Assembly (NCBI RefSeq): GCF_003205575.1
Contig: NZ_PYBW01000095.1
Span: forward strand, 1-64,000
Reading direction: 5' to 3'
DNA length: 64,000 bases
Source: Streptomyces tateyamensis
GTDB lineage: Bacteria > Actinomycetota > Actinomycetes > Streptomycetales > Streptomycetaceae
Shown here in pieces: positions 1 to 64,000 of the stretch. The first letter of the stretch is position 1. Every line of letters starts with the position of its first letter. The notes below the pieces were generated by a model, which saw nothing but the letters and a program-made list of their open reading frames with translations, did not search any database and was not told where the DNA came from. Position numbers and translations under genes: made by a program.

Positions 1-31
1 CGAGGAGCCCGGTGCCGTTCGGTCGGTCAGC

Positions 32-1630
<1,599 letters not shown>

Positions 1631-1733
1631 TCACACCCGAACGTTGAGGGTCCGCACAATCAGCGCAACTTGATCTTGCCCCGACCTTGGAGGATCACAC
1701 AAGGGGTGGCGTCGATCAGGCCGGCGGCAGTGA

Positions 1734-2417
1734 TCAGACCAGGTGGCCGTCCTGGTCGACGGTCCCGATCCGGCGGCCCGCGACCCGGTGCGGGCGGACC
1801 CGGATCCAGAGCTGCCCGGCCCCGGCCGGGACGGGGTGGCCCTGGGCCGCCCGCCGGTCGAGCGGAGCGGTCTCCGCCGGGCCCGGGTGTTCGGCAGTGC
1901 CGACCAGCAGCACGCTCCACCCCTTGCTGAGCCGCTCGTCGACCCGGTCGGCCTCGAAGGAGAGCGGCGCGCCGGAGGGACAGGCGCCCAGGCTGCCCGG
2001 CTCGGTGCGGTAGACCACCGTCCTGCCGTCGACCAGGTAGTTGACCGGGACCACGGTCGGGCCGTCCGGGTCCGGGAGCGCGATCCGGCCCAGCCCGTGG
2101 CTGCCCAGGTGCTCCCAGCACTCCGCCTCGGAGAGCTGCACCAGCGCCGGGCGGGCCACCTGGCCCTGCTGGCCGGGGGTGGCGTCGGTGCGGCCCTCGG
2201 TCAGTTCCTGGTAGCCGAGCCCGAGTGCGGCGGCCACCCGGAGCAGGCCGGCCCGGTCGAAGTCGGCGGCGGCCTGGGTCAGATAGCTCAGGTAGTGCGG
2301 CGCCATCCCGGCCCGGGCCGCCAAGTCCTCCCGGGACAGACCCAGTTGCTCGCACCGGTCGATGATCCGTCGGCGCATCGCGGCCTGCGCCCCCGTGTCC
2401 TGCTGATGCTTCGTCAC
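1734..2417 (-). CDS. Helix-turn-helix plus pyridoxamine-phosphate-oxidase-fold protein
   Basis: About 227 residues. The N-terminal part (about residues 12-70) is an Xre-type helix-turn-helix (REDLAARAGMAPHYLSYL). The C-terminal part is a PNPOx-like split barrel with the motif SEAECWEHLGSHGLGRIAL, typical of flavin- or F420-binding proteins in this group. The start chosen is the GTG at 2417, preceded by AGGA eight bases upstream; an upstream ATG at 2489 would add a basic, unstructured leader. It is divergent from the serpin gene. The fusion suggests a redox- or cofactor-sensing regulator, but no target is known. Confidence 0.75.
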   Translation of the reverse strand: MTKHQQDTGAQAAMRRRIIDRCEQLGLSREDLAARAGMAPHYLSYLTQAAADFDRAGLLRVAAALGLGYQELTEGRTDATPGQQGQVARPALVQLSEAECWEHLGSHGLGRIALPDPDGPTVVPVNYLVDGRTVVYRTEPGSLGACPSGAPLSFEADRVDERLSKGWSVLLVGTAEHPGPAETAPLDRRAAQGHPVPAGAGQLWIRVRPHRVAGRRIGTVDQDGHLV

Positions 2418-2530
2418 GGTACCGATCCTGGGCGAGGTGACCGGCGGGCGCCACCCGACGGAACCCGATCCGCCGCACCCGCGTCCCATCGGGGGTCATG
2501 CGAACCACACGACAGAGGGCGGGACCTGGG

Positions 2531-3856
2531 ATGCGGATCAGGCGGAGTCGGCGGGCGGCGGGCGCGGCGGCGGTGGCACTGGCGGTGACGGCGGCCGTGC
2601 TGGCCGGCTGCGGCAGGGGCGGGGGCGCCGCGGGGGCGGGCACCGGCGAGCTCAAGCTGGCCGGCGCACCCGTGCTGACCTCGACCGACCAGCAGCGCAC
2701 CGCCACCGCCGGGGCCGACCAGGTGTTCGGCCTGGACCTGTACCGCGCACTCGCCGCCACGCACGGCGACAACAACCTGGTGCTCTCGCCCTCCGGCCTG
2801 ACCACCCTGCTGGCACTGGTGCTACCGGGTGCCCGCGGCTCCACCGCGCAGGAGCTGACCGCGGCCCTGCACACCGAGCTCACCCCCGAGCAGTACGCCG
2901 CCGCCACCGGAGAGCTGGACCGCGGCGCCCGCACCGGGCTGGACGGCAAGGCGGCCCTGGAGCAGTCCGACACCCTGTGGGCCCAGCAGGGCCTGCCGGT
3001 CCAGCAGGACTACCTGGCGGTGCTGGCCGGCGCCTTCGACGCGGGGGTGCGCACCACCGACTTCGCCAAGGACCCGGAAGGGGCGCGCAAGGCGGTGAAC
3101 GCACTGGTCGAGCAGCAGACCCACGGCCAGGTGAAGGACCTGTTCGGCCCGGGCGCCGTGCAGCCCTCCACCCTGCTGGCGCTGACCGACGCGCTCTACC
3201 TCAAGGCCGACTGGGCGCAGCCGTTCAAACCGGCCCAGACCGGCCCGCGCGAGTTCCACACCCTGGCCGGGCGCACCGAGCAGCCCCCGACCATGGCCCA
3301 GGAGGGCCGCCTGCGCTACGCCGCCGGCAGCGGCGGGATCACCGGCCAGCCCTGGCAGGCGGTCGAGCTGCCGTACGCCTCCGGGCACCTGGCGATGGAC
3401 CTGCTGGTGCCGGCCCAGGGTGGCTTCGACGCCTTCCGGCGCGGGCTGGACCAGGCGCAGCTGCAGCGGATCACGGCCGGGCTCGCCGACACCGAGGTGG
3501 ACCTGACGCTGCCCAAGTTCGCCTTCGAGACCGACAGCAACCTGAACGACCCGCTGGTCCAGCTCGGGATGCGGACGGCGTTCACCCCGAGCGCGGACCT
3601 GACCGGGATCGCCGGGCACGACGCGCCCTGGCGGGTGCGGCTGACCACCGTGGTCCAGAAGGCGCGGATCACGGTGGACGAGCAGGGCACGGTGGCGGCC
3701 GCGGGCAGCGGCGCGGTCGCGGGCGTCTCGGCCGCGGCGCCGGCCGCGACCCGAACGGAGCTGCACATCGACCGGCCGTTCCTCTTCCTGATCCGGGACA
3801 CCGGCACCGGCCTGCCGCTGTTCCTGGGCCAGGTCACCGACCCGGCGGCCGGCTAG
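2531..3856 (+). CDS. Secreted lipoprotein serpin (serine protease inhibitor)
   Basis: About 441 residues. A basic N-terminus and hydrophobic segment end in the lipobox VLAGC, so the mature protein should be a lipid-anchored exported protein. The rest is a full serpin fold: NAVLALN-type helices are replaced by typical LALTDALYLKADWAQPF and the hinge of the reactive-centre loop reads DEQGTVAAAGSGAV, rich in small residues as in inhibitory serpins. The family signature near the end is DRPFLFLIRDTGTGLPLFLGQV. Bacterial serpins are uncommon, and this one probably protects against external or self-secreted proteases. The ATG at 2531 puts the lipobox at the usual distance; an earlier in-frame ATG lies at 2498. 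Confidence 0.85.
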   Translation: MRIRRSRRAAGAAAVALAVTAAVLAGCGRGGGAAGAGTGELKLAGAPVLTSTDQQRTATAGADQVFGLDLYRALAATHGDNNLVLSPSGLTTLLALVLPGARGSTAQELTAALHTELTPEQYAAATGELDRGARTGLDGKAALEQSDTLWAQQGLPVQQDYLAVLAGAFDAGVRTTDFAKDPEGARKAVNALVEQQTHGQVKDLFGPGAVQPSTLLALTDALYLKADWAQPFKPAQTGPREFHTLAGRTEQPPTMAQEGRLRYAAGSGGITGQPWQAVELPYASGHLAMDLLVPAQGGFDAFRRGLDQAQLQRITAGLADTEVDLTLPKFAFETDSNLNDPLVQLGMRTAFTPSADLTGIAGHDAPWRVRLTTVVQKARITVDEQGTVAAAGSGAVAGVSAAAPAATRTELHIDRPFLFLIRDTGTGLPLFLGQVTDPAAG

Positions 3857-3864
3857 GGCCTGGC

Positions 3865-4479
3865 ATGATGGGGCGGGTGATCAGCACAGGCTTCCTGCAC
3901 ACCTCCCCGGTCCACGTGCCGGCCTTCCGCGCGCTGGTGGCCGAGCTGGCCCCCGAGGGCACCGCGCAGCGGCACCTGGTGGACGAGGAGTTGCTGGAGC
4001 TGGCGCGTGCCGGGCAGCCCTACCGTGAGCAGTTGGCCCAGCGGCTGGCCGAACTCGCGGGCTGTGACGTGGTGGTGGTGACCTGCACCAGCATCGGCGG
4101 GGCCGCGGAGGAGCTGCTGCCGCAGGCGGTCCGGGTGGACCGCCCGATGGCCGAGGCGGCCGCGAAGTACCCCCGGGTCGGGGTCGCCTACACGGTCGAC
4201 TCCACGCTGGCACCGACCACCGAGCTGCTCACCGAGGCGGGCGCGGCGCAGCTGGTGGAGATCGACTGCCGGTCGGCCTGGCCGCACTTCGACTCCGGCG
4301 ACCTGCCCGCCTACCACGCGACGGTGGCCGAGCTGGTGCGGACCGCGGTCGGCGAGGTGGACGCGGTGGTGCTGGCCCAGGCCTCCATGGACCCGGCCGC
4401 CGCCCTGCTGGTCGACCTGCCGGTGCCGGTGCTGACCAGCCCGCTGCTGGCCGTGCGACGCGCCCTCGGCCTGTCCTGA
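3865..4479 (+). CDS. Aspartate/glutamate racemase-fold protein
   Basis: About 204 residues, beginning eight bases after the serpin stop, so probably co-transcribed. The N-terminus (ISTGFLHTSP) and the segment VVVTCTSIGG with Cys74 match the first catalytic half of Asp/Glu/hydantoin racemases. The second half, where racemases carry another cysteine in a CTH motif, reads VLAQASMDPAA and lacks it. It may therefore be a one-cysteine member such as a decarboxylase or isomerase, or not a racemase at all. Start could be ATG 3865, ATG 3868 or GTG 3877. Confidence 0.65.
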   Translation: MMGRVISTGFLHTSPVHVPAFRALVAELAPEGTAQRHLVDEELLELARAGQPYREQLAQRLAELAGCDVVVVTCTSIGGAAEELLPQAVRVDRPMAEAAAKYPRVGVAYTVDSTLAPTTELLTEAGAAQLVEIDCRSAWPHFDSGDLPAYHATVAELVRTAVGEVDAVVLAQASMDPAAALLVDLPVPVLTSPLLAVRRALGLS

Positions 4480-4495
4480 CGCACCGTCACCTACC

Positions 4496-4591
4496 GCGCT
4501 GCCCACCGCGCGGCACCCGAGCGCCGCCTACCGCGAGCACCTCGGCATCGCGCTGACCGGGTCTCAGCTCGAGCAGCTGAGCCTGCGGTAG
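4496..4591 (+). pseudogene. Possible C-terminal gene remnant
   Basis: An open stretch of 31 codons ends with the coding-like tail YREHLGIALTGSQLEQLSLR and a TAG stop. It has no start codon or ribosome site of its own and sits in the gap between the racemase-fold gene and the dehydrogenase. The balanced composition reads like the end of a real protein, so it may be the residue of a deleted gene. The family is not recognised. Confidence 0.25.
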
Positions 4592-4603
4592 CCGCTCCCC
4601 ACC

Positions 4604-5539
4604 TCACCACGCGATCACGTTCGCCAGCGGCTCGCCGGCGGCGAAGCGGGTCAGCTGTGCGGCGACCAGGCGGTCGGCGCGGGGCTGGAAGGCGCTGGAG
4701 CTGCCGCCCACGTGCGGGCTGATCAGCACGCCCGGTGCGTGCCAGAGCGGGTGGCCGGCCGGCAGCGGCTCGGGGTCGGTGACGTCCAGCGCCGCGCGCA
4801 GCCGGCCCGCCGTCAGCTCGGCGAGCAGGGCCTCGGTACGCACCACCGGGCCGCGGGCCACGTTGACCAGCAGCGCCCCGTCCGGCATCGCCGCGAGGAA
4901 CTCGGCGTCCACCAGCCCGGCGGTCTCCGCGGTCAGCGGCACGGCCAGGATCACCACGTCGGCCCCGGGCAGCAGCGCGGGCAGGTCGGCGAGCGCGTGC
5001 ACCGGTCCGGCCGCCTCCGTGCGCGCGGTGCGGGCCACCCGCTCCACCGCCACCTCGAACGGCAGCAGCCGGTCCTCGATCGCCGCGCCCACCGAGCCGT
5101 AGCCGACGATCAGCACCCGGCGGTCCGCCAGCGCCGGGTAGAAACCGGCCCGCCACTGCTCGACGTCCTGCCCGCGCACGAAGCCGGGGATGTCGCGCAG
5201 CGCGGCCAGTGTGAGGGCCACGGCCAGCTCCGCGGTGGAGGCGTCGTGCACCCCGCGCGCGTTGCACAGGGTCACGCCGGCCGGCAGGTGCGGCAGGATG
5301 TCGTCCACCCCGGCGGTCTGGGTCTGCACCACCCGCAGCCGCGGCATGGCCGACAGCAGCGGCAGCACCGTGCCGGTCCGCAGGTACGGGGTCACCAGCA
5401 GCTCGACCCGGGCCAGCAGCTCGGCCGGCGGCGGCCCGGGCACCCCGTCACAGGCTTCGCCGTCGAACAGGTGCACCTCCAGCCCCTTGACCTCGGCGGG
5501 ACGGGGCAGCAGGACGACGGGCTCGGTGTCGGAGATCAT
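4604..5539 (-). CDS. D-isomer-specific 2-hydroxyacid dehydrogenase
   Basis: 311 residues. The NAD(P)-binding motif GYGSVG is at residues 146-151. The family catalytic residues are visible: Arg229 in NVARG, Glu257 in DPEPLP and His276 in ISPHVGG. It should interconvert a 2-oxoacid and the matching D-2-hydroxyacid in the cytoplasm; the substrate cannot be read from the sequence. The length is typical of the glyoxylate/hydroxypyruvate-reductase branch. It faces away from the SDR gene at 5636, with about 100 bp between them for two promoters. Confidence 0.88.
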   Translation of the reverse strand: MISDTEPVVLLPRPAEVKGLEVHLFDGEACDGVPGPPPAELLARVELLVTPYLRTGTVLPLLSAMPRLRVVQTQTAGVDDILPHLPAGVTLCNARGVHDASTAELAVALTLAALRDIPGFVRGQDVEQWRAGFYPALADRRVLIVGYGSVGAAIEDRLLPFEVAVERVARTARTEAAGPVHALADLPALLPGADVVILAVPLTAETAGLVDAEFLAAMPDGALLVNVARGPVVRTEALLAELTAGRLRAALDVTDPEPLPAGHPLWHAPGVLISPHVGGSSSAFQPRADRLVAAQLTRFAAGEPLANVIAW

Positions 5540-5635
5540 GCCCGCAATCTACCCATGCCGTTTGGCCGCTCGCGGACCACTCCGTACGATTCAACGGTCG
5601 ACCGACGGGTCGGCCGGGAGACCCAGAGGACAGGC

Positions 5636-7129
5636 ATGGCCACGGCAGCACAGCAGCAGGACCAGCACGAGGCGGAGCACGGGCCGGGCATCGACCCCGA
5701 ACGCCTGCGGTTCTGCCTCGAGGTGCTGGCCGAACTGGACGAGCTCCCGGTGGACCACCCGGACGCGATCACCGTGCGCCGGGCGGTGGCGGGCATCTTC
5801 CGCACCGTGAAGCAGCGCCGCCGCCAGGAGACCCGGGCCCGCAAGACCGCCAACGACCGCGAGGTGACCGCCCGCACCGCCACCGGCGCGGCCGGGCGGA
5901 TCGACGACGAGACGGCCGGCGTCTTCGGCCTGTCCTCCAGCACCCCGGTCGGCGAGATCGCGGGCGTCCTGGAGCGCCCCCGGTCCTGCTACATCTGCAA
6001 GTCCCGGTTCGTCGAGGTCGACGCCTTCTACCACCAGCTCTGCCAGTCCTGCGCGAAGTCCAGCCGGGGCCGGCGCGAGGCCCGGGTGAACCTGACGGGC
6101 CGTCGGGCGCTGCTCACCGGCGGCCGGGCCAAGATCGGCATGTACATCGCACTGCGGCTGCTGCGCGACGGCGCGCACACCACGATCACCACCCGGTTCC
6201 CGAACGACGCGATCCGCCGGTTCAGCGAGATGCCGGACAGCGCGGACTGGCTGCACCGCCTCAAGGTGGTCGGCATCGACCTGCGCGACCCGGCCCAGGT
6301 GGTGGCACTGGCCGACTCGGTGGCCGCCGAGGGCCCGCTGGACATCCTGATCAACAACGCCGCGCAGACCGTGCGCCGCTCCCCCGCCGCCTACGCCGAG
6401 CTGATCGCGGCCGAGTCGGCACCGCTGCCGGCCGGGCTGCTCACCGCCGCGGCGGCGCCGACCGTCGAGGTGATCGGCTCGTTCGGCAGCGGCAGCGTGG
6501 AGCGCCCGGCGCTGCCCGGCTCCCACCAGGCGCTCACCGCGCAGGAGGTCACCTCGCTGGCGCTGGTCACCGGCTCGGCCTCGCCGGCCCGGATCGAGGC
6601 CGGTACCGCGATCGACGCGGGCGGCCTGGTGCCGGACCTGGCCGACACCAACAGCTGGGTGCAGACGGTCGAGGAGATCGACCCGGTCGAGCTGCTGGAA
6701 GTCCAGCTGTGCAACTCCACCGCCCCGTTCATCCTGATCAGCCGACTGCGCCGGGCGATGGCCGCGGCGCCCGCCCGGCGCAAGTACGTGGTGAACGTCT
6801 CCGCGATGGAGGGCCAGTTCAGCCGCGCCTACAAGGGTGCGGGCCACCCGCACACCAACATGGCCAAGGCCGCGCTGAACATGCTGACCCGCACCAGCGC
6901 GCAGGAGATGCTGGACACCGACCGGATCCTGATGACCGCGGTCGACACCGGCTGGATCACCGACGAGCGCCCGCACCCGGACAAGATGCGGCTGCACGAC
7001 CAGGGCTTCCACGCCCCGCTGGACCTGGTGGACGGCGCGGCCCGGGTCTACGACCCGATCGTCCGCGGCGAGCAGGGCGAGGACCTGTACGGGTGCTTCC
7101 TCAAGGACTTCGAGCCCTCCTCGTGGTGA
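5636..7129 (+). CDS. SDR-family oxidoreductase with N-terminal zinc-ribbon-like module
   Basis: 497 residues. The N-terminal 150 are charged and helical and then carry two CxxC pairs (Cys118/121 and Cys136/139) in CYICKSRFVEVDAF and CQSCA, a likely zinc site. The SDR domain follows: the glycine motif TGGRAKIG (161-168), NNAAQ, and a C-terminal helix. In the position of the usual YxxxK catalytic pair the sequence is THTNMAK-like (HTNMAKAALN): lysine is present but tyrosine is replaced by threonine. An additional stretch of about 100 residues separates the coenzyme motif from the active site. Ribosome site AGAGGA lies five bases before the ATG. Enzyme activity is uncertain. Confidence 0.75.
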   Translation: MATAAQQQDQHEAEHGPGIDPERLRFCLEVLAELDELPVDHPDAITVRRAVAGIFRTVKQRRRQETRARKTANDREVTARTATGAAGRIDDETAGVFGLSSSTPVGEIAGVLERPRSCYICKSRFVEVDAFYHQLCQSCAKSSRGRREARVNLTGRRALLTGGRAKIGMYIALRLLRDGAHTTITTRFPNDAIRRFSEMPDSADWLHRLKVVGIDLRDPAQVVALADSVAAEGPLDILINNAAQTVRRSPAAYAELIAAESAPLPAGLLTAAAAPTVEVIGSFGSGSVERPALPGSHQALTAQEVTSLALVTGSASPARIEAGTAIDAGGLVPDLADTNSWVQTVEEIDPVELLEVQLCNSTAPFILISRLRRAMAAAPARRKYVVNVSAMEGQFSRAYKGAGHPHTNMAKAALNMLTRTSAQEMLDTDRILMTAVDTGWITDERPHPDKMRLHDQGFHAPLDLVDGAARVYDPIVRGEQGEDLYGCFLKDFEPSSW

Positions 7130-7605
7130 GCCCGGGGCCGGCGCCGATCGGGGCGGCCCTGATCGGGGCAGGTGTGATCGTGCCGTCCACCGACGGGCGC
7201 TCGGTGCTGGTCGGCCGGCGCACGGTGGCCGGCGAGCCGCCGACCTGGAGCCTGCCCGGCGGCAAGGTGGACGGGCCCGGCGAGTCCTTCCAGGCCGCCG
7301 CGGCCCGCGAACTGGCCGAGGAGACCGGGATCGTGCTGCCGGCCGCGTCGATGACGGTGCTCGGGGTGGTGCTGGACCACCTGGACGGGCGGCCGCGGCT
7401 GACCGCCGCCGTGTTGGCCCCGCCGAGCGACGCCGAGGCCCGGGTCACCGAGCCGCACGCCTGTGCCGGGTGGGAGCGGGTGCCGCTGGACGCGCTGCCG
7501 GAGCCGATGTTCGGTCCCTCCGGCTGGGTGCTGGCGCAGTGGCTGCCGACCGGGCCTGCGCTGCCGGAGGGCGTGCACGCGTACGGCGTGTCGGCCACCG
7601 GCTGA
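7126..7605 (+). CDS. NUDIX hydrolase
   Basis: 159 residues. The NUDIX box GGKVDGPGESFQ followed by RELAEETGI matches GX5EX7REUXEEXGU, the metal-binding loop-helix that hydrolyses nucleoside diphosphate-linked compounds. The GTG start overlaps the SDR stop (GTGA), so translation is probably coupled with that gene. The start is close to those of MutT-like pyrophosphatases, but the substrate is unknown. Confidence 0.85.
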   Translation: MSPGPAPIGAALIGAGVIVPSTDGRSVLVGRRTVAGEPPTWSLPGGKVDGPGESFQAAAARELAEETGIVLPAASMTVLGVVLDHLDGRPRLTAAVLAPPSDAEARVTEPHACAGWERVPLDALPEPMFGPSGWVLAQWLPTGPALPEGVHAYGVSATG

Positions 7606-7622
7606 CGCTACGCTCGGGCCCC

Positions 7623-8246
7623 ATGTGCTGGAGTGCCGAGGCGGATCTGGTCGCGGGGGCAGTGGTCGGCGGCCTCGGGGTGCTCTGCCTGACCCGGGTC
7701 CGGCGGGCCCGGGATCTCCCCATGGCGGCGCTGCCCCTGCTGCTGGGGGTCCATCAGCTGATCGAGGCGGCGGTCTGGCGCGGGGTGGACGGTGAGCTGA
7801 CCGGGGCGCCCGCGCTCTGGGCCCGCACCGCCTGGGCGGTGGTCGCGCTGCCGCTGCTGCCCGCCCTGGTGTCGGTGGGCGTGTGGTGCGCGGGCCCCCG
7901 CACCCGGCGGGCGGCGGTCCTCGCGGTGCTCGGCTGCGCGGTCGCGGCGGGGCTGACGGCGGCGCTGGTGGCGCACCCGGTGACCACGCGCGAGCACGGG
8001 CACACCCTCACCTACGCGATCGGGATCCCGTACGGGCCGCTGCTGCTGGCGGGCTACCTGCTGGCCACCATCGGCGCGCTGCTGACCAGCGCCGACGGCG
8101 GGCTGCGCCGGCTGGGCCTGCTCACCGGCGCGGCGGCGCTGGTCAGCGGGCTGCTCTGGCGGGTCGCCTTCGTCTCCACCTGGTGCGCGCTGGCGGCGCT
8201 GGTCAGCGTGGTGCTGCTGGGCTGGGTCAGGCGGCCGGCCGGCTGA
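7623..8246 (+). CDS. Conserved integral membrane protein
   Basis: 207 residues with about six to seven predicted membrane helices (for example LVAGAVVGGLGVLCLT, AVVALPLLPALVSVGVW, LLLAGYLLATIGALL). The N-terminus MCWSAEADLVAG is a recurring start for an actinobacterial membrane family whose function is not known. It lies 17 bases after the NUDIX gene, so the SDR, NUDIX and this gene may form one operon. The last 20 bases overlap the converging EF-hand gene. Confidence 0.7.
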   Translation: MCWSAEADLVAGAVVGGLGVLCLTRVRRARDLPMAALPLLLGVHQLIEAAVWRGVDGELTGAPALWARTAWAVVALPLLPALVSVGVWCAGPRTRRAAVLAVLGCAVAAGLTAALVAHPVTTREHGHTLTYAIGIPYGPLLLAGYLLATIGALLTSADGGLRRLGLLTGAAALVSGLLWRVAFVSTWCALAALVSVVLLGWVRRPAG

Positions 8247-8796
8247 AGTCCCGCCCGGTCCACCAGTTGCCGGGCGCGGCCGGATCGCGGCTGGTCCAGT
8301 ACTCGATGATGGCGGCGATGAACTCCCCGGCCGACAGGTGCCCGTCACCGTCCCGGTCCAGGTGGGCGAAGGCGGTGTCGGCCTGCTCCCGGGTCAGGGC
8401 GGGGAAGTGGCCGCGCTGGAAGGTGAAGAACTCCGCGGGCTCCACGGTGCCGCTTCCGTCGGTGTCGGCCACCTCCAGGAAGGTCTCGGCCAGCTGGCCG
8501 AGCACGGCGCGGGCTGCCACCGGGTCGTCCGCCAGCGCGGCGGTGCCGGCCAGGAACTCGGCCCGGCCCAGCGCCTGTTCGCCGGCCGGCAGCTGCGGCA
8601 GGTGCAGGTCGCGCCAGACAGCGGTGTAGGCGGCGACGATCCGGGTCTCGGCCGGGGACCCTTCCTTGTGCCCGAGGGAACGGGCCACCGACTCCCCCAT
8701 CAGTACGTGGTCGGCCTCGGTGAGCCGGCCGTCCCCGTCGGCGTCGAGCTGGGCGAAGCCGTGGGCGATCTTCGCGGTGAGCAGGTCGTCGGACAT
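8227..8796 (-). CDS. EF-hand calcium-binding protein
   Basis: 189 residues with three clear EF loops: DADGDGRLTEAD near the start, DTDGSGTVEPAEF in the middle and DRDGDGHLSAGEF near the end; a fourth, degenerate hand probably sits between the first two. No signal peptide or membrane segment is visible, so it is a cytosolic calcium sensor or buffer of the CabB/CalD-like actinobacterial type. It converges on and overlaps the membrane gene at 8227-8246. The ATG is preceded by AGGA. Confidence 0.88.
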   Translation of the reverse strand: MSDDLLTAKIAHGFAQLDADGDGRLTEADHVLMGESVARSLGHKEGSPAETRIVAAYTAVWRDLHLPQLPAGEQALGRAEFLAGTAALADDPVAARAVLGQLAETFLEVADTDGSGTVEPAEFFTFQRGHFPALTREQADTAFAHLDRDGDGHLSAGEFIAAIIEYWTSRDPAAPGNWWTGRDFSRPAA

Positions 8797-8913
8797 CCTT
8801 TAATTCCTGACGGTTGGTCAACTATGGTTACACAAAGGGTATCCAAGACTGCGCCGGGCACCACCCCGCCCTGCTCGCGGGGTGCACGAACCGATCCTGC
8901 TAGCCTGCGGCCC

Positions 8914-10167
8914 ATGATCGTACGGGGGTTCGACCTGCGCCCGGGCCGGCGGTTGGCCGGCGCGCTGCCGCCCGGACCGCAGCGGGCCATGGTGCTGTCC
9001 AGCTTCGCCAACCGGATCGGCAACGGGCTGTTCAACACGGCGGCGGCACTCTATTTCACCCGGGTGGCGCACCTGCCGGCCACCCAGGTGGGGCTGGGGC
9101 TCAGCGTGGCGGGGCTGGTCGGGATGCTGGCCGGCGTGCCCGCCGGGTACCTGGCGGACCGGCGCGGCCCGCGCACCGTGATGCTGGTGACGCTGGCCGT
9201 CCAGACCGCGACCATGCTCGGCTTCCTGGCGGTGCGCAGTTGGTGGGCCTTCACCGTGGTGGCCGCCCTGGACACGCTGGCACTGTGCGCCAACAACGCG
9301 GCGCGCGGGGCGGTGATCGCCCGGGTCGGCGAGGACCGGCCGGCCGCCTTCCGGGCCCGGCTGCGGGCCGTGGCCAACCTCGGGGTGGTGCTCGGCGCGC
9401 TGGGGGCCGCGGTCGCGGTGCAGTGGGACACCCCTGCCGCGTACACCGCGCTGATCCTCAGCAACGCGGCCAGCTACCTGGTGTGCGGGCTGCTGCTGTT
9501 GCGGGTGCCCGACTACCAGCCGGTGCCCCGCCCGGTCCGCGAGCGCCGGCGGCTGCTGGTGCTGCGCGACCGGCCGTTCCTCTGCTTCGCGGCGGTCAGC
9601 GGGCTGATGGGGCTGCAGTACCCGCTGGTCTCCCTGGTGCTGCCGATCTGGATCGCCTCGCACACCCAGGCGCCGCGCTGGACGGTGGCGGCGGTCGCCG
9701 TGGTCAACTCCGGGGTCTGCGTGCTGCTGCAGGCCCGGATCGGCGGGCGGATCGAGACCCCGGCCCACGGCGGCGCCGCACTGCGCAAGGCGGGGCTGCT
9801 CTTCCTGCTCAGCTGCCCGCTGCTGGCGCTCACCGCCCGGGCGCAGGCCTGGCCGGCCGCCGTGCTGCTGGCCGTCGCGATCACCCTGCACAGCCTCGGC
9901 GAGATCTACGAGTCCTCGGGCGGCTTCGCGCTCGGCTTCGGGCTGGCCCCCGACCGGGCGCAGGGCGAGTACCAGGGGCTGCTCGGCCTCGGCTTCGACC
10001 TCGGCCAGGCGCTCGGGCCCGCCCTGCTGACCACCCTGTGCCTGGGCTGGGGCGAGCGCGGCTGGCTGGCCCTCGGCCTCGGTTTCGCGGTGCTGGGGGC
10101 CACCGGTCCGCGGGTCGCGGAGTGGGGTCGGCGCACCCGGGGGGCGGCGCTCGGGCAGGCCGCCTGA
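8914..10167 (+). CDS. MFS transporter
   Basis: 417 residues with about 12 membrane helices in two halves. The loop between helices 2 and 3 carries the MFS motif A (GYLADRRGPRTV). It is a likely proton-coupled exporter of small molecules; no substrate can be named. The start is the first ATG after a short promoter region shared with the divergent EF-hand gene. Confidence 0.85.
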   Translation: MIVRGFDLRPGRRLAGALPPGPQRAMVLSSFANRIGNGLFNTAAALYFTRVAHLPATQVGLGLSVAGLVGMLAGVPAGYLADRRGPRTVMLVTLAVQTATMLGFLAVRSWWAFTVVAALDTLALCANNAARGAVIARVGEDRPAAFRARLRAVANLGVVLGALGAAVAVQWDTPAAYTALILSNAASYLVCGLLLLRVPDYQPVPRPVRERRRLLVLRDRPFLCFAAVSGLMGLQYPLVSLVLPIWIASHTQAPRWTVAAVAVVNSGVCVLLQARIGGRIETPAHGGAALRKAGLLFLLSCPLLALTARAQAWPAAVLLAVAITLHSLGEIYESSGGFALGFGLAPDRAQGEYQGLLGLGFDLGQALGPALLTTLCLGWGERGWLALGLGFAVLGATGPRVAEWGRRTRGAALGQAA

Positions 10168-10308
10168 CCGCCCCTCGGCCGCCGGACCGGTCCGTCCCCA
10201 CCTGACCGAGTCCGGGCCGCCTGCCCACTGCCTCGCGAGCCCCCCTGTCGGATCGGGCCGGGAAGCGGTACGAATGATCACGATGATGATCGGCGAGGAG
10301 GAGCACCG

Positions 10309-10944
10309 GTGAGCCTGACCAGTTGGCTGCAGGGCCTGCCCGGACCACTGGTGTACGCGGCGGTCGGCGGGCTGGTCTTCGCCGAGGACGCGATCTTCGT
10401 GGGCTTCGTGCTGCCCGGCGAGACGGCGGCGGTGCTCGGCGGGGTGATCGCCCAGCAGGGCCGGGTCGACGTCTGGTGGCTGGGCACGGTGGTGGTGCTG
10501 GCCGCGATCCTCGGCGACACCGTGGGCTACCAGGTCGGCCACCGCTACGGCGACCGGATCCTGACCGTGGGTCCGCTGCGCCGCCACCAGCAGCAGATCG
10601 ACCGGTCCAAGGAGTTCATCGGCAAGCGCGGCGCCAGTGCGGTCTTCCTCGGCCGCTTCATCGCCTTCTTCCGGGCCATGATGCCCGCGCTGGCCGGCAT
10701 CTCCCGGATGCCGTACCGGCGCTTCCTGCTCTACAACGCGCTCGGCGGCCTGGTCTGGGGCGTCGGGTTCACGGCCCTCGGCTACTTCGCCGGCGCCGCC
10801 TACAGCCGGATCGAGGCCCAGGTCGGCCAGGCGCTCGCGCTCTTCGTCGCCGCCGTCGTGGTGGTCGCGCTGGTGGTCTGGCGGGTCCGCAAGCACCGCC
10901 GGGAGCGCGGCAGCGGCCGGCAGGATCCGCCTTCGCCGCGCTGA
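10309..10944 (+). CDS. DedA-family membrane protein
   Basis: 211 residues. The family pattern is clear: the re-entrant segment FAEDAIFVGFVLPGETAAVLGG, the conserved GRFIAFFRAMMPALAGISRMPYR block, and several membrane helices. DedA/VTT proteins act in lipid carrier or phospholipid scrambling and help keep the proton-motive force. The GTG start has GAGGAGG upstream. It is monocistronic. Confidence 0.9.
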   Translation: MSLTSWLQGLPGPLVYAAVGGLVFAEDAIFVGFVLPGETAAVLGGVIAQQGRVDVWWLGTVVVLAAILGDTVGYQVGHRYGDRILTVGPLRRHQQQIDRSKEFIGKRGASAVFLGRFIAFFRAMMPALAGISRMPYRRFLLYNALGGLVWGVGFTALGYFAGAAYSRIEAQVGQALALFVAAVVVVALVVWRVRKHRRERGSGRQDPPSPR

Positions 10945-10997
10945 GCTACCCCGTTTTCCGGCCCGCACGCCTGCGCCACCCCTTCGGTTGAACCGGG

Positions 10998-11023
10998 CCC
11001 GGTCCCGGCCCGCCGCGACCGGG
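10998..11023. terminator. Hairpin after dedA-type gene
   Basis: Arms CCCGGTC (10998-11004) and GACCGGG (11017-11023) flank a 12-base loop just before the next gene. No T-run follows, as is usual in high-GC actinobacteria. It could terminate the DedA transcript. Confidence 0.4.
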
Positions 11024-11042
11024 CCGGCCGCATCATGTGCCC

Positions 11043-12172
11043 ATGGTGAACCCGATGGACGAAGTGCCTGCCTACCTGACCATCCGGATGACCGCCCTGC
11101 CCGACGAGCGGGCCGAGTTGGCCGATGCCCAGGCCTGGCGGGCCCGGGCCGCGTATCCGCGGATCCTGGCGGCGGGTCGGCCGCGGTTCGGGGTGGCGCG
11201 GGAGCGGGAGGAGGGCGGCTGGGAGCTCTGCAGCGGGTTGGAGTCGATGCCGCAGCAGGCCAGGGACGTCATGGGGAGCCTGTGCCGCGGGATCGCCCAG
11301 GACGCCGCCGAGGCGGGTGACGAGGCGCTGCACCGGGCGGCCACCGCCGTGGTGGACAGGCTGGACCGGGAGAAGCTGGACGAGGTCGAACTGGGCTGCC
11401 GCTACCGGGTGGTGCGGGTCGAGCGGTTCATCCGCAGCGGTCCGGACGGCCCCGAGCCGCCGCGCTCCAGCGACCTGGACGATCCGGACCGCCGCGACCT
11501 GCGCGACGACCTGGACCCGAGCCGGGGCTTCGTGCTGGACCCGCTCACCCCCCCGGGATGTCCGAGGGCATCCTGAAGACCGATCTGCTCCAACTGGTGC
11601 CCGCCCCAGGGCAGTTCCCGGCCGGCGTGCGCGAGGACGCGATGCGCGCCGGTGAGACCCACCCGGGCCTGGTGCTGTTGCCCGCCGCCTTCTCCGTCGC
11701 CGAACGGGCGCCCGCCGGCCACTGGCGCCCCACCTGCGGCTACGACGCCGGGACCCCGTTCCGGGCCCGCGACATCCTCTCCACCGCGCTGCGGGTGAGC
11801 GACCCGGTGCAGCTGCACCTGTCCGCCGAGGAACGCGCGGTCTACGCGGCGGCGGCCGACCGGCTGGAGGCCGAGCAGCTCGACGAACTGACCGTCGCGG
11901 ACCGGCTGCTGCGGGTGGTCCGGGTCGAGCGGATGGTCCGGTTCGGCCCGGACGGTCCGGAGGGTCCGCGCCCTTGCGACCCGGATCCGGAGGACCCGGT
12001 GCTGCTGGCCGACCAGAAGCTGCGCGAGCAGGGGATCGTGTTCGACGAGGACACCCCGATCGAACTCGGCGAGGCGGCCCAGGAGTTCCAGCGCCTCTTC
12101 GAGGCCGAGCTGCAGCGCCGCGGCCGGCCGCTCCCGCCGTGGGCGGCGGGACAGCGCAGCACCGAGCAGTAG
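11043..12172 (+). pseudogene. DUF5954-like gene split by a frameshift at a C7 run
   Basis: Two overlapping reading frames together make one protein. The first frame (11043-11576) has AYLTIRMTALPDE and ends soon after LDPLTPPG. The second frame (11558-12172) starts MSEGILKTDLLQLVPAPG and carries on with VERMVRFGPDGPEGPRP. The break is at seven Cs (11548-11554); eight Cs would read TPPGMSEGILK continuously and give about 376 residues. It may be a real indel, a phase-variable tract or a sequencing error. The family is of unknown function; both halves contain a similar RVVRVER(F/M)(I/V)R segment, which suggests an internal duplication. Confidence 0.65.
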
Positions 12173-12362
12173 CAGCCAGCCCCCACCGGCCGCGCGTCGG
12201 GCCGCGCCCCGCCCGGGGGAGCCGGCCCGGCGCGCGGCCGCGTGCGGAGCCCGAGGACGGTGCGGCGGCGTGGGCACGGAAAGGCAACTGCTGCGGGAGC
12301 GGGCGACTCGGAGGATCGTGGAAGGAGGACGCACGGCCGCCCCGCCCGAGGAGGCGCAGCCC

Positions 12363-12665
12363 ATGAGGTTCATCCAGATCATCGAGTACCGGACCAGGCG
12401 GATCGACGAGTTCAACGCCCTGCTGGACGCCTGGGTCGAACGCAACGCCGGGCACCGGCTGGCCGGCCGCTCGGTGCAGACCCGCGACCGCGACGCGCAG
12501 GACGTCTACCTGAACATCGTCGAGTTCCCCTCCTACGAGGAGGCGATGGCCAACTCGAACCGCCCGGAGACCGCGGAGTTCGCGGCCCAGGTGGCCGAGC
12601 TGTGCGAGGGTCCGCCCTCGTTCCGCAACCTCGACCTGCTCAACGAGTGGAACTTCACCGACTGA
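12363..12665 (+). CDS. Small dimeric alpha/beta-barrel-like protein
   Basis: 100 residues. The start MRFIQIIEYRTRRIDEFNALLDAW and later VYLNIVEFPSYEEAMANSNRPE resemble the antibiotic-biosynthesis-monooxygenase or EthD-like dimeric ferredoxin-fold proteins. No catalytic residues are obvious. The ATG is preceded by GAGG at ten bases. An in-frame ORF extends upstream to 12270, but that part is arginine/glutamate-rich low-complexity sequence typical of non-coding high-GC DNA. Confidence 0.6.
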   Translation: MRFIQIIEYRTRRIDEFNALLDAWVERNAGHRLAGRSVQTRDRDAQDVYLNIVEFPSYEEAMANSNRPETAEFAAQVAELCEGPPSFRNLDLLNEWNFTD

Positions 12666-12671
12666 ACGGAC

Positions 12672-12793
12672 GCCCGGCTGGTCAGGCCGACGGCCGGGCG
12701 GCGGCTCAGCGCACGGGCGGCGTACCGCTCCAGGGGCCATGCACAAACAACCGGCGGGGCTGCCGGACCCCCGCGATCGGGGGCCCGGCAGCC
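12672..12793. terminator. Two hairpins between converging genes
   Basis: The first hairpin has arms GCCCGGC (12672-12678) and GCCGGGC (12693-12699). The second is strong: GGCTGCCGG-A-CCCCC (12758-12772) pairs with GGGGG-C-CCGGCAGCC (12779-12793) with a six-base loop. They lie between the small rightward gene and the leftward secreted-protein gene and probably stop transcription from both sides. Confidence 0.65.
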
Positions 12794-12803
12794 CTGCCGT
12801 GGC

Positions 12804-14519
12804 TCAGCTGACGTTCAGGGCGGCGTCGTCGATGACGAACGAGGTCTGCTTCTGGGAGTCCTCGGTGCCGGTGAAGGTCAGCGTGACCGACTTGCCGGCG
12901 TAGGCCGACAGGTCGACGGTCTTCTGGGCGTAGCCGGTGTTGTGGTTGAGGTTGGAGTAGGTCGCCAGGGTGGTGCCGTTGGCGGTGAGCACCAGCTTGT
13001 CGTAGGCCGTGCTGGTGGTGGTCTCCGCGGTGTCGATGTGCAGCCAGTAGCTCAGCTTGTAGCTGGTGCAGCCGGCCGGCACGGTGACGGTCTGGGAGAG
13101 GGTGTCGGTGGTCGCCGAGCCGTAGCCGTCCAGCCAGGCGTTCCAGCTGCCGCTGTGCGCGGGCTCGCTGCTGGAGTTGCTGACCACGCCGCTGGAGGCG
13201 GTCCAGGGCGCGGCGGTGCCGGTCTCGAAGCCGGCGTTGCCGAGCAGCTGGGCCGCCGTGCAGCCGGAGCCGCCGCCGGTCGGGGTCACCGTCCAGGTGA
13301 AGGAGGCGGTGCCGCTGACGCCGGTGGAGTCGGTGGCGGTCACGGTGACCGAGGAGCTGCCCGCGGTGGTCGGGGTGCCGCTGACCAGCCCGGTCGAGGA
13401 GTTGATCGACAGGCCAGCCGGCAGCCCGGTGGCCGACCAGCTCAGGGTGCCGCCCGCGGTGTCGTTCGCGGCGAGCTGCAGCGAGGCGGCGGAGCCCGCC
13501 ACGGTGGACTGCGCCCCCGGGTTGGTCACGCTGACCGAGCCGGCGGTGCCGCCGGTGCCGCCGCCGGCCAGCCACTGGGTCGCGTTCAGCGCCAGCGCCG
13601 CGTCGGTGCCCGCCGGGTCGTCCCAGCCGTTGTAGAGGGTGTTGCCCGGCGAGCCGGTGCCGTCGTCGATCGTCGAGCTGTCGCCCCAGATCGCCACCCG
13701 GCCCTTGCCGAAGCTGCTGGTGACGAAGAACGCACCGGTGTTGCCGCTGTAGCCGGTCCGGTAGACGATCCCCTTGACCGACGGGTTGTCGGCGGGCTTG
13801 AGGGTGAACGTGGTGCCGTTGCGCAGGATCGAGCCGGTCACCGTCCCGAACGGGCCGTTCAGCACCGGGTCGGTGCTGTCGCTGATCGCCCGCGGGTTGT
13901 CGGTGGTGATGTTCAGCAGGTCGACCGAGAAGCCGAACGGGTCGCTGCTGTTCACCGAGTTGGTGGTCAGCAGGTCGTTGATGATGGCCGGCGAGTCCCA
14001 GCCGTCGTTGTTGCGGTCGCTCTGGGTGTGGTCGGAGATCAGGAAGAGGCCGCCGCCGTTCTGCACGAACTGCATCAGCGCGGTCTTCTCGGCATCGGTG
14101 AACCGGATGTTCGGCTCCGGCAGCACGAACTCGTCGAAGTTGGCCAGGTCCAGCGCGCCACCCGTGCCGTAGCTGATGCTGCTGCCGGCCGGCAGCGTCT
14201 TCAGGCTGTAGTTGCCGCTCTTCTGCAGCGCGACGCCCCAGGCCGAGATGGCTCCGGTCCAGTCCGTCTCGGCCTGCGGGTTGGCGTTCTGCGCCAGCGG
14301 GTCGGGCTGGCTGGTACTGATCACCCAGTCCGCGTTGCCGGCCGTCTCGGCGTGGGCCGCGTCGAACAGCACCCGGTGCTTCGCCGTGCCGGCGGCCGGG
14401 GCGGTGGTGGTGCCGGTGCTGGCGGCGGCGGGCAGCACACCGGTGCCGGTCACCGCGGCCAGCACGACGGCGGCGGCCGCGACGGCGACCGGACGAGCAC
14501 CTCTGTCGATCCTGAACAT
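12804..14519 (-). CDS. Secreted protein with GATase-like, Ig-like and lectin-like domains
   Basis: 571 residues with a Sec-type signal peptide ending near AAAST. Residues about 45-320 have an alpha/beta fold like ThuA or other GATase-like proteins ([31 protein letters not shown]), without an obvious catalytic triad. About 325-415 is a putative Ig-like domain ([24 protein letters not shown]). After a Gly-rich linker comes a carbohydrate-binding-like jelly roll ([20 protein letters not shown] to the end). It is a likely extracellular polysaccharide-associated protein. Ribosome site AAGGAG lies nine bases before the ATG. Confidence 0.75.
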
Positions 14520-14741
14520 GCGTCAAGCTCCTTGCGTGGGGAGGAGAAACAGGCAGGGCATGACCTGCGCGCTCAGCTCGTGCGCGCAGCTTTCCGCTTC
14601 CGGGATCCCACCCGGAGAGCGGGAAGTCTGGGGAGGAGGTCGGCTCGCCGGCCTGCGACCGACCGGTCGCGCCGTCCCGGCGCTACCCCGGCTCGTGCCT
14701 GGCGGCTACGGACCAAGGTAGCGACGGGACATGACGGGTAA

Positions 14742-16016
14742 TCAGGCCTGGCGGCCGTCCATCCGGTACTTCTGGGCGAACTGCGGGATCAGCCGGACGG
14801 TGGTGCCGGTCGGGTGCAGCAGGTCGGGCGCCTGGGTGTGGATCGGCACCACGATCTTCGGCGCCGCCCGGTGCACCAGGGCGTGCAGGTCGTCGGCGGT
14901 GGCGTGGCCGAAGGAGCCGATCCGGCGCAGCGGCACGCCCAGCGCGTCCAGCCACTCGGTGAACAGCTGCCAGCGCGACTCGAACGGGCCGAGCGGCTCG
15001 CCGTTGGCGTGCAGCCAGAGCGTGCCGGGCCCGACCGGCAGGTCGGCCAGCTCGGCGATGTCGCTCAGGGTGCCCATGTCGGGCTGGTAGACGAAGGCAC
15101 CGGGCTCGGCGCGCAGCCCCGCCAGGCCCAGCTCGCTCCAGGAGAGCACGCCCTCGATGCCGGTCGCCCGCAGGAAGGCCGCGACCCGGTCGCCCCAGAC
15201 GATCCGGCGCCCGGCCGCGGCGGCGATCTCCAGGAACTCCGCGACCCGCTCCAGGTCGCGGGGGTAGAGGCCGAGCAGCAGCAGGTCCGGGCCCGCCTCG
15301 GTGAGCGCGGCGGCGAAGTCGGCGGCCACGTCGTCCTCGTTGCGCGGCGGGCCGGCCGGCAGGCCCAGGCCGAGCGCGGTGCCCTCGGTGACCAGCAGGT
15401 CGCACCCGGCGGCCCGGTCGGCGAAGTGCCAGGAGCGCTCAGGGGCCCGGCCGTGGAACCGGATGTCGCCGGTGAAGGCGAGCACGCCCTCGCTGGTGGT
15501 GACCAGGTAGCCGCTGGCTCCCGGGGTGTCGTGGTCGACCGGGATCCGCTCGACCGTCATCGGACCCACCGTCACCGGGCTCTCCGGCGCGACCGGGTGC
15601 CAGACCGGGTCGCCGCCGGGCAGGCCGTCGCCGGCCGCCGTGAGCGCGGTCAGCAGCGCGATGGTCTCGGGCGAGGCGTGCACCGGGACCTCGGGGCGCA
15701 CGAAGCCGGCCAGGCCGCAGTGGTCGATGTGCCCGTGGGTCAGGAACAGCGCGGTCGGCATCACCTCGGCGGCCAGCGGGTCGCCGGCGTCCAGCAGGGC
15801 CGGGTCGTAGACCCCGCCGACCTGCGGCGCGGCGCCCATCCGCAGACGCTGCGCCAGGTGCCGCTCGGGCCGCAGCGAGACCGGGGCGCGGAACAGGTCC
15901 GCGCCGGCGGGTACGTCCATGCCGAAGTCGAGCATGACCCGGTGGCCGCCGTCGGTGACGATGATCTTGCTGGAGCCGATGACGCCTACGCCGCCCCAGA
16001 ATTCAACAGTGGTCAA
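14742..16016 (-). CDS. Metallo-beta-lactamase-fold hydrolase
   Basis: 424 residues. The zinc motif THGHIDHCG, the downstream FTGDIRFHG and a late IPxFAQKYRMDG show the RNase J/beta-CASP-like branch of the MBL superfamily. It is the last gene of the leftward transport operon. The start is a TTG at 16016 preceded by AGGAAGAG, which overlaps the end of the HAD gene. With a sugar- or glycerophosphodiester-type transporter upstream, a phosphodiesterase role is possible; that is inference from context only. Confidence 0.75.
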   Translation of the reverse strand: MTTVEFWGGVGVIGSSKIIVTDGGHRVMLDFGMDVPAGADLFRAPVSLRPERHLAQRLRMGAAPQVGGVYDPALLDAGDPLAAEVMPTALFLTHGHIDHCGLAGFVRPEVPVHASPETIALLTALTAAGDGLPGGDPVWHPVAPESPVTVGPMTVERIPVDHDTPGASGYLVTTSEGVLAFTGDIRFHGRAPERSWHFADRAAGCDLLVTEGTALGLGLPAGPPRNEDDVAADFAAALTEAGPDLLLLGLYPRDLERVAEFLEIAAAAGRRIVWGDRVAAFLRATGIEGVLSWSELGLAGLRAEPGAFVYQPDMGTLSDIAELADLPVGPGTLWLHANGEPLGPFESRWQLFTEWLDALGVPLRRIGSFGHATADDLHALVHRAAPKIVVPIHTQAPDLLHPTGTTVRLIPQFAQKYRMDGRQA

Positions 16017-16031
16017 AAGAAGAGTCTCTTC

Positions 16032-16775
16032 CTAGATGGATGGTGCGTTGCGCGAGGTGACCCGGTCCGCCCACGCGGTCAGCGCGGGCAGCAGGTCCTC
16101 GGCGCGGTCCCCGGTCGCGGTGGCTGGGCCATCGGCGCGGCCGAATCGGTCGATGTAACCGGTGGCGGCGCCGAGCGCCGCGGCCGGTTCGATGTCGTTG
16201 CGGTAGTGGTCGCCGATCGAGAAGAGCAGCTCGGCCGGACGGTCGACCAGGTGGGCCTCCATCCAGCGGCGCAGCCCGACCGGCTTGGCGGCGCCGGGGA
16301 CCACCTCGTCGAAGGCCTCGGCCAGTCCCATCCGCGCCAGCAGCGGGGCCAGGCCCTCGGCGGGGCTGTTGGTGGCGAGCACGATCCGCACCTCGCCGCG
16401 CAGCGCCGCGTACTGCTCGATCAGCGGTTCGACGAGCTCCAGCACGCAGGACTCGTCGAGCATGTGGACCCGGCTGGCCAGGAAGGCCCGCTGCACGGTG
16501 TCGGGGTCGATCCGGTGGCCGTCGGCGAGCGCCTGGACCACGCCCCAGCCGTCCTCGGCGGCGCGCAGCAGTGCGGCCTCGGCCGGGTCGTCGGTGCCCT
16601 CGGCGGCGGCGACGCCCTCGGCCAGGTAGCGCTCGAAGACGTCCAGGAACCGGGTCGCCTCGGTGCCGGCCAGGGTGGCGGCGACCTGACGCGCGTAGAA
16701 CCTGATCGGCTCGTCGCTGCGGTACACCGTGCCGTCGAAGTCGGAGACGATGATCGGTTGTTGACGGTCAGCCAC
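16032..16775 (-). CDS. HAD-superfamily phosphatase
   Basis: 247 residues. Motif I is DFDGTVY near the N-terminus with the nucleophilic aspartate, motif II is VLATNS, motif III lysine is in GAAKPVGLR, and motif IV is SIGDHYRND. These are all the HAD catalytic elements, with a helical cap between motifs I and II. It probably removes phosphate from a transported metabolite. The GTG start overlaps the end of the upstream permease gene by eight bases, so the two are translationally coupled. Confidence 0.85.
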   Translation of the reverse strand: MADRQQPIIVSDFDGTVYRSDEPIRFYARQVAATLAGTEATRFLDVFERYLAEGVAAAEGTDDPAEAALLRAAEDGWGVVQALADGHRIDPDTVQRAFLASRVHMLDESCVLELVEPLIEQYAALRGEVRIVLATNSPAEGLAPLLARMGLAEAFDEVVPGAAKPVGLRRWMEAHLVDRPAELLFSIGDHYRNDIEPAAALGAATGYIDRFGRADGPATATGDRAEDLLPALTAWADRVTSRNAPSI

Positions 16776-17649
16776 GGACGCCTCCGGCAGCGGACAGGGC
16801 GCCGCGGATGAACTGCCGCTGGAGCACCAGGAAGAACACCATCACGGGCAGTGTGGTGAAGGTGACCGCCGCGGCCAGGCCGGGGAAGTCGGTGCCCTCG
16901 GCGGAGGAGAAGATCGACAGGCCGACCTCGACCGGCTGCACCGTGTTCGAGGACTCCATGGTGCTGCTGGTCATGATGACCGGCCACAGGAAGGAGTTCC
17001 ACGAGCCGAGGAAGACGTTGACGGCGATGATCAGCAGCGCCGGGCGGACCATCGGCATGCCGATCGAGCGGAGCACCCGCAGTCGGGAGGCCCCGTCCAG
17101 CGCGGCCGCGTCCAGGATCTCCTGCGGGATCGTCAGGAAGAACTGCCGGACCAGGAAGATCCCGAAGACGCTGGCACCCCAGGGGATGATCTGGATCCAG
17201 TAGGTGTTCAGCAGGTGCAGGTCGTTGGCCAGCACGTAGTCCGGGATGATCAGCACCGTGCCCGGCATCATCAGCACCGAGAGCACCACCAGGGTCAGCG
17301 CCTTGCGCCCCGGGAAGCGCAGCACGCCGAAGGCGAACCCCGCCAGCAGCGAGGTGGCCAGGCAGAGCAGCACCGTGCAGGAGGCGATCAGCACGGTGTT
17401 GGCGAACAACCGCACCCAGGGCGCCGCGTCCCAGGCGCGCGACCAGTTGGACCACTGCCAGTGCGGCCACAGGGCCGGCGGGAAGTTGCTGAACTCGCCG
17501 GGCTTCCCGAGGGAGATGACGACGGTCCAGTAGAACGGGAAGACGAACGCGGCGCCGATCAGCAGCGCCAGCACGCGCCGGGCGTAGTGCCCGGCGCGGC
17601 CGGCTCCACCGAAGGCCGGCCTCCTTCCCTGGTGGGAGGCGGTCTTCAT
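16768..17649 (-). CDS. ABC transporter permease, MalG/UgpE type
   Basis: 293 residues with six membrane helices. The EAA loop that contacts the ATPase reads EILDAAALDGASRLRVLRSIGMPMVRPALL-like (the core is residues near 190-210: DAAALDGASRLRVL). It forms the inner-membrane channel with the permease at 19050. No ATPase gene is in the operon; actinobacteria commonly use a shared ATPase (MsiK) for such importers. Confidence 0.9.
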   Translation of the reverse strand: MKTASHQGRRPAFGGAGRAGHYARRVLALLIGAAFVFPFYWTVVISLGKPGEFSNFPPALWPHWQWSNWSRAWDAAPWVRLFANTVLIASCTVLLCLATSLLAGFAFGVLRFPGRKALTLVVLSVLMMPGTVLIIPDYVLANDLHLLNTYWIQIIPWGASVFGIFLVRQFFLTIPQEILDAAALDGASRLRVLRSIGMPMVRPALLIIAVNVFLGSWNSFLWPVIMTSSTMESSNTVQPVEVGLSIFSSAEGTDFPGLAAAVTFTTLPVMVFFLVLQRQFIRGALSAAGGVRG

Positions 17650-17656
17650 CGGATCA

Positions 17657-18973
17657 TCAGCCCTGGGTCTTGGCGGTGGCGCAGGCGTTCTGCGCGGTCT
17701 TCAGGGCGTCGGCGGGCGCCGCCCCGTTGTCCAGCACGTCCTGGATCGCGGTCGCCTCGTAGCCCTGGCACTTGAAGATCCAGTTGTACGGGGGCAGCGC
17801 GAAGGCGGTGTCGAGCTGGGAGACCGCGGCGGTCTCGTAGGGGTTCTTGGCGATGAAGTCCTGCATCTGCGGCAGCGCCTTCGGGGTGACCGGCAGGTAG
17901 CCCGAGGTGGCGGCCCAACCGGCCTGCTCCTCCGGGCTGGTGATGAACTTCATGAACGCCCAGGCGGCGGCCTTCTGGTCGGCGGTGGCGTTCTTGAAGA
18001 CCACCATGTTGGTGCCGGTCAGCTCGTTGACGCCGCCCTTGGCGCCGGACGGCAGGGCCGAGATGCCCAGGGTGAGCTTGTCGCCGACGGTCTTCTTCTC
18101 GAAGCCGTAGCCGGCCGCGGAGGAGATGTCGAAGGCGCCCTTGAGCGCGCCCAGCGCGGTCTCGCCCGGGTAGTTCTTGCCGGTGGCCAGCGCGCCCGCG
18201 TCCTTGAGCGACTTCAGGTAGGTCATCGCCTTGACGGCGCCGTCGTCGTTCAGGTGCGGGGTGCCGTCCGCGTCGTACAGCGCGCCGCCGTTCGCCTTGT
18301 CCAGGATCTCGAACCACTGGGTGCCGAAGGCGGCGCCGGCGGCCGAACCCGGGTCGATGGTGGAGCCGGTGACGCCGTTGGTGGAGACCGCCTTCATGGT
18401 GGCGGCGTAGTCGTCCCAGGTCTTCGGCTCGCTCTGGCCGGCGGCCTTGAGCATGTCGGCGTTGTAGAACAGGATCAGCACGCTCTTGTTGAACGGCCAC
18501 ATCCAGTTCTTGCCGTCGCCCAGCGCCAGGTCCTTCTGGATGCCCTTGTAGAAGTCGGCCACCTGCGGCGGGGTGTCGGTGCCCGCCAGCTCGCTGATCG
18601 GGCTGATCGCGCCGCCGGACTGGAAGTAGGACGCCCAGCTCTCGTAGACCTGGCCGATGGTCGGCGCGTTGCCCGCCTGGACCTCGGCCTTCTCCTTGGT
18701 GTACATCGTCGCGTAGTCCGGGTCGCCCTGGAGCTTGACGGTGATGTTCGGGTACTTGGCCTGGAAGTCCGCGACCAGCTTGTCCATCGCCGGCTTCAGC
18801 GTGCCGATGGTCATCGCCTCTTCGAAGGTGATGGTCACCGGGGTGGTGGGGACGGCCAGTTCGTGGCCCGAGGGCGCGCCGGACGAGCTGGAGGCGGCGG
18901 GGGTGCCGCCACCGGCGCAGGCGGAGAGGCTGAGGGCCGCGATGGCGGCGACGGCGGCTATGCGCAGACGCAT
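17657..18973 (-). CDS. Solute-binding lipoprotein, UgpB-like
   Basis: 438 residues. The signal sequence ends in the lipobox LSLSACAGG, so the protein is anchored outside the membrane. The segment AGNAPTIGQVYESWASYFQ is similar to the glycerol-3-phosphate-binding protein UgpB (GNAPAILQVYE). It should deliver a small polar solute to the two permeases. It sits between the two permease genes in the operon; the ligand is unproven. Confidence 0.88.
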   Translation of the reverse strand: MRLRIAAVAAIAALSLSACAGGGTPAASSSSGAPSGHELAVPTTPVTITFEEAMTIGTLKPAMDKLVADFQAKYPNITVKLQGDPDYATMYTKEKAEVQAGNAPTIGQVYESWASYFQSGGAISPISELAGTDTPPQVADFYKGIQKDLALGDGKNWMWPFNKSVLILFYNADMLKAAGQSEPKTWDDYAATMKAVSTNGVTGSTIDPGSAAGAAFGTQWFEILDKANGGALYDADGTPHLNDDGAVKAMTYLKSLKDAGALATGKNYPGETALGALKGAFDISSAAGYGFEKKTVGDKLTLGISALPSGAKGGVNELTGTNMVVFKNATADQKAAAWAFMKFITSPEEQAGWAATSGYLPVTPKALPQMQDFIAKNPYETAAVSQLDTAFALPPYNWIFKCQGYEATAIQDVLDNGAAPADALKTAQNACATAKTQG

Positions 18974-19049
18974 GGGAGGGTGTCCGTTTCTTGTTCTGTG
19001 TGGGACGGTGCAGGCCGAGCGGGACGTGCGGGGACGTGCGCGGGGGAGC

Positions 19050-20033
19050 TCACACGAGCGAGGACTCCGAACCGGCGGCGGTGCGCCGGCGGACCAGGGT
19101 GAAGAGCACGGTGATGGCGAACAGGACCACGGCCAGCGCGGCGCCGTAGCCGGTGTCGCTCAGCACGAAGGCCTCCTGGTAGACCAGGTAGCTCAGGGTC
19201 GTGGTGGCGTAGACCGGACCACCGCCGGAGAGCGCGTAGAACTGGGTGAACGCCTGCAGCGAGGTGATGGCGGTGATCGCCACGACGAAGGTGGTGACCG
19301 GCCGCAGCTGGTGCCAGGTCAGGTACCAGAACTCCTGCCAGGCCGAGCAGCCGTCCACCCGGGCCGCCTCGCTCAGCTCGTTCGGCAGGGTGGCGAGCCC
19401 GCCGAGGAAGACCACGGTGGTGAAGCCGACCTCGTGCCACAGGCTGTAGATGATCACCGCGGGCATCGAGGAGCTCGACGACTGCAGCCAGTCCGAGGTG
19501 GGCAGGTGCAGGCTGTGCAGCACCCAGTCGGCCAGCCCGAAGCGCGGGTTGAAGATCCAGACCCAGATCATCGAGGTGGCGATCACCGGGGTGGCGTGCG
19601 GCAGGAACAGCGCCACCCGGGAGGCGTTCAGCAGCACGCCGCCGCGCTGCAGCAGCAGCGCCAGGGCCAACGAGACGGCGGTGCCGCCGATCACCATCGC
19701 CCCGCTGAAGTACAGCGAGTGCCACACGCTGGACAGGAAGGTCGGCTGGGTGGCGGCGATCAGGCGCTGGTAGTTGCCCACCCCCTTGAAGGTGGACAGC
19801 GCCGGGTCGAGCGCGTTCCACTTCCAGAGTGAGACGTAGAACGTATAACCGGTCGGAATGATGACGAAGGTCGCGAAGATCAGCACCGCCGGGGCCGAGT
19901 AGGCCCAGCCCCATCGGGTGGTGCGGAAGTCGCGGGCCTGGTTCCGGCGGCGGGCGGTGCGGCCCGGCACGGCGACGGGCCGGGCGGTGGTCGTTGCGGT
20001 CACGTCGAGAACTTTGACGAGCGACCGTTTCAT
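19050..20033 (-). CDS. ABC transporter permease, MalF/UgpA type
   Basis: 327 residues from the ATG at 20033 (a TTG three codons upstream is also possible). Six membrane helices follow an extended basic N-terminus. The EAA loop is SEAARVDGCSAWQEFWYLTW and the late segment SGGGPVYATTTLSYLVYQEAF matches the UgpA group. It is the first gene of the operon that continues to 14742. Confidence 0.9.
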   Translation of the reverse strand: MKRSLVKVLDVTATTTARPVAVPGRTARRRNQARDFRTTRWGWAYSAPAVLIFATFVIIPTGYTFYVSLWKWNALDPALSTFKGVGNYQRLIAATQPTFLSSVWHSLYFSGAMVIGGTAVSLALALLLQRGGVLLNASRVALFLPHATPVIATSMIWVWIFNPRFGLADWVLHSLHLPTSDWLQSSSSSMPAVIIYSLWHEVGFTTVVFLGGLATLPNELSEAARVDGCSAWQEFWYLTWHQLRPVTTFVVAITAITSLQAFTQFYALSGGGPVYATTTLSYLVYQEAFVLSDTGYGAALAVVLFAITVLFTLVRRRTAAGSESSLV

Positions 20034-20037
20034 CGAA

Positions 20038-20083
20038 GCCAAGAATTGATGAACAACTGGCTACTTCCACAGCGATTCTTGAC
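20038..20083. promoter_or_regulatory. Inverted pair of ATTCTTGRC motifs at the transporter promoter
   Basis: GCCAAGAAT (20038-20046) and ATTCTTGAC (20075-20083) are inverted copies of ATTCTTGRC, immediately upstream of the first transporter gene. The placement suits a regulator of the operon, possibly a LacI- or DeoR-type protein; no such gene is in the window. Confidence 0.35.
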
Positions 20084-20163
20084 GGCGTCAGATATCCTGA
20101 AAGGCTGGGCACTCGTACAACCGACTCGGTCCGGCCGGCCCACGCCCGTACCCCCGCAACAAA

Positions 20164-20180
20164 TCTGACGGTCCGTCAGA
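20164..20180. promoter_or_regulatory. TetR-like palindrome TCTGACGG-T-CCGTCAGA
   Basis: A perfect 17-bp palindrome with a single central T in the divergent intergenic region. Its form is typical of TetR-family operators. It does not match the operator of the TetR gene at 21277, so its regulator lies elsewhere. Confidence 0.5.
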
Positions 20181-20470
20181 AAGTTTCTTCCGGTGGCTGC
20201 TCCGGACGCTCGGCACCGCTGCGGGGCGGCCACCAGAGAGCAGAGCCCACCGCGCTCCGCATGCGCGCGGATCCGCGCCAGGTCCGCGACCGGTGACCCT
20301 CGGGTCGTCCAACTGGTGCTCTCCGCAAGGAAGATGGCAACAGTTGCCCCATTGTGCGAGTTCCACTTCTCCAGGAACATGGAGCCGCGACTTGTCCGCC
20401 CTCGGTCAGAACCAGGCCACCGACCCGTGGGCGCGCCGCGTCCCGCCGCCACCCCACCAACGGAGACCCG

Positions 20471-21085
20471 ATGACCAAGAAGTGGACCACCGCCGTCACC
20501 GCCCTCTGCCTGGCACTCGGCCTGACCGGCGCCGGCGCCGGCTCGGCGCAGGCCGCCACAGCGGGGCAGGTGGCCGCACACCGGCTGACGCCCCGCCAGC
20601 CCGCGTTCAGCGGCGCGAACATGCTGACCTCGGGCACCTTCGAGGGGAGCATCGCCGGCTGGCAGAAGCTCGTCCCGGCGGGCGGGATCGTCAACTGGGC
20701 CAACTACAACACCCTGGCCGGCGCCCCGGCCCCGGCCTACGACGGCACCGGGTACCTGGCCACCAACACCAACATCGTCGGCGGCTCGGTCTACCAGGAC
20801 GTACCGATCACCCTGGGCTCGAGCGGCACGGTCGAGGCCTCGGTGTTCCTCTCCTCCCAGTCCGGCCCCGCGACCGGCACCTTCTGCCTCTGGGGCCTGA
20901 TCAGCGGCAGCAACCCGATCAGCACCTGCAGCGGTTACAGCGTCAACTCCTCCACCGGATACGGGAACTACATCCTCATCACGCAGATACCGGTGGGCGT
21001 CACCACGCTGCGGTTCCAGATCTACCCGACCGCGAACGGCGGCACCACCGACCTGGACGACGCGAGCCTGTTCCAGATCGGCTGA
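20471..21085 (+). CDS. Secreted carbohydrate-binding-like protein
   Basis: 204 residues. A classical signal peptide (MTKKWTTAVTALCLALGLTG to AQAA) is followed by one jelly-roll-like domain: NMLTSGTFEGSIAGWQK near the start and GTTDLDDASLFQIG at the end, the usual ends of a carbohydrate-binding module. Two internal cysteines (CLWG and STCSG) may form a disulphide. It has no catalytic domain. The ATG has GGAG seven bases upstream; an earlier in-frame ATG would destroy the signal peptide. Confidence 0.75.
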   Translation: MTKKWTTAVTALCLALGLTGAGAGSAQAATAGQVAAHRLTPRQPAFSGANMLTSGTFEGSIAGWQKLVPAGGIVNWANYNTLAGAPAPAYDGTGYLATNTNIVGGSVYQDVPITLGSSGTVEASVFLSSQSGPATGTFCLWGLISGSNPISTCSGYSVNSSTGYGNYILITQIPVGVTTLRFQIYPTANGGTTDLDDASLFQIG

Positions 21086-21092
21086 CGCGTCC

Positions 21093-21123
21093 GGTGGCCG
21101 TGGTGCACCGCACCACGGCCACC
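21093..21123. terminator. Strong hairpin after the secreted-protein gene
   Basis: GGTGGCCGTGGTGC (21093-21106) and GCACCACGGCCACC (21110-21123) are perfect 14-base arms with a three-base loop, eight bases after the stop codon. Confidence 0.75.
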
Positions 21124-21276
21124 TCACCGCGGGGCCGTCGAGCGCCTTCACCAGTGCGCCCGGCCGGCCGAGGAGGCTTCACGCAAAGCTCCGCACCGCC
21201 CGGGCCGACCGCCGCCCGCCTCCAAGCTGACCTGGGCCACTGACCGGCCGGTTTCACGGCCGGGCGCGGCGATGAT

Positions 21277-21882
21277 TCAGCCGGCGGTGTCTTTCATACC
21301 CGCCGCGTCGAGCAGCGTGGTGGCCATCGAGATGGCGAGGCCGTCCGTGCCGCTTCCCTGTACGACACCCCAGGAGTTCGCCCCGTCGAAGACGACGGTG
21401 AGGTGTCGGGACAGTTCCGCCGGGTCCTGCGCCCCGCCGGCCTCGGCTTCGTGGCGGAAATAGGCGATCAGGGCGTTCTTGTGCCGACGGGCGGCCAGGC
21501 TCCCCGGGTGCTCGGGGACTTTGAGCTCCACGGCGGCGGCGACGAACGGGCAGCCGTGGAAGTCCGCGTCCACGGACAGCGCCTCCAGACGCCGGAAGAC
21601 GTGGAGGATCCGCTCCCTGGGGGACCCGGCGTCGTCGGCCGCGGGGAACAGGGCGGCGCGGTAGGCGGCCGCCGTGCGGTCCAGGCTCGCGGCGATCACT
21701 TCGTCCTTGCTGTCGAACAGCTGGTACATCGAGCGCTTGGACACACCGGCGGCGCGGCACAGCGCCTCGACCCCTATGTGCATGCCCTCCCGGTAGAAGA
21801 GGTCCGCCGCGGCGTCGAGGAGGCGATCCCGGGTCGAGGAAGCCGTAGGAGCGGCGATGGGAGCGGGTGTCGCTTCGGTCAT
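21277..21882 (-). CDS. TetR-family transcriptional repressor
   Basis: 201 residues. The N-terminal helix-turn-helix is typical (RLLDAAADLFYREGMHIGVEALCRAAGVSKRSMYQLFDSKDE in pieces), and the C-terminal ligand domain contains FHGCPF. The gene is divergent from two SDR genes, and two copies of AAACCGATCGGTTT lie in the shared promoter region, so it very likely represses itself and the SDR genes. The inducer is unknown. Confidence 0.92.
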   Translation of the reverse strand: MTEATPAPIAAPTASSTRDRLLDAAADLFYREGMHIGVEALCRAAGVSKRSMYQLFDSKDEVIAASLDRTAAAYRAALFPAADDAGSPRERILHVFRRLEALSVDADFHGCPFVAAAVELKVPEHPGSLAARRHKNALIAYFRHEAEAGGAQDPAELSRHLTVVFDGANSWGVVQGSGTDGLAISMATTLLDAAGMKDTAG

Positions 21883-21914
21883 GCGCCCACCTTACGTCGC
21901 CGCTTGCCGTTCGG

Positions 21915-21928
21915 AAACCGATCGGTTT
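21915..21928. promoter_or_regulatory. TetR operator copy 1
   Basis: AAACCGATCGGTTT, a perfect palindrome, 33 bp upstream of the TetR start codon. The same 14 bp recur at 21944. Confidence 0.85.
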
Positions 21929-21940
21929 ACAGTGGGAGTC

Positions 21941-21960
21941 GGGAAACCGATCGGTTTCCC
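21941..21960. promoter_or_regulatory. TetR operator copy 2
   Basis: GGGAAACCGATCGGTTTCCC, a perfect 20-bp palindrome that contains the same AAACCGATCGGTTT. It lies 27 bp upstream of the first SDR start. The centres of the two sites are 29 bp apart, about three helical turns, so two dimers could bind on one face. Confidence 0.85.
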
Positions 21961-21986
21961 GACTTCTGCGAGTGAGGACCCCGGAC

Positions 21987-22688
21987 ATGACTGACCTCAA
22001 GGGCGCGGTCGCGCTCGTCACCGGCGGCAGCCGCGGCATCGGCAAGGAGCTGGTGGAGCAGCTGTACGAGCGAGGGGCTGCCAAGGTCTACGCCACGGCC
22101 CGCGACCCGCGCACCGTGGCCCATCCCGACGCCGTGCCGCTGGCCCTGGAGGTCACGGATCCGGTGTCCGTGGCGGCCATGGCCGAGCGGGCGCAGGACG
22201 TCACCGTGCTGGTCAACAACGCGGGCGCCTCGGTCGGCGGGTCCCTCCTGGAGGCTCCGCTGGAGGACGTGCGCCGGGACTTCGAGATCAACTTCTACGG
22301 GCCGCTGCAGGTCACCCGAGCCCTGGCTCCGGTGATCGAGCGCAACGGCGGCGGCCACATCCTCAATGTCCACTCCGTGCTGTCCTGGATCGGCCTCGCC
22401 GGCTCCTACAGCGCCTCCAAGGCGGCCCTGTGGCAGCAGAGCAACGCCCTGCGGCTGGAGCTGGCCCCGCGCGGCATCACGGTCACCGGCCTGCACGTCG
22501 GCTACGTCGACACGGACCTGACCGCAGGTGTCGACGCTCCCAAGGCCAGCCCGCGCGATGTCGCCGCGCAGGCACTGGACGGCATCGAGCAGGGCGCGTT
22601 CGAGGTCCTGGCCGACGACATCACGCGGCAGGTCAAGGCCGGCCTCTCCGGCGACGTGGCCGCGCTGTACCCCCAGCTCGCGGCGTGA
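21987..22688 (+). CDS. SDR-family NAD(P)-dependent oxidoreductase
   Basis: 233 residues. The coenzyme motif TGGSRGIG is at the N-terminus, NNAG is present, and the active-site pair is YSASK. It therefore keeps a full catalytic set. It probably reduces or oxidises a small alcohol or carbonyl compound. It is the first gene downstream of the double TetR operator. Confidence 0.9.
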   Translation: MTDLKGAVALVTGGSRGIGKELVEQLYERGAAKVYATARDPRTVAHPDAVPLALEVTDPVSVAAMAERAQDVTVLVNNAGASVGGSLLEAPLEDVRRDFEINFYGPLQVTRALAPVIERNGGGHILNVHSVLSWIGLAGSYSASKAALWQQSNALRLELAPRGITVTGLHVGYVDTDLTAGVDAPKASPRDVAAQALDGIEQGAFEVLADDITRQVKAGLSGDVAALYPQLAA

Positions 22689-22741
22689 GCGATCAACACC
22701 TCTCCCGGCAACACCCACAGCTGTTCGTGAAGGAGTTCGTG

Positions 22742-23554
22742 ATGACGGCAACTCGACCGGTGGCCCTGGTGACAGGAGCGTCCTCCGGCATCGGCAGGTC
22801 AACCGCCCTCGCACTGGCCGAGGCGGGTTTCGACGTGGTCGGGACCAGCCGCGACACCGCGAAGGCCAGGCCGGCCGCGGGGGTGACCTTCCTGGACCTC
22901 GACGTGGCCGGTGACGAGTCGGTGGCCGCCGTGGTCGGGGAGGTGATCGAGCGGTTCGGGCGGATCGACGTGCTGGTCAACAACGCCGGTATCGGCTCGG
23001 CGGGCGCCGCCGAGGAGAGCTCCGTCGCGCAGGCCCGGAGCGTCTTCGACATCAACGTCTTCGGCCTGATGCGCATGACGAACGCCGTCCTGCCGCACAT
23101 GCGGGCCCGCGGCAGCGGACGCATCGTCAACATGTCGTCCATCGTCGGGTTCGTCCCGCAGCCGTACATGGCTGTGTACGCGGCCACGAAGCACGCCGTC
23201 GAGGGCTACTCCGAGTCCTTGGACCACGAGGTCCGCGAGTACGGCGTGCGGGTCCTGCTCGTGGAACCGGCCTGGACCAACACCGCGTTCGAGGCGAACA
23301 GCGTGCAGCCGGACCGGCCGCTCGATGCCTACGCCGGGAGGCGTCAGGTCTTCGAGGAGTACATGGCGCAGGCGGTGCGGGACGGCGACGACCCCGCCGT
23401 CGTGGCCGAGGCGGTCCTCGCGGCGGCGACCGACGCCAAGCCGAAGCTGCGCTACGCCGCCGGCCGGACCGGACGCGTGCACACGATGCGGCGCCTGATC
23501 CCGGCCCGGATGTTCGACCAGCAGCTGCGCAAGCTCAACAAGCTGCCCGCCTGA
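22742..23554 (+). CDS. SDR-family oxidoreductase
   Basis: 270 residues with TGASSGIG, NNAG and the YAATK active-site pair, and a C-terminal LVEPAWTNTAF and RLIPARMFDQQLRKL that recall 17-beta-hydroxysteroid-type SDRs. AAGGAG lies seven bases before the ATG. The gene follows the first SDR by 53 bases and is probably under the same TetR control. Confidence 0.9.
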   Translation: MTATRPVALVTGASSGIGRSTALALAEAGFDVVGTSRDTAKARPAAGVTFLDLDVAGDESVAAVVGEVIERFGRIDVLVNNAGIGSAGAAEESSVAQARSVFDINVFGLMRMTNAVLPHMRARGSGRIVNMSSIVGFVPQPYMAVYAATKHAVEGYSESLDHEVREYGVRVLLVEPAWTNTAFEANSVQPDRPLDAYAGRRQVFEEYMAQAVRDGDDPAVVAEAVLAAATDAKPKLRYAAGRTGRVHTMRRLIPARMFDQQLRKLNKLPA

Positions 23555-23609
23555 CATCGCCCCCAGGTGACGCCGGACCTGCTCCAAGACTCCCGGCCAG
23601 TGCGCGCGT

Positions 23610-24602
23610 TCACCGCTCCAGCAGGCGCCGCAGCCAGGCCGTGCGGGCGGCGTGGGCGTCCCGGCTCAGGGTCGCGTGCGGGGCGAGGGTGTCGAAACCG
23701 TGGCAGGCGCCGGGCCACACGTGCAACTCGGCCTCGCCGCCGGCCCGCCAGATCGCGTCGGCGTAACCGACCGCCTCGTCGCGGAACGTCTCTGCGGACC
23801 CCACCTCGACGTACGCGGCCGGGAGTCCGGACAGATCGGTGGCCCGGGCCGGCGCGGCGTACGGGGAGACGTCGGCGGTCCCGTAGCGGTCGCCCAGCAC
23901 GGCTTGCCAGGCGGTGGCGTTGGAGGCGCGGTCCCAGGTGTCGCGGCCGGCCATCTGGTGGCTGGAGAAGCTGTCGCCGCGGTCGTCGAGCATCGGGCTC
24001 AGCAGCAGCTGCCCCGCCGGGGCCGGACCGCCGCGGTCCCGTGCCAGCAGCGCGAGGGCCGCCGCGAGACCGCCGCCGGCGCTCTTGCCACCGATCACCA
24101 CGCGCTGCGCGTCCACCCCGAGCTCACCCGCGTGCTCGGCCACCCAGGCCAACCCGTCGTAGCAGTCCTCCACCGCCCCGGGGAACCGGGTGCGCGGCGC
24201 CAGCCGGTACTCCACGGACACCACCGCCAACCCCAGCGGCAGCGCCCAGCCCCGCAGCAGCCGCGGCAGGACGGACCAGGCGTCGCCCGACACCATTCCG
24301 CCGCCGTGCAGGTAGTACAGCAGCGGCAGCGCCCCACCGAGCCCGGCCGGCCGCGCGCTCACCAACGTGACCTCGCCCCCGCCCTCGGCGCGCGGCACCC
24401 GCACCTCCGTCACCTCGAACCGGCCGCCGTCCCGCAGCTGATCGAGCGTCGGACGGGACCGGGCCGCGGCGTCACTCTCCTGCCACGCCGCCAACCGGGC
24501 CGGCGTGAGCACCTCCCACGCCTGCTCCCCCGCACCCGCCAGCACCGCCCCGACCTGCGGATCCAACGGAGGCACCCGCCGCTCCATCCCGCCACCGCCC
24601 AC
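23610..24602 (-). CDS. Alpha/beta hydrolase, hormone-sensitive lipase family
   Basis: 330 residues. The oxyanion motif HGGG, the nucleophile elbow GGKSAGGG and the late GSAETFRDE with aspartate/glutamate and GACHGFD histidine make the HSL-type esterase triad. It should hydrolyse carboxyl esters in the cytoplasm. A GTG at 24602 has GGAGGG upstream; an ATG at 24587 is the alternative. It converges on the SDR gene and is separated from the MarR gene by 99 bases. Confidence 0.85.
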   Translation of the reverse strand: MGGGGMERRVPPLDPQVGAVLAGAGEQAWEVLTPARLAAWQESDAAARSRPTLDQLRDGGRFEVTEVRVPRAEGGGEVTLVSARPAGLGGALPLLYYLHGGGMVSGDAWSVLPRLLRGWALPLGLAVVSVEYRLAPRTRFPGAVEDCYDGLAWVAEHAGELGVDAQRVVIGGKSAGGGLAAALALLARDRGGPAPAGQLLLSPMLDDRGDSFSSHQMAGRDTWDRASNATAWQAVLGDRYGTADVSPYAAPARATDLSGLPAAYVEVGSAETFRDEAVGYADAIWRAGGEAELHVWPGACHGFDTLAPHATLSRDAHAARTAWLRRLLER

Positions 24603-24701
24603 CAGCCCGCTCCCTCCGAGCAGCCCCGACCCGACCGGGTCGGCTCGCCGGGCCCAACCTACCCCGGCCGGGGGGCCGGCCCGGGTCGGCCTGGTGAGGG
24701 C

Positions 24702-25145
24702 TCAGCCGGCCGACTCCGGGAAGACCTCGCCCAGCAGTCGCTGGAAGGCGTGCCGCTGCGCCTCGCCCAGCTGCTCCAGCCCGGTGAGGCCGGACATCAT
24801 CTCCGCGCGGATCTGGCGGACCGTCTCCTCGCCCCCTTCGGTGAGCAGCACGTTCTTGATCCGCCGGTCGGCGGGGTCGACCTCACGCCGGACCAGGCCG
24901 CGCGCCTCCAGCCGGTCGACGATACCGGTGACGTTCGAGGCGTCGCAGGCGAGCAGCTCGGCGAGGGTGCGCATCGGCCTCGGCTCGCGGAGCAGGCTGA
25001 GCGTCTTGCCCTGCATGAGGGTCAGTCCGCGGTCGGCCGCCATCGCGGCGAAGTGCCGGTAGTAGGCGGCCGCCGCCCGGGCGATCTGGTCCATGAGCTC
25101 GGCCGGGGTGGGTGCGGCCGTGGGCGGGGTGGCGGGCTCGGTCAT
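24702..25145 (-). CDS. MarR-family transcriptional regulator
   Basis: 147 residues from the ATG at 25145. The winged helix-turn-helix contains LAELLACDASNVTGIVDRLEARGLVRRE and the wing DPADRRIKNVLLTEGG. It is divergent from an MFS exporter gene, and the intergenic DNA contains tandem repeats that are likely its binding sites. A role in sensing a toxic phenolic or electrophilic compound fits the neighbours. Confidence 0.9.
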   Translation of the reverse strand: MTEPATPPTAAPTPAELMDQIARAAAAYYRHFAAMAADRGLTLMQGKTLSLLREPRPMRTLAELLACDASNVTGIVDRLEARGLVRREVDPADRRIKNVLLTEGGEETVRQIRAEMMSGLTGLEQLGEAQRHAFQRLLGEVFPESAG

Positions 25146-25163
25146 GGGGCCAGGGTACCGGAG

Positions 25164-25239
25164 ATTGCTTGACATCCTCAATCATCTAGGTCTACCTTCA
25201 ATTCATTGCTTGAAGACCTCAACAATCCATGTCTTCAAG
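25164..25239. promoter_or_regulatory. MarR operator repeats
   Basis: Two imperfect direct repeats start at 25164 and 25205, both with ATTGCTTGA, then three bases, then CCTCAA; they are 41 bp apart, four helical turns. The second copy also forms an inverted repeat CTTGAAGAC (25209-25217) and GTCTTCAAG (25231-25239). Confidence 0.65.
25169..25198 (+). promoter_or_regulatory. Sigma-70-type promoter for the MFS gene
   Basis: TTGACA (25169-25174), an 18-base spacer and TACCTT (25193-25198). The -35 box lies within the first MarR repeat, so binding would block polymerase. Confidence 0.5.
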
Positions 25240-25296
25240 ACTCAGTCCCGGTCCGCGCCCCGCGCGGCAGGACCGCCCTGGAAGGATCCGACCCGG

Positions 25297-26823
25297 ATGA
25301 GCCACGCCCCCGCCCACGCCGCCGCCCGGCCCGGCCGCACCGCCGGCCGGGAACGCGGCAGCACTCCCCTGATCCTGGCGCTCGGCCTGGCCGCGATGGT
25401 GGTGGCCATGGCGCAGACCCAGGTCGTTCCGATCCTCGCCCTGCTGCAGAAGCAGCTGCACACCGGTGCCGCCGGCGTCAGCTGGGTGACGACCGCCGCA
25501 CTGCTCTCGGCGGCCGTCTTCACCCCGCTGCTGGGCCGGGTCGGCGACCAGTTCGGCAAGAAGCGCACGCTGCTGGCCGTACTCGCGGTGATGGTGGTCG
25601 GGTCCGTGATCGCCGCCACCACCACCTCGCTGACCCTGCTGATCGTCGGCCGGGTCCTCCAGGGCTCCGCCACCGCGATCTTCCCGCTGGCCCTGTCGGT
25701 GATCCGCGACGAGGTCCCGCGCGAGAAGCTGCACGGCGCGATGGCGCTGGTCAGCGGCACCCTGGCGTTCGGCAGCGGACTCTCCCTGGTGGCCACCGGG
25801 CTGCTCACCCAGGGCGCCCACCCCAACTACCACCTGGTCTTCTGGTTCTCCACCGCACTGACCGCGCTCGCGCTGGCCGCCGTCGCCGTCGTCGTGCCGA
25901 ACGGCGGCTCCCCCACCGGGGGCCGGATCGACGTGCTCGGCGCGCTCACCCTGGCCGTCTTCCTGGTCCTGCTGCTGCTCGGCATCTCGCAGGGCCACGA
26001 GTGGGGCTGGTCCTCGGCCCGCACGCTCGGCGCCCTGGGCGGATCCGTGCTGGTCGCCGCCCTCTGGGTGCTGGTCGAGCTGCGGGTGCCCAACCCGCTG
26101 GTCGACATGCGGATGTTCGTCCACCGCCAGGTGCTCTTCACCAACCTGGCCGGGCTCTTCGTGGGCTTCGCCTCGTTCGCCCAGTTCATCGGCATCTCCT
26201 ACCTGGTCCAGATGCCCGGTCGGCTGACCGGCTACGGCTTCACCGCCTCGGTGCTGCGCGCCTCCGTCGAGTACCTCCTGCCCAGCGCCCTGATCGCGCT
26301 GGCGGCGGCCCCGGTCGGCGGCCTGCTGGTCCGCCGGATCGGTGCCCGCTCGACTCTCGGGGTGGGCGCACTGGTCGGCGTGGCCGGCTTCGCCTGGCTG
26401 GCCTGGGGTCACGGCGCCGAGGGCTCGGTGATCGCCGCGGGCATGCTCACCGGCATCGCCATCTCCTTCGGCTACGCCGCGATGCCCGCACTGATCGCGG
26501 CCAGCGTGCCCCTGCACCAGACCGGCATCGCCAACGGCATCAACTCCATCTCGCGCTCGGTCGGCAGCTCGATCGCCAGCGCCGTGGTGACCTCCCTGCT
26601 GGCCTCGAAGGTGGTCAGCTACCCGTCGATCGGCGCCGCACTGCCCGCCGAAAGCCAGTTCACGCTCAGCTTCGTGATCGCCGCCGGCGCGCTGCTGCTG
26701 GCCGCCGCGGTCGCCTGGGCCGGACTCCGGGCCACCCACCGCTCGGCCCCGGACACCGCCACGGCCGCCCCCGCTGCCGCCACGCGGGACGCCGCGCCCG
26801 AACCCGCCGTCTCGCACTCCTGA
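25297..26823 (+). CDS. MFS exporter, DHA2 (14-helix) type
   Basis: 508 residues with about 14 membrane helices. Motif A is LLGRVGDQFGKKR, and motif C-like glycine repeats follow in helix 5. This is the proton-driven drug exporter group. The ATG has GGAAGGA upstream. It is the first gene under the divergent MarR promoter and probably exports the compound that MarR senses. Confidence 0.88.
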   Translation: MSHAPAHAAARPGRTAGRERGSTPLILALGLAAMVVAMAQTQVVPILALLQKQLHTGAAGVSWVTTAALLSAAVFTPLLGRVGDQFGKKRTLLAVLAVMVVGSVIAATTTSLTLLIVGRVLQGSATAIFPLALSVIRDEVPREKLHGAMALVSGTLAFGSGLSLVATGLLTQGAHPNYHLVFWFSTALTALALAAVAVVVPNGGSPTGGRIDVLGALTLAVFLVLLLLGISQGHEWGWSSARTLGALGGSVLVAALWVLVELRVPNPLVDMRMFVHRQVLFTNLAGLFVGFASFAQFIGISYLVQMPGRLTGYGFTASVLRASVEYLLPSALIALAAAPVGGLLVRRIGARSTLGVGALVGVAGFAWLAWGHGAEGSVIAAGMLTGIAISFGYAAMPALIAASVPLHQTGIANGINSISRSVGSSIASAVVTSLLASKVVSYPSIGAALPAESQFTLSFVIAAGALLLAAAVAWAGLRATHRSAPDTATAAPAAATRDAAPEPAVSHS

Positions 26824-26870
26824 CTGACCCCCCGTCGCACCACCACCCCTTCTCGTCCTGGAGCACCACC

Positions 26871-28871
26871 ATGACCTCCGTCCTCTTCGTCGTCACCGGG
26901 GCCGCCCACTGGACCCGCGCCGACGGCACCGCCCACCCGACCGGCTTCTGGGCCGAGGAGCTGGCCGAGCCGCACCGGATCTTCCGCGAGGCGGGCCACG
27001 AGATCACCATCGCCACCCCCGGCGGCGTGCCCGCCCCCGTCGACCCGGGCAGCCTGAGCGCCGAGGCCAACGGCGGGCAGCAGCGGGCCGACCTGATCGC
27101 GGGTTACCTCGACTCGATCAGCGAGGCACTGCGGAGCCCGGCCAAGCTGGAGGAGGTCGACCCGGACGACTACGGGCTGGTCTTCTACCCGGGTGGCCAC
27201 GGTCCGATGGAGGACCTCGCCGTCGACGAGGCCTCCGGCCGGCTCCTCACCCGGACCCTCGACTCGGGCAAGCCCCTCGGCGTGGTCTGCCACGCGCCCG
27301 CCGCGCTGCTCGCCGCCCGCCGCGACGGGGACGGCGGCTGGCCGTTCGCCGGCTACCGGATGACCGCCTTCAGCAACGCCGAGGAGCAGGCGGTCGGCCT
27401 CGCCGCGGGGGCCAAGTGGCTGCTCCAGGACCGGCTGGTCGAGCTCGGCGCCGACTTCGTCGAGGCCGCGCCGTTCACGCCGCACACGGTGGTCGACCGC
27501 AACCTCTACACCGGCCAGAACCCGGGCTCCTCCGCCGACCTGGCCCGCGCCCTGGTGGCCGCGGTCGCCACCGACCCGTCCGCCGTGGTCGCCCGGCTGC
27601 ACTCCACCTTCGCCGGCGGCCGTACCAGGCCGCTCAGTTGGCGGTTGAGCCGGCTGGCGGCGCTGCGCGCGCTGCTGACCGAGCAGTCCGCGGAGTTCCT
27701 GGCCGCGCTCCAGGCCGACCTGGGCAAGAGCGCCGCCGAGGCCTACCGCACCGAGGTCGGCTTCACCCTGAACGAGCTGGACCACACGGTCGCCCACCTG
27801 GCCCAGTGGCTGAGCCCGACGCCGGCGTCCGTGCCCGGCGCGTTCCTGCCCGCCGAGGCCCGCGTGGTGCGCGAGCCGCTGGGCGTCGTGCTGATCATCG
27901 CGCCGTGGAACTACCCGCTGCAGCTCGCCCTGGCCCCGCTGGTGGGCGCCCTGGCAGCGGGCAACACGGCGGTGGTCAAGCCCAGCGAGCTCACCCCGGC
28001 GACCTCGGCGGCGCTGGCCCGGCTGCTGCCGCGCTACCTCGACCGGGAGGCCGTGGCCGTGGTCGAGGGCGGCGTGCCGGAGACCACCGCGCTGCTGGAG
28101 CAGCGCTTCGACCACATCTTCTACACCGGCAACGGGATGGTCGGACGGATCGTCATGACGGCGGCCGCCAAGCACCTCACCCCGGTCACCCTGGAGCTGG
28201 GCGGCAAGAGCCCCGCGGTGGTCGACCCGGGCGCGGACCTGGCGGTCACCGCCCGGCGGATCGCCCGGGGCAAGTTCCAGAACGCCGGCCAGACCTGCGT
28301 CGCCCCGGACTACGTCCTCGCCGTCGGCGACACCGCCGACGCGCTGGAGCGGCACCTGACCGAGGCCGTCCAGGAGCTGTACGGGCCGGACCCGGCGACC
28401 AGCCCGGAGTACGGACGGGTCGTCAACGAGCGCCACCACGACCGGCTCACCGCACTGCTCGGGGACGGCCGGATCGTCACCGGCGGAACCCACGACCGGG
28501 CCCGGCGCTACCTGGCGCCGACCGTGCTGGCCGACGTCTCCCCCGAGGCGCCGGTGATGCAGGAGGAGATCTTCGGCCCGGTGCTGCCGATCATCTCCGT
28601 GCCCGACCTCGACGCGGCGATCGCCTTCGTCAACGGGCGCGAGAAGCCGCTGGCCCTCTACGCCTTCACCGAGTCGGAGCAGACCAAGCGGCGGCTGACC
28701 GAGGAGACCTCCTCCGGCGGCCTGGTCTTCGGCCTGACGGTCTCCCACCTGGCCGTGCCCGAACTGCCGTTCGGCGGCGTGGGCGAGAGCGGGATGGGCC
28801 GGTATCACGGCCGGTACTCCGTCGACACGTTCAGCCACGCCAAGGCCGTGTTCGACAAGCCCCTGGGCTGA
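26871..28871 (+). CDS. DJ-1/PfpI-family protein fused to aldehyde dehydrogenase
   Basis: One open frame of 666 residues with two enzymes. Residues 1 to about 230 are a DJ-1/PfpI (Hsp31/glyoxalase III-like) domain with nucleophile Cys140 in GVVCHAPAALLAA. From about 235 a class-3-like aldehyde dehydrogenase follows, with Glu442 in LELGGKSP and catalytic Cys476 in NAGQTCVAP. No stop codon or start-like site separates them; the linker AAVATDPSAVVARL resembles the usual end and start of the separate proteins. Together with a MarR repressor and an exporter it suggests detoxification of reactive aldehydes. Confidence 0.85.
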   Translation: MTSVLFVVTGAAHWTRADGTAHPTGFWAEELAEPHRIFREAGHEITIATPGGVPAPVDPGSLSAEANGGQQRADLIAGYLDSISEALRSPAKLEEVDPDDYGLVFYPGGHGPMEDLAVDEASGRLLTRTLDSGKPLGVVCHAPAALLAARRDGDGGWPFAGYRMTAFSNAEEQAVGLAAGAKWLLQDRLVELGADFVEAAPFTPHTVVDRNLYTGQNPGSSADLARALVAAVATDPSAVVARLHSTFAGGRTRPLSWRLSRLAALRALLTEQSAEFLAALQADLGKSAAEAYRTEVGFTLNELDHTVAHLAQWLSPTPASVPGAFLPAEARVVREPLGVVLIIAPWNYPLQLALAPLVGALAAGNTAVVKPSELTPATSAALARLLPRYLDREAVAVVEGGVPETTALLEQRFDHIFYTGNGMVGRIVMTAAAKHLTPVTLELGGKSPAVVDPGADLAVTARRIARGKFQNAGQTCVAPDYVLAVGDTADALERHLTEAVQELYGPDPATSPEYGRVVNERHHDRLTALLGDGRIVTGGTHDRARRYLAPTVLADVSPEAPVMQEEIFGPVLPIISVPDLDAAIAFVNGREKPLALYAFTESEQTKRRLTEETSSGGLVFGLTVSHLAVPELPFGGVGESGMGRYHGRYSVDTFSHAKAVFDKPLG

Positions 28872-28873
28872 CC

Positions 28874-28913
28874 GAACGGCGACGCCCGCCGCATGCGGCG
28901 GGCGTCGCCGTTC
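28874..28913. terminator. Perfect 40-bp palindromic terminator
   Basis: Arms 28874-28893 and 28894-28913 are exact 20-base reverse complements (beginning GAACGGCGACG), with no unpaired loop bases other than those needed to turn. It begins two bases after the stop of the fusion gene and ends before the converging desaturase gene; it should act in both directions. Confidence 0.8.
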
Positions 28914-28961
28914 AAACCGCTCCACCGAGACGGTCAGCTCGGTCTGGATCCCTACCGGGGA

Positions 28962-30080
28962 TCAGGCCGCGAGCAGCTCCGGCTCGCGGTCCGCCGTCCT
29001 GAGCTTGGGCTTCCTGTTCGGCAGCGAGAGCCGGAAGACCCTGTGCCAGGCGGAGAACACCTGCTTGGGCAGCGGCCCGGTGACGTACTGCAGCTCGTAC
29101 TTCTCGAACAGCGCGCGCACCTTCACCGCGACTTCGGCGTACCGGTTGCTCGGCAGGTCCGGGAACAGGTGGTGCTCGATCTGGTGCGACAGGTTGCCGG
29201 TCATGAAGTGCATGGCCCTGCTGCCGCTGATGTTCGCCGAGCCCATCATCTGGCGCAGGTACCACTGGCCGCGCGTCTCGCCCTCGATCGACCGGCGCTC
29301 GAAGACCTGCACGCCCTCGGGGAAGTGCCCGCACATGATCACCGAGTGGGACCAGATGTTGCGGACCAGGTTCGCGGTGAACGTGGCGGCGAGCGTGGGG
29401 AGGAACGAGGGGCCCGACAGCAGCGGGTGGATCACGTAGTCCTTGAGCACCTGCTTGCGGATCTTGCGGCCCACGGCCTTGGCCCGCGCGCGGAACTCCG
29501 GGCTCCTGCGCTGCTGCTTCGGCAGGTTCTTGCCGAGCTCCAGGTCGTACGCGGCGATGCCGTACTCGAAGAAGCAGGCGTTGAGGAAGTTCCACAGCGG
29601 CTGGCCGAGGTGGAGCGGGTGCCACTTCTGGTCCTCGTCGACGCGCATGATGCCGTAGCCGAGGTCGTTGTCCTTGCCCATCACGTTGGTGTACGTGTGG
29701 TGCAGCTCGTTGTGCGAGTGCTTCCACTGCTCGGACGGCGAGACGTGGTCCCACTCCCAGGTGGTGGAGTGGATCTTCGGGTCCCGCATCCAGTCCCACT
29801 GGCCGTGCAGGACGTTGTGGCCGATCTCCATGTTGTCCATGATCTTCGCCACGGACAGCCCGGCGGTGCCGAGCAGCCACGCGGGCGGGAAGAGCGAGAA
29901 CAGCAGCACGCCCCTGCTGGCCAGCTCGAGCTTGCGCTGCGCCGAGATGACCTTGCGGATGTAGGCGGCGTCCTTCTCGCCGCGGCCGGCGATCACCTCG
30001 TCGCGGATCGCGTCCAGCTCGCGGCCGAGCTCCTCGATCTGCTCCGCGGTCAGGTGGGCGGTGGGGTCGATAGCGGTCAA
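28962..30080 (-). CDS. Membrane fatty acid desaturase
   Basis: 372 residues. The three histidine boxes that bind the di-iron centre are present: HNVLH, HNELHH and HQIEHH. Hydrophobic segments lie around them, as in acyl-CoA or acyl-lipid desaturases. It probably introduces a double bond into membrane acyl chains, with electrons from the reductase gene seven bases upstream. The start is TTG at 30080 with GGAG six bases upstream, which gives the N-terminus LTAIDPTAHLTAEQ. Confidence 0.88.
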   Translation of the reverse strand: MTAIDPTAHLTAEQIEELGRELDAIRDEVIAGRGEKDAAYIRKVISAQRKLELASRGVLLFSLFPPAWLLGTAGLSVAKIMDNMEIGHNVLHGQWDWMRDPKIHSTTWEWDHVSPSEQWKHSHNELHHTYTNVMGKDNDLGYGIMRVDEDQKWHPLHLGQPLWNFLNACFFEYGIAAYDLELGKNLPKQQRRSPEFRARAKAVGRKIRKQVLKDYVIHPLLSGPSFLPTLAATFTANLVRNIWSHSVIMCGHFPEGVQVFERRSIEGETRGQWYLRQMMGSANISGSRAMHFMTGNLSHQIEHHLFPDLPSNRYAEVAVKVRALFEKYELQYVTGPLPKQVFSAWHRVFRLSLPNRKPKLRTADREPELLAA

Positions 30081-30087
30081 GGTGCTC

Positions 30088-31143
30088 CTACCGTTCGATG
30101 TCGCAGGGGCCCGCCGCGGCGGACACGCAGGTCTGGATGAGGACGCCCGGCTCGGCCTCGGTGATCTCGCCGGTGCGCAGGTCGCGGACGGCGCCCGCCT
30201 TGAGCGGTGTGACGCAGCCGAAGCAGATGCCCATGCGGCACCCGGAGGGCATGAGCACGCCGGCCTCCTCGCCGACGTCCAGCAACGGCGTGGCGCCGTC
30301 CGCGTCGACGGTCGTGCCGGTGGCGCTGAACCTGACCTCGCCGCCGTCGCCGGCCACGACGATGCGGGGACGGAAGCGTTCGGTGTGCAGGCGCTCCTGG
30401 AGGGCGTGCTCGGCCCAGTGCTCCTCCGCGGCGTCGAGCAGGCCAGCGGGCCCGCAGGCCCAGGTCTCGCGCTCGGCCCAGTCGGGCACGAGTTCGCCGA
30501 GACGGGCGATGTCGAGCCTGCCGTCGGTCTCGGTGTGCACCTCGGTGAGGCGCAGCTTCTTCTCCGCGACCAGGGCGTGCAGTTCACCGCGGAAGATCAC
30601 GTCCTGCGGCTGCGGCGCGCAGTGGACCATGACGACGTCCGCCAACTCCGCGTCGCGCAGCATGCCCATCACGGGCGTGATGCCGCTGCCGGCCGTCAGG
30701 TAGAGCACCTTGGCGGGCTTGGCCCGCGGCAGCACGAAGTCACCGGTCGGCTGGTCGAGGTGGACCAGCGTGCCCGGCCTCGCGCAGCGGACCAGGTGGT
30801 TGCTGACCTTGCCGTCCGGGACCGCCTTCACGGTGATCGTGACGCGCCCGTCCCGGCGGTCCGTCGGCGAGGTGATGGAGTAGGCGCGCCACAGGCGCCT
30901 CCCGTCGACATCGACCCCGATCCGCAGGTACTGACCGGCCGTGTGGCCGCGCCAGCCCCGTCCCGGCCTGATCACGACGGTCGCGGAGTCACCCGTCTCG
31001 GGGTGCACGGCCTCGATCCGCCCACGCAGGTCCGCGCCCGCACGCAGCGGGCTGACCAGGTCGAGGTAGTCCGACGGCAGCAGGGGCGTCGTGACCATCT
31101 CCAACAGTTTCCACGCCCTGCTGCGGAGGGCTGCACTCGTCAT
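30088..31143 (-). CDS. Ferredoxin reductase with C-terminal 2Fe-2S domain
   Basis: 351 residues. The FAD domain has RAYSITS, the NAD(P) domain has TAGSGITPVMGML, and the C-terminal plant-type ferredoxin domain has the cluster cysteines in GCRMGICFGC and a later IQTC. It would pass electrons from NAD(P)H to the desaturase encoded just downstream; this gene pair is well known in actinobacteria. It is first in the operon. Confidence 0.92.
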   Translation of the reverse strand: MTSAALRSRAWKLLEMVTTPLLPSDYLDLVSPLRAGADLRGRIEAVHPETGDSATVVIRPGRGWRGHTAGQYLRIGVDVDGRRLWRAYSITSPTDRRDGRVTITVKAVPDGKVSNHLVRCARPGTLVHLDQPTGDFVLPRAKPAKVLYLTAGSGITPVMGMLRDAELADVVMVHCAPQPQDVIFRGELHALVAEKKLRLTEVHTETDGRLDIARLGELVPDWAERETWACGPAGLLDAAEEHWAEHALQERLHTERFRPRIVVAGDGGEVRFSATGTTVDADGATPLLDVGEEAGVLMPSGCRMGICFGCVTPLKAGAVRDLRTGEITEAEPGVLIQTCVSAAAGPCDIER

Positions 31144-31174
31144 GACTCCAGCTTGCTGCGCCTCCGGGCGTAAA

Positions 31175-31190
31175 GTCCTGACCAGAGGAC
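31175..31190. promoter_or_regulatory. Operator-like inverted repeat GTCCT-N6-AGGAC
   Basis: It lies in the 87-bp region between the reductase and the PucR-type regulator and is flanked by two CGTAAA copies. It is a candidate site for that regulator. Confidence 0.35.
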
Positions 31191-31230
31191 GTAAATCTGG
31201 CCGACCGAATTGTTCGCAGGGAACAGAAAC

Positions 31231-32370
31231 GTGAGCCATGCAAGCCGGAGGGCCAGCGAACTGGCCCTGGACGAGGCGACGGTCACCGCCATCCGGGCCG
31301 CGCTGACGACCACCGCCGACGAGATCGTCCAGGCGATCATCGACGAGGTCCCTCCCTACGCCAACGCCCTGTCGGGCCGCATGGGCGGCACCATCCGCCA
31401 GGCCGTCCGCACCGCCCTGGGGCACTACCTGGACCTCGCGAGCGGGAACGCCACCGACGGCGACGCCGGTGACGCGGCCTACGAGCTGGGCCGCGGCGAG
31501 GTGCGCGACGGCCGTTCGATGGACGCCCTGCTCAGCGCCTACCGCGTCGGTGCCCGGGTGGCCTGGCGGTGCCTGGCAGCCGGCGCCGTACCCGCGGGGC
31601 TGCCCGCCGCCGAGGTCGCCAAGTTCGCCGAGCTGACCTTCGCCTACATCGACGAGCTCTCCGCCGCGAGCGCCGCGGGCCACGCCGACGAACTGGCCGC
31701 CCGGGGCAGGGCCCAGGAACGCCACCTGGAACACCTGGCCCGCGACCTGCTCGCCGGTGCGGGCCCGGAGGTGCTGCTGGCCTCCGCCCAACGGGCCGGC
31801 TGGCAGCCTCCGGTCTCGCTGACCGCGGTGCTGCTGCCCGCCACCCAGGTCCGGCCCGCCTACCGCGTGCTCGACGCGAGCACCCTCGTCCTCGACGAGC
31901 TGCCGGACGCCACCGGTGTGCTGCTCGTCCCCGACGCCGACCGGGCCCATCTGCTGCGGCAGCTGACCGACCGCACCGCCGTGGTCGGTCCGGCCCGGCC
32001 GTGGACCCGTGCGTCCGCCTCGTACGCCCGGGCCGCTCGCGCGCGCTCCCTCTCCGCCGACATTCGCGACACCGAGGAGCACCTGCCCGAGCTGGTGCTC
32101 AGCTCCGACGTGGAGGCGTTCGCAGACCTGCGGGCCCGGGCCCTCGCGCCGTTGCGAACCTTGCCCGTCGCGACCGCGCGGCGGCTCGAGGAGACCCTGC
32201 GGGCCTGGCTGCTGCACCAGGGCCGGCGGGAGGAGGTGGCGGCGGCGTTGTTCGTCCATCCCCAGACGGTCCGGTACCGGATGTCGCAGCTGCGGGAGCT
32301 GTTCCCGGATCTGGCCTCGCCGCACCGGGTCCTTGAACTGACGCTGGCGGTGGGTCTCGGGGCCGGCTGA
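31231..32370 (+). CDS. PucR-type helix-turn-helix regulator
   Basis: 379 residues. The C-terminal helix-turn-helix (RLEETLRAWLLHQGRREEVAAALFVHPQTVRYRM in overlapping pieces) is the PucR/CdaR signature. The N-terminal two thirds form a helical sensor domain of unknown ligand. It is divergent from the desaturase-reductase operon and is the likely controller, as in the DesT-independent arrangement common in Streptomyces. Start is the GTG at 31231 with AGGGAA upstream; a TTG at 31210 is less likely. Confidence 0.85.
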   Translation: MSHASRRASELALDEATVTAIRAALTTTADEIVQAIIDEVPPYANALSGRMGGTIRQAVRTALGHYLDLASGNATDGDAGDAAYELGRGEVRDGRSMDALLSAYRVGARVAWRCLAAGAVPAGLPAAEVAKFAELTFAYIDELSAASAAGHADELAARGRAQERHLEHLARDLLAGAGPEVLLASAQRAGWQPPVSLTAVLLPATQVRPAYRVLDASTLVLDELPDATGVLLVPDADRAHLLRQLTDRTAVVGPARPWTRASASYARAARARSLSADIRDTEEHLPELVLSSDVEAFADLRARALAPLRTLPVATARRLEETLRAWLLHQGRREEVAAALFVHPQTVRYRMSQLRELFPDLASPHRVLELTLAVGLGAG

Positions 32371-32428
32371 CGCGTACGTCGGCCGCCCGCGTCCCGGCCG
32401 CCACGCCGGGGTGGGACCGTGCGGCACG

Positions 32429-32467
32429 CGCGGTGGCCCGCACAGTCGGACTGTGCGGGCCACCGCG
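32429..32467. terminator. Bidirectional hairpin terminator
   Basis: Perfect 17-base arms at 32429-32445 and 32451-32467 (centre TCGGA) between the converging PucR-type and PRC-barrel genes. Confidence 0.8.
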
Positions 32468-32487
32468 GCACGGGGGTGCGACAACGG

Positions 32488-32841
32488 TCAGTACGGCCGG
32501 TTGTCGCCGTAGTAGCTGCCGACCTGCTGGTGGTAGTCGGCGTCACCGGTGTGCTTGTCCTTGTCGAACTCCGGGGAGTTCTTGATCTCTTCCTTGGTGC
32601 GGTTGACCTGGATGGTCTCGTTGGCGACGTCGATCGAGACGACGGTGCCGGCCGGGAGCAGCACGTGCTTGCCGAAGATCCACGGACCGGTGTCCACCAC
32701 GATGTAGCGGGCGTCCACGTCCTCGGAGTGCTTGTCGACCTTGCCGATGTGCCCGTCGGTGGCCTCGACCTTGTAGCCGGTCAGGTCCGTGCCGGCCTGG
32801 TAGCCGGCGTTCTCCTGGTACTCCCACATGAGGTTCTCCAC
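32488..32841 (-). CDS. PRC-barrel domain protein
   Basis: 117 residues. The PRC-barrel pattern is clear: TDLTGYKVEATDGHIGKVDKHS, YIVVDTGPWIFGKHVLLPAG, and an acidic tail with YHQQVGSYYGDNRPY. PRC-barrel proteins of this kind are stress-induced and nucleic-acid-associated or photosynthetic-complex-like; role here unknown. The start is GTG 32841 because AAAGGTGA, an almost perfect anti-Shine-Dalgarno match, lies five bases upstream; the upstream in-frame starts would lie inside that site. Confidence 0.8.
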   Translation of the reverse strand: MENLMWEYQENAGYQAGTDLTGYKVEATDGHIGKVDKHSEDVDARYIVVDTGPWIFGKHVLLPAGTVVSIDVANETIQVNRTKEEIKNSPEFDKDKHTGDADYHQQVGSYYGDNRPY

Positions 32842-32984
32842 GGAAATCACCTTTCGTAGAACCGGACTTGACTCTCTCCTGACCCGACTCGGCGGTCCCA
32901 TGCACGCGGGGCGGAGACTTTTTGGGCCGATTTGGGCGTTCGATCACCGTCGCCCGGTGCCGCGCGGGTGCGCCGGGCCGGGCG

Positions 32985-34718
32985 TCAGTCCTCCTTGCTC
33001 TGCAGGGTCTCCTTGAGCTTGGCGATGGCGAAGCCCCAGCCCTGCTGCACGGTGGGCTTGCCGGGGACGGCCAACTCCTGAGGGTTGGTCAGGACGTCCA
33101 GCAGGACCGGGCCCGGTGTGCTGAGGGCGCGTCGAACGCTGTCGTGCACGGTGGCGGGATCGGTGACGCGGATGCCGGTCAGGCCCAGGGCGTTGGCCAC
33201 GGCGGCGAAGTCGGGGTTGTCGAGCTCCGTGCCGAACTCGGCCAGGCCGGCCTGCTCCTGTTCGAGCTTGACCATGCCGAGGCGCCGGTTGTCGAAGACG
33301 ACCAGTTTGACCGGCAGCCGGTGGGTCTTGATCGTCATCAGGTCGCCGAGCAGCATGCTCAGGCCGCCGTCGCCGCAGAACGCGATGACCTGCCGGTCCG
33401 GTGCCCAGAGTTGGGCGCCCAGGGCCTGCGGCATGGCGTTGGCCATCGAGCCGAGGTTGTAGGAGCCCAGCAGGCGCCGCTCGCCGTGCATGGTGACGAA
33501 GCGGGAGAGCCAGACCGTCGCCATCCCGGTGTCGGAGGTGAAGACGGCGTCCTGGTCGGCCAGTTCGTTCACCGCGGCGGCCAGGGCCTCGGGACGGATG
33601 TCGTGGCCCGGGTTGTCGAGGGCCCGGCGCAGCCGGCCGGTGAGGCGCTCGTCGTGCGACGGGTCGGCCAGCTTGGCCTGTCCGGCCTGCCAGTGGACGA
33701 ACTCCTTGCGCGCGGACTCCAGGTGCCTGCGGTCCCGGTCCGCCCCCTCGCTCAGGTGGGGCAGCAGCGCGCGCAGAGTCGCCCCGACGTCGCCGGCCAG
33801 TCCGGCGTCGAGCGGGATCCGGCGCCCGAGGTTGCGCTCCTGGACGTCGATCTGGACGACCTTGCAGCCGGTCGGGTACCAGTCCCGGTAGGGGAAGTCG
33901 GTGCCGAGCATCACCAGCAGGTCGCAGCCGTCCAGTGCCCGGGAGGCGGCGGGGTTGCCGATCAGGCCGGTCTGGCCGACCTGGTACTCGTTGCTCTCCT
34001 CGAAGCCCTCCTTGGCCTTCAGGCTGAGGACCATCGGCGCGGCGGTCCGCTCCGCGAGGGTCAGCACCTCCTCGCGGGCCTGTCGGGCGCCCCGGCCGAC
34101 CAGCAGGGTGACCTTGTCGGCGGCGTTGATCAGCTCGGCGGCCTCCAGGATGCCCGGCTCGTCCGGGCGGGTGACCGGGCGGGTCCGCGGGAAGCGGGCC
34201 GGGCGGTCGTCGCCGATCTCCTGGTCGCCGAGGTCGCCCGGCACGGTCAGCACGGCGACGCCGCTCTCGCTGATCGCGGCCCGCACCGCGGACTCCAGCA
34301 GCCGCGGCATCTGGTCGGGAGAGGTGACGGTGGCCCGGAAGACCGCGACGTCGCGGAAGAGCAGGTCGTTGTCGACCTCCTGGAAGTAGTCGCTGCCGAT
34401 CTCGGTGAGCGGCACCTGACCGGTGATGGCCAGTACCGGGGTGCGGCTCTTCGCCGCGTCGTACAGGCCGTTCAGCAGGTGCACGGCACCGGGCCCGACC
34501 GTGCCCATGCAGACGCCCAGCGTGCCGGACAGCTGCGACTGGGCGCCAGCGGCGAACGCGGCGGCCTCCTCGTGGCGGCAGCCGACCCACTCCACGCCCT
34601 CGGTACTGCGGATGGCGTCGGTCAGCGGGTTCAGCGCGTCGCCGACGACGCCGAACACGTGCCGCACACCGAGTTCCTGCAGGGCGTCGATGATCACACG
34701 GGCGACGGTGCGTGCCAT
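32985..34718 (-). CDS. poxB: Pyruvate dehydrogenase (quinone)/pyruvate oxidase, TPP enzyme
   Basis: 577 residues with the three TPP-enzyme domains. The N-terminal glutamate is in CRHEEAAAFAAG, the middle domain binds FAD-like cofactor, and the C-terminal TPP motif is CGDGGLSMLLGDLMTIK ending in NRRLG. It should decarboxylate pyruvate to acetate with electrons to a membrane quinone, a bypass used under stress or in stationary phase. Ribosome site GGAGGACC lies just before the ATG. It follows the next gene by 60 bases. Confidence 0.85.
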   Translation of the reverse strand: MARTVARVIIDALQELGVRHVFGVVGDALNPLTDAIRSTEGVEWVGCRHEEAAAFAAGAQSQLSGTLGVCMGTVGPGAVHLLNGLYDAAKSRTPVLAITGQVPLTEIGSDYFQEVDNDLLFRDVAVFRATVTSPDQMPRLLESAVRAAISESGVAVLTVPGDLGDQEIGDDRPARFPRTRPVTRPDEPGILEAAELINAADKVTLLVGRGARQAREEVLTLAERTAAPMVLSLKAKEGFEESNEYQVGQTGLIGNPAASRALDGCDLLVMLGTDFPYRDWYPTGCKVVQIDVQERNLGRRIPLDAGLAGDVGATLRALLPHLSEGADRDRRHLESARKEFVHWQAGQAKLADPSHDERLTGRLRRALDNPGHDIRPEALAAAVNELADQDAVFTSDTGMATVWLSRFVTMHGERRLLGSYNLGSMANAMPQALGAQLWAPDRQVIAFCGDGGLSMLLGDLMTIKTHRLPVKLVVFDNRRLGMVKLEQEQAGLAEFGTELDNPDFAAVANALGLTGIRVTDPATVHDSVRRALSTPGPVLLDVLTNPQELAVPGKPTVQQGWGFAIAKLKETLQSKED

Positions 34719-34778
34719 GGGGGTGGTCCTCCGGAGGGCTGGGAGCGGGTATGCCGGCTCAGGGGCGGGAGCGAGGGA

Positions 34779-36371
34779 TCAGACGGTGAAGCGGTCGGGA
34801 TCGGCGGCCTGCCAGTCCGCGGCCCAGGTCGGGGGCGGGTCCTGGAGGAGTTCGCCGGGGGCCAGCCAGGAGTGGACCTCGGCGTAGGAGCTCAGGGTGT
34901 GGGTGTCCACCCGCAACTGCAGCATGTGCGGGCCCAGCTCGGCCGGGTCCGACACGCCCATCGAGGCCATGATCTGCAGGGCGCTCTTGACCGTCGCCTC
35001 CTGGAACCGCATCACCCGCTGCGACTTGTCGCCGACGTCCAGCGCCCGGGCGCGCCGCGCGTCCTGGGTGGCCACGCCCACCGGGCAGGTGTTGGTGTGG
35101 CAGCGCTGGGCCTGGATGCACCCGACGGCGAACATCATCGCCCGGGCGGCGTTGGTGTAGTCGGCGCCGAGGGCGAGCCGCTTCACCAGGTCGCTGCCGG
35201 TGGCGATCTTGCCGCTGGCACCGATCTTGATCCGGTCGCGCAGACCGGTCCCGACCAGCGCGTTCTGCACGATCATCAGACCGTCGGTGAGCGGCAGGCC
35301 GACGTTGTCGGCGAACTCCAACGGTGCGGCGCCGGTGCCGCCCTCGGCGCCGTCCACGATGATGAAGTCCGGCGTGACGCCCTCCTCCAGCATCGCCTTG
35401 CAGACGGCGAGGAACTGGCGGCGCGAGCCGACGCAGAGCTTGAAACCCGTGGGCTTGCCACCGGACAGCTCGCGCATCCGCGCGACGAAGCGCACCAGCT
35501 CACGGGGCGTGCTGAAGACCCGGTGGAAGGGCGGCGAGTTGACGGTCTGTCCCTGCGGCACGCCGCGGACCTGGGCGATCTCCGCGTTGACCTTGGCGCC
35601 GGGCAGCACGCCGCCGATGCCCGGCTTGGCGCCCTGGCTGAGCTTCAGCGACACGCACTTGACCTGCGGGTGCGCCGCCTTCCGGGCGAACTGGTCCGGG
35701 TCGAAGTCCCCGTCCTCGGTGCGGCAGCCGAAGTAGCCCGTGCCGATCTCCCAGACCAGGTCGCCGCCGGGGCGCAGGTGGTACTCGGAGAGGCCGCCCT
35801 CACCGGTGTCGTGCGCGAAACCGCCGAGGGCGGCGCCGGTGTTGAGGGCGAGCACGGCATTGGCCGACAGCGAGCCGAAGGACATCGCGGAGACGTTGAG
35901 CAGCGCCATGTCGTACGGCTGGGTGCAGTCCGGGCCGCCGATCCGCACCCGCGGCGGGTCCTTCGGGACGGGACGCGGGGCCATCGAGGGGACCAGGAAC
36001 TCCCGGCCGGCCGTGTAGAGGTCGAGCTCGGTGCCGAAGGGCTCCTCGGCGTCGGTGCCCTTGGCGCGCTCGTAGACGATGGAGCGGGTGTCGCGGTCGT
36101 AGGGCCGCCCGTCGGTGTTCCGCTCCACGAAGTACTGCTGCACCTCGGGGCGGATGGCCTCCAGCAGGAACCGAAGGTGGCCCAGGACCGGGTAGTTGCG
36201 CAGCACCGAGTGCCGGCGTTGGAGCAGGTCCCGGACCGCCAGCAGGGTGACGGCCAGCAGGGGGCCGGCCGCCGCCCACCACCACGGCGACCAGAGCAGG
36301 GCGGCGAGGACCGCGAGGACGGCGGCACACATCGTCAGGATCACAGACAAAATTCTCAGCACGACCGGCAT
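34779..36371 (-). CDS. FMN-binding glutamate-synthase-like protein, membrane anchored
   Basis: 530 residues. One or two N-terminal membrane helices (LSVILTMCAAVLAVLAALLW) precede a glutamate-synthase alpha-subunit-like barrel. FMN-site motifs include SAMSFGSLS, GEGGLSEYH and the cysteine cluster CIQAQRCHTNTCPVGVATQD. There is no amidotransferase domain, so it is not a complete glutamate synthase. Related genes (GltS-like, archaeal-type) often accompany stress genes; substrate is unknown. It probably shares a transcript with poxB. Confidence 0.82.
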   Translation of the reverse strand: MPVVLRILSVILTMCAAVLAVLAALLWSPWWWAAAGPLLAVTLLAVRDLLQRRHSVLRNYPVLGHLRFLLEAIRPEVQQYFVERNTDGRPYDRDTRSIVYERAKGTDAEEPFGTELDLYTAGREFLVPSMAPRPVPKDPPRVRIGGPDCTQPYDMALLNVSAMSFGSLSANAVLALNTGAALGGFAHDTGEGGLSEYHLRPGGDLVWEIGTGYFGCRTEDGDFDPDQFARKAAHPQVKCVSLKLSQGAKPGIGGVLPGAKVNAEIAQVRGVPQGQTVNSPPFHRVFSTPRELVRFVARMRELSGGKPTGFKLCVGSRRQFLAVCKAMLEEGVTPDFIIVDGAEGGTGAAPLEFADNVGLPLTDGLMIVQNALVGTGLRDRIKIGASGKIATGSDLVKRLALGADYTNAARAMMFAVGCIQAQRCHTNTCPVGVATQDARRARALDVGDKSQRVMRFQEATVKSALQIMASMGVSDPAELGPHMLQLRVDTHTLSSYAEVHSWLAPGELLQDPPPTWAADWQAADPDRFTV

Positions 36372-36474
36372 CTGCCCTGGATCGCGGGGATCAAGCGCCC
36401 CACCTTCCGGGGTGGTGGCCGAGGGCGCCGTCGGACAGCGCCCCGGCCCACCGGGTCCGTGCCCGTGCCGCCGG

Positions 36475-37347
36475 TCAGAGCCGGCGCCACCGGGCGGAGG
36501 CGAAGGAGAAGGCGCCGAAGAGCACCAGCCCGAGCGCGATCAGCACGAGCAGCCAGGGCCCGGCCGGGGTGTGGGCGAAGCTGCGCAGCGTGGCGTCCAT
36601 GCCCTTGGCCTGGTGCGGGTCGAACCGAATGGCCGCGACGAGGACGAAGACCCCGGCCCCGGCGAAGACCGTGCCGCGGGCGGTGTTGCCCCCCAGGCCG
36701 AGCACGGTCACGACCTTGCGGGCGCGCCTGCTCATCTTCCCGGACTCCAGCTTCTTCAGGAACTTGCGCTGGACCGCGCTGACCACGATGCCCACGCCGA
36801 TGCCGAGCATCACGACCCCGGCGATCCCCACCAGCACTCGCCCGCCCGGGAGCTGGAGCGCCGACGAAGTCCAGTCCTGCGACTTGTCGTTGCTGCCCGA
36901 CTGGCCGCCGCCCGCGGCGTAACTGGCGGTGCCCCAGCACACTGTGGCGTAGAACACCGCGCGCCCGGCACTCAGCACCCGGCTGCCGGTCTTCTTCCGG
37001 CCGCCCTCGCCGAACACCGCGAGCGAGGCGCGCCAGACGGTCATGCAGGCGAACCCGACCACCAGCAGCCAGAGCATCACCCGGCCGAAGGGCTGGGCGG
37101 CCACCTGGTGCAAAGCGCCCTGCCGGTCCGCCTGTTGGCCGCCACCATTGCCGAGGGCGATCTCCAGGGCCAGGATGCCGACCAGGACGTAGACCACTCC
37201 GCGCGCCACGAAGCCGGCCCGGCCGGCGCTGCGCAGCGTGGACTTCTCGGCGGGCCGCGGGATCGATGACCAACCCGAGCGCCCTCTTCTGCTGCCTCTC
37301 CCGACCCTTCTGCCGCTCCCGGTCCGGTGCGTGAGCCACGACGCCAC
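36475..37347 (-). CDS. DUF1206 membrane protein
   Basis: 290 residues with three tandem two-helix repeats, each with a conserved GRAGFVARGVVY-type entry (GRAVFYATVCWG; GNTARGTVFAGAG). This is the six-helix DUF1206 fold, known in actinobacteria but without an assigned function. The GTG start has GGGGAAG upstream. A longer in-frame extension exists but is arginine-rich and non-coding-like. Confidence 0.8.
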   Translation of the reverse strand: MASWLTHRTGSGRRVGRGSRRGRSGWSSIPRPAEKSTLRSAGRAGFVARGVVYVLVGILALEIALGNGGGQQADRQGALHQVAAQPFGRVMLWLLVVGFACMTVWRASLAVFGEGGRKKTGSRVLSAGRAVFYATVCWGTASYAAGGGQSGSNDKSQDWTSSALQLPGGRVLVGIAGVVMLGIGVGIVVSAVQRKFLKKLESGKMSRRARKVVTVLGLGGNTARGTVFAGAGVFVLVAAIRFDPHQAKGMDATLRSFAHTPAGPWLLVLIALGLVLFGAFSFASARWRRL

Positions 37348-37473
37348 GATGCTTCCCCTCTCCGAGACGGGTGCGCCACGCGCACCGCTGCGGCCTCGTC
37401 TGCCCAACCGGCTGTGAGGCACGCCTCGTTCCGAGGGACAGCTAGTTCGGCCGCTACGGGGTAACCGGCGCCC

Positions 37474-38967
37474 ATGGGACGACTCCAGAACTTCGACGTG
37501 CGCCTGTTCGACCGCGTGGCCGCCGCGCGCCTGCGGGGCTTCAGCCCCGTCCTGCCCAAGCTCGGACGCAGCGCCAACCACGGCGTGCTCTGGCTGACCG
37601 CGGGCGCCGCGCTCGGGCTCTCGCGCAACCGCAGTGCCCGACGGGCCGCCATGCGCGGCGTCGGCGCGCTCGCGCTCGCCTCCACCAGCGCGAACGTCGT
37701 GGCCAAGCAGTTGATCGGGCGCCGACGCCCCGTCACCACCGGCGTGCCGATCGCACGCCGCCTGCTGCACGCCCCGATCACCACCTCCTTCCCCTCCGGG
37801 CACTCGGCCTCCGCCGCGGCGTTCGCCACCGCCGTCACCCTGGAGTCGCCCTGGCTGGGCGTGGTCGTGATCCCGCTGGCCGCCGCCGTGGCCGCTTCGC
37901 GGGTCTACACCGGCGCGCACTACCCCAGCGACGTCCTCGCCGGGGTGGCCCTGGGCACCGGCGCGGCCGTGCTGACGCTGCGCTGGTGGCCGCTGCGCGA
38001 CGATGCCCCCGCGCACGCCGCCCGGGCCCAGGTCGAGGTGCCGGCGCTGCCCGACGGCCGCGGCCTGGTCGTGGTGGTCAACAGCTCCTCGGGCAGCGCT
38101 GACAGCGTCGAGGCGCAGCTGCGCACCCTGCTGCCCCTCGCCGACCTGCGGGTGCGCGCGGAGGACCAGGACCTGCTCCCGCTGCTCCAGCAGGCCGCCG
38201 ACGACGTCGCGGGCGCAGGCGGGGACGCCGCGCTGGGCGTGGCGGGTGGTGACGGCACGGTGAACGCCGCCGCCCTGCTGGCCGCCGAACGCGGGCTGCC
38301 GCTGGCGGTGTTCCCGGGCGGCACCCTGAACCACTTCACCGCCGACCTGGGCATCCACTCGGTGCAGCACACGGCCGACGCCGTGGTGAACGGCCACGGC
38401 GGCTCGGTGGACCTGGGCCGGATCACCCCCAAGGGCGCCGCCGGGGCCGAGGAGGGCGAGCCGGAGCCGGCGTACTTCCTCAACACGTTCAGCATCGGTG
38501 TCTACCCCGAGCTGGTGCGGGCCCGCGAGTCGCTGGAGAAGCACCTGGGCAAGTGGCCGGCGCTGGCGATCGGCCTGGTTCGGGTGCTGGCCCAGGGCAC
38601 GCCCACCCGCGCGGTCGTCAACGGCAAGGAGCGCAGCCTGTGGCTGCTGTTCGCCGGCAACGGCCGCTACGACCCGCCCGGTTTCGCGCCCAGCTTCCGC
38701 CGCGACCTCACCGACGGCACCCTGGACGTCCGCGTCGTCGACGGCAGCCGTCCCTTCGCCCGCACCCGCCTGGTCGCGGCCTTCCTCACCGGCACCCTGG
38801 CCCGCTCCCGGGTCTACCGCGCCGCCACGCTCTCCCGCCTGCGCATCGACGCCATCCACGACACCGAGCAGTACGCCCGCGACGGCGAAATCGTCCCCGC
38901 CGCCGACGCCCTCCTGCTCGACAAGGCCCCGCGAGCGCTCACGGTCTACCTGCCGGTGCAGGACTGA
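37474..38967 (+). CDS. PAP2 phosphatase fused to diacylglycerol-kinase domain
   Basis: 497 residues. The N-terminal half is a PAP2 phosphatase: KxxIGRRRP (residues 78-86), PSGH (107-110) and SRVYTGAHYPSD (142-153). From about residue 190 a lipid-kinase fold follows with GGDGTVN and PGGTLNHFT. The fusion thus carries two lipid-head-group activities and probably takes part in phospholipid or undecaprenyl-lipid turnover. It is divergent from the DUF1206 gene with 126 bases between them. Confidence 0.9.
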   Translation: MGRLQNFDVRLFDRVAAARLRGFSPVLPKLGRSANHGVLWLTAGAALGLSRNRSARRAAMRGVGALALASTSANVVAKQLIGRRRPVTTGVPIARRLLHAPITTSFPSGHSASAAAFATAVTLESPWLGVVVIPLAAAVAASRVYTGAHYPSDVLAGVALGTGAAVLTLRWWPLRDDAPAHAARAQVEVPALPDGRGLVVVVNSSSGSADSVEAQLRTLLPLADLRVRAEDQDLLPLLQQAADDVAGAGGDAALGVAGGDGTVNAAALLAAERGLPLAVFPGGTLNHFTADLGIHSVQHTADAVVNGHGGSVDLGRITPKGAAGAEEGEPEPAYFLNTFSIGVYPELVRARESLEKHLGKWPALAIGLVRVLAQGTPTRAVVNGKERSLWLLFAGNGRYDPPGFAPSFRRDLTDGTLDVRVVDGSRPFARTRLVAAFLTGTLARSRVYRAATLSRLRIDAIHDTEQYARDGEIVPAADALLLDKAPRALTVYLPVQD

Positions 38968-39204
38968 CGGGCGGTCACGGGGGCGCCTGGGCGGCGGGGA
39001 GATCCCCACAGGCTCGCCGGTCCTCAATCGCGCCCGGCGCCGCGAACCGCGACGCCGCGCGCTTCACCGACCCGGGGTTCGCTGTACCGAGTGGCGAGCT
39101 GCGATGGCGGCACACCCGGCTGATGCGGGGCCTCGCGGCGCTGCCCGTCCTGCCGTAGCCGCATCCGGGATGCGCCCGCCGCCCCAGTGGCGCAGGGTCG
39201 GGGC

Positions 39205-39471
39205 ATGGCCTCGATCGTCGTTCTTCTTGAGCTGGAGCCTGATCAGGAACTCGGACCCGATGGGGTCGAGCCGGTCGTCCTCCTGGTGCACGCGGCCGGC
39301 GCCGACCCCGACGCACCCGAGGACCCTCTCCCCCGCACCCTCTGCGGCCTCGACACCGACGCGATGGAACACGCTCACTACCGCCCCGCGCGGCCGGGCG
39401 ACCCCTGGTGCCCGCCCGCGTTGTACGACAAGCGCTGCCGGGAGTGCCAGGCAGTACTGAACAGCCTGTGA
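39205..39471 (+). CDS. Small conserved protein with CxxC near the C-terminus
   Basis: 88 residues. It starts [16 protein letters not shown] and ends with [15 protein letters not shown]. The CxxC pair with upstream Cys in RTLCG and DPWCPP gives four cysteines, which could bind zinc. It has AGGGTCGGGG ahead of the ATG. No family is recognised. Confidence 0.5.
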
Positions 39472-39613
39472 CCGCAGTGGGCCGGTCTGCCGGGTATCCC
39501 GCCGGTGGTCCGGGCGCGACAATGCCCGTCAGGACGTGGGCCGCGGTGCGGGCGGCTGGAATTCCTCGGGCGATCGCGGGAAGGTGAGAGGTTGGATCTT
39601 CGAGGAGGCTGGT

Positions 39614-40828
39614 GTGGCGCGGGAGCGGATGGTGCTTGGGGAACTGCTGGCGGCGGCCGAGGCGGCGGCGCCGGTGGACTCCCTCGACGTGATGGCGCGT
39701 GAGCTGCGCGAGCGGTTCGGCGCCCTGTGCGTGTCCTTCCTGTTCCTCGACCTGATCGGCCAGACCCTGGTGCGGGTGGCGGAGGACGCCACCACCCTGA
39801 ACGGACGCGGCACCGAGCGGATCCAGCTCTCCGGCAGCCTCTACGACCAGGTCCTGCGCACCCAGAGGGTGGTCCGCGCCCCCCACGGCGCAGACGGGCA
39901 CGGGCACCGCGTGATCGCCCCCGTCACCAACCGCGGCGACGCCATCGGCTTTCTGGAACTCTTCCTCCCCGAAGCCGTCGAGGTCGGCGACGACACGCTG
40001 GAGCAGGTGGAGCAGGCGGCTCATGCCCTCGCCTACATCGTGGTGACCGACCGCCGCTTCACCGACCTCTACCACTGGGCCCAGCGCACCGCCCCCGTCA
40101 GCCTGGCCGCCGAGATCCAACGCCAGCTCCTGCCCACCGCCCCCTGCTGCGAGGCCGCCCAGTTCACCCTGGCCTGCGCCCTCGTCCCGGCCGAGAGCGT
40201 CGCCGGCGACACCTACGACTACGCCCTGGACCGCGAGACCCTGCACCTGTCCCTGACCGACGCCATGGGCCACGACCTCGACGCCGCGCTGATCGCCACC
40301 GTCCTCGTCAACGCCTCTCGAGGCGCCCGCCGCGTCGCAACGCCGCTGGCCGAGCAGGCCGACTGCGCCCACCAGTCCCTCCTCAAGCACACGCCCGGCG
40401 TCCTGGCCACCGGCCAGCTGCTGCGGATCGCCCTGGACGGAAGCGGAGCACAGCTGGTCAACGCCGGCCACCCGCGCCCGCTGAGGCTGCGCAAGGGCAC
40501 CGTCGAGGAAGTGCTCCTGCGCGCCGATCTGCCCTTCGGCATCGCCGGGAAAGGCCCGCGCCGGGCCCAGGACATCGACCTGCTGCCCGGCGACCGGCTG
40601 GTGCTCTACACGGACGGCATGCAGGACCGCCGGGCGGCAGCTGTCGACCTGCCCGCCCTGATGGCCGCCACCGCCACCGAGCACCCGCGCGAGGTGGTGC
40701 GCGCCCTGGTCTCGGCCGTCACCGACGCCTGCGGCGGCAGGCTTCAGGACGACGCCACCGTGATGTGCCTGGACTGGCACGGCCCCACCACCGATGGACG
40801 CCAAGCCCGTGCGGGAGCCAACCTCTGA
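39614..40828 (+). CDS. GAF-SpoIIE (PP2C) serine phosphatase
   Basis: 404 residues. A GAF-like sensor domain (about 20-160) is followed by a linker and the SpoIIE-type PP2C domain: [32 protein letters not shown]-like [10 protein letters not shown] and [10 protein letters not shown]. These carry the metal-binding aspartates. It should dephosphorylate an anti-sigma antagonist in a partner-switching system. The GTG start has GAGGAGG upstream. It is one of two such phosphatases in the window. Confidence 0.88.
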
Positions 40829-40996
40829 AACGGGCGAGATGTCCGGGCCCAGCCGCCGGCTCCTGAACCACTGGCACCGCGCCGTCAGCACGCGGGTCCT
40901 CGTGCCAGACACCGCAGGTACCGCCCCCGCCGGAGCGCTTTTCGGTATCCGCCGTATGCCCGGCAGCCGGTGCGCGTGCCCGGCCGACGCGCGGAA

Positions 40997-41046
40997 GGAC
41001 GGGGGCGCCGACCGTCTCCGGTCCGCGCCCCCGTCCTCCGGTGTCC
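40997..41046. terminator. Hairpin terminator between converging genes
   Basis: GGACGGGGGCGC (40997-41008) and GCGCCCCCGTCC (41035-41046) are perfect 12-base arms; the inner GACC and GGTC extend the stem. It is between the phosphatase gene and the converging SRPBCC gene. Confidence 0.75.
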
Positions 41047-41049
41047 AGG

Positions 41050-41511
41050 TCAGCCGCCGGGGGTGATCCGGCCGCGCCAGCCGCCTTCCTCGACGCCGCG
41101 CTCCTCGATGAAGGCCTTGAAGCGTTCGAGGTCGCCCTTCACCCGGCGGTCGACGATGCCCATCGCGTCCGCCGCCTTCTCCGCGAGTCCGTCGGGCTCG
41201 AAGTCGATCGCCAGCCGCACCTGGGTGCGCCGCTCGTCCAGCGGCTCGAAGGTGACCAGGCCCATCTGCTGGACGTCGCCGCCCACGGTGCGCCAGGCGA
41301 TCTTGTGGTCGGGCAGCTGGTCCACGATCTCGGTGTCGAACTCGCGGGTCACGCCGGCGACCTTGGTGCGCCAGTGGTTGCGGCGCTCGTCGAGCTGGGT
41401 GACCTGCTCGACGCCCTCCATGAAGCGGGGGAAGTCCTCGAACTGCGTCCACTGGTTGTAGGCGGTGCTCAGCGGCACGCCGACCTCGATGGACTCCTGC
41501 ACCATGCTCAT
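41050..41511 (-). CDS. SRPBCC-family (cyclase/dehydrase-like) protein
   Basis: 153 residues. The N-terminus MSMVQESIEVGVPLSTAYNQWTQFEDFPRFMEGV is typical of START-like polyketide-cyclase/coenzyme Q-binding proteins, as is RVKGDLERFKAFIEERG at the end. This family binds a hydrophobic ligand. It is often found next to stress genes in actinobacteria; ligand unknown. Confidence 0.82.
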   Translation of the reverse strand: MSMVQESIEVGVPLSTAYNQWTQFEDFPRFMEGVEQVTQLDERRNHWRTKVAGVTREFDTEIVDQLPDHKIAWRTVGGDVQQMGLVTFEPLDERRTQVRLAIDFEPDGLAEKAADAMGIVDRRVKGDLERFKAFIEERGVEEGGWRGRITPGG

Positions 41512-41613
41512 CGCGGATCCCTTTCACGATTCGGACACTGCGTCACTTCGCCTGCCCCGCCGCCGGGCGGTGATACACATCGAACCGACCGCCGTACGAC
41601 GGCCCGTCCGGGC

Positions 41614-42087
41614 TCAGGCAGTGGCGCTGGGGACCTTGAGCGGGTCGCGGGTGGCGGTCTTCTTCGCCTCCTCCATCTGCTCGCCGAGCTCCACCAGGCG
41701 GTTGCGGCCCATGGCCGTGCGGACCTGGGGGAACCACTCCTTCTCCTCCTCCTCGACGTGATGGCGCACGTTCTCCATCAGCACGGTCATCTTCGCGTCG
41801 AACCGCTCGTCCTTCGGGTCCAGCCCGGCCAGCTCCGACAGCATCCACACCACCACGTGGTGCTCCTCCACGCTCTCCAGCACGTGATCGCCCGTGTCGG
41901 GGGCGGCCTCGCGGGCGGCCGGGTAGAAGACCTGCTCCTCGATGACCGCGTGCACCGTCAGCTCCTCGATCACCTGGTCGACGATCCGGCGCTTCTCCGC
42001 GTACGCCTGGTCACCGGCCTTCTCGAACTCCTTGAACAGCTTCTCCACCGTCTTGTGGTCGTCCTTGAGCAGCACGATCGCGTCCAC
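41614..42087 (-). CDS. Hemerythrin HHE-domain protein
   Basis: 157 residues. The iron-binding histidines and glutamates are in LLKDDHKTVEKLFKEF, ELTVHAVIEEQVFYP, EEHHVVVWM and NVRHHVEEEEKEWFP. It likely binds oxygen, nitric oxide or iron in the cytoplasm. The GTG start has AGGAGG nine bases upstream. A sigma-B-like motif (GCAT, 15 bases, GGGTAG; 42132-42156 on the minus strand) lies 45 bp upstream, which would suit stress control. Confidence 0.88.
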   Translation of the reverse strand: MDAIVLLKDDHKTVEKLFKEFEKAGDQAYAEKRRIVDQVIEELTVHAVIEEQVFYPAAREAAPDTGDHVLESVEEHHVVVWMLSELAGLDPKDERFDAKMTVLMENVRHHVEEEEKEWFPQVRTAMGRNRLVELGEQMEEAKKTATRDPLKVPSATA

Positions 42088-42263
42088 GCCGGGTTCCTCC
42101 TGTTTCGCACACGTCCGGGTCGCACCCTCGGCTACCCCGCCCGGTGCCCCGCATGCCACCACGATCGGGCAACCACCCGCATGCCCCGACGGACGGGCGC
42201 GCCCCGGCCTGCTTGCCGGACTCACCCGGGCGGGCGACGGGACGGCCCCGTAGGCTGCGCGGC

Positions 42264-42905
42264 ATGACTGACACACAGCACCCCACGCCCCAGGAAGCCC
42301 TGGAGACACTGTTGGCCGGCAACACGCGGTTCGTGTCCGGCACCGTGGAGCACCCGAACCAGGACGCCGCCCGGCGCAGCGAGACCGCCCCCGCCCAGGC
42401 CCCGTTCGCGGTCCTGTTCGGCTGCTCGGACTCCCGTCTGGCCGCGGAGATCATCTTCGACCGCGGCCTGGGCGACCTGTTCGTCGTCCGCACCGCCGGC
42501 CACGTCGCCGGGGCGGAGGTACTGGGCAGCATCGAGTACGGCGTCAGCGTGCTGAACTGTCCTCTCGTGGTGGTCCTCGGCCACGACTCCTGCGGCGCTG
42601 TCGCCGCCGCGCGCGCGGCCGTCGCCGACGGTGCCACCGCCGGGGGTTACGTGCGCGACGTCGTCGAGCGGGTGACCCCCAGCGTGCTGGCCGCCCGCGC
42701 CGCCGGCCACACCGAGGACGCGGACTTCATCGACGAGCACGTCCGCCGCACCGTCGACCTGCTGCTGGAACGCTCCCGCCACCTCGCCGACGCCGTCCAG
42801 GCCGGCAGCACCGCCGTGGTGGGCCTGTCCTACCGGCTCGCGGACGGCACCGCCCGCCTGGTCACCGCCCGTGGCGTGCAGATACCGGACGGCACCCTCG
42901 CCTGA
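42264..42905 (+). CDS. Beta-class carbonic anhydrase
   Basis: 213 residues. Zinc ligands and catalytic dyad are visible: Cys54-Ser-Asp56-Ser-Arg58 in GCSDSR, and His107 and Cys110 in GHDSCG. It reversibly hydrates CO2. The stop lies three bases before the end of the converging YrdC gene. Confidence 0.93.
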   Translation: MTDTQHPTPQEALETLLAGNTRFVSGTVEHPNQDAARRSETAPAQAPFAVLFGCSDSRLAAEIIFDRGLGDLFVVRTAGHVAGAEVLGSIEYGVSVLNCPLVVVLGHDSCGAVAAARAAVADGATAGGYVRDVVERVTPSVLAARAAGHTEDADFIDEHVRRTVDLLLERSRHLADAVQAGSTAVVGLSYRLADGTARLVTARGVQIPDGTLA

Positions 42906-42908
42906 CGC

Positions 42909-43547
42909 TCACCGCTCCCGCAGCCCCGGGGCGACCTCGCGCAGCCGCGCCGCGCCGATCGCACCGGCGCGCACCAGGACCGGTACCTCGCCCGTGACGT
43001 CCACGATCGAGGAGGGCACCGCTGCCGGGGTCGGGCCGCCGTCCAGGTAGACGGCGACCGCCCCGGCCAGCATCCCCTGGGCCGCGTCGCAGTCCTGCGG
43101 GGACGCCTCGCCGGTCAGGTTGGCGCTGGAGACGGCCAGCGGCCCGGTCGCCGTCAGCAGCTCGACGGCGACCGGGTGGTCGGGCATGCGCACCGCCACC
43201 GTGCCGCCGGTCTCCCCGAGGTCCCAGGAGATCGACGGCTTGTGGCGCAGCACCAGCGTCAGGCCGCCCGGCCAGAAAGCCGCCACCAACTCCCTTGCCA
43301 CTGCCGGGATGTCGTCCGCGAGCGCGTCCAGGTCGGCGGCGGAGCCGACGAGCACCGGCGAGGGCATGTTCCGCCCGCGGCCCTTGGCCGCCAGCAGCCG
43401 GGCCACAGCCTGCGGAGTGAAGGCGTCGGCACCGACGCCGTAAACGGTGTCGGTGGGCAGGACGACCAGCTCACCGCGCCGTACCGCCGCCACCGCCTCC
43501 CGCAGACCCGCTGCATGCTCCTGCGGGTTGGCGCAGTCGAATCGCAC
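42909..43547 (-). CDS. L-threonylcarbamoyladenylate synthase-like (Sua5/YrdC) protein
   Basis: 212 residues. The family motifs are GELVVLPTDTVYGVGADA and KGRGRNMPSPVLV-like, with LAVSSANLTGE and the RMPDHP segment. The usual KxR pair appears in KGRGR. It makes threonylcarbamoyl-AMP for t6A37 of ANN-decoding tRNAs. GTG start with GGAG upstream. It is a short, YrdC-only member. It may be a second copy, since the main Streptomyces gene is in the prmC-atp locus. Confidence 0.88.
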   Translation of the reverse strand: MRFDCANPQEHAAGLREAVAAVRRGELVVLPTDTVYGVGADAFTPQAVARLLAAKGRGRNMPSPVLVGSAADLDALADDIPAVARELVAAFWPGGLTLVLRHKPSISWDLGETGGTVAVRMPDHPVAVELLTATGPLAVSSANLTGEASPQDCDAAQGMLAGAVAVYLDGGPTPAAVPSSIVDVTGEVPVLVRAGAIGAARLREVAPGLRER

Positions 43548-43690
43548 GGACTTGCTCCTCCGTTCACGCGGCGGGCACCAGCTGCCCGCCTTCACACGTC
43601 ACCTGGCCGCAACCGGCCGCCCGCCAGGCTACCCGCGCCGACGGCATCCCGGGCGGCTCCTGGGCCGGACCAGGCGCACGCCCCGCGGCC

Positions 43691-43768
43691 TCAGGGTGTC
43701 ACTCGAGAAGTCGGCGCGGCGCCGTCGGACTCGCTGCGAAGAACACAGAATTCATTGCCCTCGGGGTC
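43691..43768 (-). pseudogene. 3' part of a VOC-family gene cut by an integrated element
   Basis: On the minus strand this reads DPEGNEFCVLRSESDGAAPT and ends RVTP and stop at 43691. DPEGNEFC is the well-known end of glyoxalase-fold (VOC) proteins. Its N-terminal part is 8 kb away at 51892-52215. Joined at the shared GACCCC core it gives an in-frame 131-residue gene. Confidence 0.9.
43763..43768. other. Left attachment-site core (GGGGTC, plus strand)
   Basis: The only sequence shared by the two junctions is GGGGTC (GACCCC on the minus strand). To the left it continues as VOC gene 3' sequence; to the right it leads into the element (TCCGGAGACACGG). Confidence 0.85.
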
Positions 43769-43811
43769 TCCGGAGACACGGAACTAGCGGTTCTACGGCA
43801 GGGCCGAGAGA

Positions 43812-43848
43812 GCCCCGCCCGGGTCGGTCCCGGACGGGGCGGGGGGTT
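43812..43848. terminator. Hairpin at the left end of the element
   Basis: GCCCCGCCCGGG pairs with CCCGGACGGGGCGGGG with a small bulge, directly before the stop of the first leftward gene at 43849. It probably ends the leftward transcript. Confidence 0.55.
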
Positions 43849-44070
43849 CTACTGCGCGCGGTGGTGCGGCACTGCCCAGCAGTCACGCGACCAGAACCGG
43901 GTATGCCCGTCAGTCCAGGGGCGGCAGTCGTTCAGCGTCCGAGGGGCATAGCGGACCGCGTAGCGGGCTCCGGCGAGGATCTGCCACCCGTCCCGCTCGC
44001 ACTGCCGCAGACCCCGGGTGTTGCCCCGGCGGGTGCCGTCCGGGAGTCGCTTGATGAACGCGCGGGCCAT
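43849..44070 (-). CDS. Small protein of the integrated element (73 residues)
   Basis: 73 residues, basic N-terminus (MARAFIKRLPDGTRRGNTRG) and a tryptophan/cysteine-rich end (CWAVPHHRAQ). The ATG overlaps the stop of the next gene upstream (TGATG). No family is recognised. Translational coupling with 44070-44402 suggests a functional pair. Confidence 0.5.
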   Translation of the reverse strand: MARAFIKRLPDGTRRGNTRGLRQCERDGWQILAGARYAVRYAPRTLNDCRPWTDGHTRFWSRDCWAVPHHRAQ

Positions 44071-44402
44071 CAGACCAGCACCGCGTCAAGGTAGTGCGCA
44101 CCCGGGTAGGTGTAGCCCGGATCGGGCTGTCCCTCGGCGACCGCCCGCAGAGCCTCGCGCCGCTCATACTGGCGCTCCATCTCGTCCAGCTCGGCCCGCC
44201 ACGCGGCGGGGTCGACGTAGGGGCGGACCAGCGGTCCCCACTCCAACTCTTCGTCAGCGGGCTCCGGCGCGCTCTGGGCGGGGTCGGAGGTGACCGCCAG
44301 GGCGGCGGGCTCCGGCTCGGCTGGGACGGCACGGTGCTGGCCCCGAGCCGGCAGGATCAGGCGCAGGGCGGCCCGTAGGGCACGGGCGATAAGGTGACGC
44401 AT
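44070..44402 (-). CDS. Small protein of the integrated element (110 residues)
   Basis: 110 residues from the ATG at 44402. An N-terminal amphipathic helix (MRHLIARALRAALRLILPARG) is followed by an acidic, proline-rich linker and DPAAWRAELDEMERQYERREALRAV, a likely coiled helix. It is divergent from the GntR gene, as in other actinobacterial integrative elements. No family is recognised. Confidence 0.5.
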   Translation of the reverse strand: MRHLIARALRAALRLILPARGQHRAVPAEPEPAALAVTSDPAQSAPEPADEELEWGPLVRPYVDPAAWRAELDEMERQYERREALRAVAEGQPDPGYTYPGAHYLDAVLV

Positions 44403-44484
44403 GTCGGCAGCTCCCAAATAGCTGTGCGGACACTCGACCCCCGGTGGCCCGGCCAGGCTGCTGGGGGTTCTTTCGTCTTCGACG

Positions 44485-44554
44485 GTAGGGCAACTCCTCT
44501 ACCCTCGTCTACCCACGTTGGCCCATAGCTTGAGATGTGGCCCGTTGTCTACCC
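44485..44554. promoter_or_regulatory. Repeated CTACCC operator motif before the GntR gene
   Basis: The 8-mer GTCTACCC occurs at 44507-44514 and 44547-44554, 40 bp apart; CTACCC occurs again at 44499, and the inverted GTAGGG at 44485. Spacings of 10 and 40 bp are whole helical turns. It is the likely autoregulatory site of the GntR protein and of the divergent small genes. Confidence 0.5.
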
Positions 44555-44561
44555 TTGCCGC

Positions 44562-44816
44562 ATGGCCTCGGAAATCGACTACGACTCGCCCACTCCGCCC
44601 TACCAGCAGATTGCGGCGGAGATCGTCCGCGACATTGATTCCGGAGTCCTCGCGGTGGACCGCCCGATTCCCTCTGAGTCGGCCCTGATTCAGCGGTGGG
44701 GCGTGGCTCGGGACACTGCCCGGCGGGCGGTTCGGCACCTGCGGGAGGGTGGCTACGTCTACACGGTGCCCCAGCGCGGGACCTACGTCGCCAATCGGAG
44801 CGCCGAGAAGCACTGA
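44562..44816 (+). CDS. Short GntR-family regulator
   Basis: 84 residues, essentially only the winged helix-turn-helix: YQQIAAEIVRDIDSGVLAVD and IPSESALIQRWGVARDTARRAVRHLREGGYV. It lacks a large effector domain, as do the short GntR-type repressors (KorSA-like) of actinobacterial integrative elements. It probably represses its own and the divergent promoter and could control element functions or the graspetide genes. Confidence 0.8.
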   Translation: MASEIDYDSPTPPYQQIAAEIVRDIDSGVLAVDRPIPSESALIQRWGVARDTARRAVRHLREGGYVYTVPQRGTYVANRSAEKH

Positions 44817-44852
44817 GCCCCGCCCTGCCGGAGTACACCAGCGAGGCGGGGC
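44817..44852. terminator. Hairpin after the GntR gene
   Basis: GCCCCGCC (44817-44824) and GGCGGGGC (44845-44852) with a 20-base loop, immediately after the stop codon. Confidence 0.5.
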
Positions 44853-44921
44853 CGGGGGTGCGGGAAGGCGTTGGATCGTCGGTTGAAGTCGACGGCCCGC
44901 ACCCGGGTCGGAGCTTACCGC

Positions 44922-44953
44922 GGGGCAACTACTCCCAGGTGAGCCGTTGCCCC
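44922..44953. terminator. Hairpin after the graspetide methyltransferase gene
   Basis: GGGGCAAC (44922-44929) and GTTGCCCC (44946-44953) lie about 35 bases beyond the stop of the leftward methyltransferase gene. Confidence 0.45.
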
Positions 44954-44986
44954 TCGGGGCCGAGGCGCGAAGCGGAGCACGAGAGG

Positions 44987-46165
44987 CTAGGAGAGAGTCC
45001 AGCGGCTGAGCGAACCATCCGGGGCCGCGAACGAGACGCTCTGCTCGTCCGGAGTGGCCTCGATGGTGAGCCACTCGCGGCGGGGGCGGTTGTGGGTACG
45101 CCATTCCGCGTGTGCCGCCTCGATGGTCTTCCAGAGGTCGCGCGGGCCGGTCGTGGTGACAGTGGGCGGCCCGTCAGGCCGGTCCTGCACGGTGGCCGCT
45201 GAGCCGTCCGCCGAATCGTAGAGCGTGGTGCGGTGCTGGCCGCTGATCTGCTGGCCGCGCCGGACGACGGTTGGCGCCATGTGCAGGTGCGCCCAGAACG
45301 TGAATCCGTAGTCATCGAGTACCCGCCCGCTGATCTCCGCCGTGCGCTGTGGCCCGTCGATGCGGTCGGGCATGGCGGACAGTTGCTCGGGGCCGGACTT
45401 TAGCGGCATGAAGGCCGCCGGGGTCGAGATGAACCGACCGACCGCGCGCCCGTCGTCCAGCTTGGTAAGGCAGGCGACCGCGCCACCATCCAACGTGCCC
45501 TTGAGCGGTGCGACGATGACCCCGCCCGGGGAACACTGGTCGAGCCACGCCCGCGGGATACGACGCACGGAACAGGTGGCGATGATCCGATCAAAGGGTG
45601 CGCCGTTAGGGTGACCGGCTGCACCGTCGGCGCGGAGCACAGTTGGTTCGATGCCGTTCTCGCGCAGCCGATTGCGAGCCGCCAAGACAAGAGGGGCCGT
45701 GTAGTCGATGGTGGTCACGTTCTCGGCGCCCGCCAGGAAGGAGAGCAACGCGGCGTTGTAGCCCGTGCCGGTGCCGATTTCTAGGACTCGGTCGCCGGCC
45801 TGCACGTCGAGCGCGTCGAGCATGTCGGCCATGAGGCGCGGCATGGTTGAGGATGACGTTGCCGTGCCGGGCTGTCCGTCGGGGGCGGCATCCTCGGCGA
45901 GAACCCCATCGACTGCGGTGATCAGCGCTTCGTTGGAGTAGACCTGCCGCAGCCACTCGCTGTCGGCCCCGTCGGTGATTCGCCACGGGACGTAGGCGCT
46001 GCCGACGCGTCGATAGAACACCGGGACGAACGGGTGGCGGGGGATGTTCAAGAACGCCTCGGCCACGCGGGAGGACAGAGCGGCGCTGCCACGGTCGATC
46101 TCGGACACAAGCTCGACACGCGCCCGGATCAGTTGTTGCGCATCGAGCAGAACGTCGGACGTCAT
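44987..46165 (-). CDS. tgmC: Graspetide maturation methyltransferase (PIMT-like)
   Basis: 392 residues. It belongs to the protein-L-isoaspartate O-methyltransferase family: the family segment TSSSTMPRLMADML (residues 103-116), the SAM motif VLEIGTGTGYNAA (127-139) and FDRIIATCSVRRIP. A C-terminal extension of about 150 residues goes beyond normal PIMTs and is characteristic of the form encoded with ATP-grasp peptide ligases. In related pathways (fuscimiditide) such an enzyme methylates an aspartate that then cyclises to aspartimide. The ATG overlaps the ATP-grasp stop (ATGA), so the two are coupled. Confidence 0.88.
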   Translation of the reverse strand: MTSDVLLDAQQLIRARVELVSEIDRGSAALSSRVAEAFLNIPRHPFVPVFYRRVGSAYVPWRITDGADSEWLRQVYSNEALITAVDGVLAEDAAPDGQPGTATSSSTMPRLMADMLDALDVQAGDRVLEIGTGTGYNAALLSFLAGAENVTTIDYTAPLVLAARNRLRENGIEPTVLRADGAAGHPNGAPFDRIIATCSVRRIPRAWLDQCSPGGVIVAPLKGTLDGGAVACLTKLDDGRAVGRFISTPAAFMPLKSGPEQLSAMPDRIDGPQRTAEISGRVLDDYGFTFWAHLHMAPTVVRRGQQISGQHRTTLYDSADGSAATVQDRPDGPPTVTTTGPRDLWKTIEAAHAEWRTHNRPRREWLTIEATPDEQSVSFAAPDGSLSRWTLS

Positions 46166-47136
46166 GTAGTGGTGATCCCTTCGAGATGGTCACAGATGGC
46201 GGCGGTAATGGGCAGCCCCGTGGCCTGTTCCACGAAGCCCCATTGCCCGTTTGGGTTGACTTCGAGAAACGTCCACTCACCCGAGGGTGTCACGATGAAG
46301 TCGAACGCACCGAAGGGCAAACCGAGTTGGTCAAGCATCCGTAAGGCGCTGGCAGCCACGTCCCGCGGCGGGTCGCACGTCTTGTAGGTGAGGCTGTCAT
46401 AGTCGCTGCGCCAGTCCACCCGGCCGCTTGCAGAGCCAGCATGAATCTCGGCAGCGAACATCTGGCGCCCGACGACGGTAAGCCGTACCTCATGTGCCTT
46501 GGGTACCCACTCCTGAAACAGATGGGCGGTGGTGGCGACGCTGGGGTGCGGCAGGTCTTCGGGTTGCAGGACATTGGCGTAGACGGCCACCGAGTGGCCC
46601 TCACGAGTGCCCCGGATCGGCGTGAACGGCTTGTAGACCACGGGTGCGCCGCCGAGGCGGTCGGCGAACTCACGTGCTGCGGCCGGGTCATTGGTGATCA
46701 GGGTTCGCGGGACTCTGAGACCGGATTCGGCTGCAACACGCAGTTGAAGCGGCTTGTACTCGGCGTCGGCCGCCCTGCCGGGCGGTGGGAGCCACGGACA
46801 CGGAAGGGCCACCAGAAGACCCCCGAACCCCCGTCGTGCCTCTGCCGCAGCGACGGCGCGGGCCTCGGGCGGCATGGATTCGGGGAACTCGGGTGCAGTC
46901 GGACGCCGGTAGTAGACCGAACGCACAGTCGACAGATCGAGCGTGCGCCGGTCGGTAGTCAGCGTGCCGGACCAGCCGGCCCCGCCGAGACTGGCCGCAA
47001 GGGTCAGCCTCGACGGGAACCAGGCCATGTCAGCCCGGAACACGGGCACGGCACGCCGGGTCAGTTCCTCGATCACCAGGTCGGCCGTTGGGTCGAACGA
47101 CCCGGTGACCACGAGAACAGATCCGGTAGTTGACAT
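46162..47136 (-). CDS. tgmB: ATP-grasp peptide macrocyclase (graspetide ligase)
   Basis: 324 residues, MvdD/TgmB-like ATP-grasp ligase. Lys169 in VYKP, the glutamate/asparagine metal site FLEVNPNGQWG (Glu292, Asn294, Asn296) and the nearby DFIVTPSGEW are visible. It should activate aspartate or glutamate side chains of the precursor and join them to threonine or serine (ester) or lysine (amide). The ATG follows the precursor stop (TAG) with no gap, which ties it to that precursor. Confidence 0.9.
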   Translation of the reverse strand: MSTTGSVLVVTGSFDPTADLVIEELTRRAVPVFRADMAWFPSRLTLAASLGGAGWSGTLTTDRRTLDLSTVRSVYYRRPTAPEFPESMPPEARAVAAAEARRGFGGLLVALPCPWLPPPGRAADAEYKPLQLRVAAESGLRVPRTLITNDPAAAREFADRLGGAPVVYKPFTPIRGTREGHSVAVYANVLQPEDLPHPSVATTAHLFQEWVPKAHEVRLTVVGRQMFAAEIHAGSASGRVDWRSDYDSLTYKTCDPPRDVAASALRMLDQLGLPFGAFDFIVTPSGEWTFLEVNPNGQWGFVEQATGLPITAAICDHLEGITTT

Positions 47137-47460
47137 CTAGTCGTTGCTGCTTCCGGGGTCGTCGGGCGCGTCCATCTGGCCCGTGGGCTGGGTCGGCCCG
47201 TAGGTCTTGGGCGGGGTGCTCGTCATGTAGACCCCGGGCGGCATCCCCTCGTAGGTGCAGGTCTGGGACTCCGGGTCGTACTTGATGTCGGCGGGCAGGA
47301 TGCCACCGGCGCCCGTGACCGGGCGGAGGAACCGGAAGGCGAACGGAGTCGGCCCCTGCATGTTGTCGAGCGCGGGCATCGGGGTCGGCCCGGCCACCGC
47401 GAGGGGCAACCGGGACTCGGGCCGGTCGAACACCGGCAGATCAAGGGTTGCGGCAGGCAT
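47137..47460 (-). CDS. tgmA: Graspetide precursor peptide
   Basis: 107 residues. The leader contains TPFAFRFLRPV (residues 38-48), close to the PFFxRFL motif that ATP-grasp ligases of this class bind. The probable core is residues 76-107 with Thr80, Ser81, Thr82, Thr86, Thr90 and Thr93 as acceptors and Asp97, Asp100, Asp101 and Asp107 as donors. Acceptors lie before the donors, as expected for nested rings. AAAGGGA lies seven bases before the ATG at 47460. An in-frame start at 47523 is possible but has no good ribosome site. Confidence 0.88.
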   Translation of the reverse strand: MPAATLDLPVFDRPESRLPLAVAGPTPMPALDNMQGPTPFAFRFLRPVTGAGGILPADIKYDPESQTCTYEGMPPGVYMTSTPPKTYGPTQPTGQMDAPDDPGSSND

Positions 47461-47495
47461 TGCAGTCCCTTTCTTCGAGGCGTACAGGACGGTAA

Positions 47496-47555
47496 CCCCG
47501 CCCCGGTCGTCCGGGCCGTCCATTTCCCGTCACCGGGGCGGGGGTTGTACAACCC
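47496..47555. promoter_or_regulatory. Hairpin and palindrome upstream of the precursor gene
   Basis: CCCCGCCCCGGT (47496-47507) and ACCGGGGCGGGG (47532-47543) can form a 12-base stem with a 24-base loop, 36 bases before the tgmA start. Overlapping its upstream arm is the perfect palindrome GGGTTGTACAACCC (47542-47555). They may be a terminator/attenuator for the upstream operon and an operator of the graspetide promoter. Confidence 0.5.
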
Positions 47556-47581
47556 GACGCAGCGCAGGGCAACGCCGGGAG

Positions 47582-47941
47582 TCAGGTGGGGTCGGTGTTC
47601 GGGAGGCGAAGCCACGTGGTCCAGGGCGGACGGGGCCCCCTCGGGCGCGCATGGCGGGCTCGCCGGCCCGCATCGGGCTTCCGGATGTCGCGCTCGACCA
47701 CCGCAGCGACAGCCTTACTGTGCAGCGCGGCGATGCACTCGGCACAGGCGTGTAGTGCGGCCGAGATCCCTCCGGCAGCCGTGACCGGACCGAGCCAGAG
47801 CACGCGGACCGAGGTGCGCCCGCAGTAGAGCCAGCAGTCTCCGACCACCCACGCGTTCCCGTCGTCCTGCTCGGGCGGCTCCGGCAGCAGCCCTGACCGG
47901 ATCTCCGCGAGCACCGGAAACGCCTCGGCTGCGAGGGTCAC
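47582..47941 (-). CDS. Small protein of the element with CAEC motif
   Basis: 119 residues starting VTLAAEAFPVLAEIRSGLLP. It contains GDCWLYCG and HACAECIAALHSKAVAAVVERDI, which give four cysteines, then a basic C-terminus. GTG start overlaps the stop of the upstream gene (GTGA). It may bind a metal. No family is recognised; it is the last of four coupled genes before the precursor. Confidence 0.6.
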   Translation of the reverse strand: MTLAAEAFPVLAEIRSGLLPEPPEQDDGNAWVVGDCWLYCGRTSVRVLWLGPVTAAGGISAALHACAECIAALHSKAVAAVVERDIRKPDAGRRARHARPRGPRPPWTTWLRLPNTDPT

Positions 47942-48162
47942 GGTCCCGGGCCGGACACTCGGCGGACCTTGATCCGCAGCCGGGTCCGCTGTTCGATGTG
48001 GTCCGCAACATCCGCACCAACCGGAACCCCACCAAAGAGGGCCAGGACCAGGGCCCACCAGAACACGGCTGGGTCGACCACCAGGGCCGCCCCCGTCGAA
48101 GCGGCGAGGGCGACCAGGCCGACGGCGAGCGACACAGCCGCGCGAATCCGGAAAGCCCTCAC
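47938..48162 (-). CDS. Small two-helix membrane protein
   Basis: 74 residues. Two hydrophobic segments (AVSLAVGLVALAASTGAALVV and FWWALVLALFGGVPVGADV) are followed by a basic tail (RLRIKVRRVSGPGP). GTG start overlaps the upstream stop (GTGA). It may anchor or export something for the cluster, but this is guessed from topology only. Confidence 0.55.
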   Translation of the reverse strand: MRAFRIRAAVSLAVGLVALAASTGAALVVDPAVFWWALVLALFGGVPVGADVADHIEQRTRLRIKVRRVSGPGP

Positions 48163-48530
48163 AGCGGTTCCACCTGCGGCACCATCTCGAACGGCACGTC
48201 AGCAATCAGCCGGTACTTGCGGTGCTTCGAGTCGCTGGCCTGCGTGTGCTTGCGGGTCCACTCGCGGGCGTCGTCCGGGGTGTGAAGCGGACCGGACTCC
48301 CGAGCGCACGGGGAACCGTCGTCGGCCGTCCCCTTACACACCATGACGTAGACCGCCGGGTCGGCCCCGGGCGCGGGGTCCTCTCGATAGGTCCACGTGC
48401 CGAAGCGCGTGACCCGGTCGTCCACCCTCGCGCGAGCGGTCTCGCCACAGTCCGAGTGCGCCGGGAGAACGATCTGCGGTGAGGGCGGGACGATGAGCCT
48501 CGGGGTTCCCGTCGACGTGGTCTCGTTCAT
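48159..48530 (-). CDS. Small protein similar to the DUF7848 type
   Basis: 123 residues. It contains RFGTWTYREDP, VYVMVCKGTADDGSPCARESG and DDAREWTRKHTQASDSKHRKYRLIADVPFEMVP. This order (WTxRED, CxxCG-like cysteines, W-R-HT) recalls a family that is common in actinobacterial integrative elements and RiPP clusters. It probably has a nucleic-acid or protein binding role. The ATG overlaps the upstream stop. Confidence 0.6.
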   Translation of the reverse strand: MNETTSTGTPRLIVPPSPQIVLPAHSDCGETARARVDDRVTRFGTWTYREDPAPGADPAVYVMVCKGTADDGSPCARESGPLHTPDDAREWTRKHTQASDSKHRKYRLIADVPFEMVPQVEPL

Positions 48531-49042
48531 CAGCTCACCCGCTGCACGCTCTGAGCGTTGGCCAATGCGGCCTCGGCCCGGACTCGGTCGGTGGGCTCCG
48601 CGGCGCGCACCTTGAGCGGGTCGGCGAGCCAGTCGTCACAGCTTCCGTGGACCACCGGGGCCAGGACCCAGCGGTCACCCTCGGCCCTGCGGAAGACGCC
48701 CACTTGATCGCGCTCGCCGTCGACCACCAACTGTCCGTCATGCGGAGCCCACATCAGGGAGACCGAGCCAGCAACCGAGTGATCGCCCGTCATGGCGGCT
48801 CCTTCCTCGGCGGCGAGGGCGTCGACCCCGGCACGGATGATCTCGGCGAGCCGGTCGGCGGTCTTCGCCTCGACCATCCCGAGATCCACCCGCGCTACCC
48901 CGGTCGTCGGGTCCACCGGTTCCACGGCGAGATCCGGAAGCGGGCACCTGGCTTCTATAGCCGCTGCGCCGAGATCGGCGCACGCTTCCTCGGCGTGTCT
49001 CTGCTGCTCCCGGTGAAGGCGGGAGAGATGCGACTCAGCCAC
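48530..49042 (-). CDS. Hypothetical protein of the element (170 residues)
   Basis: 170 residues, first gene of the four-gene overlapping unit. The N-terminus is a charged helix (LSRLHREQQRHAEEACADLG) and the rest is acidic without membrane segments. GTG start with GAGGTG five bases upstream. A palindrome is next to this ribosome site. No family is recognised. Confidence 0.55.
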   Translation of the reverse strand: MAESHLSRLHREQQRHAEEACADLGAAAIEARCPLPDLAVEPVDPTTGVARVDLGMVEAKTADRLAEIIRAGVDALAAEEGAAMTGDHSVAGSVSLMWAPHDGQLVVDGERDQVGVFRRAEGDRWVLAPVVHGSCDDWLADPLKVRAAEPTDRVRAEAALANAQSVQRVS

Positions 49043-49050
49043 GGTGGCAC

Positions 49051-49066
49051 CTCACGTCTTCGTGAG
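49051..49066. promoter_or_regulatory. Palindrome CTCACG-TCTT-CGTGAG
   Basis: The 16-bp palindrome overlaps the ribosome site of the leftward 170-residue gene and lies in the divergent region before the NUDIX gene. It can be an operator or an RNA hairpin that hides the ribosome site. Confidence 0.45.
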
Positions 49067-49151
49067 TATCTGGCACGCTTCGATGATGCACGCCGAACAC
49101 GGGCGTTGCTGCTTGCCGACATCATGCCGCAGCAAAGGGGAGGAACCGGCC

Positions 49152-49682
49152 TTGAGGACACCGCCCACACCTGACGACCCGGAAGCATGGAACGCCTACC
49201 TAGCCGAGGGCAACGCCAAGCAGGCGCGCAAACGAGTTGCGGTCGATCTGATCATCCGTGACCAGGACGGCCGTGTGCTTGTCGTCAACCCCAGCTACAA
49301 ACCTGACTGGGACCTGCCGGGCGGCATGGTCGAAGCCAACGAATCCCCCGAGGACGCAGGCCGACGGGAGATCCGCGAGGAACTGGGACTACAGCTCACG
49401 CCCGGTCGGCTGCTGGTGGTCGAGTGGGTTCCGCCCCACGGCCCGTGGGATGATCAGCTCGCTTTCATCCTTGACGGCGGCGAGCTGTCCGCCGAGCAGT
49501 CAGCCGAACTCAGGCCGCACGACGGTGAGCTGTCAGAGCTAGCGATGATGGACCCGGCCGACGCCCGCCCGCTGCTCCGCCCTCGCTTGCACCCCCGCTA
49601 TGACGCTGCCCTCGCGGCATTGGCCGACGGTCACGCTCGATACCTGAGCCCGAATCCACCGGCTGATGATTTCCGGGCCTGA
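49152..49682 (+). CDS. NUDIX hydrolase, 3' end replaced by insertion sequence
   Basis: 176 residues. The NUDIX box GGMVEANESPEDAGRREIREELGL is complete, so the active site should work. TTG start with GGGGAGGA upstream. The last 12 codons (from about 49644) lie in the inverted repeat of the IS1380-type element, so the native C-terminus was probably lost. It is divergent from the element's leftward operon. Confidence 0.8.
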   Translation: MRTPPTPDDPEAWNAYLAEGNAKQARKRVAVDLIIRDQDGRVLVVNPSYKPDWDLPGGMVEANESPEDAGRREIREELGLQLTPGRLLVVEWVPPHGPWDDQLAFILDGGELSAEQSAELRPHDGELSELAMMDPADARPLLRPRLHPRYDAALAALADGHARYLSPNPPADDFRA

Positions 49683-51374
49683 TCCCTCCCCGTCGCCGGT
49701 TGGCCGGGTGGGGCATGGGTTTGAGGGTGTGCGGTGCCCGCCGCGTGCGGGTCGCGGCCTGTCCGTGGTCTCCGGGGCGGGGGGTGGGTGGTGGCAGCGG
49801 GGTGCCGGTGGCCGGTCGGGGCCGTGGGGGTGGGGAGCGTCCGGGAGCGGTCAGGTCACGGGTGTGGGTGGGCGGTGGGCGGCTTCGAAGAGGTCGGTGA
49901 AGGCGTCTTGCCAGGGCCAGTGCTCGGGTAGATGCACCGTCAGTTTCGTGCGGGCGGTGCGGGCCAGGCGGGCGGGGACGTTCACCAGGTGGGCGCGCAG
50001 GGTGGCGGTGGTGGCCTTGGCGTGGAAGACGGAGGCCAGGGCTCCGGCGGCCCGCAGCAGGTTGTGGGACATTGCCCACAGGGTCAGCCAGGCGGCGTTG
50101 GCCTGGAAGTTCCCCGATGGCAGGTGGGCCAGCGGGCCGGACTTTCCGTCTGCGATGGCCTGCTCGACCACGGCGTGCCGCCGGTGGTGCAGTTCGGCCT
50201 GCAGCATCGCGAACGGGCTGTCGGTGAAGACGGGGTGGTAGCGCCAGGTGGTGAACAACTCGCCCTGTCCCTGGGCTGCTTCGGGGTTCAGTCGGCGCAC
50301 CCGGCGCACGATCAGGCGGGCGGTGACCTGCTCGGCCTTCCTCCTCCCGGTGAAGGCGGTGTATTCGATCTCGGCGATCTCGGCGTCGGAGACCATCTCG
50401 CCGGTGTCCGGGTCGACGAAGGCGTCCGGGTAGCGGATCGGCGTCCAGGCGTCCTGGGGGATGTGGCCGATCGCCTTGGCGATGGAGGGGTTCATGCCGG
50501 TGGTCAAGGAGAAGCGGGCGCCGGCCCGGCGGCAGGCGGCGACCACGTCGGCGGTGTAGAACTTGCTGTCCGCGCGCACGATCCGCACTCCGGTGCCGCC
50601 CGCCTCCTTCGCGATCGCGAGGGCCTCGCCCACGAAGCTTTCGGTGCCGCGGACGTCGGCGGCCTTGCCGCGGCGCAGGCGGACCGCGCCGATCACGGGC
50701 CGGGCGGTGGGGGTGGACAGGGTGGCCAGGATCGGGTGCAGGGTGCGCTGGCCCTTGAGGCGGCCGACCTCGGCGCCCTGCTTGGCGTGGCCGTAGACGC
50801 GGCGATGGGTGGGGTCGATGTCGATGAACATCAGCGTCTCGGCGCCGGGCAGCAGCGGGGTTTGCCGGGCCAGTGATGCGAGGAAGTCGCGGTGGACGCG
50901 GTGGAGTTGGCGGTTGTGGCCGTGCGTAAAGGAGCGCAGGAAGGTGCCCAGGGTGGAGGGCGCGCGCACCCCGGCGAAGGCACGGTCCATCGCGCCGTGC
51001 CGCAGCCGGGCCGCGTCGTCGATGGAGTCGGCCCCGGCGCACATCGCGCCGAGCAGGGACATCACCTTGTTGGCCGGGTGGGCGCCGCCGCTGTTGTCGG
51101 CGCCCTCGATCCGTATGGCGGAGGCGGCCAGCTCGGGCAGACCGGCCCGCTCGGCCAGCCGGACCAGCGGCAGCAGCCCGGCGTCGGCGATCAGGTTCGG
51201 CTCGTCGAAGACGGCGGAGACCGCGGTGGCGGCAGGGCAGGATTGCATCTCGCGGATGTTCTCTCGATCTGGCGACCTGGTTCTGTAGGAAGTCCCATCG
51301 TCCCAGGTCAGAGGGCATCCGCGCCCTCACGTCCAGGTCCCGGACAGATCATTCATCGGTGGATCGGGGCTGAG
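49644..51374. mobile_element. IS1380-family insertion sequence
   Basis: The ends are imperfect inverted repeats: 49644-49661 and 51357-51374 match at 15 of 18 outer positions (CTGAGCCCGAATCCACCG against CTCAGCCCCGATCCACCG), and similarity continues inward (ATGAT, TCCGGG). One transposase gene lies between them. There is no matching 4-bp target duplication, which suggests that DNA on one side was deleted after insertion; the missing part of the integrase agrees. Exact ends are uncertain by several bases. Confidence 0.7.
49851..51248 (-). CDS. IS1380-family DDE transposase
   Basis: 465 residues. DDE signature parts include FIDIDPTHRRVYG (first Asp), RADSKFY (second Asp) and a late glutamate in the HHRRHAVVEQAIADGK region. 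The pattern is that of IS1380-type transposases. The gene appears intact. It runs leftward, in the same direction as the truncated integrase and the graspetide operon. Confidence 0.92.
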   Translation of the reverse strand: MQSCPAATAVSAVFDEPNLIADAGLLPLVRLAERAGLPELAASAIRIEGADNSGGAHPANKVMSLLGAMCAGADSIDDAARLRHGAMDRAFAGVRAPSTLGTFLRSFTHGHNRQLHRVHRDFLASLARQTPLLPGAETLMFIDIDPTHRRVYGHAKQGAEVGRLKGQRTLHPILATLSTPTARPVIGAVRLRRGKAADVRGTESFVGEALAIAKEAGGTGVRIVRADSKFYTADVVAACRRAGARFSLTTGMNPSIAKAIGHIPQDAWTPIRYPDAFVDPDTGEMVSDAEIAEIEYTAFTGRRKAEQVTARLIVRRVRRLNPEAAQGQGELFTTWRYHPVFTDSPFAMLQAELHHRRHAVVEQAIADGKSGPLAHLPSGNFQANAAWLTLWAMSHNLLRAAGALASVFHAKATTATLRAHLVNVPARLARTARTKLTVHLPEHWPWQDAFTDLFEAAHRPPTPVT

Positions 51375-51856
51375 TGACGGGCACCCGATCTACTGAGCGT
51401 CGGAGCCACCCGGGGCCCCTCCATCCCTGCGAACACCAGCACCTTTCGGTGCTCCCTCGCCCACTTGGCGAGTTCGTGCATGTGCCCCATGGATCGGATG
51501 GCACGGTCGAAGCGCCACCACACAAGGGCGTCGAAGCTGTCGGGGTCCGCGATCCAGCGGCCGAGCTCCGGACGTTCCCACGGAGCTGTCTTGCTCGCCG
51601 ACACGTCAAGGTCGACGGCTTCGCGGCGCTGGTCACCCTCGCCGAAGTCGATGTTCAAAGCCGCGGCGGCGGTCTCGTTGGACTCGCGCTGTCGCTCGGG
51701 GCTGGTGGTCTCGTCCGTCAGCACGGACAGGCGGATAGCCGAGACGCCCCGCAGGCGCCCGGAGAACACGGTGCCCTCGGTACCGGGCAGGGTCGTCCTA
51801 CCCTCCGGGGAGGGGGGCGAATTCCGCAGGTCACGGGTAATGGTGGCGGTCGACAC
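51353..51856 (-). pseudogene. Serine integrase, N-terminal fragment
   Basis: Only about 145 residues of the resolvase domain remain: RLRGVSAIRLSVLTDETTSPERQRE with catalytic Ser44 and arginines 42, 55 and 57, then FDALVWWRFDRAIRSMGHMHELAKWA and VLVFAGMEG. After about GMEGPRV the reading runs into insertion-sequence DNA and stops at 51353. The long C-terminal DNA-binding part of a large serine recombinase is missing, so this protein cannot act. GTG start 35 bp from the right attachment core. Confidence 0.85.
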
Positions 51857-51891
51857 CGGTGGTCACTCCAGAACTGGTAGTCCGGAGTGTT

Positions 51892-51897
51892 GGGGTC
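51892..51897. other. Right attachment-site core (GGGGTC, plus strand)
   Basis: Same six bases as at 43763. On its right the VOC 5' part begins (CTCGCC GACCCC on the minus strand); on its left is element DNA (TCCGGAGTGTT). Confidence 0.85.
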
Positions 51898-52215
51898 GGC
51901 GAGGACGGCCCAGCCCGTGCCGTCGGATTCCCGGCGATCGGCGACGAAGGCGGCACCGAGGCCCAGCAGCCGCTCGACCTCCTCCTCGCGCGAGGTCTTC
52001 GGGCGCAGGCACAGATGGATCCGGTTCTTGACCGTCTTCGGCTCCGGCACCTGGTTGAAGTGCAGCAGCGGGCCCTCCGGCAGCATCACGTCAACCTCCG
52101 GATCGCCCGGCCTGTCCGCCGGATGCAGCGGGCAACCGGTCACCTCGCTCCAGAACCGTGCCAGCTCATAGGCATCCGCACAGTCGATCGCCACGTTCTG
52201 CACCACCGAGACCAT
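51892..52215 (-). pseudogene. 5' part of the interrupted VOC-family gene
   Basis: 108 codons from the ATG at 52215: MVSVVQNVAIDCADAYELARFWSEV to GTGWAVLADP. The glyoxalase-fold metal and ligand motifs are typical (AIDCADAYELARFW). Translation runs into the element and would give a chimeric tail of RCRPPPLP-type sequence to a stop at 51718. The true end is at 43691-43768. Confidence 0.9.
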
Positions 52216-52400
52216 GCGGGTGAGCCTGCCTCAGCACGGGTGCATCGATCAAGCTCGGATGTCGCCCGACTCCCGCGTTGCGCAGCGAGATCCCTGCGCA
52301 GGTGGCGGCATGCTCGGAAGGTGGCGGCAGCGTGCCGCCGCACTTTCGGGGTAAGCGGTGCTCCACTGCCGGATCGTGCTCCCAGAGAGGCAGGACCTCC

Positions 52401-53270
52401 ATGTGCCGTCTGTTCGGCATGACCAGTGCACCCAGGCGCAGCCGCGCGACGTTCTGGCTCCTGGAGGCGCCGGACAACCTCAGTGTCCAGAGCCGCCGGG
52501 AGCCCGACGGCACCGGCCTGGGCTACTTCACCGCCGACGGGACACCGCGGTTGCACAAGGCTCCCGTGGCCGCGTTCCAGGACCGTGCCTTCGCCCAGGA
52601 GGCCGCGGTGGTGGAGTCGACGACGTTCCTGGCCCACATCCGCTATGCCTCCACCGGCGCCCTGGAAGACGCGAACACTCATCCGTTCGAGCAGGCCGGG
52701 CGGCTGTTCGCGCACAACGGGGTGATCGAGGATCTGGACCGGCTCGACGCCCACCTCGGGCCGGACCGGTCGCTGGTGACGGGGGACACCGACTCGGAGC
52801 GCTTCTTCGCCCTGATCACCCGGGAGACCGCCGCTCGCGGCGGCAGTGTCGCGGACGGCATCGAGGCCGCCGCCCGCTGGGTGTCCGAGAACCTGCCCGT
52901 CTACGCGCTGAACATCGTCCTCACCACCGCCGACGAGCTGTGGGCGCTGCGCTACCCGGACACCCATGAGCTGTACGTGCTGGAACGCCGGCCCGGCGGG
53001 CACCACGGCGACCGGCACCTGGACCACGCCGGCTCCGCCGGACGCATGCGTATCCACTCCGGCGACCTCGCCCGCACCCGGGCGACCGTGGTGGCCAGTG
53101 AGCGCATGGACGACAACCCGCACTGGCAGCTGATGGAACCGGGCGAGCTCCTCCACATCGGCCCCGGTCACACCGTCACCCGCCAGGTCGTCCTGCCGCA
53201 GGAGCCCGTTCACCGCCTGACCCTGGCGGATCTGCGCCCAGCGGCCGCCACTTCCCAGCAAGGGGCCTGA
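52401..53270 (+). CDS. Class II glutamine amidotransferase (YafJ/EgtC-like)
   Basis: 289 residues. Cys2 after the initiator methionine is the nucleophile (MCRLFG), followed by HIRYAS and the HPF and NGVIED motifs of class II amidotransferases. No second (synthetase) domain is present. Related proteins cleave gamma-glutamyl bonds, as EgtC in ergothioneine synthesis, but no egt genes are nearby. It is divergent from the VOC gene. Confidence 0.87.
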   Translation: MCRLFGMTSAPRRSRATFWLLEAPDNLSVQSRREPDGTGLGYFTADGTPRLHKAPVAAFQDRAFAQEAAVVESTTFLAHIRYASTGALEDANTHPFEQAGRLFAHNGVIEDLDRLDAHLGPDRSLVTGDTDSERFFALITRETAARGGSVADGIEAAARWVSENLPVYALNIVLTTADELWALRYPDTHELYVLERRPGGHHGDRHLDHAGSAGRMRIHSGDLARTRATVVASERMDDNPHWQLMEPGELLHIGPGHTVTRQVVLPQEPVHRLTLADLRPAAATSQQGA

Positions 53271-53305
53271 CGCGCCGCCACCTGCTTCGCGGCCACGCAA
53301 CGCCT

Positions 53306-53327
53306 CTGCGCCGGGGCCCCGGCGCAG
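53306..53327. terminator. Perfect 22-bp palindromic hairpin
   Basis: CTGCGCCGGGG (53306-53316) is followed directly by its exact complement (53317-53327), 35 bases after the amidotransferase stop. Likely terminator. Confidence 0.7.
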
Positions 53328-53457
53328 GCAGACGGGTCGAGGGCGGACCGAAGCGGTGCGCCGCCGCGTGGAGTCGTCCGGGCTCGCCGATAGTCGTGTG
53401 TACGCAGCCGAATGGTTTGTCCTGTTCGGGGCGCACCGCTGTGAATCCGGAGGACAG

Positions 53458-55725
53458 ATGAGCAAGTCCAACCCCGTGCACAAGCTGGTCGACGCCGTGG
53501 CTGACGCCGTGTCCGACCGCAGGGACCGCGACCGATCGCACGTACCGGGCGCCCCCGGCGCGGAGCCGGCCCAGGTGGCGGAGCCCACCGAGCCGCGCGC
53601 GCCGCTGCCGACCAAGCCCGACCAGGGCGCGCCTGACACCGTGTCGGCGACGGGCCGCGGTGGCGGCGGCGCGGCGGACGTGCGCGCCCAGAACGGCGGC
53701 TACCTGACCACCGCCCAAGGCGCGCGGCTGCCCGACAGCGACCACTCCCTGAAGGCCGGCCCCCGTGGCCCGGTGCTGCTGCAGGACCACCACCTGCGCG
53801 AGAAGATCACTCACTTCGACCACGAGCGGATTCCCGAGCGGGTCGTCCACGCCCGGGGCGCCGCCGCGCACGGCGTCTTCCGCGGCTACGGCACGGCCGG
53901 CGCGGTGACCAGGGCCGCCTTCCTGGCCGAAGGCGTCGAGACGCCGGTGTTCGTGCGCTTCTCCACGGTGCTGGGCTCGCGCGGCTCGGCGGACACCGTG
54001 CGCGACACCCGCGGTTTCGCCACCAAGTTCTACACCACCGACGGTGTCTTCGACCTGGTCGGCAACAACATCCCGGTCTTCTTCATCCAGGACGCGATCA
54101 AGTTCCCCGACGTCGTCCATGCCGCGAAGCCGCACCCGGACCGCGAGATCCCACAGGCGCAGAGCGCGCACGACACGTTCTGGGACTTCGTCTCGCTGCA
54201 CACCGAGGCCACCCATCACACGCTGTGGAACATGTCCGACCGCGGGATCCCGCGCTCGTACCGGATGATGGAGGGCTTCGGCGTCCACACCTTCCGGCTG
54301 GTCAACGCCGAGGGTGCGAGCGCCCTGGTCAAGTTCCACTGGAAGCCCAGGCTCGGCGTGCACTCCCTGGTCTGGGAGGAGGCGCAGCTGATCGCCGGCA
54401 TGGATCCCGACTTCCACCGCCGGGACCTGGCGGACGCGATCGAGGCCGGCGCGCTCCCCCAGTGGGAGCTCGGCATCCAGACCTTCCCGGACAGCCCGGA
54501 GCAGACCTTCCAGGGCATCGACCTGCTCGACCCGACCAAGATCGTGCCCGAGGAACTGGCCCCCGTGCAGCCCGTCGGGCTGATGACCCTCACCGCCAAC
54601 CCGACCAACTTCTTCGCCGAGACCGAGCAGGTGGCCTTCCACCCCGGCCACCTGGTGCCCGGCATCGACATCACCGACGACCCGCTGCTCTCGGGCCGTC
54701 TCTTCTCCTACCTGGACACCCAGATCACCCGCCTGGGCGGCCCGAACTTCGCCCAGATCCCGATCAACCGCACCCACGCGCCGGTCAACGACATGCTCCG
54801 CGACGGGTTCCACCAGGACGCCGTCCACGGCGGTGTCGCCCCCTACAAGCCGAACTCCCTGGACGGCGGCTGCCCGTTCTTCGCCGGCGGGACCGAGCAC
54901 GCGTACATCGAGCACCCCACGCCGATCGCCGCCGCGTCCAAGGTGCGCGAGGCTCCCGCCTCGTTCGCCGACCACTTCACCCAGCCGCGCCTGTTCTGGC
55001 TCAGCCTCACCTCCGTCGAGCAGCAGCACGTCATCGCCGCCTACACCTTCGAACTGTCCAAGGTCTACGAGCCGGCGATCAGGGAGCGCACGCTGGGCGT
55101 GCTGGCCAACGTCGACCCCACGCTGTGCGCCGAGGTCGCGGCCGGACTGGGGCTGCCGACGCCCGAGCCGACCGTGGCCCTGCCGCAGGCGGAGCCGAGT
55201 CCGGCGCTCTCGCAGCTCGGCGCGGAGTGGCCGGCCGAGGGCCGCGTGATCGGCATCGTCGCCGACCCGACCAGCGACGCGGGCCTGGTACGCGAGGTCC
55301 GGGACGCGGTTCGCCGAGCCGGGATGACGGCTCTGGTCGTCGCCCCCACCGGTGCGCCCCTGGCGGACGACCTCCCGGTCCAGCGCACCTTCGCGGCCGC
55401 CCGTTCGGTGGAGTTCGACGCGCTGGTCCTGCTCGCCACCCCCGCGCCGGGAGTCGACGACCACGGGGCTCGCGACGCCAAGTCCAACGGGCCCTCGGCG
55501 GTCGACTCGCGCGTCGCGCTGCTCGTCAACGAGGCCTACCGCCACGCCAAGCCGCTGGGTGGCCACCCCGGCGCCCGCGCGGTGTGGACGGCCGCCTGGG
55601 TCGACCCGCAGGCCCCCGGCGTACTGACGGGCGAGGACCTTGCGGAGGTCGTCGCCCGCCTCGCCGGCCTCCTCGGCGCCCACCGCGTGTGGGACCGCTT
55701 CCCCGCGCCCATCGCGCGCCCTTAG
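53458..55725 (+). CDS. katE: Large-subunit monofunctional catalase (HPII type)
   Basis: 755 residues. The N-terminal extension of about 80 residues is followed by the core: catalytic His131 in RVVHARG, the asparagine in VGNNIPVF, and the heme-ligand tyrosine in RLFSYLDTQ. A C-terminal flavodoxin/GATase-like domain (EGRVIGIVADPTSDAG onwards) is typical of clade-2 catalases. It detoxifies H2O2 in stationary phase or osmotic stress. GGAGGA lies six bases before the ATG. Confidence 0.95.
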   Translation: MSKSNPVHKLVDAVADAVSDRRDRDRSHVPGAPGAEPAQVAEPTEPRAPLPTKPDQGAPDTVSATGRGGGGAADVRAQNGGYLTTAQGARLPDSDHSLKAGPRGPVLLQDHHLREKITHFDHERIPERVVHARGAAAHGVFRGYGTAGAVTRAAFLAEGVETPVFVRFSTVLGSRGSADTVRDTRGFATKFYTTDGVFDLVGNNIPVFFIQDAIKFPDVVHAAKPHPDREIPQAQSAHDTFWDFVSLHTEATHHTLWNMSDRGIPRSYRMMEGFGVHTFRLVNAEGASALVKFHWKPRLGVHSLVWEEAQLIAGMDPDFHRRDLADAIEAGALPQWELGIQTFPDSPEQTFQGIDLLDPTKIVPEELAPVQPVGLMTLTANPTNFFAETEQVAFHPGHLVPGIDITDDPLLSGRLFSYLDTQITRLGGPNFAQIPINRTHAPVNDMLRDGFHQDAVHGGVAPYKPNSLDGGCPFFAGGTEHAYIEHPTPIAAASKVREAPASFADHFTQPRLFWLSLTSVEQQHVIAAYTFELSKVYEPAIRERTLGVLANVDPTLCAEVAAGLGLPTPEPTVALPQAEPSPALSQLGAEWPAEGRVIGIVADPTSDAGLVREVRDAVRRAGMTALVVAPTGAPLADDLPVQRTFAAARSVEFDALVLLATPAPGVDDHGARDAKSNGPSAVDSRVALLVNEAYRHAKPLGGHPGARAVWTAAWVDPQAPGVLTGEDLAEVVARLAGLLGAHRVWDRFPAPIARP

Positions 55726-55847
55726 CGCCTGGTCGGTCAAGCCCGGATCACCCGGACGGCCGGTCCGCCGACATTCCGCGTGCATGAGCGCGGGAACGCG
55801 GGGCACGCGAAGCGAGAACGAGACACCGCTGATCTTGGAGGGCTGCG

Positions 55848-56021
55848 ATGAGCGCCGAAAACAAAATCGAGAACACCGGCGACAAGATCGAGGGGAAGAT
55901 CAAGGAGACGACGGGCAAGGCCCTCGGCAACGAACGCATGGAAGCCGAAGGCAAGGGCGACCAGGTGAAGGGCGACCTCAAGCAGGCCGTCGAGCACCTG
56001 AAGGACGCCTTCAAGCACTGA
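55848..56021 (+). CDS. CsbD-family stress protein
   Basis: 57 residues: MSAENKIENTGDKIEGKIKE, then TTGKALGNERMEAEGKGDQVKGDLKQ in two pieces, ending AVEHLKDAFKH. This is the CsbD-like four-helix protein that bacterial sigma-B regulons induce; its function is unknown. It lies 122 bases after the catalase stop and has a good GGAG ribosome site. Confidence 0.9.
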   Translation: MSAENKIENTGDKIEGKIKETTGKALGNERMEAEGKGDQVKGDLKQAVEHLKDAFKH

Positions 56022-56027
56022 CCGGCA

Positions 56028-56068
56028 CCCGTTGGCGGGCGATGACGAGGGCATCGCCCGCCAACGGG
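56028..56068. terminator. Strong hairpin after csbD-like gene
   Basis: Perfect 17-base arms at 56028-56044 and 56052-56068 with a seven-base loop, six bases after the stop. Confidence 0.85.
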
Positions 56069-56202
56069 TCGCTTGCCGCCCGGCGCACCGCACGGCACCG
56101 CTCCGGGCGGAGTGAGAATCCAGTAGCCAGTGGCGCCCGCCCGATGGTTGGCCACCCCCAGCGAGCCGCCCACGGCCGTGGGGCCGTTGCGAGAGACCAA
56201 CG

Positions 56203-57222
56203 ATGACCATTTCCTTCTCCGCGTGTCTTGCGGCGGCCGCTCTGGTCCTGCTGATCTTCCTACGGCGTTACGACGGTGACCGGCGCCGTTTCGGCAACGC
56301 GGTCCTTCTGGGCCTGTGCTCGCTTCTCCTGTTGGCCGGTTCGTTCGTCGCGCTCTCCCACCTGCACCGGCCGGTGACCCGGACGGTAGCCGCGGGCGTC
56401 GCCGTGGGGACCGCCGTGGGTGCGATGGCCATCGCGGGATTCCTGCTGGCCAACGGGATCCGGATGATCCGTACGGAAGGCGGCCGCCCGGCCAACCTGC
56501 TCTCGCTGCTGGCGGGTGCGGCGATCCTGGGGACGCTCGGTCTGCTGGCTGCCGCCGCACAGGTCGACAGCGGACTCCTGCGCGCGGTGGCCACCACCGT
56601 GCTGTTCCTGGCCGGCTACCTCTGCTTCCTCTTCGCCTGCTTCGTCGGCTACGCCGCCCTCTACCAGCAGGTCGCGGTGCGCCGCCCGGTCGACTTCGTC
56701 GTCGTCCTCGGCGCCGGGCTGACGGACGGATCCGCCGTCCCACCACTGCTGGCCTCGCGGCTGGACCGGGCGCTCGCCCTGTACCGGCACCAGCGGGCAC
56801 GAGGGCGGTCCCCCGACCTGCTGGTCTCCGGCGGCAAGGGCTCGGACGAACAGGTTCCGGAGGCCGAGGCGATGGCCGACTACCTCAGGCGCCGGGGAGT
56901 CCCGGACAGTCACCTCGTGCAGGAGTGCGCCTCGACCAGCACCGAGGAGAACCTGAAGTTCAGCCGGGAGCTGATGGAGCGGCTGCGGCCGGGCTCCAGC
57001 TGCGTCATCGTGACGAACGACTTCCACGCGTTTCGCGCGGCCGTCCTCGCGCGCCGGGCCGGCGTGCGGGGCGAAGCCGCGGGCTCGCCGACGGCGGCGT
57101 ACTACTGGCCCAGCGCGACGCTGCGGGAGTTCGCCGCCGTACTGGCCACCTATCCGCTGACGAATCTGGGGGCAGGGGGCCTGGTCTGTGCAGCCGGGGT
57201 GTGGGCGGGCTGGCACGGCTGA
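56203..57222 (+). CDS. YdcF/SanA-type (DUF218) membrane protein
   Basis: 339 residues. Four or five N-terminal membrane helices are followed by a DUF218 domain with VVLGAGLTDGS, LLVSGGKGSDEQ, ASTSTEENLKFS and VTNDFHAFRA, the typical ElyC/SanA order. The family is linked to cell-envelope integrity. Monocistronic. Confidence 0.85.
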   Translation: MTISFSACLAAAALVLLIFLRRYDGDRRRFGNAVLLGLCSLLLLAGSFVALSHLHRPVTRTVAAGVAVGTAVGAMAIAGFLLANGIRMIRTEGGRPANLLSLLAGAAILGTLGLLAAAAQVDSGLLRAVATTVLFLAGYLCFLFACFVGYAALYQQVAVRRPVDFVVVLGAGLTDGSAVPPLLASRLDRALALYRHQRARGRSPDLLVSGGKGSDEQVPEAEAMADYLRRRGVPDSHLVQECASTSTEENLKFSRELMERLRPGSSCVIVTNDFHAFRAAVLARRAGVRGEAAGSPTAAYYWPSATLREFAAVLATYPLTNLGAGGLVCAAGVWAGWHG

Positions 57223-57288
57223 GCCGGGCACGGCGACCGGCACGGCGACCGGCGCGGTGAGCGGTGCGAGAACTCGCGCCGCTCACGC

Positions 57289-57759
57289 TCACCTTCCGGG
57301 GAGGTCGAACTCCGCCCACACCGACTTCCCCGGCGCGCCGGCGCGAGGCGCGTGACCCCAACGGCTGGCGAGCAGCGCGATCGCGCGCAGCCCGTGCCCG
57401 CCCGGCCGGCTGGGGCTGTGCGGCAGCCGGGGCCTGGGAAGGGTGTCGGCCCGGTCCAGGACCTCGATCCGCAGGACGCTGCTGGTGGCGGACAGAACGA
57501 GCAGCTCCACGCCGCCGGCGTGCTGACACGCGTTGGTGGCCAGTTCGGAGACCACCAGCACGATGTCCTCCGCCTGCGCCTGCTGCCGCGGGTCGGGCGA
57601 CCGCAGCCAGCCCCACTCGTGCAGAGCCGTCCGCACCTGCTCGCGGCAGCGGCCGACAGCCCCCGCACCGGACGCTACGGCGAAGCGGCGGGTCTGGCCT
57701 GCGGGGGGCAGGCCGGGCAGCGGGGCCGGGGCCGTCATCGTGTACTCACTCGTGCTCAT
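57289..57759 (-). CDS. RsbW-like anti-sigma kinase (HATPase)
   Basis: 156 residues from the ATG at 57759 (GAGG four bases upstream). The GHKL/HATPase motifs are SELATNACQHAGG, and GHGLRAIALLASRWG. It would bind a sigma factor and phosphorylate an antagonist such as the neighbouring STAS protein. No sigma factor is in the window. Confidence 0.87.
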   Translation of the reverse strand: MSTSEYTMTAPAPLPGLPPAGQTRRFAVASGAGAVGRCREQVRTALHEWGWLRSPDPRQQAQAEDIVLVVSELATNACQHAGGVELLVLSATSSVLRIEVLDRADTLPRPRLPHSPSRPGGHGLRAIALLASRWGHAPRAGAPGKSVWAEFDLPGR

Positions 57760-57915
57760 CTGACCTCGCTTCGATACCGGTCCGCACTGGATTCTGCCTG
57801 CCTTCACCCCGACCGTTGGTATCCGTCTGCCCCCTGCGCCGCGATGGACTCCGCCGAACCAGCTGCCATCGGCTTTTCTGGCGAGGGCTCCTGACGGAGG
57901 TCGGGGCGTGGCGCG

Positions 57916-58323
57916 TCAGCAGGCCGCCGGCGCCGTGAGGTCGGGGCGGATGTCGAAGACCGCGTCCGTGCCGGTGAGTTCCAGGAGCCTGGCCATCGGC
58001 GAGGCCACCCGGGCGAGCACCAGGGTGCGCTGCGCTCTCAGTGCCTCGAGCCGGGTGGTCAGCAGCAGGTTGAGTCCGGTGGAGTCGCAGAACGCGATAC
58101 CGCGGCAGTCCACGACCACGCGTTCGGCGGACCGGTCGAGGGCCTCGCGAAGCCGTCCTCGTAGGACGTGCACGCTGTCGTAGTCGAGCTCCCCGACGGG
58201 GGAGACGATGACCGTGCCGTCGTCGAAGACCAGGTCCACGGTCAGTCGGGCGTCCACGGGCTCGGGGGCCGAGAGGTCCGAGAGGGGGGTCGGCTCCGTG
58301 CTGGTGGGGTCACTGTCGCGCAT
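57916..58323 (-). CDS. STAS-domain anti-sigma-factor antagonist
   Basis: 135 residues. The STAS fold has GELDYDSVHVLRGRLREAL and the phosphorylation loop FCDSTGLNLLL with the serine. It is the likely substrate of the kinase upstream and of the SpoIIE phosphatase downstream, with which it is collinear. Confidence 0.92.
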   Translation of the reverse strand: MRDSDPTSTEPTPLSDLSAPEPVDARLTVDLVFDDGTVIVSPVGELDYDSVHVLRGRLREALDRSAERVVVDCRGIAFCDSTGLNLLLTTRLEALRAQRTLVLARVASPMARLLELTGTDAVFDIRPDLTAPAAC

Positions 58324-58431
58324 CGCACTCCTTCGCTCGAACAGGCGGTGGTCACCCGCGCGTCCGCCGCGCAGTTTACCGGGACGACCGTACGGGTCTG
58401 CCTGCGGCAGCAGGGTGAGGCGTCAGTGCGG

Positions 58432-60992
58432 TCAGCCGACGCGGACGCCGATGAGGCAGGTGTCGTCGTCGGTGTCCGCATTGGTGTAGCGCAGCAGGAG
58501 GTCGAGCCGTCGTTCCAGATCGGTCGGCTCCTGCGGGCCTGCGGGCATCGCTACGGGCATCTGGGCGATGGTGAGCAGGTTGTCGAGGGAGTCGGCGACG
58601 GAGCGGTCGCGGCGTTCGATCAGCCCGTCGGTGTACATCATGAGGGTGTCGCCGGGCTGCAGCTGGACCTCGTCCTCCTGGTACTCGGTGTGGTCGAGGG
58701 CGCCGAGCAGCAGGCCGCCGATCGTCGGCAGGGTGGTCGCCTTGCCGTCGCGCAGCAGGACGGGCGGCAGGTGGCCGGCCCGGGCCCAGTGCAGGCGCCG
58801 GGTCTCGGGCTGGTACAGGCCGCAGACGGCGGTGGCGGTGACGTTGTCGGTGAGGTGGTGGGTGACGGAGTTGAGCCAGGCGAGCAGCTGGGCGGGTCCG
58901 GCACCGGTGGCGGCGAGGCCGCGAAGTGCGTTGCGCAGGGCGACCATGCCGGTGGCGGCTTCGATGCCGTGGCCGGCCACGTCGCCGACGCACAGCAGGA
59001 TCTGGCCGTGCGGGAGTGCGACGGCGTCGTACCAGTCGCCGCCGACCAGGTGGTCCTTCTCGGCGGGGCGGTAGCGGACGGCGACGCTGAGGTTGTGCAG
59101 GTGCTGGGTGCCGCGGCTGGGCGGCATGATGGCGTGCTGGAGCTGGAGGGCGAGGCGGCTGCGTTCGGCGGCGTGCTGCTCGGTGTGGACGAGTTGGTCG
59201 CGGGTGGCGGCCAGCGCGACCTCGGTCCAGTGCTGGGCGGAAACGTCCTGGTAGGCGCCTCGGACGGCGGTGATGCGTCCGGTGTCGTCGAGCACTGGTT
59301 CGGCGACGACCCGGATGTGGCGGGCGATGCCGTCGGCGCGCTGGAGGCGGAAGGCGGTGGAGGCGGGGCGTTGGTGGTGCAGGAGGGTGCGCAGGAACCG
59401 GCCGATGGCGTGTTCGTCGTCGGGGTGGACGTGGGCGGGCAGTTGCTCCAGGGCGATGGGCGGCGCGGTCGGCGGCAGCCCGTGCAGGTCGTAGAGGGTG
59501 TCGTTCCAGGCGATCTCGCCGGTGAGGAGGTCCTCCTCGAATCCACCGATGCGGCCCAGACGCTGGGCGTGCTGGAGGAGGCTGGCGACCCTCGGAGTGC
59601 CGTCGTCCAGCCGCCAGGTGACCACGACGTGGTCGCCCGAGCGGCTGATGGCCACCCTGGCCTCGGTGCCCAGCGGGACACCGTCGACCAGGGCCGCCAG
59701 GTACATCCGGTCGGCGCGGAACGGCTCGCCGGTGGCGACGACGTGCTCCACCTTCTCGAACAGTCCGCCGGGCTCGGCGGCCAGGGGGTAGGCCTCCAGG
59801 AGCCGGGAGCCGACGATGAGGTTGCGCGGCCGGCCGGCGAAGTCCACGAAGCCCAGGTTGACGTGGCGGATGCGAAACCCGACCGGGGTGCCGGCGTCGT
59901 CGAGCAGCGGCTGCAGGACCATGCAGGCCTCGTCCAGCCCGTCGACGAGGTCCAGCAGCTCGGTGAACCGCGGATCGTCCTTCCCGACGGTCCGGTCGTC
60001 CGCGGCGGGCCGGGTCTCCAGGACCGTGGCACACAGCGTGGCGAGGACCTCGAACTGCCTTAGCAGCGCCTGGGACTGCTCGGGCAGCGGCTCGGCCCAG
60101 CAGATTTCCATCGCTCCGGTGATCCGGCCACCCGTTCCGGCCGGAACGACGAGGCGCCCACCGGGCAGCTCGAGTTGGCCGATCGAGGACAGCGCCGCGC
60201 CGGCGAGGGTGTCGAAGCCGCTGGTGTCGCGGTGGTCGAGGGCGCGGCGGGCGGGCGTCGGGACACCGGGCGGTACGTACCGCCAGCGGTCTGGTTCGTG
60301 TTCGGAGAAGCCCGCGCTGCCGGCGAGGGTCAGGGACTGGTTCGAATGGGCGGCCCAGATCGCGACCGCTCTGGCGCCCAGCGGCCGCAGGGCGTTGTCC
60401 AGAATGGACTGCGCGACGGCATCGGCGTCGTCTCCCGCCAGGGCTCCGGCTTCCGCGCTGCGCAGCCGCAGCCCCGTCGAAGGGGAGGCGGGGTCGGTGG
60501 TCGTGGCGACGAAGTCGCGGGCCAGCTCGGCGATCCGGTCGCGCGAGGCCTGGTTGACCAGATCCGCGGCGAGTTCGAGGACCTGCAGACCGGCCTGGTC
60601 GGCCAGCGTGTCCAGTTGCCGGCCGGCTTCGGCGGGGCTGCACCCGAGCCGCTCCACGAGGATGCCCTTGGCCAGGTCGATCAGTGCCCGGCCCTCGGCC
60701 TGCAGGTGAGCGTGCTGAAGCTCGCGCTGCAGGCGCTCGACGGCACCGGCGAGCCGTCCCATGGCGGCCGTACCAGGCTGAGCAGGGATTTGCTCACCCT
60801 CCCCGAGCTGCGGTCCGGCGGGGCGCGGAAACCGCGTCCCGCTCTCGGCCGTCGCCGTGGGCCCCTGGGTCGTCACGGACCGGGGACCGTCGCCACGGGG
60901 ACGGCCCCCTTCGTCGGGCTCGCCCTGGTGACCGTGCCCCTGGTCCGCCTCCTGCGGGAGCTGGTGCCGGTCGGTAGCGGGTGCGGAGTCGG

Positions 60993-60996
<4 letters not shown>
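58432..60996 (-). CDS. Multidomain SpoIIE phosphatase (ANTAR-GAF-PAS-PP2C)
   Basis: 854 residues. In order: acidic start, ANTAR-like helices (LIDLAKGILVERLGCSPAEAGRQL), a GAF region (around 150-330), PAS regions (DEACMVLQPLLDDAGTP; NDTLYDLHGLPPTAPP) and the PP2C domain (GGDWYDAVALPHG, CVGDVAGHGIEAA, ARAGHLPPVLL, LMMYTDGLIERR). It would activate a sigma factor through the STAS protein. The ATG overlaps the stop of the hybrid kinase gene (ATGA), so they are coupled, an arrangement like OsaC/OsaA of Streptomyces. Confidence 0.9.

Positions 60997-64000
<3,004 letters not shown>

Follow-up and report, generated by a model that had tools for sequence, protein, structure and literature searches.

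What peptide does the three-gene cassette at positions 44987–47460 of Streptomyces tateyamensis contig NZ_PYBW01000095.1 encode, and how did the cassette come to lie there? Within the window, the 64,000-nucleotide stretch that we analysed, all three genes lie on the reverse strand. The first, tgmA (47137–47460; ATG at 47460, stop at 47139–47137), is preceded by a ribosome-site-like AAAGGGA stretch and encodes a graspetide precursor of 107 aa. It is followed by tgmB (46162–47136, ATG at 47136), encoding an ATP-grasp ligase of 324 aa, and tgmC (44987–46165, ATG at 46165), encoding a PIMT-like O-methyltransferase of 392 aa with an extra C-terminal domain. These coordinates agree with the order precursor, ligase, methyltransferase given in an initial annotation, as well as with its zero-gap tgmA/tgmB junction and 4-bp tgmB/tgmC overlap (ATGA).

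The gene roles proposed there are borne out by curated family models and by conservation of the precursor. TgmB scores 408.4 bits against TIGR04187, above the curated cut-off of 350, and its best PDB matches include AMdnB and CdnC chains. TgmC reaches 338.5 bits against the curated model TIGR04188, under its cut-off of 380, and 112 bits against Pfam PCMT (cut-off 20.3); the top fold match of its structure model (mean pLDDT 87) is T. maritima PIMT 1DL5, over 385 columns that take in the C-terminal domain. TgmA gives only 16.1 bits against TIGR04186, under the cut-off of 25, and no match in Pfam. A PDB search with the whole precursor returned only monobody/adnectin chance matches (E 0.5 or more), which we set aside. 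On sequence grounds, 44987–47460 is almost certainly a PIMT-linked (group 13) graspetide cassette.

The homology of TgmA exceeds chance, because a 13-row precursor alignment contains invariant residues and the subfamily comprises 28 distinct precursor tails. These tails come from 45 loci, a count in which several loci are one place taken from two collections. The expected PFxxRFL leader motif is present as PFAFRFL at residues 39–45 (47326–47346, reverse strand), with P39, A41, F42, F44 and L45 invariant and R43 nearly so. The core, T80–D107 (47140–47223, reverse strand), has Thr at positions 80, 82, 86, 90 and 93 and Asp at 97, 100, 101 and 107. A Thr-rich then Asp-rich core, as annotated, is therefore present; T80, T86, T90, D97, D100, D101 and D107 are invariant across the 13 precursors, but T82 and T93 vary.

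In all four characterised PIMT-linked graspetide products, Gly follows the methylated Asp (PMC13001092). The window core lacks any Asp-Gly, so it differs from all four, and none of them can have this core. The suggestion of a new product holds to that extent, but the core belongs to a conserved subfamily and recurs unchanged in another genome of the genus, the host being a Kitasatospora-type bacterium. The core strings DAPDDPG, KTYGPT and PPKTYG had no match in literature text, the coverage of which leaves out many graspetide papers.

We next turned to the likely ester pairing. T80/T86/T90 and D97/D101/D107 are mirror-symmetric, with steps of 6 and 4, forming a ladder in which each of the three invariant Thr has a partner and only one of the four invariant Asp does not. 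The published fuscimiditide pairing, T3–D22 and T7–D18, is also mirror-symmetric. From invariance and spacing we moderately favour the pairing T90–D97, T86–D101 and T80–D107, which would leave D100 unpaired. A ladder alone is weak evidence of pairing, because cores shuffled arm-wise also give three-step ladders (929/5000 for the window core, 270/5000 for the consensus core).

Comparison with precursors outside the subfamily bears on the predicted loop. A first comparison used 29 outside cores chosen by hand; repeating it without hand-picking gave a set of 84 distinct PIMT-linked precursor ends, with a ladder obtained in 68 and none in 16. A loop Asp is present in every best ladder for 61 of the 68, in some for 6 and in none for 1, while best ladders within the subfamily contain one in 0/16. 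Stem spacing in locus L041 is the same, with a T90–D97 loop of 10 residues versus 6. The string DDPG also picked up a row with neither a ladder nor a methyltransferase.

The initial annotation had likened the product to fuscimiditide, with ester rings followed by an aspartimide in the loop. The graspetide class stands; the analogy is weakened, because the best-fitting ladder leaves the loop without Asp. Either the methyltransferase may act on stem Asp100, or the ester pairing is different. Judging from the ladder, we tentatively place methylation at D100, in the stem, as something close to an even call. A stem methylation site has no precedent among characterised graspimiditides.

The alternative that keeps methylation in the loop assumes the same cassette and element, with two esters only (T86–D101 and T80–D107), or with T90 paired to D100 or D101, and with D97 methylated. 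The methylated Asp lies in the loop in every characterised graspimiditide (PMC13001092), D97 is invariant, and the two-ester pairing would put it in a 14-residue loop, within the 12–14 residues found in other predicted ladders. Yet this arrangement leaves the invariant T90 partnerless or breaks the mirror spacing of fuscimiditide and the predicted ladders. The residue after D97 is moreover Ala, outside the possible n+1 residues listed in PMC13001092, as is the Asp that follows D100. We consider this alternative rather unlikely.

A change in the methyltransferase bears on a further alternative, in which the subfamily enzyme no longer makes an aspartimide and is kept for another step or another substrate. 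TgmC carries WRTHNRP in place of WxxxGxP, with W and P kept and G replaced by N. This position is N or H in 24/24 subfamily enzymes (L039 and L100 added by hand) versus G in 56 of the 67 other enzymes that have the pattern. Together with the Asp-less loop in 16/16 subfamily ladders, and with subfamily locus L050, where a precursor and a ligase match ending at residue 265 are followed by no methyltransferase gene in the DNA covered, this would fit a lost activity. However, the GxGxG SAM-site pattern is found in every subfamily enzyme, and the gene is present in 25/27 subfamily loci, the exceptions being L050 and L051, which ends inside the ligase. The WxxxGxP pattern is missing in 24/91 other enzymes. 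N also occurs in three enzymes from outside the subfamily (L096, L104 and L185), and these have ordinary loop-Asp ladders. Loss of aspartimide formation is improbable in our estimation. Because of the same three enzymes, a change at this glycine was rejected as a strict subfamily marker.

To place the cassette in its genomic setting, we compared its surroundings with related loci. It was annotated as lying on a mobile element, and a split target gene, matching ends and an integrase N-terminus agree. The target is a VOC (Glyoxalase_6, PF18029) gene, the 5′ part of which lies at 51892–52215 (reverse strand) and the severed 3′ tail (DPEGNEFCVLRSESD) at 43712–43768 (reverse strand). In the five loci listed, intact VOC genes match this tail at their 3′ end by 85–91%. 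Orthologues elsewhere in the genus are intact and read through DPE(G/L)NEFC; in the window 8.1 kb separates the two parts, and each end has a GGGGTC core, the left one at 43763–43768, where the tail homology ends, and the right one at 51892–51897. The same pair of ends occurs in L207, L208, L209 and L215. No tRNA lies within the window. A search for the empty site through the YrdC and glutamine-amidotransferase neighbours found these genes apart in the listed relatives' places; the VOC gene resolved the site.

The element so delimited (about 8.1 kb, 43769–51897) is of the serine-integrase type and carries the cassette. Only an N-terminal integrase fragment remains (51353–51769, reverse strand; PF00239; 84% identical to that of L206), compared with open frames of about 560–640 codons in full-length relatives, and an IS1380-family transposase (49851–51248, reverse strand; NF033539, 284 bits) lies where the rest would be. 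Since the integrase is only a fragment, the window copy is probably immobile. Toward the left end lie ORFs h73 (43849–44070, reverse strand; 85% L206, 81% L215) and h110 (44070–44402, reverse strand; 66% L206, 63% L210) and a GntR-family regulator (44535–44816, forward strand; PF00392; 91% L206). Beyond the cassette follow a CWLYC protein (47582–47914, reverse strand; 59–66% in L207, L208 and L209), a DUF7848 protein (48159–48530, reverse strand; PF25232), a hypothetical ORF with no family match (48530–49042, reverse strand) and a NUDIX hydrolase (49044–49682, forward strand; PF00293; 88% L210, 78% L222). The cassette very probably sits in a serine-integrase element that split the VOC gene, as read from these sequence features.

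Five sister loci in the genus have all three genes, drawn from other graspetide clades. Against L206, the integrase, GntR, h73 and h110 flanks retain the identities given above; within the cassette, TgmB falls to 42%, TgmC to 38%, and TgmA has no match. The cassette appears exchangeable, because a sister locus with 84% integrase and 91% GntR identity has a ligase only 42% identical. Conversely, G051 and G058 match the cassette (TgmA 83/75%, TgmB 83/84%, TgmC 73/79%), with no matches among the element genes. At the DNA level, homology to L206 stops at 44854 and returns at 47496–47582 and 51429–51975, and cassette homology spans 44992–47433 (L113) and 45063–47473 (L112). This mosaic is seen directly in the sequence; from it we infer that the A-B-C cassette is exchangeable as a module, which we hold to be likely.

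A rival concerns the setting only, and is compatible with either of the two alternatives on methylation above: an old chromosomal neighbourhood in which ordinary recombination replaced the graspetide genes, with no recombinase cargo slot. The integrase is a fragment in the window and interrupted in three of the five sister loci, with uninterrupted frames in L206 and L207 only, and the closest cassettes (G051, G058, G065) occupy settings without element genes. Against this stand the VOC gene split with matching core repeats, the identical end pair in four other loci, the intact VOC genes elsewhere and an integrase that adjoins the element end. We regard an old neighbourhood as very improbable. 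The ligase of L208 (G011) has an internal stop codon. Short integrase fragments at 48% identity or more occur in G051 (42 residues) and G028 (53 residues). Outside the genus, 0 of 8 listed integrase places share a contig with a TgmB place, among the matches listed.

In our preferred account, TgmB would bind the PFAFRFL leader, activate Asp side chains with ATP and join them to Thr hydroxyls, forming nested esters most likely in the order T90–D97, T86–D101, T80–D107 (about −54 Da). Once the peptide is cyclised, TgmC would methylate a single Asp that is still free, most likely D100; ring closure at the methylated residue would yield an aspartimide (a further −18 Da), which may reopen as isoaspartate. 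The cassette would be cargo of an integrase element that entered a glyoxalase-fold gene at its 3′ end, its A-B-C block an exchangeable module between the GntR/end-gene side and the integrase side. We lean moderately toward this account as a whole, in which a group 13 cassette with a three-ester ladder and a D100 aspartimide is element cargo and an exchangeable module. A broader picture is possible but doubtful. It has a family of small, VOC-targeting serine-integrase elements in the genus, related to carriers of phage head genes, their fixed slot swapping whole PIMT-dependent cassettes (at least three graspetide clades, with imiditide-like genes near the same integrase), and a window product bearing a stem (D100) aspartimide or isoaspartate, the putative recognition motif of the methyltransferase having changed in step.

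The PIMT-linked graspetide class is already well known; the core encoded here is an odd subtype that seems to be without the usual last-step site. What aspartimidylated graspetides do biologically is listed as a question still to be answered in a review (PMC13001092). Cassettes of different clades in one selfish-DNA slot suggest a competitive use of the peptides, by the element or by its host, and the sister elements form a natural matched set for testing such a role. The loop-Asp-less subfamily puts the rule of loop-Asp modification by these methyltransferases to a sharp test, and could provide a graspetide scaffold whose electrophile sits at another position.

At the cassette edge, a GC-rich inverted repeat upstream of tgmA (47496–47545, reverse strand) is conserved in L206–L209 and L222 and folds with z scores against shuffles of −1.1 in the window, −2.7 in L206 and −3.3 in L207; the hairpin is conserved, yet in the window not clearly more stable than shuffles. 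A 12-bp palindrome upstream of the precursor, GGTTGTACAACC, was dropped as an operator candidate, its TTGTACAA centre occurring in no other locus searched.

Among known systems, fuscimiditide (ThfABM, Thermobifida fusca) shares with this cassette a precursor, one ATP-grasp ligase and one PIMT homologue; its nested Thr–Asp esters, spaced i,i+4 on each arm, parallel those predicted here. It differs in having two esters and a 10-residue loop bearing the aspartimide, where the window core lacks Asp-Gly and is predicted to form a 6–4 ladder around an Asp-less loop of 6 residues. Amycolimiditide (AmdABM), whose four esters form in turn outward from the loop, and albusimiditide are of the same class; by description (PMC13001092), their modified Asp lies in the loop and is followed by Gly, unlike the window core. 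SsfA(BM) of Streptomyces sp. F-3 follows the same three-gene logic, with an enzyme that needs the fully cyclised peptide, but modifies Asp81 before Gly82 and has five esters, of which one is proposed to involve the C-terminus. Imiditides (type I pamtides) use a PIMT homologue of the same family on a linear substrate, without an ATP-grasp enzyme; in L212 and L219, a small Gly/Lys/Asp-rich ORF without an NCBIfam match and a PIMT gene accompany an integrase of the same family. An integrase, att repeats and a GntR regulator are also features of actinomycete integrative elements and of capsid-encoding phage satellites. The window element has only an integrase fragment, and Pfam and NCBIfam recognised no capsid, terminase or transfer gene among those of its ORFs that were tested. 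In L210, L213, L214, L216, L217 and L219, head, portal or terminase genes do occur close to the related integrase.

The cassette lies on the minus strand and comprises a 107-aa precursor, tgmA (47460–47137), an ATP-grasp ligase, tgmB (47136–46162), and a PIMT-like methyltransferase, tgmC (46165–44987). These reading frames bear out the three-gene layout and junctions described in the initial annotation. The ligase scores 408.4 bits against the curated TgmB model, above the cut-off of 350, while the methyltransferase, also matched by Pfam PCMT, scores 338.5 bits against the TgmC model, under the cut-off of 380, and the precursor only 16.1 bits against the TgmA model, under the cut-off of 25. 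The predicted methyltransferase structure (mean pLDDT 87) has Thermotoga PIMT 1DL5 as its first fold match, with 385 aligned columns that take in the extra C-terminal domain, described as common to RiPP-linked PIMTs (PMC10787088). PIMT-linked clusters make up the 'group 13' graspetides (review PMC13001092). The class is ordinary, since a scan of 150 Streptomycetaceae genomes gave a ligase-family match over the cut-off in 84, counting that of the window, and matches spanning 80% or more of the ligase were present in 55 of 72,556 plasmid records. Elsewhere in the window's genome, contig C429 (4375–5301) encodes a second TgmB-type ligase, 50% identical, and a second graspetide cluster is therefore probably present. 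A TgmB-type ligase (48%) occurs together with a PIMT homologue on a putative viral IMG/VR contig of 59.5 kb (L111).

Precursors of the window's type share the core MT-x-x-PPKTYGPT-x-P-x-G-x-MDAPDDPG-x-S-x-D, with minor variations, and form a subfamily of 28 distinct tails at 45 loci, some of these being places counted from two collections. The window core is identical to that of L003, a locus in a second genome of the genus, G051. A subfamily profile matched 17 of 394 genomes in the family, including the window's own, which was the sole match among 396 genomes of the phylum. In a quick tree the subfamily ligases grouped as a single branch with support 100, comprising 24 of the 153 rows; a contig end cuts off the precursor at one of these loci, L039. 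A methyltransferase gene accompanies 25 of 27 subfamily loci checked; of the two exceptions, L051 ends within the ligase, and L050 (Embleya scabrispora) yielded no methyltransferase in the locus sequence searched. The ligase match beside the subfamily precursor at L050 extends no further than residue 265; L055 is a fuller copy of this locus from the same strain. The window core had been thought to differ from described graspetides, and its sequence rules out all four known products, because it contains no Asp-Gly. Three core strings of the window precursor had no occurrence in the literature text searched, much relevant literature lying outside that search.

The esters of fuscimiditide, T3–D22 and T7–D18 (PMC12291112), are mirror-symmetric. 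We searched 124 distinct precursor ends from 149 loci for such mirror ladders, pairing Thr to Asp with steps of 2–7 and an innermost loop of 4–14 residues. Outside the subfamily, 68 precursors with a methyltransferase had a ladder and 16 had none (n = 84); an Asp fell in the loop of every best ladder for 61 of the 68, of some for 6 and of none for 1. Within the subfamily, a three-step ladder pairing T80/T86/T90 with D97/D101/D107 emerged for all 16 precursors accompanied by a methyltransferase; its predicted loop, QP[ST]G[QE]M or similar, contains no Asp, and D100 is the sole invariant Asp left unpaired. L041 permits additional ladders, likewise with no loop Asp, and the residues by which it is longer lie between T90 and D97, which supports the predicted loop position. 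Taken alone, the ladder is weak evidence for pairing, as shuffled cores produced three steps in 929 of 5,000 cases for the window and 270 of 5,000 for the consensus. Were the esters limited to two, the loop would include D97, making this an ordinary case. Because the rival readings overlap, their odds and those of the main reading do not add to one.

The methyltransferases also diverge at the putative recognition motif WxxxGxP, where G is replaced by N or H in 24 of 24 subfamily enzymes, a count that includes L039 and L100, both added by hand. Among 91 non-subfamily enzymes the pattern is missing from 24, and G is kept in 56 of the 67 that have it. Three non-subfamily enzymes carry N at this position, all with ordinary loop-Asp ladders.

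The cassette lies between the two parts of a split Glyoxalase_6 (VOC) gene. The gene's 5′ part is located right of 51892 and its matching tail, 8.1 kb away, at 43712–43768; the 19 orthologues listed read on as ...ADPE(G/L)NEFCVLRS. This displaced tail, together with GGGGTC at both junctions, delimits by sequence an element of about 43769–51897, placing the cassette on the element as originally proposed. Beside the cassette are a serine-integrase N-terminus (51353–51769) and IS1380 transposase, NUDIX, DUF7848 and GntR genes. The right end of the IS1380 copy carries a match to Rfam Ms_IGR-7 (50.1 bits, 51251–51368), a family that may partly model the ends of insertion sequences. A second integrase N-terminus piece (78 aa, 99% identical) occurs on contig C53 (1599–1832; L221) of the same genome. 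Positions 42909–43547 encode a second YrdC/Sua5 paralogue; the genome's other copy, on C258, is 65% identical and of a type present throughout the genus.

In other genomes of the genus, 17 sites matched the integrase at 48% identity or more; 15 were taken as sister places, L206–L220, leaving aside a 42-residue and a 53-residue fragment. In five (L206–L210) the precursor, ligase and methyltransferase genes all lie inside a stretch of about 9 kb; the chance expectation, estimated by hand, is about 0.04 cases (17 ligase matches × 18 kb / 8.5 Mb). Among the five, only L206 and L207 keep an uninterrupted integrase frame, and the L208 ligase has an internal stop codon. The methyltransferase of L215 is broken. 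L212 (9129–10457) and L219 (15555–16877) resemble imiditides in that the methyltransferase adjoins a small Gly/Lys/Asp-rich ORF, near the same integrase family; L219 additionally contains a phage major head gene. L220 pairs a radical SAM gene with a methyltransferase; this radical SAM/SPASM gene adjoins the PIMT homologue at 2401–4549, close to a related integrase, with no precursor identified. At six of the 15 places, one clipped by a contig end, none of these cassettes was found. By pattern, the same two element ends surround L207, L208, L209 and L215; L210 has one of the two, L219 the tail only, and neither was found in L206 or L214. A search with ten proteins placed phage head, portal or terminase genes close to the related integrase at L210, L213, L214, L216, L217 and L219. 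On this basis the element family may resemble phage satellites; Pfam and NCBIfam detected no such gene in the window element. Across 150 genomes sampled from the family the integrase was present in 16, and none of its 8 places outside the genus shares a contig with a ligase place, among the ligase places listed. Titles and abstract starts revealed no graspetide cargo on integrative or phage-satellite-type elements; much relevant literature lies outside this search, and an earlier sighting is possible.

Among the sampled genomes, many of them drafts, the sister cassettes come from at least two clades other than the window's, one of STNTSTPT...GGGDGQ type (L206, L210) and one of HGTSV(N/G)TYP(P/T)T...GKDGK type (L207–L209). 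Between the window and L206 the element genes are similar (integrase 84%, GntR 91%, and the element-end ORFs h73 85% and h110 66%), whereas the ligase and methyltransferase share only 42% and 38%. Against genomes G051 and G058 the pattern is reversed, with ligases at 83–84% and no element gene matching. At the DNA level, flank homology to L206 stops at 44854 and resumes at 47496–47582 and 51429–51975, while homology of the window cassette spans 44992–47433 against L113 and 45063–47473 against L112. The breakpoints thus bracket only the three cassette genes.
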